A stretch of 64,000 nucleotides of DNA from positions 62,001 to 126,000 of the forward strand of contig JANQSD010000022.1 in assembly GCA_028284225.1 (NCBI GenBank). Direction: 5' to 3'. A program made the position numbers and the translations under genes. Source of the DNA: Arenicellales bacterium (GTDB lineage: Bacteria > Pseudomonadota > Gammaproteobacteria > Arenicellales > JAHEKD01). Below are positions 1 through 64,000 of the stretch, in pieces (position 1 is the stretch's first letter; every line of letters begins with the position of its first letter). The notes beneath the pieces were generated by a model, which worked only from the letters and a program-made list of their open reading frames with translations, was not told the DNA's origin and searched no databases.

Positions 1-533
1 AAATTCCCTTCCCACTAATTTTTACCGGACCGGAATCGGCCAAAGATTATTTTGCCCAAATTGATGCGTTTATCAAAGCCACTTTGGGTGAGCAAGCCGT
101 TTCACGTTATCAAATAATTATTAATGATCCTACTGAAGTGGCCAGGAAGATTAAAAAGGGCATAAGAAAGGTAAGAAAGTTTCGCTTAAAAACTGATGAT
201 GCGTTTTACTATAATTGGAGATTGCACATTGAGCACGAATTTCAATCCCCATTTATTCCCAACCATGAAAATATGGCCGCACTAGAAATCAAACAAACCA
301 TGCAGCCGCATTTACTGGCAGTCAATTTACGCCGGGTTTTTTCAGGCATAGTAGCAGGCAATGTAAAGGATCAAGGTATTCGTGCAGTGGAAAAATTCGG
401 CCATTATGAAATTAACGGAGATAAAGCGATTATGGAGTTACTTGATGAATTGTTAACTTCATTCGTTCAACAAAATCGCATGAAGTTACCTGGCACCAGA
501 TACCATCCTTGCTATCGGATAATTCAAAACTAG
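1..533 (+). CDS. ppnN: Nucleotide 5'-monophosphate nucleosidase PpnN (YgdH family), C-terminal part
   Basis: The reading frame is open from the window edge, so the gene starts upstream. It encodes the end of a LOG-type nucleosidase that cleaves purine and pyrimidine monophosphates to base and ribose 5-phosphate, a cytosolic enzyme. Family resemblance is strong: the early LIFTGPESAKDYF stretch is the end of the Rossmann-like catalytic domain. It is followed by the PpnN-specific C-terminal domain with HENMA, LRRVFSGIVAGNVK and MKLPGTRYHPCY. About 176 residues are visible. The stop overlaps the stop of the convergent transporter gene by four bases. The assignment rests on recalled family sequence; the missing N-terminus cannot be judged. 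Confidence 0.9.
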   Translation, partial: IPFPLIFTGPESAKDYFAQIDAFIKATLGEQAVSRYQIIINDPTEVARKIKKGIRKVRKFRLKTDDAFYYNWRLHIEHEFQSPFIPNHENMAALEIKQTMQPHLLAVNLRRVFSGIVAGNVKDQGIRAVEKFGHYEINGDKAIMELLDELLTSFVQQNRMKLPGTRYHPCYRIIQN

Positions 534-1747
534 TTTGTTGAATCAATAATTGTATTTGTTCTTGTTGAAATCAAAATTGAAATACTGCCATAAACCAAGA
601 ATGCGATAGCCATTGGTAGTAATGACCCGTTCAGCCATTGACCGGCTAATGTACCCAGCAAAACCCCGATTACTGTTGAGATGAACCCGATTATCGATGC
701 AGCTGTGCCGGCCAGCTTGCCCATGGGCTCCATGGCCAGGGAATGCTGATTCGGGAAAATAATACCAATTAAAAATAATAATCCGGCCATTAGGCCGATA
801 AAAATCCAGGCTGGAGGCAGGCCATTGTACAGCCAGCAAGACACAACAAAAATCACGGATAGTCCGATGAATGAAAGTAAACCCATCTGGCTTAAATAAC
901 GCATGCCCAGTTTGACCACCAGCCTTGAGTTCATATAACTCGCAAAGCCCATAAAAATAGCAATAAAACCAAAAATCAGGGCAAACTCATCGGCTAGACC
1001 ATAATATTGATCAAAAATAGGCTGTGATGCACTTAAATAAATATTGAACGCGCCGAAAATGCAACTCAACGCTAGTGTATAACCCATGGTAATGGGGTGA
1101 GTGATTACAGTCTTAATATTTGAAGATATTGTCGTAATGGTTAAGGGCTGACAGTTTTCCGGCGATAGCGTTTCGGGTAAACGTATAATCAGCCATAAAC
1201 TTAAAAATAAGGCCATCGCCGCCAGCATAATAAATATCCACTGCCAGGGTCCGAAAAACAAAATCCCCTGACCAATTGATGGTGCCAACACCGGAATAAT
1301 AATAAACACCATCATTGTCAGTGACATCAATTTGGCCATTTGCCGACCTTCTGTGAGGTCACGAATAATAGAAGAAGGTATGACTCGTGGTGCACCACCG
1401 CCAATCCCTTGGAAAAACCGAGCGATGATCAATGCGTGATACGAGGAGGAAGTGACAGCCACAAAGCTGGCAATAATAAAAATGGCTAAACCAACAAGCA
1501 GTATAGGTTTGCGACCAAAGCGATCGGCTAAAAACCCAAAAAATAATTGCGATAAGGCAAACCCCAGAAAAAACATGTTGACTACTAATTGCAAATCTTC
1601 CGGCTTGGATACGCCGAAGTCAGAGGTTATGTCCGGATTGGCCGGCAACATGGCGTCAATGCTCAACGCAGTCAATGCCATCAACATCGAAATTAATACG
1701 ATGAACTCTCTATAAGGTAGTTTAAAAGACCAATCGTTCTGAGGCAC
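530..1747 (-). CDS. Bcr/CflA family drug efflux MFS transporter
   Basis: A 405-residue inner-membrane protein with about 12 hydrophobic helices. The major facilitator motif A lies between helices 2 and 3 (GFLADRFGRKP), and RFFQGIGGGAPRV matches the Bcr/CflA signature in helix 4. The family exports drugs or small metabolites by proton antiport; the substrate here is unknown. The chosen start is GTG at 1747, which leaves about 15 residues before the first helix as in relatives. The gene converges on ppnN with overlapping stops and is divergent from the LysE gene, so 1748-1961 must hold promoters for both. Confidence 0.85.
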   Translation of the reverse strand: MPQNDWSFKLPYREFIVLISMLMALTALSIDAMLPANPDITSDFGVSKPEDLQLVVNMFFLGFALSQLFFGFLADRFGRKPILLVGLAIFIIASFVAVTSSSYHALIIARFFQGIGGGAPRVIPSSIIRDLTEGRQMAKLMSLTMMVFIIIPVLAPSIGQGILFFGPWQWIFIMLAAMALFLSLWLIIRLPETLSPENCQPLTITTISSNIKTVITHPITMGYTLALSCIFGAFNIYLSASQPIFDQYYGLADEFALIFGFIAIFMGFASYMNSRLVVKLGMRYLSQMGLLSFIGLSVIFVVSCWLYNGLPPAWIFIGLMAGLLFLIGIIFPNQHSLAMEPMGKLAGTAASIIGFISTVIGVLLGTLAGQWLNGSLLPMAIAFLVYGSISILISTRTNTIIDSTN

Positions 1748-1961
1748 TGTAATTATTTTTACTAACTAACAAGCACTGGATTGTACGGTTTAAGTTAATA
1801 TCGTGCAGTGTTAATTGAGCCGCCAGTAAGATGTTACTTTGTTAACATTTTTGAGTTTTTAGTAACTAGACCAATATCAACTTAACCTTTGCCTGTTTTA
1901 AGTATCAAGACTTAATGCATAATAAGTAACTTTAGTTTAGACAACATGCAACTGAGTAATT

Positions 1962-2591
1962 ATGGTAATTGATCAAGCGACCTTAGTAACATATCTGATC
2001 ATACTGTTGGGTTTTGTTTTTATACCTGGTCCAGCAGTGTTATTAACCCTTGCGCGAGCATCCAGCTCCGGTGCTCGAGTGGGGATTGCGACGGGTCTGG
2101 GTATTGCTGTAGGCGATCTTGTTCATACTTTTATGGCGATTGTGGGCATATCGGCTATTGTTATGACCTCTGCTTTTTTGTTTAGCTTGATTAAATATTT
2201 AGGCGCTGGCTATCTCGTGTATTTAGGCATTCGTGCGATCTTCGAAAAAGTTTCAAGCTATTCACTTTTACAGTCGCAAACGCTAACACCTGTGAAAGCC
2301 TTCAAACAAGCCATACTTATAGAAGTTCTTAATCCAAAATCGGCACTTTTCTTTCTGGCATTCTTGCCCCAGTTTGTAAAGCCTGAAAACGGTAATGTAG
2401 CGCTTCAGCTTTTTATTCTGGGCATCTTGTTTGTATTCATGGGGCTGATTAGTACAATCATTGTCGCAATCGGTGCCGGGGGTGTAGGTTCTTTTCTAAG
2501 GCGTAATCCATTTATGCTGCGTTGGCAGGGTAAATTTACCGGCGCCATTTACTGTTTTCTGGGCATTCGTCTTGCCCTGCAAGAAAAATGA
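1962..2591 (+). CDS. LysE/RhtB family amino acid exporter
   Basis: A 209-residue protein with six hydrophobic segments. It begins with the FIPGPAVLLTLARASSSGARVG region typical of LysE/RhtB translocators, with the conserved GLGIAVGDLVH loop and NPKSALFFLAFLPQF in the middle. Such proteins export lysine, homoserine, threonine or related compounds across the inner membrane; which one cannot be read from sequence. GAG lies nine bases before the ATG. It stands alone, divergent from the Bcr/CflA gene. Confidence 0.87.
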   Translation: MVIDQATLVTYLIILLGFVFIPGPAVLLTLARASSSGARVGIATGLGIAVGDLVHTFMAIVGISAIVMTSAFLFSLIKYLGAGYLVYLGIRAIFEKVSSYSLLQSQTLTPVKAFKQAILIEVLNPKSALFFLAFLPQFVKPENGNVALQLFILGILFVFMGLISTIIVAIGAGGVGSFLRRNPFMLRWQGKFTGAIYCFLGIRLALQEK

Positions 2592-2649
2592 AGCATGTTA
2601 ACGCACATTTATAAAAATTCATGGATTATACGGAAATCGTTTTTCAATC

Positions 2650-2793
2650 ATGTCTCACCCAATAAGTCTTTTGGTTTCCAGGCTTGGGGTCAAGTCGGAA
2701 GAATCATTTAAGTCGATCTCTAAATCAACAGGTGAAATAGCCCCGGAAAGTGATGAGCAAAAGCAATGGGTTATCAAACTATCTGAAAAATAA
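2650..2793 (+). CDS. Possible 47-residue ORF of unknown function
   Basis: An ATG-to-TAA frame of 47 codons fills the middle of the gap between the LysE and GST genes. It is rich in Ser, Lys and Glu, has no signal peptide or membrane helix, and I recognise no family. No clear ribosome binding site precedes the ATG. It may be a chance ORF or a gene remnant; listed because the gap otherwise holds nothing recognisable. Confidence 0.2.
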   Translation: MSHPISLLVSRLGVKSEESFKSISKSTGEIAPESDEQKQWVIKLSEK

Positions 2794-2869
2794 TAAATTT
2801 AATCCAAACGATGGATTTGATTCTGTATTTATTTCGAGTTTGTATATTTAAAACCCAAGTGACTCATCC

Positions 2870-3529
2870 ATGATATTAATCGGTCAATTTGATTCTCCGT
2901 TTGTTCGCCGGGTGGCAGTGACCATGAACCATCACGGTATTATATTTGGGCGAAGAATTTTGTCAGTGTTTACTGACTTCGAACAAATGCTTGAGGAAAA
3001 TCCCTTAGGTAAAGTGCCGGTTTTGGAACTTGAAGACGGCTCGCATATTTTCGATAGTCGAATGATTATCGATTATATTGAACAACTTGTGCCTGCAGAA
3101 AAGCGCCTGGTTCCCATGAATCCTGAAAACAGATGGCGAGTGCTCAGAATTGAGGCCGTGGCGCTGGGGTTGGCAGAAAAGAGCTATGAGAGAGGCGTTG
3201 AATATGCCCGACGCCAACCCGATAAAATTGATCCTCAATGGTCCGAGAGATTAAAACAGCAAATAGAGTCGGCCTTAACCTGGCTGGAATCCATGCAGCC
3301 GAATCCCTGGTTATATGGCGATACAATGACACAGGCCGATATTACTTGTGCTATAGCCTTTACTTTTCTTCGAGAGAAGCAACAAATATTACTATCCAGA
3401 GGAGATTACCCGGCACTTGATGAGCATTGTGATTACTGTGAGTCATTACCGATGTTCCAGTCATCTTGCTATTCTGCGCAGGAAGCATCTAATAGCGGAT
3501 GGAAACCGCGCGATTACAGCTCTAACTAA
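2870..3529 (+). CDS. Glutathione S-transferase family protein
   Basis: A 219-residue cytosolic protein with an N-terminal thioredoxin-fold domain (about residues 1-80). It contains the cis-proline motif GKVPVLE and the glutathione gamma-glutamyl contact DSRMIIDYIE. An all-helical C-terminal domain includes WLYGDTMTQADITCAIAF, the N-capping/ADIT signature of bacterial GSTs. FDSPFVRRV occupies the active-site position, with Ser rather than Cys in the catalytic place. It presumably conjugates or reduces electrophiles with glutathione. It converges on the phasin gene, whose terminator lies between them. Confidence 0.85.
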   Translation: MILIGQFDSPFVRRVAVTMNHHGIIFGRRILSVFTDFEQMLEENPLGKVPVLELEDGSHIFDSRMIIDYIEQLVPAEKRLVPMNPENRWRVLRIEAVALGLAEKSYERGVEYARRQPDKIDPQWSERLKQQIESALTWLESMQPNPWLYGDTMTQADITCAIAFTFLREKQQILLSRGDYPALDEHCDYCESLPMFQSSCYSAQEASNSGWKPRDYSSN

Positions 3530-3570
3530 GACATTTCGTTAGTTAAAATATTCATTTACAAGGCTTATTA

Positions 3571-3602
3571 TAGAAAAAGAAAGGCCGGCGAGGATGCCGG
3601 CC
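3571..3602 (-). terminator. Rho-independent terminator of the phasin gene
   Basis: Read on the minus strand this is a perfect 7-bp GC stem, GGCCGGC/GCCGGCC, with a 6-base loop, followed by TTTCTTTTTC. It lies about 65 bases after the phasin stop and is correctly oriented to end phasin transcription. Confidence 0.85.
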
Positions 3603-3666
3603 AATCATTCACACAGAGGAGGAGAGTCTTTCTTATATGAGGTCTGACTCAGACCTTTTCAAGCAA

Positions 3667-4038
3667 TTAAGCGGCTTTGCGCTTAGGCGCTGCTTTTTTT
3701 GCTGTTACTTCAGCAGTTTTGGCATTGTTTTCAAACCAGGCTTTGTATTCTTCGCTGGTTTTTTGCGCAATGGCCAGATTTTGCTTAGCAGCTTCTACAA
3801 AGATAGTTGTGTATTGCTCAGCTAATTTAGTTTGTTTTTCGACCAATTCTTTAGGGTCTTTAGCAGCTTGCAACAATTCAGCTTGCTTTTTGCTGCCTTC
3901 AACAAATACATTGCTTAATTCAACTTGACGCTCAATTGCTTCGTTCAGCACTCGAGTGTTTAATTCAACCAGTTCATTAGCACTTTTAAGTGCATTTTGA
4001 CTGACTTCGTTAAAAAAATTCATCATATCGTTTTGCAT
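3667..4038 (-). CDS. phaP: Phasin family protein (PHA granule-associated)
   Basis: A 123-residue, helical, alanine- and lysine-rich protein beginning MQNDMMNFFNEVSQ. The central phasin segment has amphipathic helices and many ELVE, ANEL and AAKQN stretches, and the tail is basic (AAPKRKAA) as in many phasins. Phasins coat PHA granules and control their size and number. The start at 4038 is preferred because GGAGG lies seven bases before its ATG. A longer reading from 4086 would run through the TTGTGC dyads and is rejected. Two dyads at 4072-4110 suggest control by PhaR. A terminator follows at 3571-3602. Confidence 0.85.
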   Translation of the reverse strand: MQNDMMNFFNEVSQNALKSANELVELNTRVLNEAIERQVELSNVFVEGSKKQAELLQAAKDPKELVEKQTKLAEQYTTIFVEAAKQNLAIAQKTSEEYKAWFENNAKTAEVTAKKAAPKRKAA

Positions 4039-4071
4039 CGTTGCCTCCGAAAAAGGGCTTTGGTTAATAAT

Positions 4072-4110
4072 TTGTGCTGTGCACAATTAGGATTATAGTG
4101 CACCGCACAA
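4072..4110. promoter_or_regulatory. Two candidate PhaR operators upstream of the phasin gene
   Basis: 4072-4086 reads TTGTGC-TGT-GCACAA, a perfect 6+3+6 dyad. 4096-4110 reads TAGTGC-ACC-GCACAA, the same dyad with one mismatch. The two are 24 bases apart from start to start, about 2.3 helical turns. Related dyads lie upstream of phaC and phaB, and phaR is in this locus. Binding by PhaR is inferred. Confidence 0.6.
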
Positions 4111-4299
4111 AAAAATCAACCCCTTTTTCAAAATATTTATCCTTTAACCAAAAAATTTGTGAATTGAATAACTAATCTATTGATTTATAAGATAAAAGGG
4201 TGTTTACCAACTAGGGTGAAAAATACGATGCAAGAGCTTGGTTTACACTTGTCCTAGCTTAAAGCGCATATCTGTATTTAGGTGATATGCTTGTAATGA

Positions 4300-5043
4300 T
4301 TACATTTTCCCTGCATAAAATACAAAATCCAAGCTGATGATTTTCTTCTGCTCAATGTCGCCCCATTGTCGGGCCATGGCATTAAAAGCGGTATCGAAGA
4401 ACACAGTTCCATGCTTTTCCATGTAACGACGTGTAGCCGAGAAAGTGTGGATAAAATCGAAAAACTCGTTGAGATTCCAGTTAACGTCCATAGTGAAATT
4501 AGGTGAATTTAATTTTTCAAACGGAAATTCAATTTCTTTATAGTGATTCCAAAGCAACCTGTTTTGAGGTGCCCAATAGGGTTCAATTACATCTAGAATA
4601 AATTCCTGGAATATTGAGTCCAGTTCAGGAGAGATGCTTGGCCAATTATAGCCCCAGGCTGAGAATATACCACCAGGCTTAAGTACGCGTTTTACCTCCG
4701 GCCAGAAAGCTTCGAAATTGAACCAGTGCAATGCCTGGGCAACACATATCAGATCAAAAGAATTATCGAGAAAGTCTGTACTCTCAGCCGACGAAACAGC
4801 GAATTCTACATTATCAATGATTTTTGCGTTCTTGATCTGCTCCTCACTAATATCAGTGGCAATGACCGTGTCAAATATTTGCGCCAAGTTTTCAGCCGCC
4901 TGCCCATTTCCACATGCACAGTCCCAGGCTAGGTCTTTAGCCTGACATAAATCCGAAAGGTATTGGTATAGCTGCTCAGGATACACCGGCCGGGCAGCTT
5001 CATAGAGATTTGACTTGTCATTGAATAACTTATGATGATCCAT
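4300..5043 (-). CDS. Class I SAM-dependent methyltransferase
   Basis: A 247-residue cytosolic protein with a Rossmann methyltransferase fold. WDCACGNGQAAENLA forms the SAM-binding motif I (Cys-rich variant of DxGxGxG), DTVIATDISEEQI is motif II, and FDLICVAQALHWFN with KRVLKPGGIFSAWGYN are the post-motif segments. The ALHWF form resembles the trans-aconitate methyltransferase-like and yeast Tmt1/Crg1-like group; the substrate is unknown. ATG 5043 follows AGGAG at 8 bases; a TTG one codon upstream is less likely. It lies between phaB and the phasin gene but has no obvious PHA role. Confidence 0.8.
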   Translation of the reverse strand: MDHHKLFNDKSNLYEAARPVYPEQLYQYLSDLCQAKDLAWDCACGNGQAAENLAQIFDTVIATDISEEQIKNAKIIDNVEFAVSSAESTDFLDNSFDLICVAQALHWFNFEAFWPEVKRVLKPGGIFSAWGYNWPSISPELDSIFQEFILDVIEPYWAPQNRLLWNHYKEIEFPFEKLNSPNFTMDVNWNLNEFFDFIHTFSATRRYMEKHGTVFFDTAFNAMARQWGDIEQKKIISLDFVFYAGKM

Positions 5044-5102
5044 CAATTTCTCCTATAAAAATCAACGCGGCCTGTCATCTTTAGATAAGTTCTAGGTAGA
5101 TT

Positions 5103-5146
5103 CGAAAAAAGAATCTAGAACTGGACAGAATAACCTGCCCAGTTCT
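5103..5146 (-). terminator. Rho-independent terminator downstream of phaB
   Basis: On the minus strand, 8-bp arms AGAACTGG and CCAGTTCT plus an inner CAG/CTG pairing form a hairpin starting 14 bases after the phaB stop. The run AGATTCTTTTTTC follows at once. Confidence 0.75.
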
Positions 5147-5159
5147 CGAATATATTTAA

Positions 5160-5903
5160 TCAGCTCATATGCATGCCACCGTTTACATGCAGGTTTGCAC
5201 CGGTGATATAGGCTGCACCTTCAGAACATAAAAAGCCAATCGCTTTAGCAATTTCCTTGGCCTCACCCATACGTCCCATGGGAATCTGCTCAACGATTGA
5301 TTTTTGAATCTCCCGGGGCAATCGGTCTGTCATGGCAGTGTGGATATAACCAGGTGAAACTGTATTGACGGTGATACCTTTGCGCGCTACTTCCTGTGCC
5401 AGGGCTTTGCTGAAACCGTAAATACCTGCTTTAGCTGCAGAATAATTAGTCTGGCCGAATTGACCCTTTGTGCCGTTAACTGAAGAGATGCTGACAATAC
5501 GGCCGAAATTACCCTCCAGCATGTGTTCAATCGCATGTTTGGTAACATTAAAAATGCTATCAAGATTGGTAGATAGAACGCTTTTCCATTGCTCTTTTTC
5601 CATTTTACGCAGTGTTTTATCACTGGTAATACCCGCAGCATTGACTAATAAAGCAATATTGCCGTATTTCTCTTTAACTGTATCGATTAATTGCTTGGAT
5701 GAGTCATAGCAGGAGACATCACAGGCTTCGATTTTGACGTCGTAGCCTTTTTCTAGCATTACTTTTTGCCAATTTTCGGCAACCTCTTGTTCAATCGGGA
5801 CGTAACTGGCTACGACAAGATTCCCCTGTTCACAGAGTTCTTTGCAGACTTCCGTACCAATTCCCCCCGTGCCCCCTGTGACAAGTGCAATTTTCTTAGT
5901 CAT
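5160..5903 (-). CDS. phaB: Acetoacetyl-CoA reductase PhaB
   Basis: A 247-residue short-chain dehydrogenase that reduces acetoacetyl-CoA to (R)-3-hydroxybutyryl-CoA with NADPH, the second step of PHB synthesis in the cytosol. The N-terminus has the TGGTGGIG nucleotide-binding motif, then NAAGIT, SISSVNG with the catalytic Ser, and YSAAK with the catalytic Tyr and Lys. The PGYIHTAMT segment and the HVNGGMHM C-terminus are typical of PhaB. AGGAG precedes the ATG by 7 bases. It has its own leader carrying a degenerate TTGTGC-type dyad and its own terminator, so it is probably transcribed apart from phaCAR. Confidence 0.92.
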   Translation of the reverse strand: MTKKIALVTGGTGGIGTEVCKELCEQGNLVVASYVPIEQEVAENWQKVMLEKGYDVKIEACDVSCYDSSKQLIDTVKEKYGNIALLVNAAGITSDKTLRKMEKEQWKSVLSTNLDSIFNVTKHAIEHMLEGNFGRIVSISSVNGTKGQFGQTNYSAAKAGIYGFSKALAQEVARKGITVNTVSPGYIHTAMTDRLPREIQKSIVEQIPMGRMGEAKEIAKAIGFLCSEGAAYITGANLHVNGGMHMS

Positions 5904-5962
5904 AACAATGCTCCTTTTAAAAATCTCATAAAGCTCTACGCTTACCTAACAAACACCATTCA

Positions 5963-5977
5963 TGGTGTGTTGCACAA
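5963..5977. promoter_or_regulatory. Degenerate PhaR-type dyad upstream of phaB
   Basis: TGGTGT-GTT-GCACAA keeps one perfect half-site (GCACAA) and matches the other at four of six bases, with the same 3-base spacing as the phasin sites. It lies about 60 bases upstream of the phaB start. Weaker than the phaC and phasin sites. Confidence 0.4.
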
Positions 5978-5984
5978 TCCAACA

Positions 5985-6017
5985 TTTACAAAAAATCCCG
6001 GCTTATACACCGGGATT
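5985..6017 (-). terminator. Rho-independent terminator of the phaCAR operon
   Basis: Read on the minus strand, an 8-bp perfect stem AATCCCGG/CCGGGATT with an 8-base loop starts four bases after the phaR stop and is followed by TTTTTTG. It separates phaR from phaB transcription. Confidence 0.85.
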
Positions 6018-6021
6018 ATGT

Positions 6022-6477
6022 TTATTTAGATTTTTTGCTGCCTGAAAAAAAGCTGTCTTGAAATTCCTGCCAGTGTTTCAGGTTTTGCTGGGTTAAGTCC
6101 GCCCACATCGTCATCGGATTATGAGTCATGGTCTTGCCCATTTGATCAAAAAATTCTTTTGATTTAGTTTCAAAAATATCCATACTCTGTTCTAAATAAT
6201 CACCATAGACATTCTGCATTGACGCACCATGCATGCGAATCAATTTCATCAGCATATCCGGGGTGAACATCGGTTCATTACCGTTTTCTTCTTCGGCGAT
6301 AATTTGCAACAACACACTACGGGTAATGTCTTTTTTGGATTTGGCCTCCTGAACCACAAATTCTTTACCATCGTAAATCATCTGCTTTAGATCATTAATG
6401 CTGATATACGCGCTTTCCTGTGTGTCATAAAGACAGCGGTTTTGGTATTTCTTGATAATTCGTGGTTCGTCGCTCAT
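6022..6477 (-). CDS. phaR: PHA synthesis transcriptional regulator PhaR
   Basis: A 151-residue protein starting with the conserved PHA accumulation regulator DNA-binding domain: RIIKKYQNRCLYDTQESAYI, then the segment from DLKQMIYDGKEFVV to SVLLQII. The second part (FTPDMLMKLIRMHGASMQ onward) is the PHB-accumulation domain. PhaR binds both DNA and nascent PHA granules and derepresses phasin and PHA genes when polymer appears. It follows phaA by 23 bases and a terminator follows its stop, making it the last gene of phaCAR. TTGTGC dyads before phaC, phaB and the phasin gene are its likely targets. Confidence 0.92.
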   Translation of the reverse strand: MSDEPRIIKKYQNRCLYDTQESAYISINDLKQMIYDGKEFVVQEAKSKKDITRSVLLQIIAEEENGNEPMFTPDMLMKLIRMHGASMQNVYGDYLEQSMDIFETKSKEFFDQMGKTMTHNPMTMWADLTQQNLKHWQEFQDSFFSGSKKSK

Positions 6478-6500
6478 CGTCTCACCTCAAGTATTTAACC

Positions 6501-7682
6501 TTATCTTTCAACGGCCAGCGCCACACCTTGTCCGCCACCGATACATAAGGTTGCCAGGCCTTTTTTGGCATCACGATTTTTCATTTCGTGTAGCAGGGTC
6601 ACTAAAACGCGAGCACCAGAAGCGCCGATGGGATGCCCTAAGGCAATTGCGCCACCATTAACATTAACTTTGTCCACATCCCAGCCCAGGTCCTGGTTTA
6701 CAGACATGGCCTGAGCTGCAAATGCTTCGTTAGCTTCGACTAAATCCAAATCATCTACACTCCAACCGGCTCGTGCCAGGCATTTTTGTGAAGCCGGAAT
6801 AGGGCCGGTGCCCATGATAGCTGGGTCCACGCCGGCATTGGCATAGGCAGTTATTTTTGCCAACGGCTCTAAACCCAATTCTTTGGCTTTTTCTTCACTC
6901 ATGACCAAATGCGCAGCGGCACCGTCGTTTAATCCTGATGCATTACCGGCAGTAACGGTGCCTTCTTTAGCAAATGCAGCGCGTAATTTGCCCAGGCCTT
7001 CAGCTGTTGTGCCGTGCTTGGGAAATTCATCTTTATTAAATACAACAGGATCTCCACGGCGCTGAGGAATTTCTACTGGAATAATTTGGTCGTCAAATTT
7101 ATTCGCATTTTGTGCCGCTTCAGCCTTGTTTTGAGAATTCGCTGCAAATTCGTCTTGCTGTTCGCGAGTAAATCCATACTTATTGGCAATATTCTCGGCG
7201 GTCGTGCCCATATGATACTGATTAAATGCGTCCCAAAGACCATCCACAATCATGGTATCAACCATTTTCCACTCGCCCATACGTGAACCATTACGGGAAT
7301 TCGGTAAAACGTGGGCCGAGGCACTCATGTTTTCCTGACCGCCGGCAATCACAATATCAGCATCGCCGCACATGATGGACTGGGCAGCCATCTGCACCGC
7401 TTTTAATCCACTGCCACAAACTTTGTTGATGGTAATGGCAGGCACAGTATCGGGCAGGCCGGCGTTGATCGATGCCTGACGTGCAGGATTCTGACCTTGT
7501 CCGGCTGTTAACACCTGGCCCATAATGACTTCACCGACTTGATCCGGTGCCACGTCGGTGCGATCAATGAGTGCTTTGATAACCGTTGCGCCCAGGGTGC
7601 TGGCCGGCACAGATGCCAGGCTGCCGCCAAAATTGCCAATAGCGGTACGTACTGAATCAACAATAACTACATTTGTTGCCAT
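6501..7682 (-). CDS. phaA: Acetyl-CoA acetyltransferase (beta-ketothiolase) PhaA
   Basis: A 393-residue thiolase condensing two acetyl-CoA to acetoacetyl-CoA, the first PHB step. The nucleophilic Cys sits in [11 protein letters not shown] near residue 90, [13 protein letters not shown] carries the catalytic His, and CIGGGQGVA near the C-terminus has the second Cys. Length and motifs match biosynthetic PhaA/AtoB thiolases. It lies 25 bases after phaC and 23 before phaR, so it is part of the phaCAR operon. Confidence 0.93.
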
Positions 7683-7707
7683 ATTCTTGCTCCTTATCCT
7701 TTAGAAG

Positions 7708-9510
7708 TTAAATGCGTTTAGCGACATAGCTGCCCGGGGCGTTCTCTATCGCTTTTAATTTACCTTTGCCCGGCTGACGGGGGTTAACTTTACGTTTATC
7801 CCGGCCGCTGACCCAGCTTTGCCAGTTAGGCCACCACGATCCTTCATGTTGTTCAGTCTCATCGAACCAGGTCTGTGCATCGGCCGGTAATTTTTTCCGT
7901 CTGGACGAGGATTTTTTAGTCCAGTAGCCATACTTATTCGCTGCCGGCGGATTAACAATGCCGGCAATATGACCGGAACCGCCCAAAACAAAATTTACCG
8001 GACCGGAAAACAGTTTGGCGCCATCGTAGGTCGATTTCCATGGCGCAATATGATCATCAATGGTAGAAATAAAATAACAAGGTGTTTTAATTTTGCTGAC
8101 ATCAATCGCTACGCCGTCCAGTTCTATACCGCCCGGATCTTTAAGCTTATTATCAATGTACATATTTCTAAGATAAAAACTGTGCATGGCAGCAGGCAGG
8201 CGAGTGTTGTCCGAATTCCAATAGAGTAAATCAAACACCATCGGATCCTTGCCCAGAAGATAATTATTAATGTAAAACGACCATATGAGGTCATTGGAGC
8301 GCAGCATGTTAAAGGCATTGGACATGCTTTTACCTTCCAGAAAACCGTCCTGGTTCATTTTTTGTTCCAGTGAGCCGACCTGTTGTTCATCAATAAATAC
8401 ACCCAGATCCCCGGGTTCGGAGAAATCAATTAAAGCAGTAAAAAATGTCGCCGTTTTAATACGATCATCTTTTTTGGCCGCCATGTAAGCTAAGGTGGCT
8501 GATAACAAGGTCCCACCGATACAATAGCCGATAGCATTAACTTCGTCGGTTCCGGTGGCTTGTTCAACCGCATCCAGTGCATCCAGCACACCTTCAGTCA
8601 TGTAATGCTCAAAATTCTTATCAGCGTGGCTCTCGTCCGGGTTAACCCAAGACATCACAAAGACGCTATGACCTTGATCCACCAACCATTTGATCATGGA
8701 GTTTTTGGGTTGCAGATCCAGGATATAAAACTTGTTAATCCACGGAGGGATGATCAATAATGGACGTTTGGCAACCTTGGTCGTTGAAGGGGTGTATTGA
8801 ACCAACTGGTATAAATCGTTTTGATAAACCACTTTTCCGGGCGTGGTGGCTACATTTTCGCCCAGCGTAAATGCCTCCGTATCAGTCATGGCGATTTTCA
8901 GCTCACCATCGCCTTTTTCCATGTCGCGAACGAAGTTCTGCATGCCTTTCAGCAGGTTTTCCCCTTTTGACTCCATAGCTTCACGTAGCACCGCAGGATT
9001 GGTATGAGCGTAATTAGTAGGGGAAAGCGAATCGACAATCTGCTTGGTGAAAAACTGCAATTTCTTTTTGCTTTTTTCATCCAGATCATCCACACCTTCA
9101 ACGGTTTCCATCATGCAGCGCGAAGCGAGCAGATAAGACTGCTTGATGTAGTTAAAAATAACATTGGTGTCCCATTCTTCATCACGGAACCGTTTATCAC
9201 CTTTTTCAGGTTCGATCACCGCGACGGCGGCTTCACCGGCATATAATTTTTGCGTGGTGTTTTGCCAGAGTTTTAAGGCATCTTGATAATATTTAGTCTG
9301 GGCTTCAATCGCCTTGCTGGGTTCTTTCCAGATATTAAACCAGGCATCCATATAGGTGGAATACAGGTTCATAGGATCGAAAGGCATGGAATTACCGTTT
9401 GATTGCTGCTTTTCCATGAATTGTTTAAAGACGTTTTGTGTCATCTGAGTGATTTGCTCAATATTTTTGGCAAAATCGTCACTCGTTTCAGTTTGCTTCT
9501 TTCCTGCCAT
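7708..9510 (-). CDS. phaC: Class I polyhydroxyalkanoate synthase PhaC
   Basis: A 600-residue polymerase that joins (R)-3-hydroxyacyl-CoA into PHA at the granule surface. The lipase-like box is GYCIGG with catalytic Cys about residue 330. The catalytic Asp is in DDHIAPWKS (about 486) and the His in GGSGHIAGIVNPP (about 514). The N-terminal 200 residues (FMEKQQ, DAWFNIWKEP, RDEEW) match the class I leader domain, and the length fits class I rather than the shorter class III. It heads phaCAR; a 16-bp perfect palindrome of the PhaR type lies just upstream. The long open frames on the opposite strand here are shadows. Confidence 0.94.
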   Translation of the reverse strand: MAGKKQTETSDDFAKNIEQITQMTQNVFKQFMEKQQSNGNSMPFDPMNLYSTYMDAWFNIWKEPSKAIEAQTKYYQDALKLWQNTTQKLYAGEAAVAVIEPEKGDKRFRDEEWDTNVIFNYIKQSYLLASRCMMETVEGVDDLDEKSKKKLQFFTKQIVDSLSPTNYAHTNPAVLREAMESKGENLLKGMQNFVRDMEKGDGELKIAMTDTEAFTLGENVATTPGKVVYQNDLYQLVQYTPSTTKVAKRPLLIIPPWINKFYILDLQPKNSMIKWLVDQGHSVFVMSWVNPDESHADKNFEHYMTEGVLDALDAVEQATGTDEVNAIGYCIGGTLLSATLAYMAAKKDDRIKTATFFTALIDFSEPGDLGVFIDEQQVGSLEQKMNQDGFLEGKSMSNAFNMLRSNDLIWSFYINNYLLGKDPMVFDLLYWNSDNTRLPAAMHSFYLRNMYIDNKLKDPGGIELDGVAIDVSKIKTPCYFISTIDDHIAPWKSTYDGAKLFSGPVNFVLGGSGHIAGIVNPPAANKYGYWTKKSSSRRKKLPADAQTWFDETEQHEGSWWPNWQSWVSGRDKRKVNPRQPGKGKLKAIENAPGSYVAKRI

Positions 9511-9526
9511 TCACATTTTGTTTAAT

Positions 9527-9542
9527 TTGTGCAGCTGCACAA
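9527..9542. promoter_or_regulatory. Candidate PhaR operator upstream of phaC
   Basis: TTGTGCAGCTGCACAA is a perfect 16-bp palindrome (6+4+6) centred 24 bases upstream of the phaC ATG. Its arms are identical to those of the phasin-gene dyad, with four rather than three central bases. Its closeness to the start fits repression of phaCAR. Nothing else is recognisable in 9543-9668. Confidence 0.6.
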
Positions 9543-9668
9543 TATATACATAAAATGTGAATAAATCAAATTCAGGCAGCATTATCTGTCTAAATGATCA
9601 GTTAATCAGTGGTTATATTAATAACTATTTTTGAGTTGTATCCGCTGGCAACTCAGGTTTTCTACAAA

Positions 9669-11543
9669 TTATTTAAATAATTTATCTGTACAACTGAGTT
9701 TATAGTTTTTGGATTTATTCATTTCCTGAATGGCAGCTAACGCCATTGATGGAATAAACCCTAAAGTTAGGGATGCAGCGGTGGTGATGCCTTTTTGTAT
9801 TGCCTCAACTTTGTTAATAGTCACTTGAGGATTGGCGAGCGTGCCGCTAACTGACAGGTATTTCAGAATAGATACCGGATTAATACCTATAGGGCTCTCT
9901 TTCTGAACCCTGTTGTCAAATAGAATTTTTTCGTTATGAAAATCTATAATACCGGTTCCTATTAGCATTCCGCTACCCGTATCGAGAAGTATTCCATCCT
10001 CAGCGACTAAATAACCATCCGCAATATACAAAGAACCTGAAAAACAAGGAATAAATAAATCAGAACTATACTGGGTCGAAGATGAAGCACCTTGGGCTTT
10101 GTTATTAGTCGAAATAATGACTTCGTCCCCTCTTTTACCATGATTTTTTCGATTGGTTTTATTACTACCCGGGATTGATAGAAATGAAAATCCAGACGCA
10201 AACAAGGCATGATCCAGATAATTCTTGATCAATATATTGTTTGATGAAAACTCAATGAAACCATTGCTATTAGCAAACATCTCTGCAATAGAGTTTCCTT
10301 CTAAACTTAAACTGGCAGCCACATCAAAGGAACCTGATCCAAATAGGTCTGAATTATTTTGTTGTAAGCCGATAGTATTTATTAAGTGATCGAATCCTTT
10401 TACCGATACTTCGGATTTGAGGATTTCAGTATTATGATTTAAGTCGAAATTTATTTTTATTGGTCCATTAAATAATTTAGCTTTGTCAGAATTAATGCTG
10501 AGAATATTGTCAAATGAAGTAAGCTTAAATTTCCCCGAAAATACTTTGTTTCCATTATAAAAAATACCAGGAATTAATATATCAACGTCTGCATTAAACT
10601 GTTTTAAATAATCAATGGGTAATGATTCAGTGGAAAATAGCCGCTGATCACCGCTGTTAGCATAATTCCCATTGTTTGATTTTGAACGAGCTATATCTTT
10701 TGGTTCATAAAGTAATTTTCCCTCTATAAAAAGCTTTTTTTCTTGGGCAATATCGATGCTGCCTAGCCATTTGTGATCAGGAAACACAATTTCAAATTCT
10801 GAAAAACTGACATCAGCCTCTGAGATTAAAATGTCGGTATTAATTCTCTTTAGAGTTTTCTTGTCATTCGTTTCCACAAAAGAATAGTTGGTTTTTATGG
10901 CTGAATTTTGTAACTCTATGTCGTAGAAATTATGAGTATGCGTGAGCTTAGTATTCTCATCAGATTCATAATTGAGCTGTAGTTCATTGTTCCCCTTTAC
11001 CAAAAAAACATTCTTTAAAGAATAGTCTTCACTTTCTGCTGTGTCTAAGTTAATAGAGAGATATTTAAAGCTTTCATTGGTGAGACTGAAATTTATATCA
11101 TTACTAATAGAAACCATTTCTGAAATGAGAGAGTAGTAAGGCGCTATATCAGCCACATCAATATTCTTGAATTTCTCAGTCATTCTGATCGACTGTGTAG
11201 ATAATTTTAGAGTTCCTTGTGTGCCTTTTGACTTGATTAGTTCAAAATCTGTTTTGATAATTGCTTCATCTACGTGTAGTTTGTATTCTGATGAGCCATC
11301 TTGTATTTTTAACTTTGCTTTAGGGATCTTAACTTCAATAAGAGGAAAATAACTATTAAATTTAATTCCAGACAGGTGGGTGATTTCCAATCCCTCAATT
11401 CCCTTTGAGTAGTTGATTATTTTGGAGGCAAACTTATCAGAGTGAATGTATTTATTCGCCCACCATAAACTTCCTATACCAAGCAATATAAGGAGAAGTA
11501 GAAATATGAACAATCTAAGTAAATATTTTGATGTTCTTGTCAT
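9669..11543 (-). CDS. AsmA-like inner-membrane-anchored protein
   Basis: A 624-residue protein with one N-terminal membrane helix (about residues 8-30) and a long, probably periplasmic, beta-rich body. The C-terminal part has AsmA-type signals: LFGSGSFDVAASLSLEGNSIAEMFANSNGFIEF, then an IADGYLVAEDGILLDTGSGMLIGTGIIDF stretch and VSGTLANPQVTI. AsmA-like proteins help lipid traffic to, or homeostasis of, the outer membrane. It starts one base after the stop of the upstream peptidase gene, so they are co-transcribed. Codons are AT-rich compared with the PHA genes. The exact substrate is unknown. Confidence 0.7.
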   Translation of the reverse strand: MTRTSKYLLRLFIFLLLLILLGIGSLWWANKYIHSDKFASKIINYSKGIEGLEITHLSGIKFNSYFPLIEVKIPKAKLKIQDGSSEYKLHVDEAIIKTDFELIKSKGTQGTLKLSTQSIRMTEKFKNIDVADIAPYYSLISEMVSISNDINFSLTNESFKYLSINLDTAESEDYSLKNVFLVKGNNELQLNYESDENTKLTHTHNFYDIELQNSAIKTNYSFVETNDKKTLKRINTDILISEADVSFSEFEIVFPDHKWLGSIDIAQEKKLFIEGKLLYEPKDIARSKSNNGNYANSGDQRLFSTESLPIDYLKQFNADVDILIPGIFYNGNKVFSGKFKLTSFDNILSINSDKAKLFNGPIKINFDLNHNTEILKSEVSVKGFDHLINTIGLQQNNSDLFGSGSFDVAASLSLEGNSIAEMFANSNGFIEFSSNNILIKNYLDHALFASGFSFLSIPGSNKTNRKNHGKRGDEVIISTNNKAQGASSSTQYSSDLFIPCFSGSLYIADGYLVAEDGILLDTGSGMLIGTGIIDFHNEKILFDNRVQKESPIGINPVSILKYLSVSGTLANPQVTINKVEAIQKGITTAASLTLGFIPSMALAAIQEMNKSKNYKLSCTDKLFK

Positions 11544-11544
11544 A

Positions 11545-12327
11545 TTAGAATTTTAAAAATTTTTCGATTGTTTTCTCAAGATCATTTAAAACAGGTTTAA
11601 CTTCGTTTATAAATGTTCCAAAAATCGATTCTTCATCTGATCTTCGGCCTTTACCACACTGTTTTCGATGATGATAACGAGCTGATTTTAAGTTTTCTAA
11701 ATTTTTCTTACTATAACCCCAGGGTCTTGTTGAGTATCCTCTGACATCAATATGCATCCATTGATTTGCAACACCTACACCAATTCCACACCCACAAAGC
11801 TTGTATGCAATATCAGCAACTCTTGTTATGGCTACTCCTTTAACTGAAAAATCAGCAGCAGCCCCGCTCATGTGATAACTTTTTTTCGAGGCCTTCAATC
11901 CCTTTCTAATTAGTTTATTATTGTATTGCCAGGATCGGTATGATGAATTGATGTTGATGGGAGCACCAAAGTAGGCACGGATATTTGCTAGACAATTCAC
12001 TAGTTTTTTATTAATTCTTGCATAACGGAATGATGTATCGCCTGAATGTGTAAATTCAGAAACAGTAAAATATGGAGACAACTGTTTAGCTTTTTGACCT
12101 TTAGTGTCATACAGCACCGTGCCGGTTTTGTTTGGATCTTTATATTTCGTTTTACTTTCTCCTTTTGGGTTGATTTTAGGGAGATTAATAAACTGTACAT
12201 ATGTCTTGGGCGTTGTATATACAGAGCCAGTCGGGCCTATATTCGTGCATCCTGGGACAGTCAAACTAAAAACTATCAGAATCCAAAGAGTAGTTTTCCC
12301 TCTGACAAAATTCGTTGCGGCAGGCAA
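11545..12327 (-). CDS. M15-type (DUF882/YcbK-like) peptidase lipoprotein
   Basis: A 260-residue predicted lipoprotein: a hydrophobic signal ends in VPGC, the lipobox, near residue 27. The catalytic region (about 85-200) has FTVSEFTHSG, SSYRSWQYN, the Zn-binding SYHMSGAAADF (His and Asp) and QWMHIDVRG (second His), as in D-Ala-D-Ala carboxypeptidase-like M15 enzymes acting on peptidoglycan. The N-terminal start is a TTG, the only conventional start in the frame after a TGA. A basic tail (YHHRKQCGKGRR) precedes a C-terminal helix. It sits one base before the AsmA-like gene. Confidence 0.7.
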   Translation of the reverse strand: MPAATNFVRGKTTLWILIVFSLTVPGCTNIGPTGSVYTTPKTYVQFINLPKINPKGESKTKYKDPNKTGTVLYDTKGQKAKQLSPYFTVSEFTHSGDTSFRYARINKKLVNCLANIRAYFGAPININSSYRSWQYNNKLIRKGLKASKKSYHMSGAAADFSVKGVAITRVADIAYKLCGCGIGVGVANQWMHIDVRGYSTRPWGYSKKNLENLKSARYHHRKQCGKGRRSDEESIFGTFINEVKPVLNDLEKTIEKFLKF

Positions 12328-12382
12328 GAGCTTATAGTTTAGTCATTCAATTAATAAATCTAATTGTGATGCCGGTTTTTCA

Positions 12383-12484
12383 TCAAGTCTCGCCTGCCTG
12401 ATTCTTATCGCCAGAACTTGAGTTCGATTCTTCTCCAACGCAACAAAGGAAAGTTGTACGCCTGCAGTTATTATTTTTTCCCAT
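12383..12484 (-). CDS. Possible 33-residue Cys-containing small protein
   Basis: In the 208-base gap between two envelope genes an ATG frame of 33 codons is preceded at 5-6 bases by AGGTAGG. The peptide starts MGKNNNCRRTTFLCCVGEE and ends in a Ser/Asn/Lys-rich, Gly-containing tail. It has three cysteines and no hydrophobic helix long enough to span a membrane. No family is recognised. The good ribosome binding site and operon-like position are the only support. Confidence 0.3.
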   Translation of the reverse strand: MGKNNNCRRTTFLCCVGEESNSSSGDKNQAGET

Positions 12485-12535
12485 TTTTCCTACCTCTTAT
12501 CATTGAATAAATGTAAGCATATTGCTTTAGTTTGA

Positions 12536-13303
12536 TTAATTTTTAAGCATTTCAAGCAATTCTTGTGACGGAATTCCGTCAATGTCCAAATCACTATCAA
12601 GTTGAAATTCTTTTATTGCCAATGAGGTCTCGTCGCCATAAATCCCGTCCACTACACTTATGCTGTATCCTTTTTCTTGCAATAGTGTTTGAATTTCCCG
12701 GACTATTTCTTGATCGAAGTTTTCATCAGTTATGTTGTTAACATCGTCTGTGATATAGCTCTCATTAGAAATTTCTGCTGGTTGTTGTTCGAAAGTGCTT
12801 TTGTAACGTGGAAACAGCGCATCACAACTTGATTCTGACTGGTATAAATTGTTGCAAATTTTGCTAAATAAATCTTGTCTCAAATAGGCTTCAAACCAGG
12901 CTACAGATCTTTCCCGGTTATAGACTGCAAATTGCTCCATTTGCAGGTTAGATTGAATATTTATATCAGTAGTGCTGCCGGTAATCTCAGATATGTTTAT
13001 TGAATAACTATTTTTGTATGTCCTGCCAAACAACATAGTATCAAACATAGTTAAAACACGTTTATTTACCGTTAAATATTCGGTTACGATCAGCCCGCTT
13101 TCTTTATCCAGTGTCTGAATTCTGTGGTCCCTCGAAAGTATCCGAATGGTTTCTTTCCATACCTTGCTAAATGGTGCATCAAAGGTATGGGAAGTAGGGG
13201 CTTCATAGGTTTGTGGAATGTCTTGAGGAAGATTTTCAGCACATGATGTAAGCAATATTGAGGCGAAAATCAGATACATAAAATAAGCTTTAGATGATTT
13301 CAT
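12536..13303 (-). CDS. Lipoprotein with C-terminal peptidoglycan-binding domain
   Basis: About 255 residues. A signal peptide ends in a lipobox (ASILLTSC). The next domain (VWKETIRILSRDHRIQTLDKESGLIVTEY) resembles the BamC/NlpB-like fold used by many envelope lipoproteins. The last 65 residues (IVREIQTLLQEKGYSISVVDGIYGDETSLAIKEFQ) are a PG_binding_1 repeat, which binds peptidoglycan. ATG 13303 is preferred over a TTG five codons upstream. It lies between the transglycosylase and the M15 peptidase genes on the same strand, suggesting a joint cell-wall role. Confidence 0.65.
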   Translation of the reverse strand: MKSSKAYFMYLIFASILLTSCAENLPQDIPQTYEAPTSHTFDAPFSKVWKETIRILSRDHRIQTLDKESGLIVTEYLTVNKRVLTMFDTMLFGRTYKNSYSINISEITGSTTDINIQSNLQMEQFAVYNRERSVAWFEAYLRQDLFSKICNNLYQSESSCDALFPRYKSTFEQQPAEISNESYITDDVNNITDENFDQEIVREIQTLLQEKGYSISVVDGIYGDETSLAIKEFQLDSDLDIDGIPSQELLEMLKN

Positions 13304-13350
13304 TTTTAGTAATCTCAAAATTTGAAAATATTAAACATGTTGTTATGAAA

Positions 13351-14004
13351 CTAAATAATCACACTGTTTTTTACATAATAGTTGTTATATTGACTAACTT
13401 TGACGACATAATTACGGGTTTCTTTAAACGGAGGAATTTTATTATTGTATTTTTTGACATTTCCCGGACCTGCATTATAAGCCGCATGTGCTAAATCCCA
13501 GTTGTTGTATTGACTGTGCAATATTTTTAAATATTTAGTGCCTCCATAAATATTGGATTTCGGATCAAAGGAATTATTAACTCCCATGTCTCTGGCCGTT
13601 CCGGGCATTAACTGCATTAGCCCCTGTGCGCCGGCGCTTGATACTGCATTTGGATTAAACGCTGATTCCGCCCTGATCACGGCATATATTCGGGACTCAG
13701 GTACATTGTATTTTTTCGCTGCACCCCTAATGTGGACGGCAAATTTGCGTTCTTTGCCATTTGCCTTGACTGCTCTTCGGTCTACTTTTGCGTGTGATAT
13801 ATAACTGTTTTGCGGTTTGCGAAAAATTTTTTCCAGATCTAGTTCATCAAATAGAGAGTTTATATCTTGTTTCGCTTGATTAACGCTGGCGATGAATTCA
13901 GGATCATCTTTTGCTAAGTAAATCGGTACAGCCACTAGCACGGCCGGGCATCCCTGAATCAACGGCAGAGATAAAAATAACAGACAAACCCAAAATTTTT
14001 TCAC
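13351..14004 (-). CDS. Lytic transglycosylase (SLT domain) lipoprotein
   Basis: 217 residues. The signal ends in a lipobox (LIQGC). The SLT catalytic domain spans about residues 90-205: [37 protein letters not shown], with the catalytic Glu in the ES pair, and then [34 protein letters not shown]. It cleaves glycan strands of peptidoglycan to 1,6-anhydro products. The start is GTG at 14004 with GAGGGG six bases upstream. It is the first of a minus-strand series of envelope genes that ends with the AsmA-like gene. Confidence 0.82.
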
Positions 14005-14133
14005 AAACCCCTCGTACTATAATTTATTTTGGTTTTAATTCTCAGTGACAGTGAACAAAAATTAATGTTGTTTGTCAACTAATTTTTTTAGAAAAACCCA
14101 CCTGGAGGTGATATGGGCAAATCAAATTGATGC

Positions 14134-15039
14134 TCATTGCCAAAAATGATAAAAATTGAACCATTGCAATGGAGCAATACGACAATATTTTTCGAGCAAA
14201 TGACTAAATTTTTTCATTACAAGTGAAATTTCTTCAGCTCGATGTGTCGGTTGCATATCAATTTTTTCAGCTAAAAAATCAAAATACATGCAATATTGCC
14301 CGTCTTGCTTAAGACAAAATAGTGTGTATACCGGGCAATCCAGTAATCCCGCAAGAATAAACGGGCCTTGTGGAAATTCAGCGGGCTTGTCCAAAAATCG
14401 GATTTTTTCAACCCTGTTGTTTTTACTAACGGGTATTCGGTCAGCGGCCATCACAACAACTTCACCGGATTTACTCTTTTCAAATAATTCGCCTGCAGTG
14501 GCGGGACTGATGTCATTCGCCTGGTAGAAACTAATGTTGTCATGAGAGCGGTACGCATCTAGTAACCGATTAAACTGAACCGCGTGTTCGAGGTGAACAA
14601 TAATATTGATTTTTAGTTTTGGCCTTAATGTAGAAAGATATTGACATACTACAAGATTGCCCAAGTGTGCAGAGAGTAATACAAAACCTCGCCGATTTTC
14701 GATCAGCTCCAAAATATCTGTTTCATTTTGATAATGAACAGTATTGCTGAGGGGTTGATTTATCCAGATTAGAAATTGATCAAGAATAGATTCAGCAAAG
14801 CTTACGAAGTGTTTATAGACCAGTAATAAACCGGGTTTGATACTCTCTGATGATAGAGCCAGTTGATTTAGATATTGTAAAGAAGCACTTCTTGCAGTTC
14901 GTTTAGTAAGAAAATAATAAGCAGCAACAGGATATAAGGCCAAACGAGCTATCGTGTAACCAAATAACTTATACAAGGCAATGATGGTTTTCATGCCTAT
15001 CTTATTGGTCACCTCCTGTTTTTTGTGCCAATCAGTCAT
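14134..15039 (-). CDS. LpxL/HtrB-like acyltransferase of the aryl polyene cluster
   Basis: A 301-residue protein of the lysophospholipid/lipid A acyltransferase superfamily. It has an N-terminal hydrophobic helix, then GFVLLSAHLGNLVV (the H-x4-D-type motif, here His-Leu-Gly-Asn) and VVVMAADRIPVSKNN further on. In many APE clusters this domain is fused to a glycosyltransferase. Here it begins two bases after the glycosyltransferase stop, a split arrangement of the same pair. The start is uncertain: an in-frame GTG about 27 bases downstream lies within AGGAGGTG. Likely role: attaching the polyene to a lipid or sugar anchor at the inner membrane. Confidence 0.75.
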   Translation of the reverse strand: MTDWHKKQEVTNKIGMKTIIALYKLFGYTIARLALYPVAAYYFLTKRTARSASLQYLNQLALSSESIKPGLLLVYKHFVSFAESILDQFLIWINQPLSNTVHYQNETDILELIENRRGFVLLSAHLGNLVVCQYLSTLRPKLKINIIVHLEHAVQFNRLLDAYRSHDNISFYQANDISPATAGELFEKSKSGEVVVMAADRIPVSKNNRVEKIRFLDKPAEFPQGPFILAGLLDCPVYTLFCLKQDGQYCMYFDFLAEKIDMQPTHRAEEISLVMKKFSHLLEKYCRIAPLQWFNFYHFWQ

Positions 15040-15041
15040 GA

Positions 15042-15773
15042 TTAGCGATTGAATATACGTTTTAATAGTTCGCCCAACATTAAAAAAAAGTGCTTAGTAT
15101 GAGCTTTGGAAATTCTTACATTATCCTGCCACATGTCAAAATTGGATGACCCGTCAGCAGGATAAATAACTTTGGTTTCCAGGTTGATAATTCTGATGCT
15201 AGCCCGATAGAGATAAACGATAATCTCTAAATCGAATTCCATTCTACGGCCGATTGAATTTTCGTGAATGACCAATAATGTCTGATCAACTGGGTATACA
15301 CGAAAACCGCACAACACATCGATAATATCAGTCGATAAAGTGTTTATTCTGACCCAAAATGTCGATATTTTACGACCATATAAGCGTGATTTCGGGACGC
15401 TATCATCATATTGTGGAACACCGTTTATCAAGGCCAGAGGATTTTGTCTGGCAGCATCAAGAAACCGGTTTATATCGTTTAAATTATGTTGACCATCCGC
15501 ATCAATTTGCAGCGCGTGGGTGTAATGTTGTTGTTTGGCAAACTCTAATGCTGTGAAAATCGCAGCGCCTTTGCCCTGATTTTTTTCGTGAGTCAGTAAA
15601 TGTATGTTGAATGATCGCGTGAGATTTTCAAGTACCGATGAACAGTTCTGGTTACTGCCATCATTGACTAAAATACAAGGTAAATTTAGCTCAGTGATAC
15701 AGCGGACAGTCGCTTCAATATGATTGCTATGGTTAAAAACCGGAATAATTACACAGGCGGAGAATGGTTCCAT
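15042..15773 (-). CDS. Family 2 glycosyltransferase of the aryl polyene cluster
   Basis: A 243-residue GT-A fold enzyme. It begins SACVIIPVFNHSNHIEATV, then ILVNDGSNQN and HEKNQGKGAAIFTALE, with QIDADGQHN carrying the DxD metal site. It resembles dolichol-phosphate mannose synthase-like enzymes. DVLCGFRVYP and RRMEFDLEIIVYLYR match the APE-cluster subgroup. It probably adds a sugar to the lipid anchor of the polyene. It lies 16 bases after the ligase gene and 2 bases before the acyltransferase gene. Confidence 0.8.
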   Translation of the reverse strand: MEPFSACVIIPVFNHSNHIEATVRCITELNLPCILVNDGSNQNCSSVLENLTRSFNIHLLTHEKNQGKGAAIFTALEFAKQQHYTHALQIDADGQHNLNDINRFLDAARQNPLALINGVPQYDDSVPKSRLYGRKISTFWVRINTLSTDIIDVLCGFRVYPVDQTLLVIHENSIGRRMEFDLEIIVYLYRASIRIINLETKVIYPADGSSNFDMWQDNVRISKAHTKHFFLMLGELLKRIFNR

Positions 15774-15789
15774 TGGTAAGAGAGGTTTA

Positions 15790-17472
15790 TTAATCTGTTA
15801 AAGTATAAAGCAGTTCACCGGAACTAAACGATGTTTGTTCGTTTGTGTAGCTAAAGCGAAACGAATGCTTTTCTTTTTTATGTTCAAGAACAAGCTCTAA
15901 ATATGTCCCTGGTAATATAGGCTTGTTAAATTTTAAGTTTTTTAAATCTCTAATTTCAGTGACGGCATGATTAGCATAGAGTAAATTTAATACCCATCCT
16001 ATTTGTACTACTCCCGGTAATATAGGCAACTGGGGGAAGTGACCATGGAAGTAAGCCAAGTCTCGCGCAACGAAAATTTGGTATGATGTGCTTAATTCGG
16101 ATTCTTCTATCGAAACAATAGATGGATCAGTATTATACGTCGGTGAGTCAAAATAAGTTTCTATTTCAATGGTGTCGATCTTGTGTTGAGCATTACGCGG
16201 AATATTAGCTAAAAAGCGCCAACGTTTTGGCATCATAATCGGGTCAACGACATGGCTTAAACATTGGTTGAGTTGTGTTATTGTAGCTCTGCGCCCATGA
16301 TTTGCCATGAATGTTCTACCCGTTTCACTCAGCGCAATTGCAACGGCAACAATTTGGCGATTCGGCCGGTTAAGCTGAAGCGAAAACGCCTCCTGACATA
16401 ATTCAGACTCGGCAAGATAACCCTCTATTTCCGTGAGGCTGATACGTTTGCCTTCTATTTTCACTATTCTGTCAGCTCGACCTAGCAGATTAAAGGTTCG
16501 GGCTGAGGTTAGTTCAACTTTATCCTGAACCTCAAACCAGTTTGTGTCAGCTAAATAAGGTGACTTAATTTCAAGCAACCCGCTCTCATTTGTTTTGATA
16601 TCAACGTTTTTGAAAGCAGTGTAAGACCGGTTGGGCCCGGTCTGTTGGCGGAAGGCAATGCCTCCGGTCTCTGTGCTTCCATAAATCTCAAACGGATAGA
16701 CATCGAATAATTCTTTGCACATTAAAGCATGGTCATAATCAAGTGGGCTACCCGAAGAGAAAACACAGCTAATAGCTAGCTGATTGTCGGGCCCGGCCTG
16801 TAATCGCTTAAGTTGTGCAGGACTGGTTATCCAGCATAAGTTTCTATTTGTTGCTGGTAGTTCAATAAGCTCATGGTAACAAGGGCTTAAAACTTGTCTT
16901 TGAGTCAAAAGTGGCCACAGCAGCTTGAATAAAAAACCATAAATATGTTGATGTGAAACACCTGAGCAAAATATACAATTTTCGCCTAATTTAGTCTCAA
17001 AGGTATGCTCGAGTTCCTCAACTTCCACTAATAATTGTTGAATATTTTTATAGTATAAAACCGGTTTTCCGGTTGATCCTGAAGTAAAAAAAGCAAGCTG
17101 GACATCATCAGTGGCTAGTGGTTTTTGCCGGATAGATGGTTGGTCCGGCAGTTGTTCAACTGTATCATCGTTACAAAACAAAGCATCATGATTCTTAACA
17201 AAGTTGTTCACAATAGCAGGTAGATTGTTCGGTAATAACACAGGAATTTTTTTAACCTGCCAGGCGCCTAGCACCAAGGCAGCAGCATGGTGAGTGTTAT
17301 TAGTATGTATAGCAACCAGTGGTTCATCGATGTTGCTAAGGAAACTTGAAACACTGTTAACCAAACATCTAAATTCTTGATTAGTGATAACTTCACCGTT
17401 AGTTAGATAGACAACCTGGTCAGACTCATTGTGGTAAAGCGATTGCAGTGCGGTTATGGCATCAAGTTTCAT
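15790..17472 (-). CDS. AMP-dependent acyl-ACP/CoA ligase fused to a hotdog dehydratase (ApeH-ApeI-like)
   Basis: 560 residues with two parts. Residues 1 to about 450 are an adenylate-forming ligase: FFTSGSTGKPVLYYKN is the P-loop, YPFEIYGSTETGGIAFRQ the A5 motif, and LLGRADRIVKIEGKRISLTEIE the hinge region. It should activate the aryl starter acid and load an ACP. Residues about 455-560 carry a FabA/FabZ-like hotdog: ARDLAYFHGHFPQLPILPGVVQIGWV, with the catalytic His. The fusion couples starter loading and a dehydration step. It overlaps the preceding membrane-protein gene by 11 bases. Confidence 0.82.
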   Translation of the reverse strand: MKLDAITALQSLYHNESDQVVYLTNGEVITNQEFRCLVNSVSSFLSNIDEPLVAIHTNNTHHAAALVLGAWQVKKIPVLLPNNLPAIVNNFVKNHDALFCNDDTVEQLPDQPSIRQKPLATDDVQLAFFTSGSTGKPVLYYKNIQQLLVEVEELEHTFETKLGENCIFCSGVSHQHIYGFLFKLLWPLLTQRQVLSPCYHELIELPATNRNLCWITSPAQLKRLQAGPDNQLAISCVFSSGSPLDYDHALMCKELFDVYPFEIYGSTETGGIAFRQQTGPNRSYTAFKNVDIKTNESGLLEIKSPYLADTNWFEVQDKVELTSARTFNLLGRADRIVKIEGKRISLTEIEGYLAESELCQEAFSLQLNRPNRQIVAVAIALSETGRTFMANHGRRATITQLNQCLSHVVDPIMMPKRWRFLANIPRNAQHKIDTIEIETYFDSPTYNTDPSIVSIEESELSTSYQIFVARDLAYFHGHFPQLPILPGVVQIGWVLNLLYANHAVTEIRDLKNLKFNKPILPGTYLELVLEHKKEKHSFRFSYTNEQTSFSSGELLYTLTD

Positions 17473-18022
17473 CTGGCTTAATATACAAATGCCGATATAG
17501 CAATTCCAGTCCCATCAAAGTAAAAATCAATAAATAAGAGATAAGCCCTACATATAAAGTCCATGCCTTAAAACTGCCGAACAATGCGAGTAAAGCCGAA
17601 ATCGTCAGGTTTATAAAAAAAAAGCCGCTCCATACCAAGGTTACATTGCGGGTATAAGCGATAGCCTTAGTTGAAAGGTTAGGCTGTTGCAAACGAGCAA
17701 TACGTTCAATAATGGTGGGTGGATAAATCACAGACCATATAAAAACGAATAACAAACCCAAGTTAATCAGCACCGGATAAAGCTTTAAGACAATAATACT
17801 ATTCATCAAAAACAGTAGCAAAAAGAACAGCACGGCCAAAACTAACAATAATAATTGTTGCTTCATGCTTAGTTTGTCTTTGATGAAGTAATATCGACCC
17901 GCCAGAATCAATAGCAAAAGCAGCCCAAAACTTCGGGTAGATGTATGATCTAATAAAAAATAAACAGCAAAAGGATAGAGCAGAAAAATACAGCTTAAAG
18001 CTGTACTAATGAATTTTTTCAT
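17462..18022 (-). CDS. COG4648-like membrane protein of the aryl polyene cluster
   Basis: A 186-residue inner-membrane protein with about six hydrophobic segments. A conserved VIYPPTIIERIARLQQPNLS loop matches the small membrane protein found next to the AMP-ligase in APE clusters. Its function is unknown; roles in anchoring the synthase or in transfer of product are guesses. It overlaps the upstream ACP gene by four bases and the downstream ligase gene by 11, so translation is coupled. Confidence 0.72.
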   Translation of the reverse strand: MKKFISTALSCIFLLYPFAVYFLLDHTSTRSFGLLLLLILAGRYYFIKDKLSMKQQLLLLVLAVLFFLLLFLMNSIIVLKLYPVLINLGLLFVFIWSVIYPPTIIERIARLQQPNLSTKAIAYTRNVTLVWSGFFFINLTISALLALFGSFKAWTLYVGLISYLLIFTLMGLELLYRHLYIKPDET

Positions 18023-18270
18023 CCTTTGTGGAGTAAATCATACGTTGCATCCACAATATCTGAGACAGTTCTAACTGATTTAAAATCTTCCGGTTTGATT
18101 TTTTTACCTGTCAATTCACGGATGTAAACGACAATGTCGATAGCATCTATACTATCAATATCCAGGTCTTCGTATAATTTTGCATCCATGCTTATCATCT
18201 GTTCGTCAACATCAAACATATCCACGAATATTTCAGATAATTTTGAATATATGTCTTCCCGAGTTTGCAT
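18019..18270 (-). CDS. Acyl carrier protein (APE cluster, second copy)
   Basis: An 83-residue acidic protein with the carrier motif DLDIDSIDAIDIV; the Ser of DSID (about residue 40) receives phosphopantetheine. It is followed by the typical helix 3 region and VRTVSDIVD. It would hold starter or growing polyene chains. Located between the other ACP and the membrane protein in an overlapping operon. Confidence 0.9.
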   Translation of the reverse strand: MQTREDIYSKLSEIFVDMFDVDEQMISMDAKLYEDLDIDSIDAIDIVVYIRELTGKKIKPEDFKSVRTVSDIVDATYDLLHKG

Positions 18271-18288
18271 AGTTGCTTTTAGCGCCAG

Positions 18289-18534
18289 TCAGGTGTTGCT
18301 CTTAATAAACTTGCATAAGGCATCAACCGACGAAAAATGCGCTTTCATATCTTTGTCATCAGATTTAATAATAATGCCGTATTTTTTTTGTAATGCTACG
18401 CCCAGCTCTAATGCATCGATAGAATCAAGACCTAAGCCATCACCAAAAAGCGGTGCGCTGGAATCAATATCATCAACACTGATGTCCTCCAGGTCCATAG
18501 TATCAATGATTAATTGTTTAATTTCGTTATCCAT
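18289..18534 (-). CDS. Acyl carrier protein (APE cluster, first copy)
   Basis: An 81-residue acidic carrier protein with LGLDSIDALELGVAL; the Ser of DSID (about residue 38) is the phosphopantetheine site. Two consecutive but divergent ACPs are usual in APE clusters, one probably for the starter and one for extension. Modification would be by the phosphopantetheinyl transferase at 20623-21351. Confidence 0.9.
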   Translation of the reverse strand: MDNEIKQLIIDTMDLEDISVDDIDSSAPLFGDGLGLDSIDALELGVALQKKYGIIIKSDDKDMKAHFSSVDALCKFIKSNT

Positions 18535-18536
18535 TT

Positions 18537-19331
18537 TTAATCTGGTTTTAGGTTTATTTTAAAATATTCGTATAAACGAGTATTAAATTGCCGTACAGCT
18601 TTGCTTCTTGTGAAATCATCATAGTCTAATTTGGAAAAATGATGTAATTCGCTATCCAGAGTCGAGATTTTAAAACAGAACAATGGTTTTGTTACAGGTA
18701 TTTGATACCATTTTTCTTGCTTTGATAATGTATTTGGGTGACAGCTGATAATGATAGGGACAATATTAGCTTGAGAACGTACTGCTATCTGAGCTGCACC
18801 GCGTTTAAATTTTCCTAATTTTCCCTGACGTCCTCGAGTGCCCTCAGGGAAAATAATTAAAGATTCCCCCTCATTTAAATTATCGACACAATGGTTGATC
18901 AATGCCTTGGGTGTATCATTGCGGATATAGCCTGCCGAATGAACCACGGCACGCGTGAGTGGGTTTCTCCACAGGCCTTGTTTGACGACACAATTTACAT
19001 TTGGCATAAAGCTAATAATAAAAACCACGTCTAGCAAAGTAGGATGATTAGCTAATATCAATGTTCCAGATTGGTTCAATCTATTGATATCGCCCTCAAC
19101 TTTATAGTCCAGGACGCCCATGGACTTCATCATCCAGATAAATGTTTGAAAAGATTTATGGATTACATATCTGGCTGATTCTTTTAATGTAATCAAGGGT
19201 TTAAATAAGTAAAGCACTGGAAATACAATCACACCTAATATCAAACTGCCTAACCCAAAACAAAAAAAACTAAAACCTGTGCCGAACAGCCGCCAAGCGT
19301 AATTCAATTTAGCTGTTAACTGATTGAACAT
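18537..19331 (-). CDS. PlsC-like 1-acylglycerol-3-phosphate acyltransferase (APE cluster)
   Basis: A 264-residue membrane-associated acyltransferase. ILANHPTLLDVVFI is the NHx4D motif with catalytic His and Asp, and IIFPEGTRGRQGKLGKFKRGAAQIA carries the EGTR substrate motif. An N-terminal hydrophobic pair of helices anchors it. In APE clusters a PlsC-like enzyme precedes the ACPs and may move the finished polyene to a lipid. It overlaps the chain-length-factor gene by 16 bases and ends two bases before the first ACP. Confidence 0.83.
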   Translation of the reverse strand: MFNQLTAKLNYAWRLFGTGFSFFCFGLGSLILGVIVFPVLYLFKPLITLKESARYVIHKSFQTFIWMMKSMGVLDYKVEGDINRLNQSGTLILANHPTLLDVVFIISFMPNVNCVVKQGLWRNPLTRAVVHSAGYIRNDTPKALINHCVDNLNEGESLIIFPEGTRGRQGKLGKFKRGAAQIAVRSQANIVPIIISCHPNTLSKQEKWYQIPVTKPLFCFKISTLDSELHHFSKLDYDDFTRSKAVRQFNTRLYEYFKINLKPD

Positions 19332-20062
19332 TGCCAGTTAGTATTAAAAGCGCAGGCGTGGTGACTTTTTTTAGTTTCTAAGGATTCGAAAAATAACTGG
19401 ATTTGTTGCTGATGCTCATTCTTTTGCTTGCATGGTGGTTTATTGCTGGAACAAAAAGAGGCTGAAAAACTTTCACCTTCATAGCTATCGCTGACAACAG
19501 TACACGCTGCGAATACGGAGTAATCACAGGTGTATTCGGCGTGCCTTTGATAAAAATCGGGCAAAAGCGTGTCATAAAAAATAACGCCTACTTTATCTAA
19601 ATAAGGTTGCCTGTTTAATATAGTGATTGCTTCGATTAAAGCAGGCAATACTCCATTGTCACCGGGAGCAATGGCTACTATATCGTTTTGGTTGCCATCG
19701 ATAATGGAAATTATCCCGGCAATAGCATTATGGACCGAGAGGCTAAATGCAGTGGGTGATAATTCATCATCTTCAATCATGGTTTTGAGTAATCGATAAG
19801 TGAGATTTATATTGCCATGGTTAGATGAAAAGACCAGCGGTTGAGTAGTCGTGTTACCGCAACAAGTATAATAGACAGGTAAGATTGCCTTGCCCAAGGT
19901 GTCCAGACGCCTTTTCTGCATCAAGGGCACATTTTTTAAGAATTTTTTGCTATGATCCGAAAAGTTTGAACCAGGGTCGAAACCAATCAGTTTCATAACA
20001 GCCGCATTTTGATCAATGCATGCCATCGAATAAGAAGCGATATTGACTTTAATTTGGTTCAT
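19316..20062 (-). CDS. Beta-ketoacyl synthase-like chain length factor (ApeC-type)
   Basis: A 248-residue protein covering only the N-terminal half of a ketosynthase fold. It contains RRLDTLGKAILP and FSLSVHNAIAGIISI; at the place where active ketosynthases have the nucleophilic Cys this protein has Val-His-Asn-Ala (about 110-113), so it is not catalytic. Such proteins pair with the cluster ketosynthase and influence chain length. It is the first gene of the minus-strand APE operon, divergent from the gene at 20154. Confidence 0.75.
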   Translation of the reverse strand: MNQIKVNIASYSMACIDQNAAVMKLIGFDPGSNFSDHSKKFLKNVPLMQKRRLDTLGKAILPVYYTCCGNTTTQPLVFSSNHGNINLTYRLLKTMIEDDELSPTAFSLSVHNAIAGIISIIDGNQNDIVAIAPGDNGVLPALIEAITILNRQPYLDKVGVIFYDTLLPDFYQRHAEYTCDYSVFAACTVVSDSYEGESFSASFCSSNKPPCKQKNEHQQQIQLFFESLETKKSHHACAFNTNWQCSIS

Positions 20063-20153
20063 AGTATTTAATTCGTGTAAATCATATCCGGATTAAGAAA
20101 CTAAGTCAGAACGTAAAACAGATAGATATAATTTGTAAAATAAGGAGTAAACA

Positions 20154-20585
20154 ATGATTAATCGATTATTCATATTATTTGTTGCATTGGCAATGACTAC
20201 CAGCCTGTATGCCAGAGATGATCGAATAAAATTACCGATTGCCGATGCGATAGGTACAGAAGAGGCAAAATCGAAACTTAATCAAGGAATCAAGTTTGTT
20301 TTTGGTCAAGGGGCTTCAGGAGTGAGTAAAAAATTTGGCAATTTCCAGAGTAATAAAAAAACCAACGCCTTTGGTAAATCCGACCAGGCTGCCTGTAATC
20401 GAGCATTCTTGTCCGCCATGTTGTCGTTTCAGGATCGTGCCGTTCGAGAAGGCGGAAACGCCGTTATTAATATTAAAAGTTATTATAAGCGTAATACTTT
20501 TGTCAGCACCACAGAGTTTGAATGTGGCGCCGGAAACATCATGGCAGGTGTAACGTTTACCGGTGATGTAGTTAAATTAAAGTAA
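20154..20585 (+). CDS. Secreted small protein of the APE cluster (often named 'excinuclease ATPase subunit')
   Basis: 143 residues with a cleavable signal peptide (hydrophobic to about residue 18, ending SLYA-R). The mature part has two cysteines (AACNRAF, FECGAG) and the segment REGGNAVINIKSYYKRN. The database name that I recall for this family is misleading: it has no ATPase motif and is periplasmic. Related genes occur beside APE loci. It heads the plus-strand APE genes; AAGGAG lies 7 bases before its ATG. Confidence 0.65.
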   Translation: MINRLFILFVALAMTTSLYARDDRIKLPIADAIGTEEAKSKLNQGIKFVFGQGASGVSKKFGNFQSNKKTNAFGKSDQAACNRAFLSAMLSFQDRAVREGGNAVINIKSYYKRNTFVSTTEFECGAGNIMAGVTFTGDVVKLK

Positions 20586-20622
20586 TCGATAAATAGCCTT
20601 AAATCAGATAAGCATATCCACT

Positions 20623-21351
20623 TTGTCTGATAAACCCGCCGTTTATTCAGTTATAGCCGGGTTGCCGGAATCACCTGATGAGAGTAGCCCTGAACTGACT
20701 CGAAGTATATTGAGCGAACAGGAAAGTGCTAAATTTGATACGTTGAAAAGTAGTTCAAGACGAAATCAGTTTGTTTTCGCCAGGTATTTACTCAAGCAGG
20801 TGTTAGTATCCCGTTTTAGCTATGACCAGCCCTTGTTGATTACTGAAAACGGAAGGCCCTATGTGCGAGAAAAAACAATCGATATAAGTATTTCACATAG
20901 CCAAAAATGGGTAGCAGTTGTTGTCGGGATAAAAGTACAGGTAGGCATAGATATAGAATACAAAAAGCCGAGGCGGCTTAAAGATTTATATCAGCATGCG
21001 TTTAATAAAGCAGATACAGCCTGGCTGGATTCCACTCAGGCAGCGGATCTTGATACAGAATTTTATCGATTATGGACGGCAAAAGAGGCCATAGCAAAAC
21101 TGACTCAGACTGATCTTATGCCAAGTCTTAAACAATTTTTACTTGAGGGTTACTTTGTTGATCAGGTCGATATGCAACTAAAAAAGACTGATGTATTGAT
21201 TACTTCAAAAAAGCATAAAGATTATTTTCTTTCAATTGCTTATAAAGGCGTTGAGTCTGGTATGGATAGTGTAAATGTCTTTGAGCGAGTTGATGACGAC
21301 TATATTGAAGTTATTCCATCAAGCCCCTTGTCCGTTTACACTTGTGTTTGA
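20623..21351 (+). CDS. 4'-phosphopantetheinyl transferase (Sfp type)
   Basis: 242 residues. RNQFVFARYLLKQVL and ENGRPYV are the early motifs, ISHSQKWVAVVVG and VGIDIEYKK give the first Mg-binding acids, and FYRLWTAKEAIAKL the second. It transfers phosphopantetheine from CoA to the ACPs of this cluster. The start is a TTG at 20623, the best available in the frame; no strong ribosome binding site is visible. The C-terminal 60 residues are less conserved. Confidence 0.86.
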   Translation: MSDKPAVYSVIAGLPESPDESSPELTRSILSEQESAKFDTLKSSSRRNQFVFARYLLKQVLVSRFSYDQPLLITENGRPYVREKTIDISISHSQKWVAVVVGIKVQVGIDIEYKKPRRLKDLYQHAFNKADTAWLDSTQAADLDTEFYRLWTAKEAIAKLTQTDLMPSLKQFLLEGYFVDQVDMQLKKTDVLITSKKHKDYFLSIAYKGVESGMDSVNVFERVDDDYIEVIPSSPLSVYTCV

Positions 21352-21371
21352 ATCAAGGAAACAATTGAAGC

Positions 21372-22898
21372 ATGAATACGCTTAGCTATCATGGACAGCG
21401 ATTATCGATTGAGGATGTTTGTTCAATCGCAAGGTTAGATCAGGACTTTCGATTAAGTGATGCTCCGGATTTTGTAAGCTCGATTAACAAAAGCTTTGAG
21501 TTTTTGGATAATCATCTTAAGCGCGATAACGTCATTTATGGTGTTACAACTGGCTTTGGAGATTCCTGTACTATTAATATCGAAGCTAATCAAATCAACC
21601 AGCTATCAAGTAGCCTGTACCGTTTTCATGGTTGCGGGTTAGGTAAATTTTTTAGCCCTCTCCAAGCACGCGCTATACTAATTACCCGATTGGTCAGCTT
21701 GGCGCAAGGTTATTCGGGTATCAGATACGAGCTGCTAGACAAAATTGCCGAACTACTCAGCAAAAATATTTTGCCCGTCATTCCCGAAGAAGGTTCAGTT
21801 GGCGCCAGTGGTGACTTGACGCCATTATCTTACCTGGCCGCGGTACTTGAAGGTGGTCGACAAGTCTGGTTTGAAGATCGAATCCGTGACACGCAGCAGG
21901 TGTATTCGAAATTGGGAATCACACCGCTGCAGCTTAAACCCAAAGAAACGCTGGCCATCATGAATGGGACATCTGTAATGACTGCATTGGCATGTCTGGC
22001 TTTTACCAAGGCCAATTACCTGAGCCGATTGAGTTGTAGAGTCACATCGCTGGTGTCTATTGCCATGTTGGGTAATCAGTATCATTTTCAAAAACGATTA
22101 TTTGATCTTAAGCCTCATCCTGGACAATCGTTAGCTGCACAACGAATTTTTGATGATTTACAGGGCACCTGGGCCAATCAGCATCAAGTAAGGCTGCAAG
22201 ACAGGTATTCAATCCGCTGTGCACCTCATGTAATCGGTGTGCTTGAAGATGCTTTATCAATGTTCAGGCCTGTAATTGAAACAGAATTAAACAGCACTAA
22301 TGATAATCCTGTCATAGATGCGAGCAGCCAGGCTATTATGCATGGTGGGCATTTTTATGGTGGTCATATTGCGTTTGTGATGGATGCTTTGAAAACTGCG
22401 GTAGCAAATTTAGCAGATTTATTAGACCGTCAACTGGCACAGATTGTCGATGTGAAATTTAATTATGGCTTGTCGGCCAATCTTGCTAATGAATCGATGG
22501 TCAATCATGGCTTTAAAGCCGTACAGATTAGTGTTTCAGCCTGGAGTGCGGAGGCATTAAAGCAGACAATGCCGGCCAGTGTGTTTTCAAGAAGCACTGA
22601 ATGCCATAATCAGGATAAGGTAAGCATGGGAACCATTGCTGCCCGTGATTGCTTACGAGTCATTGAGTTAACTGAACAAGTGGTTGCCGCAATGTTGCTC
22701 GCCACATCGCAAGCCGTTTACTTGCGGGCCAAGGTCGATGATTTAAACGAAAGCGAACTCGCCCGGCCTGTTTGCGATTTTTTGAAAGAATTTAGAGAAA
22801 AGTATCCGTTGTTGACGGAGGATCGCGAATTAGAACAGGAGATGCGGCAGTTAATAACTGAAATTGACCGGCAAAGTTGGGCTCTTTATGAGTATTAA
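21372..22898 (+). CDS. Aromatic amino acid ammonia-lyase (HAL/TAL/PAL family)
   Basis: 508 residues. The MIO cofactor-forming Ala-Ser-Gly is at about 145-147 in EEGSVGASGDLTPL. The catalytic Tyr is in IYGVTTGFG (Tyr56), and TSVMT, SIRCAPHVIGVLED and NSTNDNPVID are the other family blocks. It should deaminate an aromatic amino acid to a cinnamate-type acid that serves as polyene starter. The selectivity pair is Phe85-His86 where HAL has Ser-His, TAL His-Leu and PAL Phe-Leu, so the substrate is not certain. AAGGAA lies upstream of the ATG. It overlaps the thioesterase gene by 11 bases. Confidence 0.85.
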   Translation: MNTLSYHGQRLSIEDVCSIARLDQDFRLSDAPDFVSSINKSFEFLDNHLKRDNVIYGVTTGFGDSCTINIEANQINQLSSSLYRFHGCGLGKFFSPLQARAILITRLVSLAQGYSGIRYELLDKIAELLSKNILPVIPEEGSVGASGDLTPLSYLAAVLEGGRQVWFEDRIRDTQQVYSKLGITPLQLKPKETLAIMNGTSVMTALACLAFTKANYLSRLSCRVTSLVSIAMLGNQYHFQKRLFDLKPHPGQSLAAQRIFDDLQGTWANQHQVRLQDRYSIRCAPHVIGVLEDALSMFRPVIETELNSTNDNPVIDASSQAIMHGGHFYGGHIAFVMDALKTAVANLADLLDRQLAQIVDVKFNYGLSANLANESMVNHGFKAVQISVSAWSAEALKQTMPASVFSRSTECHNQDKVSMGTIAARDCLRVIELTEQVVAAMLLATSQAVYLRAKVDDLNESELARPVCDFLKEFREKYPLLTEDRELEQEMRQLITEIDRQSWALYEY

Positions 22899-23313
22899 GC
22901 TGCCAACTGTAGACATAGAAATAAAAGTGCATTTTTATCATGTCGACCCGATGCAGGTGGTTTGGCATGGAAACTATGTACAGTATTTTGAGCAGGCACG
23001 CTGTGTTTTGCTTGATCAAATTGACTACAACTACCCACAGATGCAAGAGTCAGGTTATATGTGGCCGGTGATCGATATGGCTGTCAGATATGTGGCTCCT
23101 GCGCGATTCGGTCAGATTATTGTAGTTAGTGCAACGATGGTTGAATACGAAAACAGGTTAAAAATTGACTATCGTATCAGTGATAAAAATACCCGCAAAC
23201 GATTAACTAAAGGTCACACCGTACAGGTAGCAGTTGATATTGAAACCCAGGAAATGTGTTTAGCTTCTCCTGATATTCTTTATCAAAAGCTTGGCCTCGG
23301 CATAGACCCGTAA
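22888..23313 (+). CDS. 4HBT/YbgC-like acyl-ACP thioesterase (APE cluster)
   Basis: A 141-residue single hotdog protein. VHFYHVDPMQVVWHGNYVQYFEQAR is the 4-hydroxybenzoyl-CoA thioesterase signature with the catalytic Asp. It may release the finished polyene acid or edit ACPs. The start at ATG 22888 is preferred over a reading that starts eight codons earlier because it begins the domain directly. It overlaps the lyase gene by 11 bases, implying coupled translation. Confidence 0.83.
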   Translation: MSIKLPTVDIEIKVHFYHVDPMQVVWHGNYVQYFEQARCVLLDQIDYNYPQMQESGYMWPVIDMAVRYVAPARFGQIIVVSATMVEYENRLKIDYRISDKNTRKRLTKGHTVQVAVDIETQEMCLASPDILYQKLGLGIDP

Positions 23314-23350
23314 TGATTGATCGGCAGTTCATTAATTCGTTTAGCTTTCT

Positions 23351-24610
23351 ATGAGTAATCCTGACGTACTGATTGTTGGAGCAGGGCCGGCCGGGTCGGT
23401 GGCTGCTTCGATGTTGGTTAACCGGGGCTATAAAGTCACTGTACTTGAGAAAGATAATTTTCCGAGATTTTCGCTGGGCGAGAGTTTATTGCCTTACTCT
23501 ATGCACATGATGAAGGATGCACAATTATTGAATGCTGTAGAACAAGAACGATTCCAGCTTAAAACAGGCGCAATTTTTGTACATAAACAAAAGCAAGCTC
23601 ATTTTTGTTTTGCCGATAAATTTTCGACAGGTATAGGTTATACCTATCAAGTCAAGCGTGCGAGATTTGATCAATTATTAATAGAACAGGCCGCTCATGC
23701 TGGAGCACAGGTTGAATTCGGTCAGCAAATCACAGCTGTTAGTCAAAATGAACACGGTATTAGTCTTAAATCAGTAGACCAACAAGGGCGAATTGTTGAC
23801 TGGCAGGCCAAGTTTGCACTTGATGCCAGTGGATTTGGGCAAGTGTTCGCACGCATGTTTAATTTGCAGGCTGACCCGCAACAAGACAACCGTATGGCTA
23901 TTTTCTCACACTTACAATGTCCTGCCTTAGCCGGGCAGGCAAGAGAGTCGATCTACATTGTTGTCTCGGACTTTGATCCGCAGGTCTGGTATTGGGTGAT
24001 ACCTTTCTCAGATGGTACTTGTTCGGTTGGTGTTGTCGGTAAGACCGGGCTGCTCAGTCACTGGGCAGATTCTGATCAGCAGCGATTGCATTATGCTATT
24101 AACAGTACTGCTTTTTTGAAAAAAACTTTCGGACATGATCCTGAGTTTTTGTTTGAACCTAAATCCATTCAGGCTTATTCGGCCAGTGTCAGCAGCTTGT
24201 TTGGCAAAAAGTTCGCATTGTTAGGCAATGCGGGTGAATTTATTGATCCGATTTTTTCATCAGGTGTAACGATTGCGATGAAGTCGGCACAGTTAGCCAC
24301 TCAATTAGTTGATCGATCTTTTCAAGATGAGTCGGTTAATTGGCACCAAGACTATAGTAAGCCATTGATGTTCGGAGTCGATGTTTTCAAGGCTTTTGTT
24401 GATGCCTGGTATGACGGCCGCTTAATTGATATTGTGTTCAGTCAAGGGCAACATCCGCAGATCAAACAAATGTTATGTTCAATTTTGGCTGGGTATGCCT
24501 GGGATGCAGATAACCCTTACACACAAAATACGGCAAAGCGGCTATCTTCACTGGCAGACCAGATTAAGTTGAATACAGATCTTATACCCAGTGCAGACAC
24601 AGGGGCATGA
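23351..24610 (+). CDS. Flavin-dependent halogenase-like oxidoreductase
   Basis: 419 residues with an N-terminal FAD-binding GAGPAGS (10-16). FPRFSLGESLLP follows, the entry motif of phenol- and tryptophan-halogenase-like flavoproteins. FQLKTGAIF places a Lys at 71 where halogenases have the catalytic Lys. WYWVIP at 213-218 matches WxWxIP, and FIDPIFSSG at 297-305 matches the FxxPxxSxG halogenase motif. These together support halogenation of the aryl head group, as in brominated xanthomonadins, rather than plain hydroxylation, but activity and halide are not proven by sequence. It lies in the APE operon between thioesterase and ketosynthase. Confidence 0.75.
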   Translation: MSNPDVLIVGAGPAGSVAASMLVNRGYKVTVLEKDNFPRFSLGESLLPYSMHMMKDAQLLNAVEQERFQLKTGAIFVHKQKQAHFCFADKFSTGIGYTYQVKRARFDQLLIEQAAHAGAQVEFGQQITAVSQNEHGISLKSVDQQGRIVDWQAKFALDASGFGQVFARMFNLQADPQQDNRMAIFSHLQCPALAGQARESIYIVVSDFDPQVWYWVIPFSDGTCSVGVVGKTGLLSHWADSDQQRLHYAINSTAFLKKTFGHDPEFLFEPKSIQAYSASVSSLFGKKFALLGNAGEFIDPIFSSGVTIAMKSAQLATQLVDRSFQDESVNWHQDYSKPLMFGVDVFKAFVDAWYDGRLIDIVFSQGQHPQIKQMLCSILAGYAWDADNPYTQNTAKRLSSLADQIKLNTDLIPSADTGA

Positions 24611-24621
24611 GGGAGTGATGG

Positions 24622-25803
24622 ATGCAGCGCAATAATACTGTTTATATTAATGCACTAAACTTAGTCTGTGCGCTAGGCAATCATCGCGAGCAGATACAGG
24701 AGCAGGCCGTTCGTGGTCAAACGGGTCTTGCGTTGACAGAATATGCCGCTGATCGTTTTCAGTATCTGGCAAGAATAGCGTCTTCCATTACTGACATTGA
24801 GATTGACAAGAAATTTGATTCTCGTAATAACAGGTTATTGCATACTTGTTTAGAACCTTTGCTTGCTGTTGTTGATGATTTGGTACAGGAATTCGGCCCT
24901 CAACGGATCGGGGTAGTATTAGGAACCAGTACTTCCGGAATAAGTAATGCTGAACAAGCGATCAGACTTACACACCAACTCGGGTCTACCCCTGATAGTT
25001 ATAGTTATCATCAACAGCAAATGTCATCGGTGACTGATTATATTACCCATTTGTTTAATCTTGGTGGCCCAAGTTATACTGTTTCAACCGCTTGTTCATC
25101 GGCAGCCAAGGCACTTATCAGCGCGGCCGAATTAATAAAACTGAATCTTTGTGATGCAGTAATCAGTGGCGGTTGCGATACGCTGTGTCAGATGACGATT
25201 GACGGCTTTGCCTCATTGGATGCAATTTCACCTGAATTATGCGATCCATTCGGCGCGCAGCGCATGGGTACAAACCTTGGTGAAGGCTGCGGTGTTTTTA
25301 TCTTAACCAGAGAAAAGGCAGAAATCACTTTTAATGGTGGAGCCAGTAGTTCGGATGCCTATCATTTTTCAGCGCCTGACCCTAGCGGCAGCGGTGCCAG
25401 CACCGCGATGTCAGAAGCATTGAATGTTGCCGGTCTTGTACCGGAAGATATCGACTATATTAATTTACATGGTACCGGCACTATTCAGAACGACCAAATG
25501 GAAGCAACCGCTATTCACCAAATCTTCGCTAATCCGCCTGTCTGTGGCTCTACCAAATCACTAACGGGTCATACACTTGGTGCAGCGGGAGCTGTTGAAG
25601 CCGCGTTACTTTGTTATACCTTGGTGCAAAACGATAACCACTATTTACCGGCGCATGTGATGCAAAGCGAGTATGACTCATCTTTACCCGATCTGGATTT
25701 GGTTGAAATGGGAAGACAATACGGTCAAATTAATCATTGTATGAGTAACTCTTTTGCCTTTGGTGGAAGTAACAGTTCATTAATTTTTTCAAGAACGGTT
25801 TGA
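24622..25803 (+). CDS. Beta-ketoacyl-ACP synthase (ApeO-like)
   Basis: 393 residues with an intact Cys-His-His triad: Cys158 in STACSSAAKA, His283 in LHGTGT and His317 in TGHTLGAAGA. GAGGGAG lies 8-9 bases before the ATG. It elongates the polyene chain with malonyl units on the ACP, probably with the chain length factor at 19316. It starts 11 bases after the halogenase stop and ends three bases before the dehydratase start. Confidence 0.87.
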   Translation: MQRNNTVYINALNLVCALGNHREQIQEQAVRGQTGLALTEYAADRFQYLARIASSITDIEIDKKFDSRNNRLLHTCLEPLLAVVDDLVQEFGPQRIGVVLGTSTSGISNAEQAIRLTHQLGSTPDSYSYHQQQMSSVTDYITHLFNLGGPSYTVSTACSSAAKALISAAELIKLNLCDAVISGGCDTLCQMTIDGFASLDAISPELCDPFGAQRMGTNLGEGCGVFILTREKAEITFNGGASSSDAYHFSAPDPSGSGASTAMSEALNVAGLVPEDIDYINLHGTGTIQNDQMEATAIHQIFANPPVCGSTKSLTGHTLGAAGAVEAALLCYTLVQNDNHYLPAHVMQSEYDSSLPDLDLVEMGRQYGQINHCMSNSFAFGGSNSSLIFSRTV

Positions 25804-25806
25804 TTG

Positions 25807-26262
25807 ATGCAGTCAATCAGTGAAAATTTAGTTCCCCACGTCGGCAATATGAGCTTGTTGGGCGGGTTAACTGATTTTAGTGAAGATAGTTTGACCGCTA
25901 ACTGCCGAATTCAAGCTGATAATGTATATTTATTAGCCAATAGACTACATAATACTGTGTTGATAGAGTACATGGCCCAAACTATTGCAGCTCATGCCAA
26001 AATGAGTGAGTTGCCAGCCGATGCAACCCAGAAAGCAAAGATTGGATTTTTGCTCGGTGTTAAATTTTTTAAGTGTTCAGCTCATTGGCTGGACATAGGA
26101 ACTCATTTTTCAGTCACTGTAAATCAGGATATTAGAATGGTGACCGGGTTGGCTGTATTTGATTGCCAGGTAAATAGTGATTCGTTTGAAGCTCAAGCCC
26201 GATTAAATGTTTTTCAACCCCCTGATGTTGATGAGTTTTTACAAGAGCTAAAATCCGCATGA
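25807..26262 (+). CDS. Hotdog 3-hydroxyacyl-ACP dehydratase (ApeP-like)
   Basis: 151 residues with a single hotdog fold: NLVPHVGNMSLLGGLTDF near the start holds the His, followed by LIEYMAQTIAAHAKM, the central helix. This matches the DH-like partner in APE clusters that dehydrates the beta-hydroxy intermediate to keep the chain conjugated. ATG 25807 is used, not the TTG one codon before. It overlaps the ketoreductase gene by four bases. Confidence 0.8.
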   Translation: MQSISENLVPHVGNMSLLGGLTDFSEDSLTANCRIQADNVYLLANRLHNTVLIEYMAQTIAAHAKMSELPADATQKAKIGFLLGVKFFKCSAHWLDIGTHFSVTVNQDIRMVTGLAVFDCQVNSDSFEAQARLNVFQPPDVDEFLQELKSA

Positions 26263-26984
26263 AAAAGTCTGTTTTAATCATTGGTGCCAGCGGTAACCTG
26301 GGCAGTGGTATCGCAAAATATCTTGCCGGAAAAGATTATGAGATTGTGGTGCACTATAATAATTCTAAGGATCAGGCTGCTAAACTGGTAGAGTATCTTG
26401 ATTCAGAGAATACCCCAGCCCGCTTATTAAAGCTGGATATCACCAACCCAGAACAATGCCAGCATATCTTGACCAGCGATGTTGAACACCATGGTGCTTA
26501 TTATGGCGTGGTCTTGAGTTCAGGGATTATTCGAGATGCAGCTTTTCCTGCAATGACGGCACAAGAGTGGAGTTCAGTCATTCAGACCAACTTATTCAGC
26601 TTCTATAATGTCCTGAACCCAATAATTATGCCAATGATTAGACGAAAATCACCCGGTCGGATTATTGCTTTGGCATCGGCGTCCGGTGTAATTGGTAATA
26701 GAGGACAGGTTAATTATAGCGCCAGCAAAGGTGGAATCATTAGTGCCTGTAAAGCGTTGGCACTGGAACTGGCCAAGCGAAATATCACTGTGAACTGCGT
26801 GGCACCAGGTGCGATAGAATCGGATATGATTAATCAAAGCGAAATAGGGCATATTAAAGATTTCATTCCAATGCGTCGTTTAGGACAAATTTCGGAAGTC
26901 GCTTCGTTAGTCAGTTATTTACTTTCAGAAGATGCTTCTTATATCACCCGGCAGGTGATTTCGGTAAACGGGGGACTGCATTAA
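26259..26984 (+). CDS. 3-oxoacyl-ACP reductase, FabG-like (ApeQ-like)
   Basis: A 241-residue short-chain reductase: GASGNLGSGIAK is the NADPH site, VLSSGII replaces the usual NNAG, ALASASGVIG holds the Ser and YSASKGG the catalytic Tyr-Lys. PGAIESDM follows. It reduces the beta-keto group formed by the ketosynthases. ATGA overlap with the dehydratase gene and immediate contact with the next ketosynthase gene show coupled translation. Confidence 0.88.
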   Translation: MKKSVLIIGASGNLGSGIAKYLAGKDYEIVVHYNNSKDQAAKLVEYLDSENTPARLLKLDITNPEQCQHILTSDVEHHGAYYGVVLSSGIIRDAAFPAMTAQEWSSVIQTNLFSFYNVLNPIIMPMIRRKSPGRIIALASASGVIGNRGQVNYSASKGGIISACKALALELAKRNITVNCVAPGAIESDMINQSEIGHIKDFIPMRRLGQISEVASLVSYLLSEDASYITRQVISVNGGLH

Positions 26985-28208
26985 ATGACAAGGGTTGTGG
27001 TAACAGGTTTTGCAGCCTTTACGCCTATAGGTAATAACTGGCAAGCGATTGAGGCAAATCTTAAAGCGGGGATCAATGGAGTTGACTATATTCCTGAGTG
27101 GTCGAAATATGCCGGATTAAGTACTTGCTTGGGGGCAGCCGTAAAGCAATTCGAATTACCTGAGCATTACTCACGCAAACGCACACGCAGTATGGGTAGC
27201 GTGTCAAAAATGTCTACCCGTGCTTCGGAGTTAGCGTTGGAACAGGCGGGTTTGATAGGTGAATCCTGCCTCACAGATGGTTCAACCGGGGTCGCATTCG
27301 GTTCGTCCTCTGGCACACCACAGGCCATTGCGGAATTTGGCCGGATGTTATTCAATGAAACGACTCAAGGGTTAAATTCAACTTCTTATATCCGTATGAT
27401 GTCGCATACGGCACTGGTCAATATTTCAGTTTTCTTTAACCTCAAAGGGCGGGCTTACACGACTTCGAGTGCTTGTACATCGGGGAGCCAGGCTATCGGC
27501 TTTGCATATGAAGCGATTAAGAACGGTGATCAGACCATTATGATTGCCGGTGGTTCTGATGAACTTAGCGCCAGCCAGGCGGCTGTGTTTGATACTTTGT
27601 ATGCGACCAGTACCCAAAATGATCAACCTAAAAAAACACCCAGACCGTTCGACCGGGACCGGGATGGTTTAGTAATAGGAGAAGGTGCCGCTACGCTAAT
27701 TCTTGAAAATCGCGATCATGCTTTGGCACGAGGCGCAAAGCCATTGGCAGAGATCGTTGGTTTTAGTACCAACACCGATGGTGTACATATTACCCAACCA
27801 TCTAAGCAAACCATGTCGATTGTAATGGACAATGCCATTAAAACAGCAGCTATTGATAAACAGGATATCGGTTATGTTTCAGCACACGGCACCGCAACTG
27901 CTCAAGGTGACGTCGCTGAAACGCAGGCTACCGCAGATATTTTCGGTTCAAATATTCTGATCAGTGCATTAAAGAGTTATACTGGCCACACGCTGGGTGC
28001 ATGCGGTGCAATGGAGGCCGGTATCGGTATTCAAATGATGAATAGCAATTGGTTTCATCCCACGATCAATCTCGAAAATATAGATCCTGAGTGTGCTGAA
28101 CTTGACTATATAATCGGTAACGGCAAGCAAGCAGAGATTGAGTATTTCATGTCCAATAATTTTGCTTTTGGCGGCATCAATACATCTTTAATATTTAAAC
28201 GAGTTTGA
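26985..28208 (+). CDS. Beta-ketoacyl-ACP synthase (ApeR-like)
   Basis: 407 residues, FabF-like, with triad Cys164 (TSSACTSGSQA), His301 (SAHGTAT) and His335 (YTGHTLGACGA). FDRDRDGLVIGEGAATL is the usual Asp-rich loop. As the second full ketosynthase of the cluster it could initiate or extend the chain. It begins immediately after the ketoreductase stop codon and is the last biosynthetic gene of the plus-strand operon. Confidence 0.87.
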   Translation: MTRVVVTGFAAFTPIGNNWQAIEANLKAGINGVDYIPEWSKYAGLSTCLGAAVKQFELPEHYSRKRTRSMGSVSKMSTRASELALEQAGLIGESCLTDGSTGVAFGSSSGTPQAIAEFGRMLFNETTQGLNSTSYIRMMSHTALVNISVFFNLKGRAYTTSSACTSGSQAIGFAYEAIKNGDQTIMIAGGSDELSASQAAVFDTLYATSTQNDQPKKTPRPFDRDRDGLVIGEGAATLILENRDHALARGAKPLAEIVGFSTNTDGVHITQPSKQTMSIVMDNAIKTAAIDKQDIGYVSAHGTATAQGDVAETQATADIFGSNILISALKSYTGHTLGACGAMEAGIGIQMMNSNWFHPTINLENIDPECAELDYIIGNGKQAEIEYFMSNNFAFGGINTSLIFKRV

Positions 28209-28290
28209 TTGTTTAAATAGCGAGTGAATTTCACTTGCAGTTGTAAATAAATCGGCTATTCTTATCCACAACTCAAATAGTTAACAATCA

Positions 28291-28701
28291 ATGATGAAAA
28301 AATTACTTATTTCGATTTCAACTATCTTTTTTATTGTGGCCCTGGTAGGGTGTCAATCTAATGGTCGTAAACTTGGTGAAAAGGCGGTTCAAGAATATGA
28401 TAATGATCCACTTTATGTCGAAGTGCCGGCATCTGTGACACAAGAGCAAGCGATTGATCTGGCTGAGAGTGTGCTGATCGGGCGTGAATGGAAGGTAACT
28501 TCGACAACAGCAGATGAGGTTGTAGGCAAACTGGTGCACCGTGGTTTTGATGCGACGGCCACCATAAAATCCGAGGGCAAAAGGTTGACCATTTACTCTG
28601 AAGCCATTCACACTGATAAAAACTCAGGCGAGACCAAACCAGGAGTACCTTTTGGCTGGCTTAAAAATTTACAGACGGATCTAGTCAAGCAACTTAACTA
28701 A
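28291..28701 (+). CDS. Small putative lipoprotein of unknown function
   Basis: 136 residues. The signal ends in a lipobox (IVALVGC), then about 110 residues with SVTQEQAIDLAESVLIGREWKVTS, TADEVVGKLVHRGFDATATIK and ... KRLTIYSEAI, a compact alpha-beta pattern common in envelope lipoproteins. No family can be named. It follows the APE operon by 82 bases and could be a member or an independent gene. A second ATG one codon on is an equally good start. Confidence 0.6.
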   Translation: MMKKLLISISTIFFIVALVGCQSNGRKLGEKAVQEYDNDPLYVEVPASVTQEQAIDLAESVLIGREWKVTSTTADEVVGKLVHRGFDATATIKSEGKRLTIYSEAIHTDKNSGETKPGVPFGWLKNLQTDLVKQLN

Positions 28702-28774
28702 AGCTTATTGCAGGTATTTACCTGATAAATTGATGAGTTCGGAGAAACGCCGGCACAAGTTTTATTAAAAAACA

Positions 28775-28881
28775 GTTATTCTGAGGTCATGGTCGAAGAA
28801 TCTCCTTTAAATTGGCAACACACTTAGACATCCATGCCATCTGTAGTAGATTCTTCCTCGTTATACTCGTTAGAATGACGG
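28775..28881. repeat. Imperfect inverted repeat (intergenic palindromic element)
   Basis: Two arms carrying GAAGAATCT (28795-28803) and AGATTCTTC (28848-28856), with outer ends GTTATTCTGAGG and TAGAATGACGG that pair imperfectly. This is the usual look of a small non-coding MITE-like palindrome. It fills most of the gap 28702-28920, which holds no gene. Confidence 0.5.
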
Positions 28882-28920
28882 TAGGCATTGTTTCTATTTA
28901 GTTACAACTGTGAACTTAGA

Positions 28921-29571
28921 TCAGTTAGTTTGCCATTGCTCTCGCAGGCGTTCACCAGAGTTTTTAAAATGGTCATCTAAAAGTTGGTAGTGCATGATTC
29001 TGTCCACCCTGAAGTGACGAAAGTCCTGGCGCAGTTCACACCAGGCTGCCAGAACGACCACCTCAATATAATAAACAATTGCAATCGGTAGAACCGTGCG
29101 CTGGGTTTGATTATCCTGTTCATCGTTGTAGCTGATGTGAAGTTTTTGTTCTTCCCGAATGGCTTGCCGCAGTTCACTCATATCGATGGTTGTTGGAGCC
29201 GCTGCACCCCAATCTGAAACCTGCAAGCTCTGAGTATTGCCGCGAACTTCGTCGATTTTGGCTGATACTCTCGATGCAGCTTTAAGTAGGCCGCTGTCAC
29301 CTGTACGTGCCAGCAAGCTTAAGCCGACAATAATGGCTTCTATTTCCTCGATATCGAAATTCAGAGGGGGCAAGTCATAACCACTGCGCATGACATAACC
29401 GATACCTGCCTCACCGTCGATAGGGGTACGCATAGCCTGTAACGCCGCAATGTCACGGTACACAGTGCGGGTAGAAACTTCCAGCATTTCGGCAATTTGC
29501 TCTGCTGTGATGGCTTTTGTTTCAGCCCTCAAGATTTGAATAATTTCAAATAAACGGGCAGTGCGTCGCAT
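28921..29571 (-). CDS. YafY-type transcriptional regulator (HTH-WYL)
   Basis: 216 residues. The N-terminal helix-turn-helix (RLFEIIQILRAETKAITAEQIAEMLEVSTRTVYRDI) is followed by the linker IGYVMRSGYDLPPLNF and a WYL-type domain (about 130-216) with LHISYNDE and RHFRVDRI. Such proteins sense a ligand through the WYL domain and bind dyads in the promoters they control. ATG 29571 is preferred (AGGA 8 bases upstream); a longer reading would cross the dyad at 29607-29636. It is divergent from the COG3323-like gene, its probable target. Confidence 0.82.
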   Translation of the reverse strand: MRRTARLFEIIQILRAETKAITAEQIAEMLEVSTRTVYRDIAALQAMRTPIDGEAGIGYVMRSGYDLPPLNFDIEEIEAIIVGLSLLARTGDSGLLKAASRVSAKIDEVRGNTQSLQVSDWGAAAPTTIDMSELRQAIREEQKLHISYNDEQDNQTQRTVLPIAIVYYIEVVVLAAWCELRQDFRHFRVDRIMHYQLLDDHFKNSGERLREQWQTN

Positions 29572-29606
29572 AAAAATCCTGATTAAAAAAATATGATCAT
29601 ACTCTA

Positions 29607-29636
29607 ACACTACTGACAATATGTTGTCAGTAGTGT
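29607..29636. promoter_or_regulatory. 13-bp inverted repeat, candidate operator of the WYL regulator
   Basis: Arms ACACTACTGACAA and TTGTCAGTAGTGT are perfect complements separated by four bases, in the middle of the 106-base divergent region. Placed to control both genes. Binding by the WYL regulator is inferred from position. Confidence 0.6.
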
Positions 29637-29677
29637 CTTTTTATAATGTTCATCAGCTGATTAACAAGGATAAAAAA

Positions 29678-30136
29678 ATGACCGATGAAATTGACACTAC
29701 CTTATTTAAGAGTGAATTTGAAACGCCCTCACTTAAGCTGATACCACACTGGAAAGTGACATTTGCAGCCCCAACGGAAGACGTTGACAGAATCTTTGAT
29801 GAAATCATCAAGTATGCACCGCTGGCGCACGGGAAAACAGACCGAAATGCCTACTTGATGCCGGAAGGATTTGAATATTACCGTCCGCTGGAGGGCACAC
29901 CAACAGGTGCCGAGGAACAAACACGCAAGCGCCCCGGGGTAAAACAGATGTGTGTAGTGATTCCGCAGCAGCGCGAACAACTTAAGGCGGTTATAGAAGC
30001 GATTTATGCCGTACATAGCTATTACGAACCCCCAATTTATGTTGAGTCTTTGCTGCGTAGTGAAACCAAAGGTGTCGATGATTCCGACAACCCCCATCGT
30101 TGGTGGAACAAAGACGGTGACTGGAAGAACGATTAG
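29678..30136 (+). CDS. COG3323/YqfO-like protein of unknown function
   Basis: A 152-residue cytosolic protein. WKVTFAAPTEDVDRIFDEI, then EYYRPLEGTPTGAEEQ and AIYAVHSYYEPPIYVESLL, resemble the small CutA-fold proteins known as Nif3-interacting or YqfO N-terminal-like (RPLEG ... HPYEEP pattern). A biochemical role is not established for the group. ATG 29678 has AAGGA upstream. It faces the WYL regulator across a dyad and is followed 12 bases on by an EamA transporter, which may be in the same operon. Confidence 0.6.
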   Translation: MTDEIDTTLFKSEFETPSLKLIPHWKVTFAAPTEDVDRIFDEIIKYAPLAHGKTDRNAYLMPEGFEYYRPLEGTPTGAEEQTRKRPGVKQMCVVIPQQREQLKAVIEAIYAVHSYYEPPIYVESLLRSETKGVDDSDNPHRWWNKDGDWKND

Positions 30137-30148
30137 AAATAACCATCA

Positions 30149-31036
30149 ATGAGTAAAAATACTATAAATTTTGCAGCAGGCATGGCGCCGACAACGAAAA
30201 CACACCGCTTCACAGGTTTGATGCTGGTGTTAGTGTCTGCTGCTGTCTTTAGTACCGCAGGCTTATTTACTAAAGGAGTATCAGCCGATGCCTGGGCTGT
30301 GATTTTTTGGCGGGGGTTATTTGCAGTAGGTTTTACATTTATCTATATCACCGTAAAAGGTTCTGTGATACAAGAAACCCTGAATATGGGTAAATCAGGG
30401 CTGATGGCAGCGGTTGTCAGCTCAGCGGGCACAGCTGCGTTTATCCCTGCCTTTAAACTGACCAGTATAGCCAATGTCTCATTAATTTATGCTGCCGCTC
30501 CATTCGTTGCGGCATTTATTGCCTGGGTCTGGATGCGTGAGCGGCCGTCTATGATTATCATTATTTCCAGTTTAGCTGCTTTTACCGGTGTCATTTTTAT
30601 AGTCTGGGGGTCAGTTGGCGGCTTAAATATTAAAGGTGATATGCTGGCATTGTGGATGACGTTAATGATGGCGGGCGTTATCGTCATTTATCGTCGATAC
30701 CCAAACACTCCCGGTGCTGGTCCAATGATTCTATCGTCCCTTATTTTACTTCCGGTAGCCCTGTATTTCGGTGATCCCTTCGCAGCACCAAAACACGAAA
30801 TTCCCATTATGGCCTCATTTGGATTGATTTTTGCGATCGCTTCAGTGACGCTGGTCTTGGGAGCGCGTTATTTGCCATCGTCAGAAACAGCATTAATTAG
30901 TGCCTTGGAAGCGCCATTGGCAATTTTCTTCGCCTGGTTATTGTTTGCTGAGATACCGGGGTTAAACACGATTACCGGTGGAATTATTATCTTACTAGCG
31001 GTTTTTGTTTCACAACTTTTACAACTAAAAAAATAA
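30149..31036 (+). CDS. EamA (DMT superfamily) transporter
   Basis: A 295-residue inner-membrane protein with about ten helices in two EamA repeats: FSTAGLFTKGVSADAWAVIFWRG begins repeat 1, and TALISALEAPLAIFFAWLLFAEIPG closes repeat 2. Exports or imports a small metabolite of unknown identity. It starts 12 bases after the COG3323-like gene, suggesting joint control by the WYL regulator. Converges with the DUF2442 gene. Confidence 0.83.
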   Translation: MSKNTINFAAGMAPTTKTHRFTGLMLVLVSAAVFSTAGLFTKGVSADAWAVIFWRGLFAVGFTFIYITVKGSVIQETLNMGKSGLMAAVVSSAGTAAFIPAFKLTSIANVSLIYAAAPFVAAFIAWVWMRERPSMIIIISSLAAFTGVIFIVWGSVGGLNIKGDMLALWMTLMMAGVIVIYRRYPNTPGAGPMILSSLILLPVALYFGDPFAAPKHEIPIMASFGLIFAIASVTLVLGARYLPSSETALISALEAPLAIFFAWLLFAEIPGLNTITGGIIILLAVFVSQLLQLKK

Positions 31037-31039
31037 TGT

Positions 31040-31285
31040 CTACATAGCTTTGCTAACAAGTAATTCTTTCAGAAATTCGGGAGCAAAATCCGCGCCATTT
31101 GGCCAAATGACGGTTTGCAGCTCTGGGTCCACTGATACTTTTGAAAAGTTTTCCAGGCTTTTCAGTGGTTCGAACATAGGGCCTACTAAGGATTCAGACA
31201 AATCTATTTCACCACAAGAACCGTCGTCGAATTCGACCCAAAGTTTAAAATCAACAATATGACGAACTGATTTTACGTGCAGCAT
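31040..31285 (-). CDS. DUF2442 domain protein
   Basis: 81 residues: VKSVRHIVDFKLWVEFDDGSCGEIDLS and DPELQTVIWPNGADFAPEFL match DUF2442. This family often follows a DUF4160 gene, in pairs that have been suggested to act as toxin-antitoxin-like modules; no activity is demonstrated here. ATG 31285 follows GGAG at 8 bases; a GTG three codons upstream overlaps the DUF4160 stop. Confidence 0.8.
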   Translation of the reverse strand: MLHVKSVRHIVDFKLWVEFDDGSCGEIDLSESLVGPMFEPLKSLENFSKVSVDPELQTVIWPNGADFAPEFLKELLVSKAM

Positions 31286-31290
31286 TATTA

Positions 31291-31548
31291 TCACTCCAAT
31301 GGGGAAATGTAGTTTAATGGTTCGCCTGATTTAGCCCTAAGCCAGTTTTCGTGCAGTTCGTGTTGATGACCATTAATCCATTCTTGTACTATTTTATTTG
31401 CCCGTGTGGGCAATTCCCCTTGAAGAATTTCACCATTTAGTTTAATTAAGGTTTCATAACCTGAGTATTTGGCGTGAATATGGGGAGGACTATGATCGTA
31501 ATAATACATTGCAATGACAATTCCATAGAATCTGCTTATGATCGGTAT
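31291..31548 (-). CDS. DUF4160 domain protein with apparent AUA start
   Basis: A downstream ATG at 31509 gives 72 residues beginning MYYYDHSPPHIHAKY. The frame is open further upstream and encodes PIISRFYGIVIA, the conserved N-terminal strand of DUF4160 proteins (normally M-P-x-I-S-RFYGI). The codon where the Met belongs is ATA (31546-31548), preceded at 6 bases by AAGGA. No ATG, GTG or TTG exists between that point and the upstream stop. So either AUA initiates, or the start is mutated and a shortened protein is made from 31509. It forms a tight pair with DUF2442. Confidence 0.65.
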   Translation of the reverse strand: MPIISRFYGIVIAMYYYDHSPPHIHAKYSGYETLIKLNGEILQGELPTRANKIVQEWINGHQHELHENWLRAKSGEPLNYISPLE

Positions 31549-31841
31549 GACACATCCTTGTGTTATTTCTAATACTCAATTATATCCCATTACGAAATCA
31601 CTTCATAATTGTATAAACTGTAGATAATTTTTTGATGGTCATGTCTTATAATTAATAATCTGTTTAATATGGCGCAGGATTATTGTACATATTCGGGCAT
31701 AAACTCCGCGCAGCCATTCATGTTAGTTAAACTGTCGTAATCCGCTTAATTTATAATTGCACTCGGTAGGTAAACAGTAAAAATACTGTAATTACAATGC
31801 ACCGCAGGTATACTTATTTTCCAAATTTGAGTTGTGAAATC

Positions 31842-32447
31842 ATGAATATCGAAACAGTTGAACAACTACGGGAGCTTTATGGCTTTCCCAAGGGGCGGGC
31901 AGTTGATAAGCAATTAAGTCAGCTTGAAAAACATTCAATAAACTTTATCAATCACTCCCCGTTTGTGGTGATTTCAACGTTTGGTAATAACGGGGGTGTC
32001 GATGTGTCACCTAAAGGGGGTACAGCAGGATTTGTTAAAGTCCTGAATGACAAGGAAATATTGATTCCGGATTCCAAAGGTAATAATCGGATAGATGGAT
32101 TAGTTAACATTGTAGAAACTGGTCAGATTGGTACACTGTTCTTTATCCCCGGTGTGGATGAGACGCTGCGCATTAATGGTCAAGCCAGCATAACCGCTGA
32201 CCCCGAATTACTTGCAAGTTTCTGTGAAGATCGCAATCCACCAAAAACCGGTATCAAAATCCATATACAAGAAGTCTTTTTACATTGTGCTAAAGCATTT
32301 ATGCGATCAAAGTTATGGTCAGTCGATATGCAAATCAATCGCAAGGACTTTCCGACTATCGGGCAAATGATTAATGATCAACTCGGCGTCGTTGACAAGC
32401 CCGAATCACAGCAAAGTATGGTGCAAAGATATCAGGCCGATCTATAG
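31842..32447 (+). CDS. Pyridoxamine 5'-phosphate oxidase-family FMN-binding protein (MSMEG_1061-like)
   Basis: 201 residues: SPFVVISTFGNNGGVDVSPKGG and PDSKGNNRIDGLVNIVETGQIGTLFFIPGVDETLRINGQA are the split-barrel flavin-binding segments of the family; HCAKAFMRSKLW lies near the C-terminus. Probably binds FMN or F420-like flavin and reduces an unknown substrate. ATG 31842 is preferred; an upstream ATG at 31797 adds 15 residues without homology. The preceding 290 bases (31549-31841) hold no gene, only a 6-bp hairpin at 31774-31789. Confidence 0.75.
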   Translation: MNIETVEQLRELYGFPKGRAVDKQLSQLEKHSINFINHSPFVVISTFGNNGGVDVSPKGGTAGFVKVLNDKEILIPDSKGNNRIDGLVNIVETGQIGTLFFIPGVDETLRINGQASITADPELLASFCEDRNPPKTGIKIHIQEVFLHCAKAFMRSKLWSVDMQINRKDFPTIGQMINDQLGVVDKPESQQSMVQRYQADL

Positions 32448-32590
32448 ATTTACTATGTCCCCTGAGCGTGGGCGAAAATGTGTAAACCAACCTGTGATTT
32501 AGTCGTGCGTTCACAATAATCTAATAATTTACCTTACAAGAAATCTGCTCTAATATCTGCGTAGTGACTATTCCAGGCAGGAGAAGTTTT

Positions 32591-33436
32591 ATGGCCCTTG
32601 AGATCAAAAAACTAACACCAACAATCGGTGCCGAAGTTCACGGTGTCGATTTATCGGTTGAGCACAGCCCAGCAACGATTGATCAGATTTATCAGGCTCT
32701 GTTAGACAATCTGATCATCTTTTTTCCCGGACAATCGTTAACACCCAAGCAGCAACTTGAATTCGCTGGACATTTCGGTGAAATTGACAAGCCTCATCCA
32801 ATTTACCCTCACGCCGATGACAAAGGTCAGGTAACACTGCTGGAAAACGATGCGGACAGACCGCCCGATACGAATGATTGGCATACAGATTTAACCTTTA
32901 AATCAGCCCCGCCTTTTGCCTCAATATTGTATGCAGTTGATGTGCCTGAATCGGGTGGTGATACTTTGTGGTCTAGCCTCTACGCCGCCTATGATGCATT
33001 ATCCGACGATATGAAATCATTATTTGCGGATAAATCAGCAGTGCACGACATGGGTGATTTTAGGAATGCCTATCTTGAAAATGATCATCCTGAGGCAGCA
33101 TTAAATGAGGCGATGGCTAAATTAGGCAGTGCAGTGCACCCTATCGTTAAGTATCATCCGATTACAAACAGGCCTTATTTATACGTTAACCCCTCTTTTA
33201 CTCGCTATATTGCAGGAGAGCAATGGACTCAAAGCGAGCGCCTGATGAAATACTTGTTTGAGCATCAAAATCAGCCTGAGTATCAAGTCCGTTATAAGTG
33301 GAGCAAGGGCACTGTCGCGATGTGGGACAATCGATGTACTATGCATTATGCTGTAGCCGATTATCTGCCGCACTATCGCCGTATGCACCGGGTTACGGTT
33401 GTTAAGGATAAACACGAGCTTCTGCAGGCTGCCTGA
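32591..33436 (+). CDS. TauD/TfdA family 2-oxoglutarate-dependent dioxygenase
   Basis: 281 residues. The Fe(II) facial triad is His98-x-Asp100 in NDWHTDLTF and His252 in CTMHYAVADY; the 2-oxoglutarate-binding Arg is in YRRMHRVTV. FGEIDKPHPIYPH and YVNPSFTRYI are typical of taurine or alkylsulfonate-type enzymes. It may release sulfite from an organosulfonate, but no sulfonate transport genes are nearby. AGGAG precedes ATG 32591 by 7 bases, which decides the start over the upstream 32564. Confidence 0.83.
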   Translation: MALEIKKLTPTIGAEVHGVDLSVEHSPATIDQIYQALLDNLIIFFPGQSLTPKQQLEFAGHFGEIDKPHPIYPHADDKGQVTLLENDADRPPDTNDWHTDLTFKSAPPFASILYAVDVPESGGDTLWSSLYAAYDALSDDMKSLFADKSAVHDMGDFRNAYLENDHPEAALNEAMAKLGSAVHPIVKYHPITNRPYLYVNPSFTRYIAGEQWTQSERLMKYLFEHQNQPEYQVRYKWSKGTVAMWDNRCTMHYAVADYLPHYRRMHRVTVVKDKHELLQAA

Positions 33437-33496
33437 TTATTCTGACTACAGAGTTTGATTTATACTGCAGCGTATCTAAGATAGTTAGGCGTCATT

Positions 33497-35011
33497 ATGC
33501 TTGAAATCATAGAACAAAATCAGTTGCTCACCTTTGCAGTTGTTTTTTGTGGCCTAGGGTACTTCTATTACACTCGGTTAGTCGGTGATCCACCCTTAGT
33601 GAGTCGATTTTCGATGGGTGTGCTGCTGGCTGATATTGTCGTTTTGCCGACTCTGGTTATCCTGTTGATACACATTGTCCAGTTGTTCTGGAAATTTCCA
33701 ATGTTTAACAACTTTAAGGTCAATCTTGAACTGGTGCAATCAGGTTTACTTTATTTGCTGACATTCTGGTTGATTGCCAGGGCCATTGACGTTGTTATTA
33801 TGCAGCGATATTTCCACGGCCGAACTGGCTACGATGCGCCGCATCTATTAAGAGGCCTGGTATATGTCATTACGCTGTTTTCTGGTTTGGCTTTATTCCT
33901 GTGGCAAATCGATTATCCATTGACGGGTTTTTTGGTTTCCACTGGTGTGATCGCCGGTGTGGTTGGGTTAGCCATGCAAAACACACTGGGGAATTTGTTT
34001 TCCGGTATCGCTTTTTCACTGGAAAGGCCTTTTAAAATCGGTGACTGGATTCAACTGCAAGATGGAACGGTAGGCCAAGTAGTAGAAATGACCTGGCGAG
34101 CAACCTGGTTTAAAACCTTTAACAATACTATTTTGACCATGCCCAACCTAGCGTTGGCATCGCAAGCGATTACGAATCTGGACAAACCCACAGCGCCCTA
34201 CAGTGTCTGGTATTCAATCAAGATTTCATCTGAAATCGATCCCAATTACGTCAAAACGTTATTAACCACAGCGGTTGGGCGTTGTCGCCATGTCATGCCC
34301 AAACCGGCACCATCGGTTAGGTTAAATAATGCGATAGAAAATCCTTATATTTATGCTGTTTGGGTCCATTTCCGTAGCTATCTGGCACACTTCAAAGGTC
34401 AGGAAGAACTATTTATGCAAATTCACCAGGCTTTAAATCAGGCCGGTATTCACGTTTCTGCCGATGTGCAAGAAATTAATTTAAGCCGCAAACGTGCACT
34501 GAATCCAATCAGCCTGAAGATCAGTGATACCGTGCGCTCACTGAGTATTTTTGCAGATTTGGATAATGAGGAAATTGAGCAGATTGCTAATGTCAGTGAA
34601 TACATGATTGTTGAAGCTGATACTGAGTTAATGCATGAAAAACAGCAGGTCAGTAAAGTTTATATTGTTTTAAATGGCGAGCTTGAATCCAGTGTTACTT
34701 TAGATAACGGTCGTAAGGTTATCGGTGAACAATTCACAGCAGGTGACAGCTTTGGCTGGTCGGCCATTGTTATAGAAGAAGTCGGTTTCATGACGGTCAA
34801 AGCCATATCAGATTCTTTAGTATTAGCCATCGGTAGTGAATGCTTGAAACCGATCTTGACTAAACATGAGTCGTTAATCCAGCAATTTACCGAGATCGTC
34901 ACCAATCGCATGCAGAACCTGGATCAGGCCCGATCTGCCGCCAATCGTGATCGTAAAATTCCAGTTACCCCAGCCGAGATTAAAAAACGAATTGAAAAAT
35001 TCCTGCGCTGA
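33497..35011 (+). CDS. MscS-type mechanosensitive channel with C-terminal cyclic-nucleotide-binding-like domain
   Basis: 504 residues. Several N-terminal helices lead to the pore helix and MscS core: GVIAGVVGLAMQNTLGNLFSGIAFSLERPFKIGDWIQL, then MPNLALASQAITN. From about residue 350 a cNMP/CRP-like domain follows: LSIFADLDNEEIEQIANVSEYM and VYIVLNGELESSVTLDN. At the phosphate-binding cassette it has GDSFGWSAIVI, lacking the Glu and Arg that bind cyclic nucleotide phosphate, so ligand binding is doubtful. Role: osmotic release channel with possible allosteric control. Monocistronic. Confidence 0.84.
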   Translation: MLEIIEQNQLLTFAVVFCGLGYFYYTRLVGDPPLVSRFSMGVLLADIVVLPTLVILLIHIVQLFWKFPMFNNFKVNLELVQSGLLYLLTFWLIARAIDVVIMQRYFHGRTGYDAPHLLRGLVYVITLFSGLALFLWQIDYPLTGFLVSTGVIAGVVGLAMQNTLGNLFSGIAFSLERPFKIGDWIQLQDGTVGQVVEMTWRATWFKTFNNTILTMPNLALASQAITNLDKPTAPYSVWYSIKISSEIDPNYVKTLLTTAVGRCRHVMPKPAPSVRLNNAIENPYIYAVWVHFRSYLAHFKGQEELFMQIHQALNQAGIHVSADVQEINLSRKRALNPISLKISDTVRSLSIFADLDNEEIEQIANVSEYMIVEADTELMHEKQQVSKVYIVLNGELESSVTLDNGRKVIGEQFTAGDSFGWSAIVIEEVGFMTVKAISDSLVLAIGSECLKPILTKHESLIQQFTEIVTNRMQNLDQARSAANRDRKIPVTPAEIKKRIEKFLR

Positions 35012-35044
35012 TTGCAACTCTCTCATCCCGTTCGGAAAACTATT

Positions 35045-36634
35045 TTAAACAAACCACCAGCGTTCGTGATTCTTAATACCGTCAAGTTGTGAGTTTGATG
35101 CAATTTTTTCTGGCGTACCGATTTTGTCGGTTGTGCACGAAATAAAGTTGGCAAAGGCCGGAATAACTGTAGGGCAATCATCGCGAACCAGCTGTTGCAT
35201 TTCGTGATACATTTCTGAACGCTTCGCTTCATCAAACTCCGCTCGTGCTTGTACAAGTAACTGATTAAAGCGCTCATTTGCCCAGGTTGTATCATTCCAC
35301 GGTGCATCGGCTGCGTAAGAGACTGACATCACCCAATCGACAGTTGGACGGCCGGCCAGGCTGCTGACATGCCAGGGTTTTTTCAATGGAACTTCTACCC
35401 AGTAACCGTCCTTGGGCAGTTTTTGCACATCGATATTTATACCCGCCGCAGTTGCAGACTCTTGATACAGTACTGCACCGTCAACGCCTCCGGAATAAAC
35501 ATCAGCAGCCACTAAGGGTACGGTAAGGTTTTCCATTCCTGCCTTCTTTAGATGAAATCGTGCCTTATCTGGATCATAGACACGTTGTTCAAGTGAGTCG
35601 GCAAAATAGCGTTGATTGCGGCCGACTGGATGGTCATTGCCTACGTAGCCATGCCCCAACAGAATCTTCTCCACCCATGCCTCACGGTCAATGGACAATT
35701 TCAATGCCATTTGCACATCAGGATTATCGAACGGCGCAATGGTCATCAGCATCGGATAGGGAAAGTGGCGCGTGCCGCCAACCTCGATGATGTTAACGTT
35801 AGGCAATCTTTCTAGAAGATGCAATGTTTTCAAGTCAGGATCTTCGATCACATCCACTTCACCGGTTTGCAGGGCACTGGTTCTGGCCATAACATCGGCT
35901 ATGTTAAGTGTTTCAACGGCATCGAAGTAAGGCTTGCCTTGTTTGAAGTAGTTCGGGTTCTTCTTTGTGAGCGCGCGTATTCCTGGCTCCCAGGCTTCGA
36001 GAATAAATGGTCCGGTACCGATACCTTCATCCCACTGTTCGCCGGTTGTTCCATCTGGCGCTATAACCAGGTGGTAATCCGACATCAAATAAGCAAAGTC
36101 AGCATTTCCATTTGAAAGTTCCACAATCACCTTTTGTTTACCGTCGGCCTTGATATCATTGATACCTTTCATGATCCCTGCAACAGCCGACTTGCTGTCC
36201 TCGCCTCGATGCTGGTTAAGTGAATGGATCACATCTGTAGCGTCCAGAGTCTTGCCGTTATGAAATTCAACCCCTTGGCGCAGGTTAAATACCCAGGTTT
36301 TGCCGTCGTCTGAGGCTTCCCAGGACTCAGCCAACTCACCAATAATGTTTCCTTCTGCATTGACTTCAATAAGGGTGTTACGAAGTTGTGAACTGACACT
36401 GATCGGGTGTGCAGCCTGTAATGTGGCGCCCTCCAGGGTGTCACTGGTTGCTCCACCTCGAAGCGCCTGGCGCAAGGTCCCTCCATGTTTGGGTGTTAAG
36501 GCATGAGCTGATTGAAGGCCCATTGTTGCATTGATGGCCCCTGCGGCACCCAGAGCCGCAGTGGTTTTTAAGAAGCTGCGGCGATCATATAGATTTGGTC
36601 CGGAAGATCTGATGTTGCGTTTTGAATTAGTCAC
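35045..36634 (-). CDS. Tat-exported family 5 ABC transporter substrate-binding protein
   Basis: 529 residues. The N-terminus has the twin-arginine motif DRRSFLK, a hydrophobic stretch and an AHA cleavage site, so a folded periplasmic protein is expected. Then HGGTLRQALRGG, DDGKTWVFNLRQGVEFHNGKTLDATDVIHSLNQH and IGTGPFILEAWEPG are signatures of the DppA/OppA-type family. It would bind peptides or another oligomeric nutrient. No permease or ATPase genes lie next to it, so the partners are elsewhere. It is divergent from a LysR gene that may regulate it. Confidence 0.85.
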   Translation of the reverse strand: MTNSKRNIRSSGPNLYDRRSFLKTTAALGAAGAINATMGLQSAHALTPKHGGTLRQALRGGATSDTLEGATLQAAHPISVSSQLRNTLIEVNAEGNIIGELAESWEASDDGKTWVFNLRQGVEFHNGKTLDATDVIHSLNQHRGEDSKSAVAGIMKGINDIKADGKQKVIVELSNGNADFAYLMSDYHLVIAPDGTTGEQWDEGIGTGPFILEAWEPGIRALTKKNPNYFKQGKPYFDAVETLNIADVMARTSALQTGEVDVIEDPDLKTLHLLERLPNVNIIEVGGTRHFPYPMLMTIAPFDNPDVQMALKLSIDREAWVEKILLGHGYVGNDHPVGRNQRYFADSLEQRVYDPDKARFHLKKAGMENLTVPLVAADVYSGGVDGAVLYQESATAAGINIDVQKLPKDGYWVEVPLKKPWHVSSLAGRPTVDWVMSVSYAADAPWNDTTWANERFNQLLVQARAEFDEAKRSEMYHEMQQLVRDDCPTVIPAFANFISCTTDKIGTPEKIASNSQLDGIKNHERWWFV

Positions 36635-36753
36635 GATTTACTCCTCTATGCTTAGCCTCGTTACCTTATGAACGAGTATTTGGCTTAAAAAGTATGGCAT
36701 AATTAGGATATAATTAAAAATACATAAAACTTATACTTTATGCATAAAAGTTA

Positions 36754-36773
36754 TAATATTGAATTCAATATTA
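36754..36773. promoter_or_regulatory. 20-bp perfect palindrome before the LysR gene
   Basis: The arms TAATATTGAA and TTCAATATTA are exact complements with no spacer, ending 10 bases before the TTG start of the LysR gene and next to its AAGGCGG. It lies in the divergent region with the substrate-binding protein gene. A LysR operator is a reasonable guess; the AT-rich arms could also be a chance or a transcriptional element. Confidence 0.45.
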
Positions 36774-36783
36774 AGGCGGTAAA

Positions 36784-37719
36784 TTGTTAAAATTTCGGCA
36801 AATTGAGGTATTTCAGCGTTTAATGGCCACAGGCACAACCACACGTGCGGCCAGGGAACTATCAATCTCACAACCTGCAGTCAGTCGCCATATTGCTGAA
36901 CTAGAAAGTCACCTCGGATTTAAGCTTTTTAATCGGATTAAGGGGCGATTAGAGCCGACCACATCTGCAGTTCAATTTGCAAATATTGTTGCGCAGAACT
37001 TTCTCGGCATGCAACGTATTGAACATGCCGCAGAAAATATTCGAAACAGTATTCCACAACCGATTGTTATTTCATGTTTGCCGGCACTTTCGACCTCAAT
37101 TTTGCCTAAAGTTGCCAGCATGATTGTGCAGACAAATCAGACCACGAGCTTGCAGATAAACACAGCAAACGTCTCGGAGATTATCCAGAAACTGCAAAGC
37201 CATGCCACGGATCTGGCGTTAACATTAACATTTCCGCCTATTTTAGGAATTGAAGTAGAGCCATTTTTCACCGTGGAACATGTTTGTGCAATCCCTGAAG
37301 GGCATGACCTGGCGCAAAAGCAAGTCATAACAGCCGCAGACTTCCAGGATCAACCAGTTATTGGCTGGAGCGAAGTGGGACCGCTTCGCTTTGACAAAGA
37401 AGCAACTATTTTTGACGACTATTTGTCACCACAAGATGTCAGAATCATCACTCAAACTTCTCACACCCGTTACGCCATGGTCGCTGCGGGTCTGGGCATC
37501 ACTATTGCCGAACCCTTCGCCTCCGGCCCCTGGTTAAACAATGGTATTGTGCTCAGGAAGTTTGAACCCAAACTGGATTTGACGTATGGCCTTTGTTATC
37601 CAACAGGTCGAATTCGCTCTGAAACCGTGGATGTGGTACGCAAGGCTATTGTCAGCACAATGCAGGATTGGCAATCAGACCACCCAAGTGTTTTTAGGGT
37701 AAATCTGCATCAAAATTAG
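36784..37719 (+). CDS. LysR-family transcriptional regulator
   Basis: 311 residues with an N-terminal winged helix-turn-helix (LKFRQIEVFQRLMATGTTTRAARELSISQPAVSRHIAELE) and a periplasmic-binding-protein-like effector domain (about 95-300). The start is a TTG at 36784, preceded by AAGGCGG. It is divergent from the Tat-exported substrate-binding protein and so may control its expression; the effector is unknown. Confidence 0.85.
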   Translation: MLKFRQIEVFQRLMATGTTTRAARELSISQPAVSRHIAELESHLGFKLFNRIKGRLEPTTSAVQFANIVAQNFLGMQRIEHAAENIRNSIPQPIVISCLPALSTSILPKVASMIVQTNQTTSLQINTANVSEIIQKLQSHATDLALTLTFPPILGIEVEPFFTVEHVCAIPEGHDLAQKQVITAADFQDQPVIGWSEVGPLRFDKEATIFDDYLSPQDVRIITQTSHTRYAMVAAGLGITIAEPFASGPWLNNGIVLRKFEPKLDLTYGLCYPTGRIRSETVDVVRKAIVSTMQDWQSDHPSVFRVNLHQN

Positions 37720-37733
37720 TATTGATGAAGTAA

Positions 37734-37970
37734 CTCTGCAGGTATTATCCAGCCACAGTTGAAAAAATACACTCTGTTGCCGGCGATACCTGTGTGATTC
37801 TTAAGGTAACAACCGAAAACGCTCAAGCACCGGAAAATTTCCTGTCGCAACTCTACCTATTACCGGGTGTACGTGGAACAAAGAGTTTCATCGCACTATC
37901 AACTTATCTTGATCGTCCTGTCCAGGCAGACATTACTGAAAACCGGCCTACCACCGGAATTAATGTTTAG
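37734..37970 (+). pseudogene. Remnant of an Lrp/AsnC regulator (C-terminal RAM domain only)
   Basis: Immediately after the LysR stop an open frame without a start encodes 78 residues: YYPATVEKIHSVAGDTC, then VILKVTTENAQAPENFLSQL and YLLPGVRGTKSFIALSTY. This is the ligand-binding RAM domain of Lrp/AsnC regulators; the helix-turn-helix half is absent and a TAA precedes it. The stop overlaps the end of the convergent DUF4442 gene. It is best read as a decayed gene fragment. Confidence 0.7.
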
Positions 37971-38446
37971 CGATATTTGGGTTTTTTGCGGATGTAGATG
38001 ACTTTATTAACTTTAGCGATCAATTGTTGTTGTTCATCAACGATTTCAACTGGCACATCATATAAAAATTTTTCTCCATTTTCGGTGTTGTGCTTAATCG
38101 TTTCCAGCATGTCATCGGTAAGTTGGTAGTTGGCATAAACAGTACCTTTGGCCGAGGCAATGTAATCAATGCTGGCTCTTTTATCCCAGACGAAATATTT
38201 ATTATCGAGATTGCGAATAATCATGATGGCATAAAATGCGTCGGTCATACTGTATAAACTGCCGCCGTACTGAGTGCCCATGTAATTACGGTTAAACCAG
38301 CGTAATTTCATGCGTACCTGAGCCTGCCTGAAATCGTCATCAATGCGAGTGACGGAAATACCCGCCCCCCAAAAAGGCGGCCACAAGTTCATGCCACGCC
38401 TGAGCCACTTAGCCTGGGTGACGATTTTCATCGGCACAAATTTCAT
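37967..38446 (-). CDS. DUF4442 hotdog thioesterase-like protein
   Basis: 159 residues: WLRRGMNLWPPFWGAGISVTRI, RMKLRWFNRNYMGTQYGGSLYSMTDAFYAIM and VWDKRASIDYIASAKGTVYA match the hotdog-fold DUF4442 family (PaaI/YiiD relatives) that probably cleaves acyl-CoA. Substrate unknown. Its 3' end overlaps the Lrp remnant by four bases, and it stands alone on the minus strand. Confidence 0.75.
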   Translation of the reverse strand: MKFVPMKIVTQAKWLRRGMNLWPPFWGAGISVTRIDDDFRQAQVRMKLRWFNRNYMGTQYGGSLYSMTDAFYAIMIIRNLDNKYFVWDKRASIDYIASAKGTVYANYQLTDDMLETIKHNTENGEKFLYDVPVEIVDEQQQLIAKVNKVIYIRKKPKYR

Positions 38447-38632
38447 TTTTTTAGCTGTATTTTAAAACGCGCAAATAATACCTCTATTAAGAGTAAAAAT
38501 CAGAGCCAATTTGTAGGACTCAAAAAAATTTACTAATTCGATGACATATCAATGCCACTTAAAATTTGAATCTGGTTGGACAAACTAATCCGATCGTTGT
38601 TTAATTCCGCTCAACAGATATTGGGTAGCTAA

Positions 38633-39436
38633 ATGAAAGTAATCTGGTTGAGTGACATGCATCTTAACGCTAACGGTGATTTAGTTTTTGGTTATGATGC
38701 GGCGAAGCGATTAGAACTGGCTGTGAATTACATCAAACACAATCATGCAGATGCCAGCTACTGTGTTTTGTCGGGAGATTTAGCTGATGATGGAGCTGCC
38801 GTCAGCTATCGATTAATCCGGGGCATGACCGCTGATTTACCCATGCCCATTTTGTCCATTCCAGGCAATCATGATGATCGGGATGTCATGAGGCAAGAGC
38901 TCTGGTTTCCGAATGCTATAGACGATACCTTTCTACAATATTCAATTGAGCAGCAAAATTGCCGATTAATCATGCTGGATACCCTGCATAATGGGCATGC
39001 TGAAGGTCTGCTTTGTGAAAGCCGGCTCAACTGGTTGACTGAACAGTTGTCCAATAACACAACTGTACCCACATTTGTATTTTGTCATCATCATCCGGCA
39101 CTTCTTAATCTACCTATGCAGGATAAAGAAAAATTGATAAACGGTGATGAATTTCTGGACGTTCTATCTAAGTTTGGCAACGTTAAGCATTTGTTTTTTG
39201 GTCATGTACATCGGCCCGTGAGCGGTAGTTTTGACAAGCTAGGGTTTACAGCTCTGCAATCAACCACATTGCAAGCGCCATTACCATATCCTGAGTGGAC
39301 TTGGGACAATTTTGTTCCGGCAAAAGAAGCTGCAGGCCTCGGTATTATTCATTTATCCGCAAGCAGTGTAGTTGTTCAGTATCATGCTTTTTGTCGCGCA
39401 GAGGACTATTATTTTGAAGCGAAGGTTGTCGCTTAA
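38633..39436 (+). CDS. Calcineurin-like metallophosphoesterase (CpdA-like)
   Basis: 267 residues with all metal motifs: SDMHLN, LSGDLADDG, PGNHDDRD, CHHHPALL and FGHVHRPV. The order and spacing match class III 3',5'-cyclic-AMP phosphodiesterases such as CpdA, though other phosphodiesters are possible. It probably acts in the cytosol. Upstream 38447-38632 is an untranslated gap. Followed 21 bases on by an EamA transporter gene. Confidence 0.8.
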   Translation: MKVIWLSDMHLNANGDLVFGYDAAKRLELAVNYIKHNHADASYCVLSGDLADDGAAVSYRLIRGMTADLPMPILSIPGNHDDRDVMRQELWFPNAIDDTFLQYSIEQQNCRLIMLDTLHNGHAEGLLCESRLNWLTEQLSNNTTVPTFVFCHHHPALLNLPMQDKEKLINGDEFLDVLSKFGNVKHLFFGHVHRPVSGSFDKLGFTALQSTTLQAPLPYPEWTWDNFVPAKEAAGLGIIHLSASSVVVQYHAFCRAEDYYFEAKVVA

Positions 39437-39457
39437 TTAAGCGGCAAGGGAAAGCGT

Positions 39458-40306
39458 ATGTCATTGTCGATTATTTTGCTGGTTCTATTAGCGGCATTCT
39501 TGCACGCAAGCTGGAACGCTATGGTCAAAACCAGCGGCGATCGTTTGATCGTTATGGCATGTATCATGACGGTGGCCGGGTTATGCTCAGCTGTTTTAAT
39601 TCCTTTTGTTGGTATTCCGGCCAAGGCGAGCTGGTTTTATTTATTCTTGTCGGTGGTGATTCATACTGCGTATTATTTTTCCTTGATTGGTGCTTACACA
39701 CATGGAGATTTGAGCCATGTGTATCCTTTGGCTCGAGGCGTGGCGCCTATCATGATTTTGCTGGGCGGTATTATTTTTGCCACAGAAATCCCGACTTTAA
39801 ATCAATGGTTGGGTGTGGTGATTGCCTCAGCAGGAATTATGAGTTTGGCATTTGAGAAAGGATTGCCATGGAGATCTAATGACAAACGGCCATTGTTTTA
39901 CGCGCTGTTAACCGGATTCTGGATAGCCAGTTATACGCTGACCGATGGCCTGGGAGTTCGGGCTTCAGAAAACCCCCTGGCTTATATTTGTTGGTTGTTC
40001 TTGCTCGAATGCTGGCCGTTGATGGTTTATACATTATATAAAAGAAAAGGTCAGGTTTTGCCGTATTTAAAATCTAATCTGGGCATTTGCTTAGGGGGTG
40101 GAGTAGCGTCTGCGGTGGCCTATGGGATAGTAATTTACGCGCTGGGCTTAGGGTTCATGGCAGGGGTGTCAGCACTAAGAGAAACCAGTGTAGTCATTGC
40201 AACATTAATAGGAATCCTTTTATTTAAAGAAGATAATGCTGTTCGAAGAATTTGTGCGGGAGTCATCGTTGCGGCAGGCGTGATATTAATGAATTATCCA
40301 TCCTAA
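39458..40306 (+). CDS. EamA (DMT superfamily) transporter
   Basis: 282 residues, ten helices. LHASWNAMVKTSGDRL begins the protein, THGDLSHVYPLARGVAPIMILLGGIIF closes repeat 1, and ALRETSVVIATLIGILLFKEDN closes repeat 2, placing it in the phosphonate-utilisation-associated/RarD-like EamA subgroup. Substrate unknown. Follows the phosphoesterase gene at 21 bases and its stop overlaps the convergent Pycsar-type gene by four bases. Confidence 0.82.
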   Translation: MSLSIILLVLLAAFLHASWNAMVKTSGDRLIVMACIMTVAGLCSAVLIPFVGIPAKASWFYLFLSVVIHTAYYFSLIGAYTHGDLSHVYPLARGVAPIMILLGGIIFATEIPTLNQWLGVVIASAGIMSLAFEKGLPWRSNDKRPLFYALLTGFWIASYTLTDGLGVRASENPLAYICWLFLLECWPLMVYTLYKRKGQVLPYLKSNLGICLGGGVASAVAYGIVIYALGLGFMAGVSALRETSVVIATLIGILLFKEDNAVRRICAGVIVAAGVILMNYPS

Positions 40307-40863
40307 GTGGACATTGAAACAATACCTAAAACTACAAACACCACCACACCACTGGCCGCCAACGCATAAGCATATTTCAAGAATTTATATTTACGTTTTA
40401 ATATCAATCCGGTTTGATAAATATCCCTGGCCATGTGTTGCCTGGCGGCAAGGTTGTTATCAATGTTTTCAATAATGTAATTGACGTACTCGTTTTCTTT
40501 GTGTTGGGTGAAATGGCCAAAGAATAGAGGGTTTTCGATGGTATCGATATGACCGGGACTGACTTTTTTTGCTGATTTGGGCATCATCACCAGCAGAGCA
40601 AAAAACAAGGCAAGCAACTCCGCCAACACAGAAAAAAACAGTATAGTGATCAGTGGTTGGCTTAGTGTTTTCAAAAATGTGGTATTGGTAAACAACAGAG
40701 TTAGAGTTACTGCCACGATACCAATAATGACATTTGCTTTTTGATCGGCTAATGAAATCAAACCTGCTTGATTGGAGTGAGTTGAGCGTAAAACATGAAT
40801 AACATCATTATCTGCTGCTATCGCACGTGCAACTTTGGCCTTGTCTTTTTCCAGGTCAGCCAT
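40303..40863 (-). CDS. Stand-alone Pycsar-effector-type membrane protein (DUF5706)
   Basis: 186 residues. GLISLADQKANVIIGIVAV opens the first helix pair; this LADxKANxxIGI signature is the hallmark of DUF5706/PycTM-type effectors. Then NPLFFGHFTQHKENEYVNYI, a helical stretch, ARDIYQTGLILKRKYKFLKYAYALA and a last membrane helix. In Pycsar immunity such proteins are opened by a cyclic pyrimidine nucleotide and damage the membrane. No cyclase is visible nearby. It overlaps the preceding methyltransferase gene by 8 bases and is the last gene after moeA. Confidence 0.8.
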   Translation of the reverse strand: MADLEKDKAKVARAIAADNDVIHVLRSTHSNQAGLISLADQKANVIIGIVAVTLTLLFTNTTFLKTLSQPLITILFFSVLAELLALFFALLVMMPKSAKKVSPGHIDTIENPLFFGHFTQHKENEYVNYIIENIDNNLAARQHMARDIYQTGLILKRKYKFLKYAYALAASGVVVFVVLGIVSMST

Positions 40864-41449
40864 TTTTAGCCTGACTTTTACGAACTAAAATCATCGATTC
40901 CTCATCCTCATTATTATTTAAATCATTGGTCGTTATTATCTCATTATCTTTAAAAGCGTTGATTAATTCCTGTTTATTTAATAGATAGTCTGGGTTGAAG
41001 TCGGGTTTGCTGTTTAAGTGGTTGATATTGAATGCCTTAAAAAATAATAAGCCACTGGGCTTGAGTGCTTGCAAGTAAGAGTTAAATGCGGTTCGATCAA
41101 GGTATCTGATAACAAAAACTGCGTCAAAGGTAGCGGCCGGTAAAGGCGTGTTGCTCAAGTCAGCCTGAACGGGGAATAGTTTTTTAGCAATCGGCTCAGA
41201 TGAACGATGTTGCTTTAAAAAATTAAGGCCCTCGGTGCTAAAATCCAGGCAAACTACATCAAGACCATAGTCAGCAATAAAAAAACTATTGCGACCGGTG
41301 CCGCAAGCAACATCAAGCGCTAAACCTGAGCTGGGGAAATGGTGAATAAGCTTGATCAGATCAGGGTCTGGGTTATAAGCCGCATGAGTATTGCCCTGGG
41401 CATATTTTTTGTCCCAATGGATTCGATGTGCGATCGTGTCTGTGTTCAA
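40856..41449 (-). CDS. Class I SAM-dependent methyltransferase (TehB-like)
   Basis: 197 residues. IHWDKKYAQGNTHAAYNPD starts the protein; LALDVACGTGRNSFFIADYG is motif I, VVCLDFSTEGL motif II, and FDAVFVIRYLDR motif IV. Such short enzymes include tellurite- and selenite-handling TehB relatives and thiopurine-type enzymes. The substrate is unknown. It starts three bases after the moeA stop and overlaps the Pycsar-type gene, so the three are co-transcribed. Confidence 0.8.
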   Translation of the reverse strand: MNTDTIAHRIHWDKKYAQGNTHAAYNPDPDLIKLIHHFPSSGLALDVACGTGRNSFFIADYGLDVVCLDFSTEGLNFLKQHRSSEPIAKKLFPVQADLSNTPLPAATFDAVFVIRYLDRTAFNSYLQALKPSGLLFFKAFNINHLNSKPDFNPDYLLNKQELINAFKDNEIITTNDLNNNEDEESMILVRKSQAKNG

Positions 41450-41452
41450 GAT

Positions 41453-42718
41453 TTACATCAATCCAAAAAAAGGTTCGACTTCCACCATGTTGCCGGCTGC
41501 CACACCGTCGCAGTCGTCAGGCAAAACAATAAAACAGTCACCCCTGCTCATGGAGCTTAGAATTCCCGAACCTTGTTGGCCGGTTGATTCGACTTTTAAT
41601 ATATCGTCATCATAAAACAGTCGGCCGCGCTGGTATTCAGTGCGACCTGGGCGTTTCTTTAATTCTGATACACAAGGCACTAAAAAACGTTTGGGTCTGG
41701 TATCAGTTTCACCCATAAGGCGTTTTAATGCGGGCAGTACAAATTGATAAAATGTGACCATGACAGAAACGGGATTGCCTGGCAAGCCGAAGAAAATTGC
41801 ATCTTCTAATGTGCCGAACGACAGTGGTCGCCCAGGTTTCATGGCCAGTTTCCAAAAACTGACCTCTCCCAGTTGGTTTAATGTCGTGCGAACATAATCG
41901 GCTTCCCCTACAGAAGCACCGCCTGAGACAATGACAGCATCGGTATGTTGTGCCGCTTGCTTGAATGTTTTGGCCGTTAATTCAGGGTCATCGCCAATGA
42001 TTCCCAAATCCAGAATATCAACATTCAAACTGGCCAACATGGAATTCAGGGTATAGCGGTTGGAATCATAAACCTCGCCATGTTCTAACGCTTGCCCAAG
42101 CGGCTTTACCTCATCGCCGGTGGCAAAAAAAGCTATTGTGGGTTTTTTATAAACCTCAATTTGGGCTACGCCCAGGGAGGCCAGTAAGCCTATGTCGGCA
42201 GAATTCAGTCGTCGTCCGGTTTGAAGCGCTACATCACCTTGTTTAAGGCTCTCACCGGCATAACGCACATGCTGCCCTTGCTTGTGGTTGCTATCAACTT
42301 TAATCTGCTGGTGGGAAATTATCTCGGTATCTTCCTGCATGATGACTGTATCGGCACCGTCAGGCATAACGGCGCCTGTCATAATACGAACAGCCTGTCC
42401 GGGCTCGAGCCGACCTTCGTATGCATGCCCGGCAAAGGCTTTGCCGACTAAAGCAAGCTTGGTTACCGGGTTTTCAATAATGTCTTCAAAACGTACCGCA
42501 TAGCCGTCCATTGCCGAGTTGGTATGGTTCGGCACATTCACCGGTGAAAGTACATTAGAGGCCAGCACACGATTTAACGAAGCGATTAAATCAACCTGCT
42601 CGGTTATAGTTATTGGAGCAACAATCTGTTGGATACGAGCGAGTGCTTCAGCGACGGGCAAGGAGTTTGGGTCGAAATCAGATTCGCAGCTAGGATCACG
42701 TATGACAGTTTCGCTCAT
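41453..42718 (-). CDS. moeA: Molybdopterin molybdenumtransferase MoeA
   Basis: 421 residues. VNVPNHTNSAMDGYAVR, IMTGAVMPDGADTVIMQED and KKPTIAFFATGDEVKPLG are the MoeA blocks; VSGGASVGEADYV and LAMKPGRPLSFGTL, with FFGLPGNPVSVMVTFY, form the nucleotide/Mo site. It inserts molybdate into adenylated molybdopterin to make the cofactor. moaC lies 121 bases upstream on the same strand. The downstream methyltransferase starts at once after its stop. Confidence 0.92.
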   Translation of the reverse strand: MSETVIRDPSCESDFDPNSLPVAEALARIQQIVAPITITEQVDLIASLNRVLASNVLSPVNVPNHTNSAMDGYAVRFEDIIENPVTKLALVGKAFAGHAYEGRLEPGQAVRIMTGAVMPDGADTVIMQEDTEIISHQQIKVDSNHKQGQHVRYAGESLKQGDVALQTGRRLNSADIGLLASLGVAQIEVYKKPTIAFFATGDEVKPLGQALEHGEVYDSNRYTLNSMLASLNVDILDLGIIGDDPELTAKTFKQAAQHTDAVIVSGGASVGEADYVRTTLNQLGEVSFWKLAMKPGRPLSFGTLEDAIFFGLPGNPVSVMVTFYQFVLPALKRLMGETDTRPKRFLVPCVSELKKRPGRTEYQRGRLFYDDDILKVESTGQQGSGILSSMSRGDCFIVLPDDCDGVAAGNMVEVEPFFGLM

Positions 42719-42839
42719 AGGGTGAAACCTCTTGATTTTGAAATCACCCCACCTAACCTTCCCTGAAAGGAGATGAAAAATAGGACATTCACCATAATTC
42801 GATCTAAAACTCTGTTCAAAGCAGCGACTAACTCAATCA

Positions 42840-43313
42840 TTATCGTTTCCAATCTCCAGATTTCCCGCCTGATTTTTCCATCAGTTGAATGTCACTAATC
42901 ACCATGCCACGATCAACCGCTTTACACATATCGTAAATGGTTAGCAATGCCGCATTCACTGCAGTTAGGGCTTCCATTTCTACACCGGTTCGTTCAGCCG
43001 TTTTAGTAACAACTATGCATTTAACTCTAGAACCCGGCTTATCGATTTCAAAATCAACACTAACCTTGGTCAGCATAATAGGATGGCACAATGGAATGAG
43101 TTCCGAGGTTTTTTTTGCTGCCATGATGCCGGCAATTCGCGCAATACCCAACACATCCCCCTTTTTATGTTTTGCTTCAGTGATTTGGTCCAGGGTTTCA
43201 GCCCGCATACTAATTCGCCCTTCAGCCAGGGCCATGCGATGGCTAATGTCTTTTTCGCTGACATCAACCATGTGGGCTTTGCCGTCGCTATCAAAATGAG
43301 TAAGTTTAGTCAT
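42840..43313 (-). CDS. moaC: Cyclic pyranopterin monophosphate synthase MoaC
   Basis: 157 residues. It starts [20 protein letters not shown] and contains [50 protein letters not shown] and a C-terminal GGKSGDW, all MoaC features including the catalytic Lys and Asp. It converts the cyclised GTP product from MoaA into cPMP, the first stable molybdenum cofactor intermediate. No moaA, moaD or moaE is in the window. Confidence 0.93.
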
Positions 43314-43436
43314 GAGTTAACTATTTGTCTCTAAGACTGGTAATAATAGCTGGAAAACCTGTTAAGCGAAAACTCGTTTGTCAGTAATCAGGTGAATTGT
43401 TAATATCCATGATTTGCATAAATAGCTGCAGTCATC

Positions 43437-43643
43437 ATGGCCGATCAATCTAAATCAGTCAAACGACTTGAGAAAAAATGCCAACTTTGGGGCTGGATGC
43501 TGTTTGTTATTTCTGCACTATTTTTTATTGCTACCAGCTTACGGTCAGGTGACATACTTGGTTTTTTAGGCGGGCTGTTCTTTTTAATCGCCTGTATCGT
43601 ATTTTTAATCCCGTTTTTTAAATCGAGCCCTGAATCAAATTGA
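43437..43643 (+). CDS. Small two-helix membrane protein of unknown function
   Basis: 68 residues: a charged N-terminus (KSVKRLEKKC), a helix beginning WGWMLFVISALFFIATSL, a short RSGDILG loop and a second helix ending in a polar tail. Similar small proteins are common in gammaproteobacteria without an assigned role. Followed 35 bases on by the DUF6489-like gene. Confidence 0.6.
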   Translation: MADQSKSVKRLEKKCQLWGWMLFVISALFFIATSLRSGDILGFLGGLFFLIACIVFLIPFFKSSPESN

Positions 43644-43678
43644 TGCTATAGTGACGTTTTCTAATGTAAATAAACGAC

Positions 43679-43930
43679 ATGAAAGTCAAAATCGAAATTG
43701 ATCTTAAACCTGAAGAAGCCCGTAAATTAATGGGTTTGCCAGAAGTCGAAAAAATGCAAAAGGATTTAATGGATCAAATTAAAGATAAGATGCAAGAAGA
43801 AATTAATACCATGACAGATCCACAAGCCTTTATGGAGCGCTATTTACCTTTAGGTATGCAAGGCCTCGAGCAGTTCCAAAAAATGATGACAGAGTTTGCG
43901 TCACTTGGTACTAAAAAGAGTAAGGATTAG
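43679..43930 (+). CDS. DUF6489-like small helical protein
   Basis: 83 residues: KVKIEIDLKPEEARKLMGLPEVEKMQKDLM, then QAFMERYLPLGMQGLEQFQKMM. The short beta start followed by amphipathic helices and a C-terminal phasin-like LGMQGLEQFQK is what I recall for DUF6489. Function unknown; the phasin-like end and the PHA locus in this genome make granule association possible but unproven. It is followed 17 bases on by a methyltransferase gene. Confidence 0.6.
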   Translation: MKVKIEIDLKPEEARKLMGLPEVEKMQKDLMDQIKDKMQEEINTMTDPQAFMERYLPLGMQGLEQFQKMMTEFASLGTKKSKD

Positions 43931-43947
43931 CACAAGTTTTTGTTGTC

Positions 43948-44706
43948 GTGGATTACGATCATTCTGATATTCCCTCGGCTTATGATGCAGGTCGTGAGAT
44001 CAGTCAACATAAAAAGCATCAAGCGCTTAAATTCTTTGCTGAAAATTTACCTGTAGATGAGATCACTAATATCGTTGATCTGGGTTGTGGAACCGGGCGT
44101 TTTTCAGGAGCATTGACTGAGTATTTTGATGCCAGCGTAGTCGGCATCGACCCGTCGGAAAAGATGCTGGCCAAGGCCAGCGCCAAATACAATGGTGAAA
44201 CGATTCGCTTCGAGCAAGCCGGTGCAGAGCGTCTACCTCTTGTTGAAAATTCAGCTGACATGATTTTCATGTCGATGGTGCTTCATCATTTGCTAAATCC
44301 AAAGCAAACAGCACGTGAGTGTTATCGAATCCTGAAAAAGGATGCAACGGTTTGCATCAGAAATACATTTATAAATGAAATTTCAACTTATCCCTACCTG
44401 GACATATTTCCATCTATTCGTTCAATTATTGAATCTCAACTTATTTCACGTGAGCAATTAATAAACACACATCGATCAACGGGCTTTGAACTATTGGCTC
44501 ATCAAACTGCATGGGAGGAAATTTCACCTAGCTGGCAGGCTTTTGCCGATAAAATAGCCCTTAAAGCAGATTCCTTTGTCGCCAGACTCGATGATAAAGA
44601 ATTTCAATCCGGTTTGTTTGCACTACAAAATAAAGCTCAAGATGATGATAATGAATCTCCAGTTGGTTTGAATGTGGATTCATTTATATTTAAAAAATGT
44701 AAGTGA
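43948..44706 (+). CDS. Class I SAM-dependent methyltransferase
   Basis: 252 residues with NIVDLGCGTGRFSGALTEYF (motif I), SVVGIDPSEKML (motif II), ADMIFMSMVLHHLLNPKQTAREC and LKKDATVCIRNTFI. This is the Methyltransf_11/UbiE-type fold; substrate unknown. The start is GTG 43948, lacking a strong ribosome binding site. It may be co-transcribed with the two small genes before it. Converges with the GST gene at 44723. Confidence 0.8.
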   Translation: MDYDHSDIPSAYDAGREISQHKKHQALKFFAENLPVDEITNIVDLGCGTGRFSGALTEYFDASVVGIDPSEKMLAKASAKYNGETIRFEQAGAERLPLVENSADMIFMSMVLHHLLNPKQTARECYRILKKDATVCIRNTFINEISTYPYLDIFPSIRSIIESQLISREQLINTHRSTGFELLAHQTAWEEISPSWQAFADKIALKADSFVARLDDKEFQSGLFALQNKAQDDDNESPVGLNVDSFIFKKCK

Positions 44707-44722
44707 AAATGAGAAGTTACTC

Positions 44723-45418
44723 TCAACCACAACACGTTTCGCTAATCTTATTCGCAACGGTACAGTTTCTTCTTGAGCCTAAATAAGTGCTGTCAGACAA
44801 ATAAAATCCGATGAAGTTATCTTCGAAATCTTTAGCAACTGATTTTTCAGCTAGTCCGGTTCGCAGTAATTCGAATTGCCATTTTTTGACATTGGGATAG
44901 TCTTTAAGAAAGTCGTGGCAAGAATGCCTTTTAATTATCTCAGCTCGATGAAGCAAGGGTAGCCAGGCAATATCAACATTACTTATTGGTTGGCCCTTAA
45001 AATAAGGCTCATCACCCAATTTTTTTTCCGCCTTTGTAAATAACCGGTTCAGTTTTTCGGCTCGTTGTACCAATGTTTGTTTGTCGGGGCTTCGCTGTGC
45101 GCTACATTGAATTAGATAATGCTTGCTGGCCTGGTAACTCCAGGCCCGATCTTGCGCACGCTGCTCGGGTGTCAGATTTTGTTCTAAGGGAGGACTAATT
45201 TCATCAATGTATTCGACAATCGCATCGGATTCAAATAAAGCGTGGCCTGAATCGGTAATTAAAACAGGAACCTGGCCATTGGGGGATAAATCCAGGAACC
45301 ACTGTGGTTTATCGTTCAGACTGATGTAGTCAATTTCGTAAGGAATACTTTTGGCTTCAAGTAACGCAGTTACGCGCTGTACAAAAGGGCAGATTTTAAA
45401 ACTGATTACTTTGATCAT
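44723..45418 (-). CDS. Glutathione S-transferase, omega-like
   Basis: 231 residues. The N-terminal thioredoxin fold begins with FKICPFVQRV, a CPF active site with Cys as in omega and glutaredoxin-like GSTs; GQVPVLI and LFESDAIVEYIDE follow. The C-terminal helical domain ends in a Cys-rich tail (RRNC ... SETCCG), which is unusual. It likely reduces or conjugates thiol targets. It lies 62 bases downstream of the SigZ gene on the same strand and may be in its operon. Confidence 0.83.
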   Translation of the reverse strand: MIKVISFKICPFVQRVTALLEAKSIPYEIDYISLNDKPQWFLDLSPNGQVPVLITDSGHALFESDAIVEYIDEISPPLEQNLTPEQRAQDRAWSYQASKHYLIQCSAQRSPDKQTLVQRAEKLNRLFTKAEKKLGDEPYFKGQPISNVDIAWLPLLHRAEIIKRHSCHDFLKDYPNVKKWQFELLRTGLAEKSVAKDFEDNFIGFYLSDSTYLGSRRNCTVANKISETCCG

Positions 45419-45480
45419 TCTTTCGTCTCATGATTACTCAACCTATAAGACGAGAGTGGATTGGAAAAGACGATTAGTAT

Positions 45481-46023
45481 TTAACAATTTTTGCAGTTTT
45501 TTATTTTGGATTCGTAATCAATGACATGACCTTGCTGATCTAAGGAAAATCGGCAACAGTCTTCGAATAACTCGCGTAGTTGTTGTCTACCTTTTTGGAC
45601 ACGTGATTTTAATGTTGAATAACTCATGCCGTGTTTGGCTGCCCAGTCTTTTTGAGACACTCCATTTAAATCAATTGCTGTCAACAGCTCGCAAGTTTGT
45701 TTGGGTAGTGCCTTAATAAACGGTTCCACGCATCGAGACAATTCCTGTTCAATATTTTCCGCCTGATCATCGTGCTTAAGTTGATCGGGATTTAGCGTAT
45801 CAAATGTTCTGTTTTTACGATAAAAATCGATAACAGTATGGTTAGCAATCTGAAATAGCCATGACTTTAGACTTGATTTTGAATTTACAGAGTCAAGGTT
45901 TTTATAGGCTTTAATTAAAATATCCTGAAGTAAATCATCAACATCTGCTGGATTGGAGACTCTAGCCTGCAGAAATGCTTTTAAGCTGGTTCGATACTCT
46001 GACCAGAGTTGTTCTATATCCAT
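45481..46023 (-). CDS. sigZ: SigZ-like ECF sigma factor
   Basis: 180 residues: MDIEQLWSEYRTSLKAFLQARV and DVDDLLQDILIKAYKNLDSV form region 2, SLKSWLFQIANHTVIDFYRK region 2.4, and DWAAKHGMSYSTLKSRVQKGRQQLRELF region 4. It ends in a Cys-rich tail (NCKNC) that might sense redox or metal. ATG 46023 begins the domain; a TTG 14 codons upstream is a weaker option. No anti-sigma factor gene is adjacent, as expected for SigZ-type genes. Targets unknown; a GST gene follows. Confidence 0.8.
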   Translation of the reverse strand: MDIEQLWSEYRTSLKAFLQARVSNPADVDDLLQDILIKAYKNLDSVNSKSSLKSWLFQIANHTVIDFYRKNRTFDTLNPDQLKHDDQAENIEQELSRCVEPFIKALPKQTCELLTAIDLNGVSQKDWAAKHGMSYSTLKSRVQKGRQQLRELFEDCCRFSLDQQGHVIDYESKIKNCKNC

Positions 46024-46150
46024 TGGTAAACTGATTTTAAATTTATTTTTATAATAACCAAGCAAGCCGAGTGTGGCTAAGATTATTTTAAGACCTCGGA
46101 ATAAACTTGTACCGGACCTGATCCGGTATCCGGGAAAATCATCTTCTTAA

Positions 46151-46786
46151 CTAACTATTATTCATAGCTTCCAGATAAGGTTTTACTTCTTGCTGAACTT
46201 TTTGCACTGACTCACGTTCGCAAGCTCTTTCCCAAAATGCCTGAATGCGCGGTTTATCAGAGAAAGGTGCAATCTGCTGAGCGTAGAATAAAGCTGGAAT
46301 ACAAGCGCAATCTGCCATAGTAAACCTCTCCCCACGGTTCCAGGTTTTGTCAGAGAAATTATTTTCCATGTTGTCGTACATGATGTTTATTTTTTCGTCT
46401 GCTTCAGCAAGCACTTTGGGGTTTTGTTCGTCTTGTGGTTTGCGTAATTCAAAAAACTTGGTGCCGATAGGGTTGTTTAAATATAGGTCGTACATGCGAT
46501 CAAGAAATCTGGTTTTTCTTGCTTCTGTCGGGTCGTCCGGTATTAACTTCACCCCTTCACTAACACTATTTAAATACTCAATAATAATTGTCGATTCAGG
46601 AATCGGATGACCGTTTTCTAAAATTAATAAAGGAATTTTCCCGATTGGGTAAATTTTTCGAAAATCTGCCCTGACCTGTTCATCAAACATGTTTAATACT
46701 TCGGGTTCGAACTCGATTCCGGTTTCATGAAAGGCCAGTAAAACTTTCTGGGAATAGGTGGACAAGGGGTTGTAATACAACTTCAT
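46151..46786 (-). CDS. Glutathione S-transferase family protein
   Basis: 211 residues. KLYYNPLSTYSQKVLLAFHETGIEFEP carries a Ser in the active site loop; GKIPLLILENGHPIPESTIIIEYL is the glutathione-binding part; RGERFTMADCACIPALFYA the helical-domain signature. ATG 46786 has GAGGA about 8 bases upstream; a reading extended to 46882 would overlap the AHSA1 gene. Third gene of the ArsR-AHSA1-GST operon, ten bases after its neighbour. Confidence 0.83.
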   Translation of the reverse strand: MKLYYNPLSTYSQKVLLAFHETGIEFEPEVLNMFDEQVRADFRKIYPIGKIPLLILENGHPIPESTIIIEYLNSVSEGVKLIPDDPTEARKTRFLDRMYDLYLNNPIGTKFFELRKPQDEQNPKVLAEADEKINIMYDNMENNFSDKTWNRGERFTMADCACIPALFYAQQIAPFSDKPRIQAFWERACERESVQKVQQEVKPYLEAMNNS

Positions 46787-46796
46787 GTTGAGATCC

Positions 46797-47234
46797 TCAA
46801 GCAAAATAAGTATCCAAACCGGCCAGGCAGCCTGTCCAGCCTTGATTATGTTTATCGGCGAATTCCTGCTGACTAAATCCACGGTGAGTCAAAGTGAGCA
46901 GAGTTTGGTTGTCGCCTTTTGCGTGAAGGTCAATCGTCACTTGGGTGCGGTCTACGCCATCTTGCCATTTCCAATTAAACACTATCTTTTTGTTCGGAAT
47001 TATTTCTTCATACTGGCCACCTACGATATGGTCGGAGTTCTCTTCGGGATTGTGCATATGAATTAAATATTCACCACCAACTTTAAGATCAACTTCCGCT
47101 CTGGGTACAGTCATGATCGGGCCGGGTCCAAACCATTGTTTAATGATTTCAGGGTCGGTCCAGGCTTGATAGACCTGTTCCACGGGAGCATTAATTTCTT
47201 TATTAATGACCAGTTTAATTTGTGAGTCGTTCAC
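46797..47234 (-). CDS. SRPBCC/AHSA1 (START-like) domain protein
   Basis: 145 residues: EINAPVEQVYQAWTDPEIIKQWFGPGP starts the helix-grip fold; VGGEYLIHMH, FNWKWQDGVDRTQVTIDLHAKGDNQTLLTLTHRGF and GWTGCLAGLDTYF end it. AHSA1-type proteins bind hydrophobic ligands and commonly follow an ArsR gene, as here two bases after it. Its ligand is unknown. Confidence 0.85.
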   Translation of the reverse strand: MNDSQIKLVINKEINAPVEQVYQAWTDPEIIKQWFGPGPIMTVPRAEVDLKVGGEYLIHMHNPEENSDHIVGGQYEEIIPNKKIVFNWKWQDGVDRTQVTIDLHAKGDNQTLLTLTHRGFSQQEFADKHNQGWTGCLAGLDTYFA

Positions 47235-47236
47235 GA

Positions 47237-47581
47237 TTACTCCTTTTTGTCAGGGGTTGCTTTTTGTTCCAACAATTCTTTGAGGTTGTCCAGGCGTTCA
47301 TTCCAGAAGGACTGATAAAACTCCAGCCAGGCCAGTGCATCATCCAGCATTTTCGGTTCAACATGGCATAATCGTTTGCGGCCCTGCTTTATTCGACTGA
47401 TCAATCCCGCATTTTCCAGCACTTTCAAATGCTTGGATACGGCAGGCAGGCTCATTTTATATTCACCGGCAATCGCATTTACTGTTTGATCCTGCTCACG
47501 AATGCGCAGCAATATGTTGCGTCTGGTCGTGTCCGAAAGTGCCTGAAAAACCCTATCTAATTGTTGTTCATTCAGTGTCAT
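47237..47581 (-). CDS. ArsR-family transcriptional regulator (SdpR-like)
   Basis: 114 residues: a winged helix-turn-helix (LDRVFQALSDTTRRNILLRI, INAIAGEYKMSLPAVSKHLKVLENAGLI, KRLCHVEPKM) typical of the ArsR subgroup paired with AHSA1 genes. No thiol metal-binding motif is visible, so it probably does not sense metals. An almost perfect 30-bp palindrome directly upstream (47583-47612) is the likely operator for autoregulation of ArsR-AHSA1-GST. Confidence 0.87.
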   Translation of the reverse strand: MTLNEQQLDRVFQALSDTTRRNILLRIREQDQTVNAIAGEYKMSLPAVSKHLKVLENAGLISRIKQGRKRLCHVEPKMLDDALAWLEFYQSFWNERLDNLKELLEQKATPDKKE

Positions 47582-47582
47582 A

Positions 47583-47612
47583 TTAATATTTGACCATATG
47601 GTTAAATATTAA
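47583..47612. promoter_or_regulatory. 30-bp near-perfect palindrome, candidate ArsR operator
   Basis: The arms TTAATATTTGACCAT and ATGGTTAAATATTAA are complementary at 14 of 15 positions with no spacer. The site ends one base before the ArsR ATG on the minus strand, so repressor binding would block both transcription and translation initiation. Confidence 0.6.
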
Positions 47613-47678
47613 GTCAAATATATTACTTGCTAATCGTCATATAAATGTAATATTTTCTGCCTCTGGGAGGTTTAGATA

Positions 47679-49355
47679 TTGGACACAAGAGAGTATTTTG
47701 ATCTTGGTGCGCACTCGCGGCCGATCAACACAGCGTCACCACAAGCACAGATCTGGTTTGATCGTGGGCTGAACTGGCTTTATGGATTCAATCAAGAAGA
47801 ATCCACTTTTTGTTTTCGAAAAGCTGTCGAGGCTGATCCGAATTGTGCGATTGCGTATTGGGGCATTGCCTATGCATCCGGGCCGTTTTATAACATGCCT
47901 TGGGAAATGTTCAGTCAACACGAAGAACAAGAAATGCTCGACTATTGTCACAGTCAATTACAAAAGGCGCTGGAAAATATTGAGCAGGCTTCGCAGGCAG
48001 AGCAAGCACTGATCTATGCCTTGACTAAACGGTTTCAGTGTAATCAGCCTAAATGTATGGATACTTATCGACAATGGGATGATGATTTCGCTGCCGCAAT
48101 GCGCCAAGTTTACCGGCGGTTCCCGCAAGATGTTGATGTTGTGGCATTATTTTGTGAAGCCATGATGACACGTACTCCATGGAATATGTGGGATCTGCAC
48201 ACTGGAGAGGTGATGCAAGGTGCTGATACTTTGGAGGTCATTGATGTGCTGGACAAAGCAATGGCAATGGCTGCCGAAAAAAATCTAGATCCACATCCGG
48301 GTATTCATCATCTAAATATTCACATCTGGGAGATGTCCGGGCAGCCTGAAAGGGCAATGGTATCAGCTGATGCACTCAGAGATATCCAACCTGAGGGTGG
48401 TCACCTTCATCACATGCCCGCTCATATTTATGGTCTTTGCGGTATGTACTCTGATGCATTGGCTGTAAGTGAAAAAGCAATTATTGCTGATCGTAAATAT
48501 TTAGCTTATGCAGGCGTGATGAAATTCTACACTACCGCTATTTGCCATGATCTGCATATGAAGATGCATGCAGCCATGATGTGTGGTTTATATCAACCGG
48601 CCATCGATGCAGCCAATGAAATTACTCGTATTGTCACCAGACAAGTGCTTAGTATTGATAAACCATACATGTCTATGACATTGGAAGGCTATTACTCGAT
48701 GCGTATGCACGTATTGGTCAGATTCGGCCTTTGGCAACAGATTATTGATGAACCCATGCCGGAAGATGCCAATTTGTATCCTGTCACCACAGCTATGCAT
48801 CACTATGCTAAAGGTGTTGCACATGCGACGTTAGGTCAGATTGCTGAAGCAGAACAGCAAAAACAGGCGTTCGAATCGGCATGTGCAAACATGCCCCAAG
48901 GACGTTATTTCTTTAATAACCCGGCACTGAATATCCTTGCCGTGGCCAGGCAAATGTTAAATGGTGAGCTCGAATATCACAAAGGAAATCACGAATCAGC
49001 ATTCGAATTTCTGCGTGAAGCAGTAATGCTTGACGATAATCTTCATTACAGTGAACCCTGGCCCTGGATGCATCCTCCACGACACGCGCTAGGTGCATTA
49101 TTGATGGAGCAAGGTCAAGTTGAAGAAGCCGAGCAGGTTTATCGAGCTGACCTGGGCCTGGATGATACGGTCATCCGCGCTGCCCAGCATCCTGACAATG
49201 TCTGGAGTTTGCATGGGTTCTATGAATGCCTGAGTAACTCGGGCGAATCGACCAAGTCAGCTTTAGTCAAACAACGGCTGGATTTAGCTTTAGCTCGATC
49301 CGACGTAAAAATATCCTCTTCTTGCTGTTGCCGGGGAAAGACGTCCTGTTGCTAG
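47679..49355 (+). CDS. TPR-repeat protein with Cys-rich tail
   Basis: 558 residues of helical repeats: WFDRGLNWLYGFNQEESTFCFRKAVEADPNCAIAYWGIAYA opens a TPR array, and GGHLHHMPAHIYGLCGMYSDALAVSEKAI is mid-protein. Similar large TPR proteins exist in many bacteria without known role; no signal peptide is seen. The C-terminus is SSCCCRGKTSCC, five cysteines in twelve residues. The start is TTG 47679 with GGGAGG about 9 bases upstream. Monocistronic; no catalytic motif recognised. Confidence 0.7.
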   Translation: MDTREYFDLGAHSRPINTASPQAQIWFDRGLNWLYGFNQEESTFCFRKAVEADPNCAIAYWGIAYASGPFYNMPWEMFSQHEEQEMLDYCHSQLQKALENIEQASQAEQALIYALTKRFQCNQPKCMDTYRQWDDDFAAAMRQVYRRFPQDVDVVALFCEAMMTRTPWNMWDLHTGEVMQGADTLEVIDVLDKAMAMAAEKNLDPHPGIHHLNIHIWEMSGQPERAMVSADALRDIQPEGGHLHHMPAHIYGLCGMYSDALAVSEKAIIADRKYLAYAGVMKFYTTAICHDLHMKMHAAMMCGLYQPAIDAANEITRIVTRQVLSIDKPYMSMTLEGYYSMRMHVLVRFGLWQQIIDEPMPEDANLYPVTTAMHHYAKGVAHATLGQIAEAEQQKQAFESACANMPQGRYFFNNPALNILAVARQMLNGELEYHKGNHESAFEFLREAVMLDDNLHYSEPWPWMHPPRHALGALLMEQGQVEEAEQVYRADLGLDDTVIRAAQHPDNVWSLHGFYECLSNSGESTKSALVKQRLDLALARSDVKISSSCCCRGKTSCC

Positions 49356-49389
49356 ATATTTATTAGCACAAGTCTTTAAGCATTTTGTT

Positions 49390-49464
49390 CGTCACTCCCG
49401 TACTGAATCAAAGCCTGTGCTGAACTTGATTCAGTATTCAGCACGGGCTACGGCGGGAATCCAG
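49390..49464. repeat. Palindromic intergenic repeat
   Basis: Begins CGTCACTCCCG and ends GGCGGGAATCCAG. Inside, TACTGAATCAA pairs with TTGATTCAGTA, and AGCCTGTGCTGAA pairs with TTCAGCACGGGCT with one mismatch. It shares its end with the repeats at 58227 and 60686. Non-coding; 49356-49517 otherwise shows nothing. Confidence 0.6.
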
Positions 49465-49517
49465 AAAAGCTGTCGATTATCGACACATGAATTGACTGGA
49501 GTGACTATAATTAACTA

Positions 49518-49928
49518 ATGGAATATATCCAAATCACCGAAGCTAATGAACTGCCCGATATTTCTGAGTTTGCCCCCTTCAAGGCAGTAATAGCCATCGA
49601 AAATCAAGTCAGCGATGAACGCCAGCAGCAGATAAGTAATTGGCTGGTAACAGCAGGTGCGTTGTATGTCATGTTATGTGGTGAACACTCCGGCAGTTGG
49701 TCAGATTCAGTCCGCCAGGCCAATCTCGAACAAACTGCTATTGAAGCCATGAGGCCGGATCAATTTGTCATGATTACTGATCACGAACAGGAGCGTCTGC
49801 GTGCTGTTTTCTGGCATGCAAAAAAACATGCTAAACATACCCACGTCAAGCTCGAGCAACTTGTCGTGCTTCATGTTTCCAATGAAAACCGGGCGGTAGA
49901 TTACTTGTCGATTTTTAATAAGGCGTGA
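49518..49928 (+). CDS. Hypothetical cytosolic protein
   Basis: 136 residues, alpha/beta pattern: FKAVIAIENQVSDERQQQISNWLVTAGALYVMLCGEHSGSWSDSVRQAN then FVMITDHEQERLRAVFWHAKKHAKHTHVKLEQLVVLHV. The mix of a buried beta strand and LCGEHSGSW suggests a small Rossmann-like fold, but I cannot name a family. It converges on the MarR-GNAT gene with a 14-base overlap. Confidence 0.6.
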   Translation: MEYIQITEANELPDISEFAPFKAVIAIENQVSDERQQQISNWLVTAGALYVMLCGEHSGSWSDSVRQANLEQTAIEAMRPDQFVMITDHEQERLRAVFWHAKKHAKHTHVKLEQLVVLHVSNENRAVDYLSIFNKA

Positions 49929-50889
49929 TTTTCTGCAAGCTCTGTCTGACAAATTTTTGTTCGAGGATATTTGTACCCCATTGATCACCAAAATATTCTT
50001 CAGCCAGGACAAAACCATGTTTCTCATAAAGCTTGCGTGCTGCGTCCAAGCCTTTCACTGTCCACAAATGTGTTTGTTCAAATCCATGTTTATCACAAAA
50101 ATCAAGTGCACGGGTTAGCAATGACTCACCGACTCCAGCGCCTCGCATTGTGTTACTTACAATGAACCAGCGTAAATGAGCAATGCCCTCATCTAAATCT
50201 TCACCGTCAATGGATATGCTGCCGATAATTCGCCCGCCGGTCTCAGCGCGCCAGGTTTCATTTTGCGGTGAGTCAATACGGCTAAAGAATTCAGCAATAT
50301 CCCCTGTAATTCTGGTTTCAAACTTTCGACCAAATCCATATTGTTGATTCATGTGGGCGTGCATTAACTCGATGATGCGGCCAAGGATTGTCGGTGTGTA
50401 GCCTTTTTTAATGTTGATTATGTGGTTAGACGGGTTAAATTCTGATTGGCTGGAGCTTGCTCTTAATGCAGTCGAATATTGTTGTAAGCCCTTTAAAACG
50501 CATTGCTGAGAGGATGTGCTCAGTTGGCTAAGAGCCGCTGACACTTGTTTCTCTGCATAGTGATCAATAACGCGTAATGTTTTTCTGCCCTTGTCGGTAA
50601 GATAAAGATACTTTATTCGTGTATCTTGCTTGGATCGTCGTTCAGTTATTTCTTGTCTTTCCAGTAGTGATTTGACCAGGCGGCTAACTGTCGATTTTTC
50701 CAGTAACAATAATTCGCACAGCGCTGATGCTGATAGACCTTCAGACCTTCCGATTTCAATAATAGCGTGAACGGCTGAGGCAGAAAGATCAGTGCCGGCC
50801 ATTGTTTTATTCATAAAACCGAATTCGCGAACGAGGTTACGCGAGGCAAGCCTTACATCTGAGACCAGTGATGACAATTCTTGTTGCAT
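49915..50889 (-). CDS. MarR-GNAT fusion protein
   Basis: 324 residues. Residues about 20-140 are a MarR winged helix (SASALCELLLLEKSTVSRLVKSLLERQEITERRSKQDTR). Residues about 160-320 are a GNAT acetyltransferase with IAHLRWFIVSNTMRGAGVGESLLTRALDFCDKHGF and KLYEKHGFVLAEEY, including the R/Q-x-x-G-x-G/A acetyl-CoA loop. It may acetylate a small molecule that also controls DNA binding. ATG 50889 is preferred over the TTG at 50922, which lies inside the dyad at 50908-50924. Confidence 0.8.
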   Translation of the reverse strand: MQQELSSLVSDVRLASRNLVREFGFMNKTMAGTDLSASAVHAIIEIGRSEGLSASALCELLLLEKSTVSRLVKSLLERQEITERRSKQDTRIKYLYLTDKGRKTLRVIDHYAEKQVSAALSQLSTSSQQCVLKGLQQYSTALRASSSQSEFNPSNHIINIKKGYTPTILGRIIELMHAHMNQQYGFGRKFETRITGDIAEFFSRIDSPQNETWRAETGGRIIGSISIDGEDLDEGIAHLRWFIVSNTMRGAGVGESLLTRALDFCDKHGFEQTHLWTVKGLDAARKLYEKHGFVLAEEYFGDQWGTNILEQKFVRQSLQKITPY

Positions 50890-50907
50890 AGCCAGTGAGT
50901 TCAATAC

Positions 50908-50924
50908 AGTTGTATTATACAACT
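50908..50924. promoter_or_regulatory. 17-bp palindrome, candidate MarR operator
   Basis: AGTTGTAT-T-ATACAACT is a perfect dyad around one central base, 19 bases upstream of ATG 50889. MarR-type proteins use 16-20-bp dyads of this kind for autoregulation. Binding is inferred. Confidence 0.55.
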
Positions 50925-51006
50925 ATATTGAATTAATCAGCTGCCGTCAAGACAGAACTTAAGCTTACTCTAACTTGAATTTTGTTTAGAAAACTCTTGG
51001 AAAACG

Positions 51007-51915
51007 CTATTGCGCCGTTAGCTCATCATGTAACCAATCCATGAATATGTCTAATTCAGCCCGTGGTTTGCATGCTGGGTGCAGATACACAGATAAACCT
51101 TCGGGTAGGATCAGGCTTTCTTTGAACGGCCTTAATAACTGGCCTGTTTGTATTAGCTGATTAGTTGTTTGCCGCCAGGCCAGGGCGATGCCATGACCCT
51201 CGATTGCAGATTGAATCATCATGGGGTAACTGTCATAGATGATGCCTTGGTAGCCAACCTGCAATGGGATTCTAATCCGCTCAAGCCATTCGTCCCACTC
51301 TATCCAGTCTTGAGGGTGAACTTTGTGATGCAACAGTTGATAGTTCGGTAACTCGTCGATTGGCAAGGGATAATCTTGTTGGCCCAGATACTTTGGGCTG
51401 CACACCGGGAAGACTTCATCAGCAGCAGTGAACGCTAATTCACAATCACCGCTTTTTCGGGTGGACGTTTGCAGGGCCACATCGAAATAATCCTGTGATT
51501 CGGTGACGGGCAGGGTTGAAACAGATACTTTAACTTCTATATTTTGATGCTGCTGATAAAACGTCGATAGTCGTGGCATTAGCCAATAAAGACCTTCGCA
51601 AAGTTGCGCAAAAAGTAATATTTCGTTGGGCTTATAGACTTCACGCAATTTTGTAGTGCTGGCAGATAATGTTTCGAGTGCACTTGAGACAGCATTAGTA
51701 AATTCAATGCCCTGGTCGGTTAAGTAAACAGCCCGATTTCTTCTGGTGAACAGTTTTGTGCCCAGATTGTCTTCAAGTAATCTAATCTGCCGGCTTATTG
51801 CTGCCTGTGTTAACCCCAGTTCTTCAGCGGCTTTTGTTACGCTGCCAAGCCGTGAGGTAGCTTCAAACGGCAGCAGGCTGGCTAAAGGTGGCAATGTTTT
51901 TCTGAATTTATTCAT
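51007..51915 (-). CDS. LysR-family regulator (GcvA-like)
   Basis: 302 residues. PFEATSRLGSVTKAAEELGLTQAAISRQIRLLEDNLGTKLF is the DNA-binding domain; the effector domain (about 90-295) resembles the GcvA/TrpI branch. It is divergent from the EamA transporter gene at 52015, with a 99-base AT-rich region between, so that transporter may be its target. The coinducer is unknown. Confidence 0.85.
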   Translation of the reverse strand: MNKFRKTLPPLASLLPFEATSRLGSVTKAAEELGLTQAAISRQIRLLEDNLGTKLFTRRNRAVYLTDQGIEFTNAVSSALETLSASTTKLREVYKPNEILLFAQLCEGLYWLMPRLSTFYQQHQNIEVKVSVSTLPVTESQDYFDVALQTSTRKSGDCELAFTAADEVFPVCSPKYLGQQDYPLPIDELPNYQLLHHKVHPQDWIEWDEWLERIRIPLQVGYQGIIYDSYPMMIQSAIEGHGIALAWRQTTNQLIQTGQLLRPFKESLILPEGLSVYLHPACKPRAELDIFMDWLHDELTAQ

Positions 51916-52014
51916 TACTTAAAATTATGTATTTTAAAATATTTATCAATTTTATTAAGGAAAAATAAAAACTAAACTTAATTATAGATTATGTTATCAA
52001 GAGTCAAATATTAA

Positions 52015-52938
52015 ATGGAAAAATCTATTGGGTCAAACACAGACAATCTGAAACTTGGCATTTTTTCAATATTAGTAGCTGTTTTTTCGTTATCAATTGG
52101 GGACGCAATAATCAAGTCATACAGTATTGCCGTACCTTTATGGCAAATGTATGTTGTCAGATCAATGATCGCGTTGCCGATACTGATAGTGATCATTAAA
52201 CTGACTCAACCGTCATTAACTTTAATACCCAAATCGATTCAATGGGTTGCGTTACGGAGCCTGTTGCTGGGCTGCATGTGGGTAGCTTATTACGCAGCCT
52301 TACCTCATATTGATTTATCAGTAGCAGCCGCGATTTATTACACTATTCCACTTTTTATCACTTTGTTTTCGGCCTGGTTTACCCAGGATTCAGTGAGTTA
52401 CAAATCCTGGGCCGCAATCATCACAGGATTTGTCGGTGTTTTAATCATTGTTCGCCCGACTACAAATGCCTTAAACATTTATATGTTTCTTCCGCTGCTT
52501 GCAGCTATTCTGTATGCCATTGCAATGATTCTTACTCGCACTAAATGTATCGATGAAAGTCCAAAAATCTTGTCGTTAAGCTTAAACGTAATGTTTATCG
52601 TTATGGGATTAATCGCAACAATGTTGTTAACAGTTTTAGAGCTTGATGATGTAACCCGGCAATCCAATACATTTTTGTTAGGTAATTGGCGAGTGCTGGA
52701 TGCACAGGGTTGGTTAGTAATGTCCGCATTAGGGGTTGTTATTATTTTAGGTAGCTGGTTTGCTGCCATCGCCTACCAGAACGGCCCGTCACAAATTATT
52801 GCTTCATTTGATTATTCATATCTGGTATTCAGTGTTATTTGGGGATTAGTGTTTTTTGCAGAGACGCCTGATGGACGAAGCATAGTAGGAATGGTACTCA
52901 TTGTGGCAGCGGGCCTGACGATCATCAGAGCATCCTAG
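52015..52938 (+). CDS. EamA (DMT superfamily) transporter
   Basis: 307 residues, ten helices in two repeats: SLSIGDAIIKSYSIAVPLWQMYVVRS and VVRPTTNALNIYMFLPLLAAILYAIAMILTRTKC. SAM- or amino-acid-transporter-like subgroup of EamA; the substrate is unknown. Divergent from the LysR gene, its probable regulator. The last helix ends VLIVAAGLTIIRAS. Confidence 0.82.
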   Translation: MEKSIGSNTDNLKLGIFSILVAVFSLSIGDAIIKSYSIAVPLWQMYVVRSMIALPILIVIIKLTQPSLTLIPKSIQWVALRSLLLGCMWVAYYAALPHIDLSVAAAIYYTIPLFITLFSAWFTQDSVSYKSWAAIITGFVGVLIIVRPTTNALNIYMFLPLLAAILYAIAMILTRTKCIDESPKILSLSLNVMFIVMGLIATMLLTVLELDDVTRQSNTFLLGNWRVLDAQGWLVMSALGVVIILGSWFAAIAYQNGPSQIIASFDYSYLVFSVIWGLVFFAETPDGRSIVGMVLIVAAGLTIIRAS

Positions 52939-52955
52939 CTAACTGATGGTAGGTT

Positions 52956-53363
52956 TTATTGTTTATCTAATTTCACAGATGTATCTATAGCCGGTAGCCA
53001 GGGTTGTGCAGAGCTGCACCAGATTTGAAATTGAGGCGGTAATTCAGATCGGTGTTCTACTGTGCCCATACGAATGTTGTATGCTTCGGGTTTTTCGCTT
53101 GCAGAACAAGAATAAATCCCGGAGCCACAGTTATCACAGAAGGCTTGTTGCCTTAAGTTGCCGCTTTCACCCGTTTTGACATAGATCTTAGGATTCCCCT
53201 TGAGTAGATTAAAATTTTCGGCCTGCACCACCCCAATTGTCCGAAAAGCAGATGCTGATAAGGCCTGACAATCAGTACAATGACAAATTCCAACAGATTT
53301 TTCGTCTAACTCAGCCTCGTAGAGGATGGCGCCACAATGGCAACTACCGTTAATTTTCATCAT
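52956..53363 (-). CDS. GFA-family (CENP-V/S-hydroxymethylglutathione synthase-like) zinc protein
   Basis: 135 residues with the zinc-binding Cys set: GSCHCGAILYEAE, GICHCTDCQALSASAFRTIG and QAFCDNCGSGIYSC. Family members were linked to glutathione-dependent formaldehyde handling, but many have unknown roles. The protein is complete; a second ATG one codon downstream is possible. Divergent from the rhomboid gene by about 110 bases. Confidence 0.84.
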   Translation of the reverse strand: MMKINGSCHCGAILYEAELDEKSVGICHCTDCQALSASAFRTIGVVQAENFNLLKGNPKIYVKTGESGNLRQQAFCDNCGSGIYSCSASEKPEAYNIRMGTVEHRSELPPQFQIWCSSAQPWLPAIDTSVKLDKQ

Positions 53364-53474
53364 ACAACTCTTGAGTAATCATGTTTTCTGGGGACTTAAT
53401 AACACAGCAGTATAATAGATCGTTTATTTTTTCATCAATCGCTATATTTATATCTTGCTTTGCATCCCCATCTA

Positions 53475-54362
53475 ATGATGATGAATGGTTCGTATTCAAT
53501 TGTTTTTTCTCATCAGGCTTATCAAGTTTGTGCAGATCGTCAGTTTGTTTTGCAATCCAGAGGAATTGATTCGCAAATCTTAACGACTGAAGATGGTTAT
53601 GGCTTGATTGTCGAGTCAAGGTTTGCCGAGCAGGCACGAGTAGAAATGAATGCCTATGTTGATGAAAATATTATCAATGCACCGCCGCCATCAACATCAG
53701 CGACTCGCTATTTAAATCCAATTCCAGGATTAGCCGGCTACTTTTTGCTACTCAGCCTGGTCAGTGCTGCTGCAGGTTTTGGACTATTTGGCGTTGACTG
53801 GTATACCCAGGGTCGAATCGACAGCCAGCAGATTTATGCCGGTGAAATCTGGCGCCTGGCTACAGCATTAACCTTGCATGCCAGCGGGCAGCACTTACTA
53901 TCAAACATCGGATTTGGCCTGTTTTTCCTGTATTTTGCCGGGCGTTATCTGGGTTATGGCCTGGCCGGCTTATCGATGTTTGGCGGTGGTATTCTTGGTA
54001 ATGCCATCAATATTTATATGCAAGGATCGACGCACTTTAGCATTGGTGCATCCACCGCCGTATTTGCCATACTTGGTGTGCTTTGTGCTTATGTCTGGAG
54101 GATGAAATACTTTTCGCAGCTATCCTGGTCTAAACGCCTGGGTCCTATTTTTGGTGGTATTGCGTTACTGGCATTCACCGGAACTTCTGGTGAGAATACC
54201 GACATTGGCGCACATTTATGGGGGTTTGTCGGTGGTTTGGTAATAGGTGGGTTAGTTGCAACATTCAACTCAAAATTTCCCATCGATAATACTGCCCAGA
54301 AAGCTTATGGGGTAGTGGTTATTGTGCTGATTGGGTTGGCGTGGTTGCTGGCTGCATTTTGA
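53475..54362 (+). CDS. Rhomboid family intramembrane serine protease
   Basis: About 296 residues. A soluble N-terminal region (about 1-65, FVLQSRGIDSQILTTEDGYGLIVES) resembles the small signal-transducing domain found before rhomboids. Then come seven or so helices. LHASGQHLLSNIGFGLFFL holds the His-Asn pair, FSIGASTAVFAILG the catalytic Ser (GxSx), and DIGAHLWGFVGG the catalytic His. It cleaves membrane proteins inside the bilayer. The start lies among three consecutive ATG codons at 53475-53483; a TTG at 53460 is also in frame. Confidence 0.83.
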   Translation: MMMNGSYSIVFSHQAYQVCADRQFVLQSRGIDSQILTTEDGYGLIVESRFAEQARVEMNAYVDENIINAPPPSTSATRYLNPIPGLAGYFLLLSLVSAAAGFGLFGVDWYTQGRIDSQQIYAGEIWRLATALTLHASGQHLLSNIGFGLFFLYFAGRYLGYGLAGLSMFGGGILGNAINIYMQGSTHFSIGASTAVFAILGVLCAYVWRMKYFSQLSWSKRLGPIFGGIALLAFTGTSGENTDIGAHLWGFVGGLVIGGLVATFNSKFPIDNTAQKAYGVVVIVLIGLAWLLAAF

Positions 54363-54430
54363 CCCCCTCTAACTCCCCCTGGAAGGGGGAGAACGAAATT
54401 CCTCCCCTCTCAGGGGAGGCTAGGAGGGGT
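54362..54430. repeat. Double-hairpin intergenic element between convergent genes
   Basis: Two perfect 7-bp hairpins stand side by side: CTCCCCC/GGGGGAG (54373-54391) and CCTCCCC/GGGGAGG (54401-54419), enclosed by imperfect outer arms ACCCCCTCTA and TAGGAGGGGT. It fills the gap between the rhomboid and ogt stops and could end transcription from both sides, though there is no clear U-run. The form matches a GC-rich palindromic repeat. Confidence 0.55.
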
Positions 54431-54434
54431 GAGA

Positions 54435-54950
54435 TCAAAAATCAAACTGATATTGTTGCGCAGCCCGTTTGGATTTAGGCAGATGACTTTGCTCGTGTGC
54501 CAGCAACCATTGTTTAGTCGGTAAACCTCCGCCAAAGCCGGTAAGTGCTCCAGTAGAACCAATCACACGATGGCAGGGAATAACAATCGGGATCGGATTA
54601 GCGCCGTTGGCAGCACCAACTGCACGCGAAGCTTTGGGTCGATCTATGGTTTGTGCTAACTCACCATAACTGGTGGTTTCACCGTAAGGGATGTCTAACA
54701 GTGCTTTCCAGACCTGCTGTTGGAATTCAGTACCATCCGGGTCCAGCGGCAGATCGAATGTTTTGAGTTTACCCTGGAAATAATGGTCGAGTTGCTTTAT
54801 AGCCCGCTTGAATGGCTGCTTGGTTTGTTGCCAGTCAGGTTGGGGGCGACGTTGTTTCGAGCCTTCGGGGAAGCTCATCTGTTTAATGACTTTGCCATCA
54901 CCGGCGATGAAAATGTTGCCGATGGGCGTCTTATGATAGATGTAATACAT
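54435..54950 (-). CDS. ogt: Methylated-DNA-protein-cysteine methyltransferase
   Basis: 171 residues. LDPDGTEFQQQVWKALLDIPYGETTSYGELAQTI is the recognition helix region. The active site is IPCHRVIGSTGALTGFGGG with the acceptor Cys; the protein is used once, taking the alkyl group from O6-alkylguanine. It follows the Ada-AraC-AlkA-like gene by 10 bases, so both are probably expressed together. Confidence 0.9.
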   Translation of the reverse strand: MYYIYHKTPIGNIFIAGDGKVIKQMSFPEGSKQRRPQPDWQQTKQPFKRAIKQLDHYFQGKLKTFDLPLDPDGTEFQQQVWKALLDIPYGETTSYGELAQTIDRPKASRAVGAANGANPIPIVIPCHRVIGSTGALTGFGGGLPTKQWLLAHEQSHLPKSKRAAQQYQFDF

Positions 54951-54960
54951 ACCTTATAGT

Positions 54961-56430
54961 TTAGGTTAAATTCCAAATATGCATAGCCGCGTATGCACGC
55001 CAGGGTCGCCAGTTTTCAGCATACTCAAGCAGCTTAGCAGTCTTTATTCTATCGCCCTTAGCATAAAGTTGGGCGGCTTTTTTCTCCAGCACCAAATCAC
55101 CTTCCAGCAGAGCATCCGGATGGGCCAGTGCGCGCATGGCAATATACTGCGCAGTCCAAGGGCCGATGCCTTTAATCGATAATAGTTGTTTAATCATCTG
55201 TTCGGGCTGTTGATTGTTATTAAAATTCAATTTGCCTGCAGCAACAGCCTGGGCAACACGAGCAATAGTGGCCGCTCGGGCTTTGGGCATGGGCAAACTT
55301 TCAATGTCAAGCTTGGCCAGGATTTCCGGAGTCGGGAATAGGAATTCGGTTGCCGATTTTTGCGGCAGTTTGTTGCCGTATTGCTGCACGATCTTACCCA
55401 TGACGGTAGTAGCGCCAACCACTGAAATCTGTTGACCGACAATGGCTCTTACCGCAATTTCAAAACCATCCCAGGCACCCGGTACTCGCATTCCCGGGTT
55501 TTTCTTGACAATGGACCAGAGTGTTTTGTCTGTTTTTAAGCCCGTCAGTATGATCTGTGGGTCCGCACCAAGGTCGAAGATGCGTTTTACTTTTTCTATG
55601 ACAATAAATAAATCTGCAGGTGTTGATAATTGGATTTCACAAATCAGCTGATATTTGTCCGGGTCACAACTCACTCGAATTGAACCTGGCGCAGTTGGTG
55701 TGCCGATAGAACGAGTGTAGTTGTCATCAACAACGTTTTCTACACCGGGTGTAGCTCGTTTAGACAAAAAATCTAATAAATACTGCCAGTTATAAGGTGG
55801 TCGATAGGGTAGTTTGAACACATACGAGTCACGATGTAGCGCTTGGCGTTTTGTTGATTTGACTTTTCTTAGTTGAGAAGGGGTAAGGCCATAGGTCTGC
55901 TTAATATGATCATTGAATCGACGTAAGCTGCTGTAGCCGGAACTCATCGCTACCTGTGTCATAGGCAGGGTTGTTTCATCAATTAAGCGTTTGGCTGAAT
56001 GTAACCGATGGGTTTGTACAACAGCAATAGGAGAAGCACCCAGGTGCTGATTAAAAAGTCGGTTTAAATGACGCTCGGAAATACCAAGACGGCCAGCAAA
56101 GGCTGCTAAGTCCTTTTCATCCAGATCACCGTCGGCGATTAAGCGTAAAGCACGCGAAACCGTGGATGACGTTCCGGACCACACCGGTGTGCCGGGCGAT
56201 GTTTCTGGACGGCAGCGCAAGCAGGGTCTATAACCGTTAGCGCCTGCCTGGGCAGCAGTCTTGAAAAAAGTCACATTCTTGAAGCTGGGCAGTTTCACCG
56301 GACACACCGGTCGGCAATAAATGCCCGTTGTCTTAACTCCGATAAAAAATTTGCCATCAAAGCGTGCATCTTTTGACAGCCAGGCTTGTTTACAGGTTGC
56401 TTGATTAAGTTCCATTGATGCATTAAACAT
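54961..56430 (-). CDS. Ada-AraC-AlkA fusion: alkylation-repair DNA glycosylase
   Basis: 489 residues. Residues about 1-80 are an Ada zinc-binding domain (TTGIYCRPVCP and YRPCLRCRPE, four Cys). Residues about 90-185 are an AraC-type helix-turn-helix (LAAFAGRLGISERHLNRLFNQHLGASPI). About 190-489 is an AlkA-type N-domain and HhH-GPD glycosylase (VGQQISVVGATTVMGKI and LLSIKGIGPWTAQYIAMRALAHPDALLEGD, with the catalytic Asp). It senses methyl damage, activates transcription and removes 3-methyladenine. Confidence 0.86.
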   Translation of the reverse strand: MFNASMELNQATCKQAWLSKDARFDGKFFIGVKTTGIYCRPVCPVKLPSFKNVTFFKTAAQAGANGYRPCLRCRPETSPGTPVWSGTSSTVSRALRLIADGDLDEKDLAAFAGRLGISERHLNRLFNQHLGASPIAVVQTHRLHSAKRLIDETTLPMTQVAMSSGYSSLRRFNDHIKQTYGLTPSQLRKVKSTKRQALHRDSYVFKLPYRPPYNWQYLLDFLSKRATPGVENVVDDNYTRSIGTPTAPGSIRVSCDPDKYQLICEIQLSTPADLFIVIEKVKRIFDLGADPQIILTGLKTDKTLWSIVKKNPGMRVPGAWDGFEIAVRAIVGQQISVVGATTVMGKIVQQYGNKLPQKSATEFLFPTPEILAKLDIESLPMPKARAATIARVAQAVAAGKLNFNNNQQPEQMIKQLLSIKGIGPWTAQYIAMRALAHPDALLEGDLVLEKKAAQLYAKGDRIKTAKLLEYAENWRPWRAYAAMHIWNLT

Positions 56431-56508
56431 AAAAGAAACTATATTATTAGCGGGTTCAATGTAATGCTAGCCAAAATCGGACATGGTTCTAGCAGTGGGC
56501 AACAGACT

Positions 56509-57393
56509 TTAAGCTTTTGAGGCTTGTGTGGTCAGCAAAATCACCCCTATGAAAACTAAGCCTATACCTATGAAGACACTGAGTGATAGGGTTTCACCAA
56601 GAATTAGGATTCCAATTAGGACAGCCACAATAGTGCGCAAATAACTCACGCTGGTCGTGCCTGAAGAACCTAGTGTTTTCAGCAGCCTGAAATAGATAAC
56701 CAGAGCAATGCCGGTTGAGAATAACCCCAAAGTGATTGCAGCTAAAACAGATGATAATTCCGGCTCTAAAGTCCAGGGTTGTTCAATGATAAAAGTAATT
56801 GGCAACATGACCAGGGTTGCAACTAACAGCGTTCCAAATGCAGTAGCTAACGGGGATATGCCGGTAAACGATTTTCCATAAATGGCTGCACCGGCATAAC
56901 AGACAGTTGCCAATATGATAGCGAGTTGGGCAATAATGTTTTCGCCAAGACCATATAACGATTCGACACCGATGATTAAAATCACGCCCGATAATCCAAT
57001 TGCTGCACCCCAGCCCTTTTTGGCAGAAGTCGCTTCGTGCTTAATCCAAAAATAGGTAAGTAAAAATACGAAAACAGGAGTAGTAGAGTTAAGGATGGCA
57101 GCCACTGAGCTGTCCACATATTGCTGACCCCAGGCTAATAAAGTCCAGGGAAAAATGCAATTCAGGCAGGATTGAATCAGCAATTTAATCGAAGTTTTTG
57201 AGTTTTTAGGTGGTAATTCCTTTCGTGCCAGACAAATTCCTAACAGCAATATTGTCGCGATAGTGACCCTGATGCTGACAACTGATAATGGCGGAATCGA
57301 AGCTACCGCAATTTTTATTAATGGATAGGAAGCACCCCAGAAAAATGAAAGCAAGCCGAGTAGGGCGTATTCCTTGATTAAACTCTGATTCAT
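56509..57393 (-). CDS. EamA (DMT superfamily) transporter
   Basis: 294 residues, ten helices: GLLSFFWGASYPLIKIAVASIPPLSVVSIRV starts repeat 1 and GSSGTTSVSYLRTIVAVLIGILILGETLS closes repeat 2. Substrate unknown. ATG 57393 is used; a TTG six codons upstream is weaker. It stands in a 107-base divergent gap with an ArsR-like gene that may control it. Confidence 0.82.
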   Translation of the reverse strand: MNQSLIKEYALLGLLSFFWGASYPLIKIAVASIPPLSVVSIRVTIATILLLGICLARKELPPKNSKTSIKLLIQSCLNCIFPWTLLAWGQQYVDSSVAAILNSTTPVFVFLLTYFWIKHEATSAKKGWGAAIGLSGVILIIGVESLYGLGENIIAQLAIILATVCYAGAAIYGKSFTGISPLATAFGTLLVATLVMLPITFIIEQPWTLEPELSSVLAAITLGLFSTGIALVIYFRLLKTLGSSGTTSVSYLRTIVAVLIGILILGETLSLSVFIGIGLVFIGVILLTTQASKA

Positions 57394-57518
57394 AAGTGCT
57401 TCTACTAACAAGTTGTTATTTTTGCATGTTACAAGCTAAAGTTAACTTTAGGTCAAACCATCTGTAGAGTTAATTATAGGCCATTGAAGTTATTTTATAG
57501 TTCGTTTATCATCGAAGT

Positions 57519-58205
57519 ATGAATGCAGATCCTAACGTCGCCGGTGTTGCGATTTTAATTGGTGACTCCGCCAGGGCCAGCATGTTGTGTTTATTAATGG
57601 ATAAGCGTGCACGTACAGCCACCGAGTTAGCGCATGTTGCCGGTATTACACCTCAAACCGCCAGTGCACATCTGGCAAAATTAGTCCACGGCGAACTAGT
57701 CACTGTGGAAAAACAGGGCCGGCATCGTTATTATCGTTTAGCTAATGAAAACGTTGCAGCCGCTCTTGAAGCCTTGCAAGTCGTTACTACCGCGAAAATC
57801 AAGCGACCTTATCGTCCCGGCCCTAAGGATCAAAATCTAAGAAACGGCCGTATGTGTTATGACCATCTGGCTGGTACATTAGGCATTAAGATTACTCAGG
57901 CACTGGTCAATAATGGCAGCATTATCGAGATAGGTAAAAACTTTGACTTAACTGAATCAGGAGTAACGTTTCTGACTGAGTTAGGTATCGATATCGATAA
58001 GGCCAGGGCAAAGCGCCGTAAATTTAGCCAAACCTGCCTTGATTGGAGCGAGCGCCAACCGCATCTGGCCGGTGCCTTAGGTGCCGCGATTTGCGATAAA
58101 TTAGTGAGCCTGAAGTGGATCAAGCAAAAAAAGAACAGTCGGGTAGTTGAAGTTACACAGACTGGACGAAAGAATCTTAAGAAGGTTTTTGCTATTAGTT
58201 TGTAA
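57519..58205 (+). CDS. ArsR-like helix-turn-helix regulator, long form
   Basis: 228 residues. About 10-85 is an ArsR winged helix (RASMLCLLMDKRARTATELAHVAGITPQTASAHLAKLVHGELVTVEKQGRHRYYRL). About 100-228 is a second, conserved helical domain with PYRPGPKDQNLRNGRMCYDHLAGTLGIKITQALVNNG and CLDWSERQPHLAGALGAAICDKL. The RMCYDHLAG and CLDWSERR cysteines are typical of this longer ArsR branch. Divergent from the EamA gene, which may be its target. Confidence 0.8.
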   Translation: MNADPNVAGVAILIGDSARASMLCLLMDKRARTATELAHVAGITPQTASAHLAKLVHGELVTVEKQGRHRYYRLANENVAAALEALQVVTTAKIKRPYRPGPKDQNLRNGRMCYDHLAGTLGIKITQALVNNGSIIEIGKNFDLTESGVTFLTELGIDIDKARAKRRKFSQTCLDWSERQPHLAGALGAAICDKLVSLKWIKQKKNSRVVEVTQTGRKNLKKVFAISL

Positions 58206-58226
58206 ATCAATTTAATATCTTTTTTA

Positions 58227-58316
58227 CGTCATTCCCGCGAAGGCGGGAATCTAGCATGGGTTAATTCTGGACTCCCACGTTCCCCGCCTACGCACGGACA
58301 GACTGCGGGAGCGACG
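58227..58316. repeat. Palindromic intergenic repeat (CGTCATTCCCGC type)
   Basis: Starts CGTCATTCCCGCGAAGGCGGGAAT, containing an 8-bp hairpin ATTCCCGC/GCGGGAAT with a GAAG loop, and ends GCGGGAGCGACGG, which pairs with the start. Similar to the elements at 49390 and 60686. No coding potential. Confidence 0.65.
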
Positions 58317-58343
58317 GTAAGAGATATAGTAGTTGAAGGTTCA

Positions 58344-59246
58344 TTATTTAGTAGTGTCATTTGGCTTAAACAAAGACAATTTATTAGCAACCAACAACCC
58401 CGCAAGAATTAGTCCGGCGCCGATTAAGTGATAACCATACAATTTTTCACCCAGAAAAAAGTAGGCCATGATGGAGACAAAAACCGGCATAAGATGAATC
58501 GATTGACCGGCTTTTTCCGGGCCTATCAGTTTTACCCCTTCATTAAAACAAAACCAAGCCAGGATAGAAGCGGCAACCGCGACATAGATAACAGCGATAA
58601 TATTCAGACTGGTCCAGTCAAATGCAGGCTCACTAAAGGGATTAATAAGTCTGGCGAAGATTAATGGAATAATGCCGATCATTGCTAATACCGATAAGAA
58701 CTCTAACCCGCTCAATTGCTGTGGCCGCCAATGTGGTAAAAATGCGGTATAAAGCCCCCAACAAAATGTAGCAATGATGATCCAAATGTCGCCCTGGCTA
58801 AACTCAAGATTCAGTAGAGTTGATGTCTGTCCCTTGCTGACCAGGAAAATAACACCCAGGGCGGATAGCAGAATGCCGAAAAATTCTCGAATTCCAAGTT
58901 TTTGACTAAAAATTAGCCAATTGAGCAAAATGATATAAAACGGGATAGTTGAATTATATAAAACGCCATTTGGTGCAGCCGTATACTGCAGGCCAATATA
59001 AATAAAAGTGTTGTAAATACCGACAGCGATAATAGCCATAACACTGAGCCTGAACCACTCGTGTCCGTTAAGCTTTCTTTCTGAGATGACCTTGAATAAC
59101 CAGGGCGTGAGTAATAACGCAACTAACGACCAGCGCCCGGTTGAAAGGGTTAACGGCCCAATGCTGGCATGGGTAGCGCGCCCTACAATGAAGTTACCGC
59201 TCCATAGCAGGTTGGTCAGAATCAAATAAAAATAAGCACGTTGCAT
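58344..59246 (-). CDS. EamA (DMT superfamily) transporter
   Basis: 300 residues, ten helices: NLLWSGNFIVGRATHASIGPLTLSTGRWSLVAL begins repeat 1, WIIIATFCWGLYTAFLPHWRP begins repeat 2 and PVFVSIMAYFFLGEKLYGYHLIGAGLILAGLLVA ends it. Resembles the YdcZ/RhaT-like EamA group; substrate unknown. It is separated from the ArsR gene by the palindromic repeat. Confidence 0.82.
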   Translation of the reverse strand: MQRAYFYLILTNLLWSGNFIVGRATHASIGPLTLSTGRWSLVALLLTPWLFKVISERKLNGHEWFRLSVMAIIAVGIYNTFIYIGLQYTAAPNGVLYNSTIPFYIILLNWLIFSQKLGIREFFGILLSALGVIFLVSKGQTSTLLNLEFSQGDIWIIIATFCWGLYTAFLPHWRPQQLSGLEFLSVLAMIGIIPLIFARLINPFSEPAFDWTSLNIIAVIYVAVAASILAWFCFNEGVKLIGPEKAGQSIHLMPVFVSIMAYFFLGEKLYGYHLIGAGLILAGLLVANKLSLFKPNDTTK

Positions 59247-59343
59247 ATATTCGGCGTTATAGCATAATTAACCTTATCATTTTGAGTTTGTACCCTTGCT
59301 GGGGCATGCTTGTGAAGGAAGTCTTTATTCATAATTAGGATGC

Positions 59344-59868
59344 GTGGCTAAACCCATGAAACGTATTGCAGCCATTTGGGGCATTGGTGGATTTATTCTG
59401 CTGCTGATGTATGCCGTGATTCGGCTGTTCCCCAAGTCTATCGAGGCATTTGATTTTTCATTTGCCTGGTATCATTGGCTGGCGTTCGCCCTGAACATAG
59501 GCTTTATGGCTTATAGTGAGGGTTATAAAGGTTTTCAGGCAAGTTATTCACCGCGTGTAGCAGCCAGGGCAAAATACTTGTGTGCACATGCCAAACCCTA
59601 TCAATTGTTATTGGCGCCATTATTTTGTATGGGGTTTTTTGATGCACCTAAACGTCGTCGAATCAGTGCAATTTTACTCACAATCATGATTGTTATTTTG
59701 GTGATCATTTTTCAACGCCTGCCTCAGCCCTGGCGTGGAATTTTAGATGCCGGGGTGGTGGTGGGTTTATCCTGGGGCATTATTGCGACCATGATTTATG
59801 TTATAAAAGCATTTGTTGACCATCAATTTAATCACGATCCGGAAGTGCCCGGTTACCAGATCAAATAA
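59344..59868 (+). CDS. Hypothetical membrane protein, four to five helices
   Basis: 174 residues. An N-terminal helix, a second after WYHWLAFALNIGFMAYSEGYKGFQASYSPRVAARAKYL, then LLLAPLFCMGFFDAPKRRRISAILLTIMIVILVIIF and a final VVVGLSWGIIATMIYVIKAF. EGYKGFQ and SPR at a membrane-loop boundary are conserved-looking. No family can be named. GTG 59344 or ATG 59356 may be the start. It ends two bases before the SDR gene, hinting at co-transcription. Confidence 0.6.
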   Translation: MAKPMKRIAAIWGIGGFILLLMYAVIRLFPKSIEAFDFSFAWYHWLAFALNIGFMAYSEGYKGFQASYSPRVAARAKYLCAHAKPYQLLLAPLFCMGFFDAPKRRRISAILLTIMIVILVIIFQRLPQPWRGILDAGVVVGLSWGIIATMIYVIKAFVDHQFNHDPEVPGYQIK

Positions 59869-59870
59869 CC

Positions 59871-60614
59871 ATGCCAGAACAACAAATCCGAAAGACATTG
59901 ATTCTCACTGGTGCCAGCCGCGGCATCGGTCATGCTACGGTGAAGCGGTTTTCCAGTGCCGGCTGGCGGGTGATTACCTGTTCCAGACAGCCTTTCCCCG
60001 AGGATTGCCCCTGGGATGCCGGCGAAGAAGACCATATCCAAATTGACTTAAGTGACCCTGATGATATTCGCCGCGGCATTAAGGTAATGCGTGAACGCCT
60101 CAATGGTGCGCCACTTAACGCGCTGGTAAATAATGCCGGCATATCACCTAAAAATGAGCAGGGTGATAGGCTGAATACTTTAACTACAGATTTTGATACC
60201 TGGAAGCATGTTTATCAGGTCAATTTTTTCGCGCCGATCATGCTGGCGCGTGGTTTGATTAATGATTTAAAACAAGTTGAGGGTTCGATTATTAATGTCA
60301 CCTCCATTGCTGACTTGCGTGTACATCCATTTGCCGGCGCTGCCTATGCGACCTCTAAAGCGGCTTTAGCGGCACTTACCCGGGAAATGGCATCTGATTT
60401 TGGTCAGTATGGTATCCGGGTCAACGCTATTGCCCCAGGTGAAATTAATACTGCTATCCTCTCCCCGGGCACCGAAGATCTAGTCAAAAAGATCCCCTTA
60501 CAACGTTTAGGAAGGCCGGAAGAAGTCGCGTCAATGATTTATATGCTTTGCTCACCCCAATCCAGTTATGTTACCGGCACTGAGATTCACATCAACGGTG
60601 GCCAGCACGTTTAA
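59871..60614 (+). CDS. Short-chain dehydrogenase/reductase
   Basis: 247 residues: LTGASRGIGHATVKRF is the cofactor-binding motif, LVNNAGISPKNEQ, NVTSIADLRVHPFAGAAYATSK with the catalytic Tyr-x-x-x-Lys, and APGEINTAILSPG. C-terminus HINGGQHV. Substrate unknown; 3-oxoacyl-reductase-like. It follows the membrane-protein gene by 2 bases. Confidence 0.84.
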   Translation: MPEQQIRKTLILTGASRGIGHATVKRFSSAGWRVITCSRQPFPEDCPWDAGEEDHIQIDLSDPDDIRRGIKVMRERLNGAPLNALVNNAGISPKNEQGDRLNTLTTDFDTWKHVYQVNFFAPIMLARGLINDLKQVEGSIINVTSIADLRVHPFAGAAYATSKAALAALTREMASDFGQYGIRVNAIAPGEINTAILSPGTEDLVKKIPLQRLGRPEEVASMIYMLCSPQSSYVTGTEIHINGGQHV

Positions 60615-60685
60615 GAAAAAAACTTAACCCGTTATGCATTTGCAGGCTTGTTGCGTAAAAGTACCCCTATAGTAGACCAGTTATT

Positions 60686-60783
60686 CCGTGCACTGAATCC
60701 GCCACCCCGGACTCCGATCCAGGGTCAGCACATGCTTGACACGGAATCCAGAAAAAACAGTTACAAGCTGTTTTTTCTGGATT
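60686..60783. repeat. Palindromic element with 16-bp stem
   Basis: AATCCAGAAAAAACAG (60745-60760) pairs perfectly with CTGTTTTTTCTGGATT (60768-60783) around a 7-base loop; the preceding part (CCGTGCACTGAATCC ... GACACGGAATCCAG) has weaker pairing. The GGAATCCAG end is shared with the 49390 repeat. The stem can also act as a bidirectional terminator because both arms carry T or A runs. The rest of 60615-60939 shows nothing. Confidence 0.6.
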
Positions 60784-60939
60784 GCGGATAAGTGTGATGC
60801 ATTTTCCACAGTGTTTACGAGTCATACGATAACGAGCTTGATATAAAAAATGAGTTTGGCCTTTCAAAGAGGGTGACCCGGAATACGCTCAAGTGAGTAG
60901 TGTGCCATTATCAGATAACTGGTCAAATAAGCGCTACCA

Positions 60940-62430
60940 TTACGGAGCAGGGCCGAGTTGCGTATAGTCGAGCAACAGGTATTTAGCGGGCTGCCCGGCC
61001 TTAGCGTCACCATCATCACTCATCAATAGCAGGCGCGGCTCGTTGTTAATGATAATAGAGTCGATAGACTCAACATTGTTCAGGTTTATGATATTCGGAA
61101 GGTTGATTGGGATAGGTTCATCATCGCGATGACCGCTCCAAGTCCATAGCTGCGAAGTTTTGAAGCCAACTTCGTCTTCGACTTCATTGACAATCAGAAA
61201 AGCACCAAGGATCGCATCATAGCTCAACGCCCGTATCCCGCCACCTTGAAGATTGAGCAGAATAGGTTCGCCAAAAACAGGAGCGACATTCTCGGTAAAT
61301 ACCTGAGTGGGATTCTCAATGATGAGAATGATTGACTTCTCTGCAGCCTTAGGTGCTCGGAGCCCAAGTTTGAGCGTTCCTCTGCTTGTGTTGTAGGCCA
61401 GCCCTTCAACGTTTAGTTCGTTGAAATCAATGTGTTCACCACTCGCCTGCAAGATAGCCTCTTTGAGGGCGTCGGCCTGTTGCAGCACATCACGTAATTC
61501 TTGGTACACAGTGATGTCAGTAACGCTGTTTCCCTTCACTTTAAACCTCAGTAGCTGATTGCGGGAAGGCTGGGATTTTCCTTTCTTAGTCAGCGAGTGC
61601 GAGGTAATCGCGTATATGAAATCATCGTTATCGCTTGACAGCCCTTCGAGATCGTTCAGCTTGCGACCAAAAGCACGGATTAATTTGAGGTCAGTGGCTG
61701 GATTCTCGATGAGTCGACCATCGCGAGCAACAGATAAAACACTGATGGAACGCAGGGCTTCATCTTCAACCACCAGAATTCGCCCGTCGGGAAGTTGCTG
61801 CACGGCAGACGGTTCATAGATATCCGATAGCTCAGATATACCAAAGTTGTTTATATTGCCGGTGGCCTGATTAGGTTCTACAGTAAATATACCATCGAGA
61901 GACCGCACTCCGATGAAAGCAACCAGAGATGCCAGCAGCCCCCATCGAAACGCGACGTAAGAGATATTCAGAAGCTTGAACTTCCGGTTCGACATCTTCC
62001 CAAGCCAATAGAGCTGATCACTCATCCGGTGATAAACGTCTTTCTGATCACGCAGCAGATTCTGCATATGCATCCAGTATTCCTCTGGGCCGAGTTTGAT
62101 GCGATCCTCGTAAATCAGCAGGTTTAACTCATCTTTCTCGGTGGAATTTGGACCCCGCATGACATAAGCCTTCAGATCGCGTAATTTAGCCTCGCCGTTC
62201 CGATAGGCACTATACCAACCCAGTAATGCACCCGGTAAGTCCACCTGCTCGGGTGATGCTGCCAGTAGTGCGAAAACAATTGAAATTGCGGCGGTGATCA
62301 TGAACACACCTGCAGGAATCAGAAACCCCGGCGATGAGGCCAAAATAAAGGCACCGGATATCATCAAAGCTGAGATGATAAACCCGTTTAGAGAAATCAT
62401 AATGTTTGCCTTGGTGGCTGCTAAAGCCAA
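60940..62430 (-). CDS. Pycsar-effector-type membrane domain (DUF5706) fused to DUF3616-like domain
   Basis: 496 residues from the TTG at 62430. Residues 1-60 (ALAATKANIMISLNGFIIS and VFMITAAISIVFALLAASP) are a two-helix hairpin of the DUF5706/PycTM type. A cytosolic segment ends with EEYWMHMQNLL and VYHRMSDQLYWLGKMSNRK, then a third helix (about 155-178). Residues about 205-480 match DUF3616: LEGLSSDNDDFIYAITSHS, SRNQLLRFKV, LNVEGLAYNTSRGTLKLGLRAPK, LLNLQGGGIRALSY and LLLMSDDG. The C-terminal domain should be periplasmic. The frame continues upstream with conserved effector sequence but lacks a normal start. No cyclase is adjacent. Confidence 0.8.
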   Translation of the reverse strand: MALAATKANIMISLNGFIISALMISGAFILASSPGFLIPAGVFMITAAISIVFALLAASPEQVDLPGALLGWYSAYRNGEAKLRDLKAYVMRGPNSTEKDELNLLIYEDRIKLGPEEYWMHMQNLLRDQKDVYHRMSDQLYWLGKMSNRKFKLLNISYVAFRWGLLASLVAFIGVRSLDGIFTVEPNQATGNINNFGISELSDIYEPSAVQQLPDGRILVVEDEALRSISVLSVARDGRLIENPATDLKLIRAFGRKLNDLEGLSSDNDDFIYAITSHSLTKKGKSQPSRNQLLRFKVKGNSVTDITVYQELRDVLQQADALKEAILQASGEHIDFNELNVEGLAYNTSRGTLKLGLRAPKAAEKSIILIIENPTQVFTENVAPVFGEPILLNLQGGGIRALSYDAILGAFLIVNEVEDEVGFKTSQLWTWSGHRDDEPIPINLPNIINLNNVESIDSIIINNEPRLLLMSDDGDAKAGQPAKYLLLDYTQLGPAP

Positions 62431-62599
62431 TAGGTCTAACTCAGCCCGATAGGCATTACGGAATAATGTCTCGACGCCTTTCGCTGAACCAATAGTCTTG
62501 GCCTTGGCTTTTACTGATTTAGCTTTTTCTCGGGATTCCGTTTTCTGCTCCTCCGGTTTGGAGCTGTCTTCTTTCTTTGAAATCGCTGGACTCTCTCAT
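62431..62599 (-). other. Upstream in-frame extension of the DUF5706-DUF3616 gene with displaced ATG
   Basis: From 62595 to 62430 the same frame is open and encodes an Lys/Glu-rich linker followed by KGVETLFRNAYRAELDL, the start of the DUF5706 domain. No ATG, GTG or TTG occurs in it before the TGA at 62596-62598. An ATG at 62597-62599 is one base out of frame. With one more AG unit in the tract after it (ATGAGAGAG to ATGAGAGAGAG) it would read straight into the domain. An AUU at 62581-62583 after GAGAG is the only other possible full-length start. No strong ribosome binding site precedes either. Confidence 0.6.
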
Positions 62600-62875
62600 C
62601 TATGATCAGGGTTTATTACACCAGTGTAACAGCCCATATTTTACCGCAGGGACTAATATACTGATGTTATAGTCCGGTGAACGTGCAAGGGCGCTATCTG
62701 GCGCTGCCAAAGCAGCATAGCACTAAGGTAGTAATTTTTCCAGTTAGTTATCATCTAGCACACAATCTGATCACGCACCCATTCCTTACAAGCTGATATT
62801 CGCGCGAGTCTGTTTGCACAACAGCAGATTCTGAATAGCCATTTGTCTAAATTTAATACTTGAAGGGGCTTGAAA

Positions 62876-62906
62876 TAAACCATACCATACGGTATGGTAT
62901 GGTTTA
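62876..62906. promoter_or_regulatory. 31-bp perfect palindrome, candidate TetR operator
   Basis: Arms TAAACCATACCATAC and GTATGGTATGGTTTA are exact complements around one central G; each arm contains a tandem CCATA unit. It ends one base before the ATG of the TetR gene, so it covers the ribosome binding region. The rest of 62600-62875 has no gene; it must hold the divergent promoters. Confidence 0.7.
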
Positions 62907-62907
62907 T

Positions 62908-63459
62908 ATGTCGCATCATTTCTCAAATGGCCAGCAAAAATGGCTTCATGTAGGGTTAAGTCTCTTAGGGGATTTAGGCGCAGACGCCGTTACTATCGAT
63001 ATACTTTGCAAAAGATTAAAACTATCAAAGGGCTCTTTTTATCATCATTTTAAGAGTCGGAAAGATTTTCTCCATCAATTGACCTTGTTTTGGGAAAAGA
63101 CTATGACCGAACGTGTCATTGAGATCGTAGAATCGGAAAAGGGAGATTTTCTTCAAAAACTATATAGACTGGGTGAGCTTACATCATCCACAACATTCCA
63201 GCCAATTGAGCGTGCAATGCGACATTGGGCTACTCAAAATGCACAGATAAAACTGGTATGGCAGCGAGTTGAGCAACGTAGACTAACTTATACAGAAAAA
63301 CTATTAAATGAGGCCCAATTAGAAAATCCACGTCTAAAAGCGAGAGCATTACATGCCATATTTATTGGCACCCAATATTTATGCCCTCCTGCTTCTAGAG
63401 AAGAAATTTTTGAAATGTATCTAGAAATCATTCCATTTAACACCACTAAAATAAAATAG
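62908..63459 (+). CDS. TetR-family transcriptional regulator
   Basis: 183 residues. The N-terminal helix-turn-helix (DLGADAVTIDILCKRLKLSKGSFYHHFKSRKDFL) is TetR-type; the C-terminal helical domain is the ligand pocket. ATG 62908 is chosen because it starts just after the 31-bp palindrome; a longer reading would translate the palindrome. Likely autoregulated and possibly controls the flavin protein gene 12 bases downstream and the divergent DUF5706-DUF3616 gene. Confidence 0.84.
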   Translation: MSHHFSNGQQKWLHVGLSLLGDLGADAVTIDILCKRLKLSKGSFYHHFKSRKDFLHQLTLFWEKTMTERVIEIVESEKGDFLQKLYRLGELTSSTTFQPIERAMRHWATQNAQIKLVWQRVEQRRLTYTEKLLNEAQLENPRLKARALHAIFIGTQYLCPPASREEIFEMYLEIIPFNTTKIK

Positions 63460-63470
63460 CGAGTATATTC

Positions 63471-63959
63471 ATGCATCAGTTTGACCTTCAACAAGATTGG
63501 TCCACCATTAAAAACGTTTTTCGTCGCTCTCGACGTGCAGGGCTACATTACGCATTCTCCACAATCAATCAAGATGGAACCCCCAATGTCACACCAATCG
63601 GATCCTTATTGCTCAATTCCAATAAACCCAGAGGTTTTTACTTTGATGTATATAACCACATGCTTGGTTTAAACCTAGAACGAAACCCAAATGTAGCGAT
63701 TCTTGCAGTAGATAGTCGTAAGCATTATTGGATATCATCAGCCCTTAAAGGTAAGTTTAAAACACCGCCAGCTCTACGATTAATTGGCTCTGTAGATTCC
63801 CCCCGTCCAGTAACTCAGAGTGAAAAACAGATATGGTTAAAAGAAATGACATTCATTAGAAGACTTGGAAAGAAACGATTTATAAAGCAGTTAAATACGG
63901 TACGAGATATTCATTTTTCACGTGTTGATGTAATGAATATTGGCTCACTCACTCGCTGA
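63471..63959 (+). CDS. Pyridoxamine 5'-phosphate oxidase-like flavin-binding protein
   Basis: 162 residues: LHYAFSTINQDGTPNVTPIGSLLLN and PRGFYFDVYNHMLGLNLERNPNVAILAVDSRKHYW are the split-barrel segments. The rest is a helix-rich tail (KEMTFIRRLGKKRFIKQL). It may bind FMN and reduce an unknown substrate. It starts 12 bases after the TetR gene, so they form one unit. Nothing else is seen to the end of the window. Confidence 0.72.
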   Translation: MHQFDLQQDWSTIKNVFRRSRRAGLHYAFSTINQDGTPNVTPIGSLLLNSNKPRGFYFDVYNHMLGLNLERNPNVAILAVDSRKHYWISSALKGKFKTPPALRLIGSVDSPRPVTQSEKQIWLKEMTFIRRLGKKRFIKQLNTVRDIHFSRVDVMNIGSLTR

Positions 63960-64000
63960 GCTTGGCATGTTATATCCAACCACAGCACAAGCTCTGAAGG

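Follow-up and report, generated by a model that had tools for sequence, protein, structure and literature searches.

Halogenase genes in aryl polyene (APE) clusters are already in print. Two Xanthomonas clusters hold such a gene, which is reported as absent in Lysobacter, where the pigment is non-brominated (PMC3691225), and a probable halogenase has been noted in aryl polyene clusters of Acetobacteraceae (PMC8776678). Deletion of altN strips the bromine from alterochromides, which are tyrosine-started phenolic polyenes (PMC5577590), and AltN has been described as a flavin-dependent halogenase (PMC7333567). Arcuflavin is given as non-brominated despite the 'halogenase' arcA in its cluster (PMC3949708). 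Flexirubins differ in methylation and chlorination, the C. pinensis flexirubin having the halogen-free formula C43H54O4 (PMC3992019), and the starter of the E. coli APE is 4-hydroxybenzoate (PMC8253772).

Here we describe a flavoprotein gene in an APE cluster of the window, by which we mean the whole 64,000-nucleotide stretch of Arenicellales DNA that was analysed. We propose that its product is probably a FADH2-dependent halogenase acting on the phenolic head of an aryl polyene, to which it would attach chlorine or bromine. The new points are that the protein falls in a clade of its own (clade A), apart from a second APE-linked halogenase clade (clade B), and that clade A and the ring methyltransferase behave as alternatives to each other.

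The described systems resemble this protein in different respects. The Cytophaga hutchinsonii 'flavoprotein/dehydrogenase' 3nix, a structural genomics entry, belongs to the same clade and has the same GNA..EF.DPIFSSG motif, but represents the Bacteroidota branch of clade A; its naming together with a halogenase was not found in the openly licensed literature searched. PltA, Mpy16 and ChlB4 share the Lys, WxWxIP and DPIFSSG while Bmp2 is likened by fold only, and all four differ in having 22-28% identity to the window protein. AltN of the Pseudoalteromonas alterochromide clusters, likened by description, is a flavin halogenase required to brominate a tyrosine-lyase-started phenolic polyene, but it is NRPS-linked. 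ApeB of the E. coli APE fills the ring-tailoring place in sister operons whose other genes are similar, but it is an unrelated, SAM-dependent enzyme. Clade B is APE-linked like clade A, but forms its own clade and has the motif GDA.

The flavoprotein gene and its cluster

The open reading frame is complete from ATG to stop, with exact coordinates (Table 1), and encodes 419 amino acids. All the motifs quoted in the earlier note are present: the Rossmann FAD motif GxGxxG as GAGPAG (residues 10-15), GESLLP (43-48), FxxKxGAxF as FQLKTGAIF (68-76, containing K71), WYWVIP (213-218) and FIDPIFSSG (297-305). This motif set is not a matter of chance, since the protein matches Pfam Trp_halogenase at 77.9 bits (E 9e-22, cut-off 21) and a sequence search of the PDB returns 3nix at E 8.5e-99 and then several halogenases at E 1e-38 to 4e-29. 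Pfam FAD_binding_3 also matches, at 61.6 bits. Taken by themselves, these motifs are not peculiar to the gene.

No NCBIfam halogenase equivalog is reached over its own cut-off, the nearest families, all below theirs, being CmlS, a geranylgeranyl reductase subfamily and QhpG. With 153.5 bits against a cut-off of 900 for the CmlS equivalog (NF033113), the protein is not CmlS, and the LodB, GoxB and QhpG maturases were likewise rejected (96.8 of 400, 70.4 of 400 and 103.2 of 240 bits, respectively). A phage origin was discarded as no match was found among phage records. The gene is the only one of its kind in its genome, where the next protein match has E 0.007. Three genes of this genome have a Flavin_Reduct domain, none of them inside the APE operon.

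The gene follows that of a thioesterase and precedes that of a ketosynthase in an operon-like series within an E. coli-type APE cluster. A divergent arm on the minus strand, from the chain-length factor (CLF) through the LpxL-type acyltransferase, runs opposite to it. The earlier placement of the gene within an APE operon is thus borne out by the presence of ketosynthase, ketoreductase, hotdog dehydratases, two acyl carrier proteins (ACPs), CLF, AMP ligase, acyltransferase and thioesterase.

Table 1. Coordinates in the window of the flavoprotein gene and the genes of its cluster
Feature	Coordinates	Strand	Evidence
LpxL-type acyltransferase	14134..15039	-	PF03279
Family 2 glycosyltransferase	15042..15773	-	PF00535
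AMP-dependent ligase fused to ApeI-type dehydratase	15790..17472	-	PF00501 + PF22818
IspZ/ApeG-like membrane protein	17462..18022	-	40% to E. coli ape membrane gene
Acyl carrier protein	18019..18270	-	PF00550
Acyl carrier protein	18289..18534	-	PF00550
Lysophospholipid-type acyltransferase (ApeD-like)	18537..19331	-	PF01553
Chain-length-factor-like ketosynthase half (ApeC-like)	19316..20062	-	PF13723
4'-phosphopantetheinyl transferase	20623..21351	+	PF01648
Aromatic amino acid ammonia-lyase, motif F85-H86	21372..22898	+	PF00221 522.7 bits
YbgC/FadM-type thioesterase (ApeK-like)	22864..23313	+	PF13279; TIGR00051 64.7 bits
FADH2-dependent halogenase-like protein (clade A)	23351..24610	+	motifs, Pfam, PDB matches, model, tree
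Beta-ketoacyl-ACP synthase (ApeO-like)	24622..25803	+	42% to E. coli ape gene
ApeP-type hotdog dehydratase	25804..26262	+	PF22817 34.1 bits
FabG-like ketoreductase (ApeQ-like)	26259..26984	+	Pfam/NCBIfam match
Beta-ketoacyl-ACP synthase (ApeR-like)	26985..28208	+	59% to E. coli ape gene

The gene order is akin to that of Pseudoalteromonas CF6-2 and E. coli CFT073. The MMPL transporter and DUF3261 genes, adjacent in E. coli, have the flavoprotein gene between them in Pseudoalteromonas, and the E. coli cluster is listed without flavoprotein and lyase and with a methyltransferase (PMC8253772). The AMP ligase and the ApeI-type dehydratase, encoded apart in E. coli and Pseudoalteromonas, share one 560-aa open reading frame in the window. 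The IspZ/ApeG-like membrane protein is 41% identical to a Pseudoalteromonas gene annotated as septation protein IspZ. LolA, MMPL and DUF3261 exporter genes, present in most relatives' clusters, are absent from positions 14134-28208, and a search of the whole window at E 1e-3 gave no match to any of them; for MMPL, the genome has a single weak match (27%), on another contig (G000:C1:148098-149969).

Fold, clades and catalytic residues

An AlphaFold2 model built from a 42-sequence alignment (pLDDT 89.9, pTM 0.90) has 3nix as its top structural match, with Z 55.4, an rmsd of 1.5 over 407 residues and 40% identity. ChlB4 (Z 43.2), PltA (43.0), FasV (42.6), Mpy16 (42.5) and Bmp2 (42.0) follow, then RadH (38.8) and CndH (38.3), giving in all eight halogenase entries at Z 38-43. 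Hydroxylases stand at Z 35.0 and below, with the halogenase CmlS among them at 34.6. The earlier note had proposed a structural comparison with known phenol halogenases; carried out, it puts the model nearest 3nix, then the eight halogenase entries and then the hydroxylases, and this fold, together with the Trp_halogenase and PDB matches, upholds the description as a halogenase-type flavoprotein. A tryptophan halogenase in the strict sense was rejected on the grounds that the nearest structures are pyrrole and phenol types, and a dehydrogenase because this is merely the name attached to 3nix.

PltA, Mpy16 and ChlB4 are pyrrole halogenases working on carrier-bound substrates. Bmp2 is described as another such pyrrole halogenase with a carrier-bound substrate (PMC5577590). 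Carrier-bound pyrrole halogenases thus make up four of the five halogenase entries closest after 3nix, so that an ACP-bound substrate fits the nearest folds, although it is not demonstrated by them.

In a 52-row maximum-likelihood tree, made after leaving out the two LodB-like sequences, two long ones and nine of clade A, the window protein groups with 3nix and 26 relatives in a single clade, clade A, with support 100/100. PltA, Mpy16 and ChlB4 form a further group outside it. Clade B (loci L141-L153, L219-L247 and L279-L298), which includes o_L009, is separate (support 100/98), is about 30% identical to the window protein and keeps the Lys and WFWxIP. Most of the clusters in which it occurs form a divergent APE class, with ketosynthases that resemble those of the window at no more than about 30%. 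Clade A appears, as far as sequence comparison can tell, to be a widespread branch of known halogenases; an activity assay of any of its members was not found in the openly licensed literature searched. The earlier comparison with xanthomonadins calls for amendment, as the two enzymes may not be orthologous: clade B is the halogenase of the divergent APE class, and we infer that the Xanthomonas xanthomonadin halogenase belongs to it. Around a clade-B gene of Variovorax (L255), the 20 kb to either side hold no counterpart of the APE genes seen in the window.

Conservation was read from an alignment of 100 relatives, consisting of 80 named loci (the best 80 of 436 relatives), 18 further loci, L005 and L006. 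K71, G73, F76, R103, W213, W215, I217 and P218 are identical in all 100, as are D299, P300, F302, S303, S304 and G305, while G10, G12 and G15 are each kept in 99, the exceptions being a gap or, in the case of G12, a Cys. The catalytic motifs of clade A are therefore without decay in this alignment. The lysine shared by PltA, Mpy16, ChlB4, CmlS, CndH and FasV falls in the same alignment column as Lys71, which answers the earlier question of whether Lys71 corresponds to the catalytic Lys, and among 21 distant homologues the Lys and W213 are each present in 20. Lys and WxWxIP usually tell halogenases from monooxygenases. In our own comparisons this mark is backed by two LodB-like homologues only, found in 2 of 204 genomes with scores under the LodB curated cut-off, which have Cys at the Lys71 place and are without WxWxIP.

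One position departs from the common pattern. Near the flavin, clade A has GNA for GDA: N293 is Asn in 100/100 relatives, and Asp stands there in 20/21 distant homologues. GDA is found in PltA, Mpy16, ChlB4, CmlS, FasV and CndH, and GNA in 3nix. On our reading, GDA is common in halogenases without defining them, and Trp halogenases vary at this place.

Distribution and separation from the ring methyltransferase

A scan of named genomes, in which the best 80 of 436 relatives were kept as loci and APE genes were sought within about 10 kb, places the relatives of the flavoprotein in APE surroundings. Among these best 80, one or more APE-type genes stand no further than 10 kb away in 79, the one miss being a 3.4-kb contig (L081), and at least three lie nearby in 76, with just one in three others. 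The hosts of these 80 are Shewanella, Cricetibacter, Solimonas, a Neisseriaceae, a Verrucomicrobia and an Archangium assembly, and otherwise Bacteroidota. In 71 of the 80 an ammonia-lyase gene is divergent and within 400 bases, and from hosts and lyase together we read these loci as the flexirubin arrangement. Clade-A relatives occur in APE clusters of Shewanella, Pseudoalteromonas and Cupriavidus as well as beside flexirubin-type lyase genes, and plasmid or chromid records add members from Cupriavidus, Caballeronia, Burkholderia, Acinetobacter, Neisseria and Aureispira.

The best NCBIfam match of the window's lyase is the BagA/FevW tyrosine ammonia-lyase at 414.8 bits, under the cut-off of 1000. 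The selectivity motif is FH in 11 of 12 proteobacterial APE lyases and SH in all 71 flexirubin-type lyases compared. Two chains of one protein differ at the Phe85 site, 2o78 having Phe and 2o6y His, a His-to-Phe change that favours phenylalanine. The F85 of the window's lyase would point to Phe as substrate, and H86 is common to the flexirubin-type SH motif; either Phe or Tyr may be preferred. As to the earlier suggestion that the ring is formed from the lyase product, a lyase is not essential, as it accompanies only 7 of the 16 clade-A regions that hold APE genes (18 regions were examined, two of them without APE genes).

A second survey covered 370 genomes of the same class, with clade A taken as matches with E below 1e-75 (the next match has 1.8e-50). 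Clade A is present in 17, including the window's own, clade B in 32, an ApeB-type methyltransferase in 16 and a PF13723 CLF in 86. The CLF is found in 17/17 clade-A carriers against 86/370 overall (P 4.5e-12, ignoring relatedness), and in 32/32 carriers of clade B; it lies within 50 kb on the same contig for 14 of the 17 and 20 of the 32, respectively. Within this class, clade A is thus confined to carriers of the APE chain-length factor.

Clades A and B are never found in one genome (0/370). The 86 CLF genomes divide into two with both a halogenase of either clade and the methyltransferase, 47 with halogenase only, 13 with methyltransferase only and 24 with neither (Fisher p 2.8e-4, uncorrected for relatedness). 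In each of two genomes where the enzymes meet, G203 (clade A) and G112 (clade B), halogenase and methyltransferase are on different contigs.

The same separation is seen at the level of loci. We compared 70 loci, five of them picked for the CLF only and the others because they hold the methyltransferase or a halogenase of clade A or B; as they were selected by gene content, the counts are not frequencies. None of the 28 clade-A loci has an ApeB-type methyltransferase or clade B, none of the 20 clade-B loci has the methyltransferase, and none of the 16 methyltransferase loci has clade A, one having another halogenase-like gene. The remaining six have none of the three genes, two of them with a halogenase-like match. 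E. coli-type operons among the 70 hold clade A or the methyltransferase, one or the other: L123, L034 and L155 combine lyase and clade A, and L265, whose gene set is the same, pairs its lyase with the methyltransferase, without halogenase. With no locus shared with the methyltransferase or clade B, clade A seems to be one among several ring-tailoring enzymes that can stand in for each other. Common descent of cluster types could account for part of the separation from the methyltransferase, and the flanks taken were only about 10 kb.

Three loci stand against strict exclusivity. L263, an APE-like locus, holds the methyltransferase and a third halogenase-like gene that falls outside the assignment to clades A and B. 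L275 has a halogenase-like match not placed in either clade, and L292 a weak one, the clade-B gene of its genome (G375) lying outside the stretch taken.

Proposed role and alternative readings

The evidence for a halogenase of the APE head is good but falls short of proof. The reading draws on the fold, the motif set, the conservation of Lys71, the APE context, the clade specificity and the separation from the methyltransferase. The varying chlorination of flexirubins (PMC3992019) and the loss of bromine on deletion of altN (PMC5577590) also speak for it, as do the three flavin-reductase-domain genes of the genome, and counting against it are the clade-wide N293, the lack of a flavin reductase in the operon and the halogen-free pigments of related cluster types. 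In the proposed mechanism, a flavin reductase encoded elsewhere would supply FADH2, and the protein would form the flavin hydroperoxide with O2. A halide would open this hydroperoxide to give HOX, which would move to Lys71 as the holder of the halogenating species, and the ring would be halogenated ortho to the hydroxyl, probably with the starter or the polyene on the ACP. HOX/Lys chemistry and FADH2 use are traits of the flavin-dependent halogenase family; the ring position, the ACP-bound substrate and the timing we infer from context.

The same fold could instead serve a hydroxylase or oxidase of the aryl ring or polyene, in which the hydroperoxide would hydroxylate the head group and halide would not be oxidised, and p-hydroxybenzoate hydroxylase-type enzymes are indeed the next structural neighbours (Z about 34). 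Lys71 and WxWxIP, residues that mark halogenases, nevertheless stand in 100/100 aligned relatives, and the eight halogenase entries beat the best hydroxylase by 3-8 Z units. A hydroxylase would suit the possibility that some clade-linked pigments are halogen-free, as described for the C. pinensis flexirubin (PMC3992019), and Phe85 of the lyase makes possible an unhydroxylated ring in need of hydroxylation; in lyase-free clade-A clusters, however, the starter would carry its hydroxyl from the outset, provided that it is the 4-hydroxybenzoate of E. coli (PMC8253772). On balance we regard a hydroxylase as fairly unlikely.

Only a slender chance is given to a FAD-dependent reductase or saturase of the geranylgeranyl-reductase type acting on polyene double bonds: TIGR02032 is the second NCBIfam match and 3oz2 appears at Foldseek rank 36, but the former misses the superfamily cut-off (118.8 against 158.8 bits) and these matches are much weaker than those to halogenases. 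It is also improbable that the halogenase fold has been kept in a cryptic or conditional role, with halide or FADH2 limiting or with drift after the Asp-to-Asn change. N293 in 100/100 aligned relatives and the non-halogenated pigments reported from related cluster types (PMC3992019, PMC3949708) would agree with such a role, against which stand the undecayed catalytic motifs and the existence of chlorinated flexirubins (PMC3992019).

Returning to the halogenase of the phenolic head, a broader and more tentative proposal, to which we give somewhat less than an even chance, is that clade A serves aryl polyenes and flexirubins as a dedicated ring-halogenase cassette, exchangeable with the ring methyltransferase, whose place it takes in operons that are alike in their other genes. 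In that case aryl polyenes with a halogen would occur far more often than the xanthomonadins, some flexirubins and alterochromides known at present suggest, and would include those of Shewanella, Pseudoalteromonas, Acinetobacter, Cupriavidus and Neisseria. If clade A halogenates the heads, a large class of halogenated pigments may so far have been overlooked, and the enzymes of the clade would be new, possibly carrier-linked, phenol halogenases for biocatalysis. As halogenase A, halogenase B and methyltransferase are seldom together, head-group chemistry may become predictable from the genome.

Two sets of records show the lineage in less usual settings. In NZ_CP119142.1 and NZ_CP119140.1 of Neisseria gonorrhoeae, listed as plasmids and of chromosome length, the clade-A match is split in two, so that the gene may be broken. 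A clade-A-like gene of 38% identity (L257:10821-12074) is carried by plasmid pAUEa of Aureispira anguillae, where a gene for an AMP-binding protein and one for an MMPL/acyltransferase/methyltransferase fusion lie nearby.
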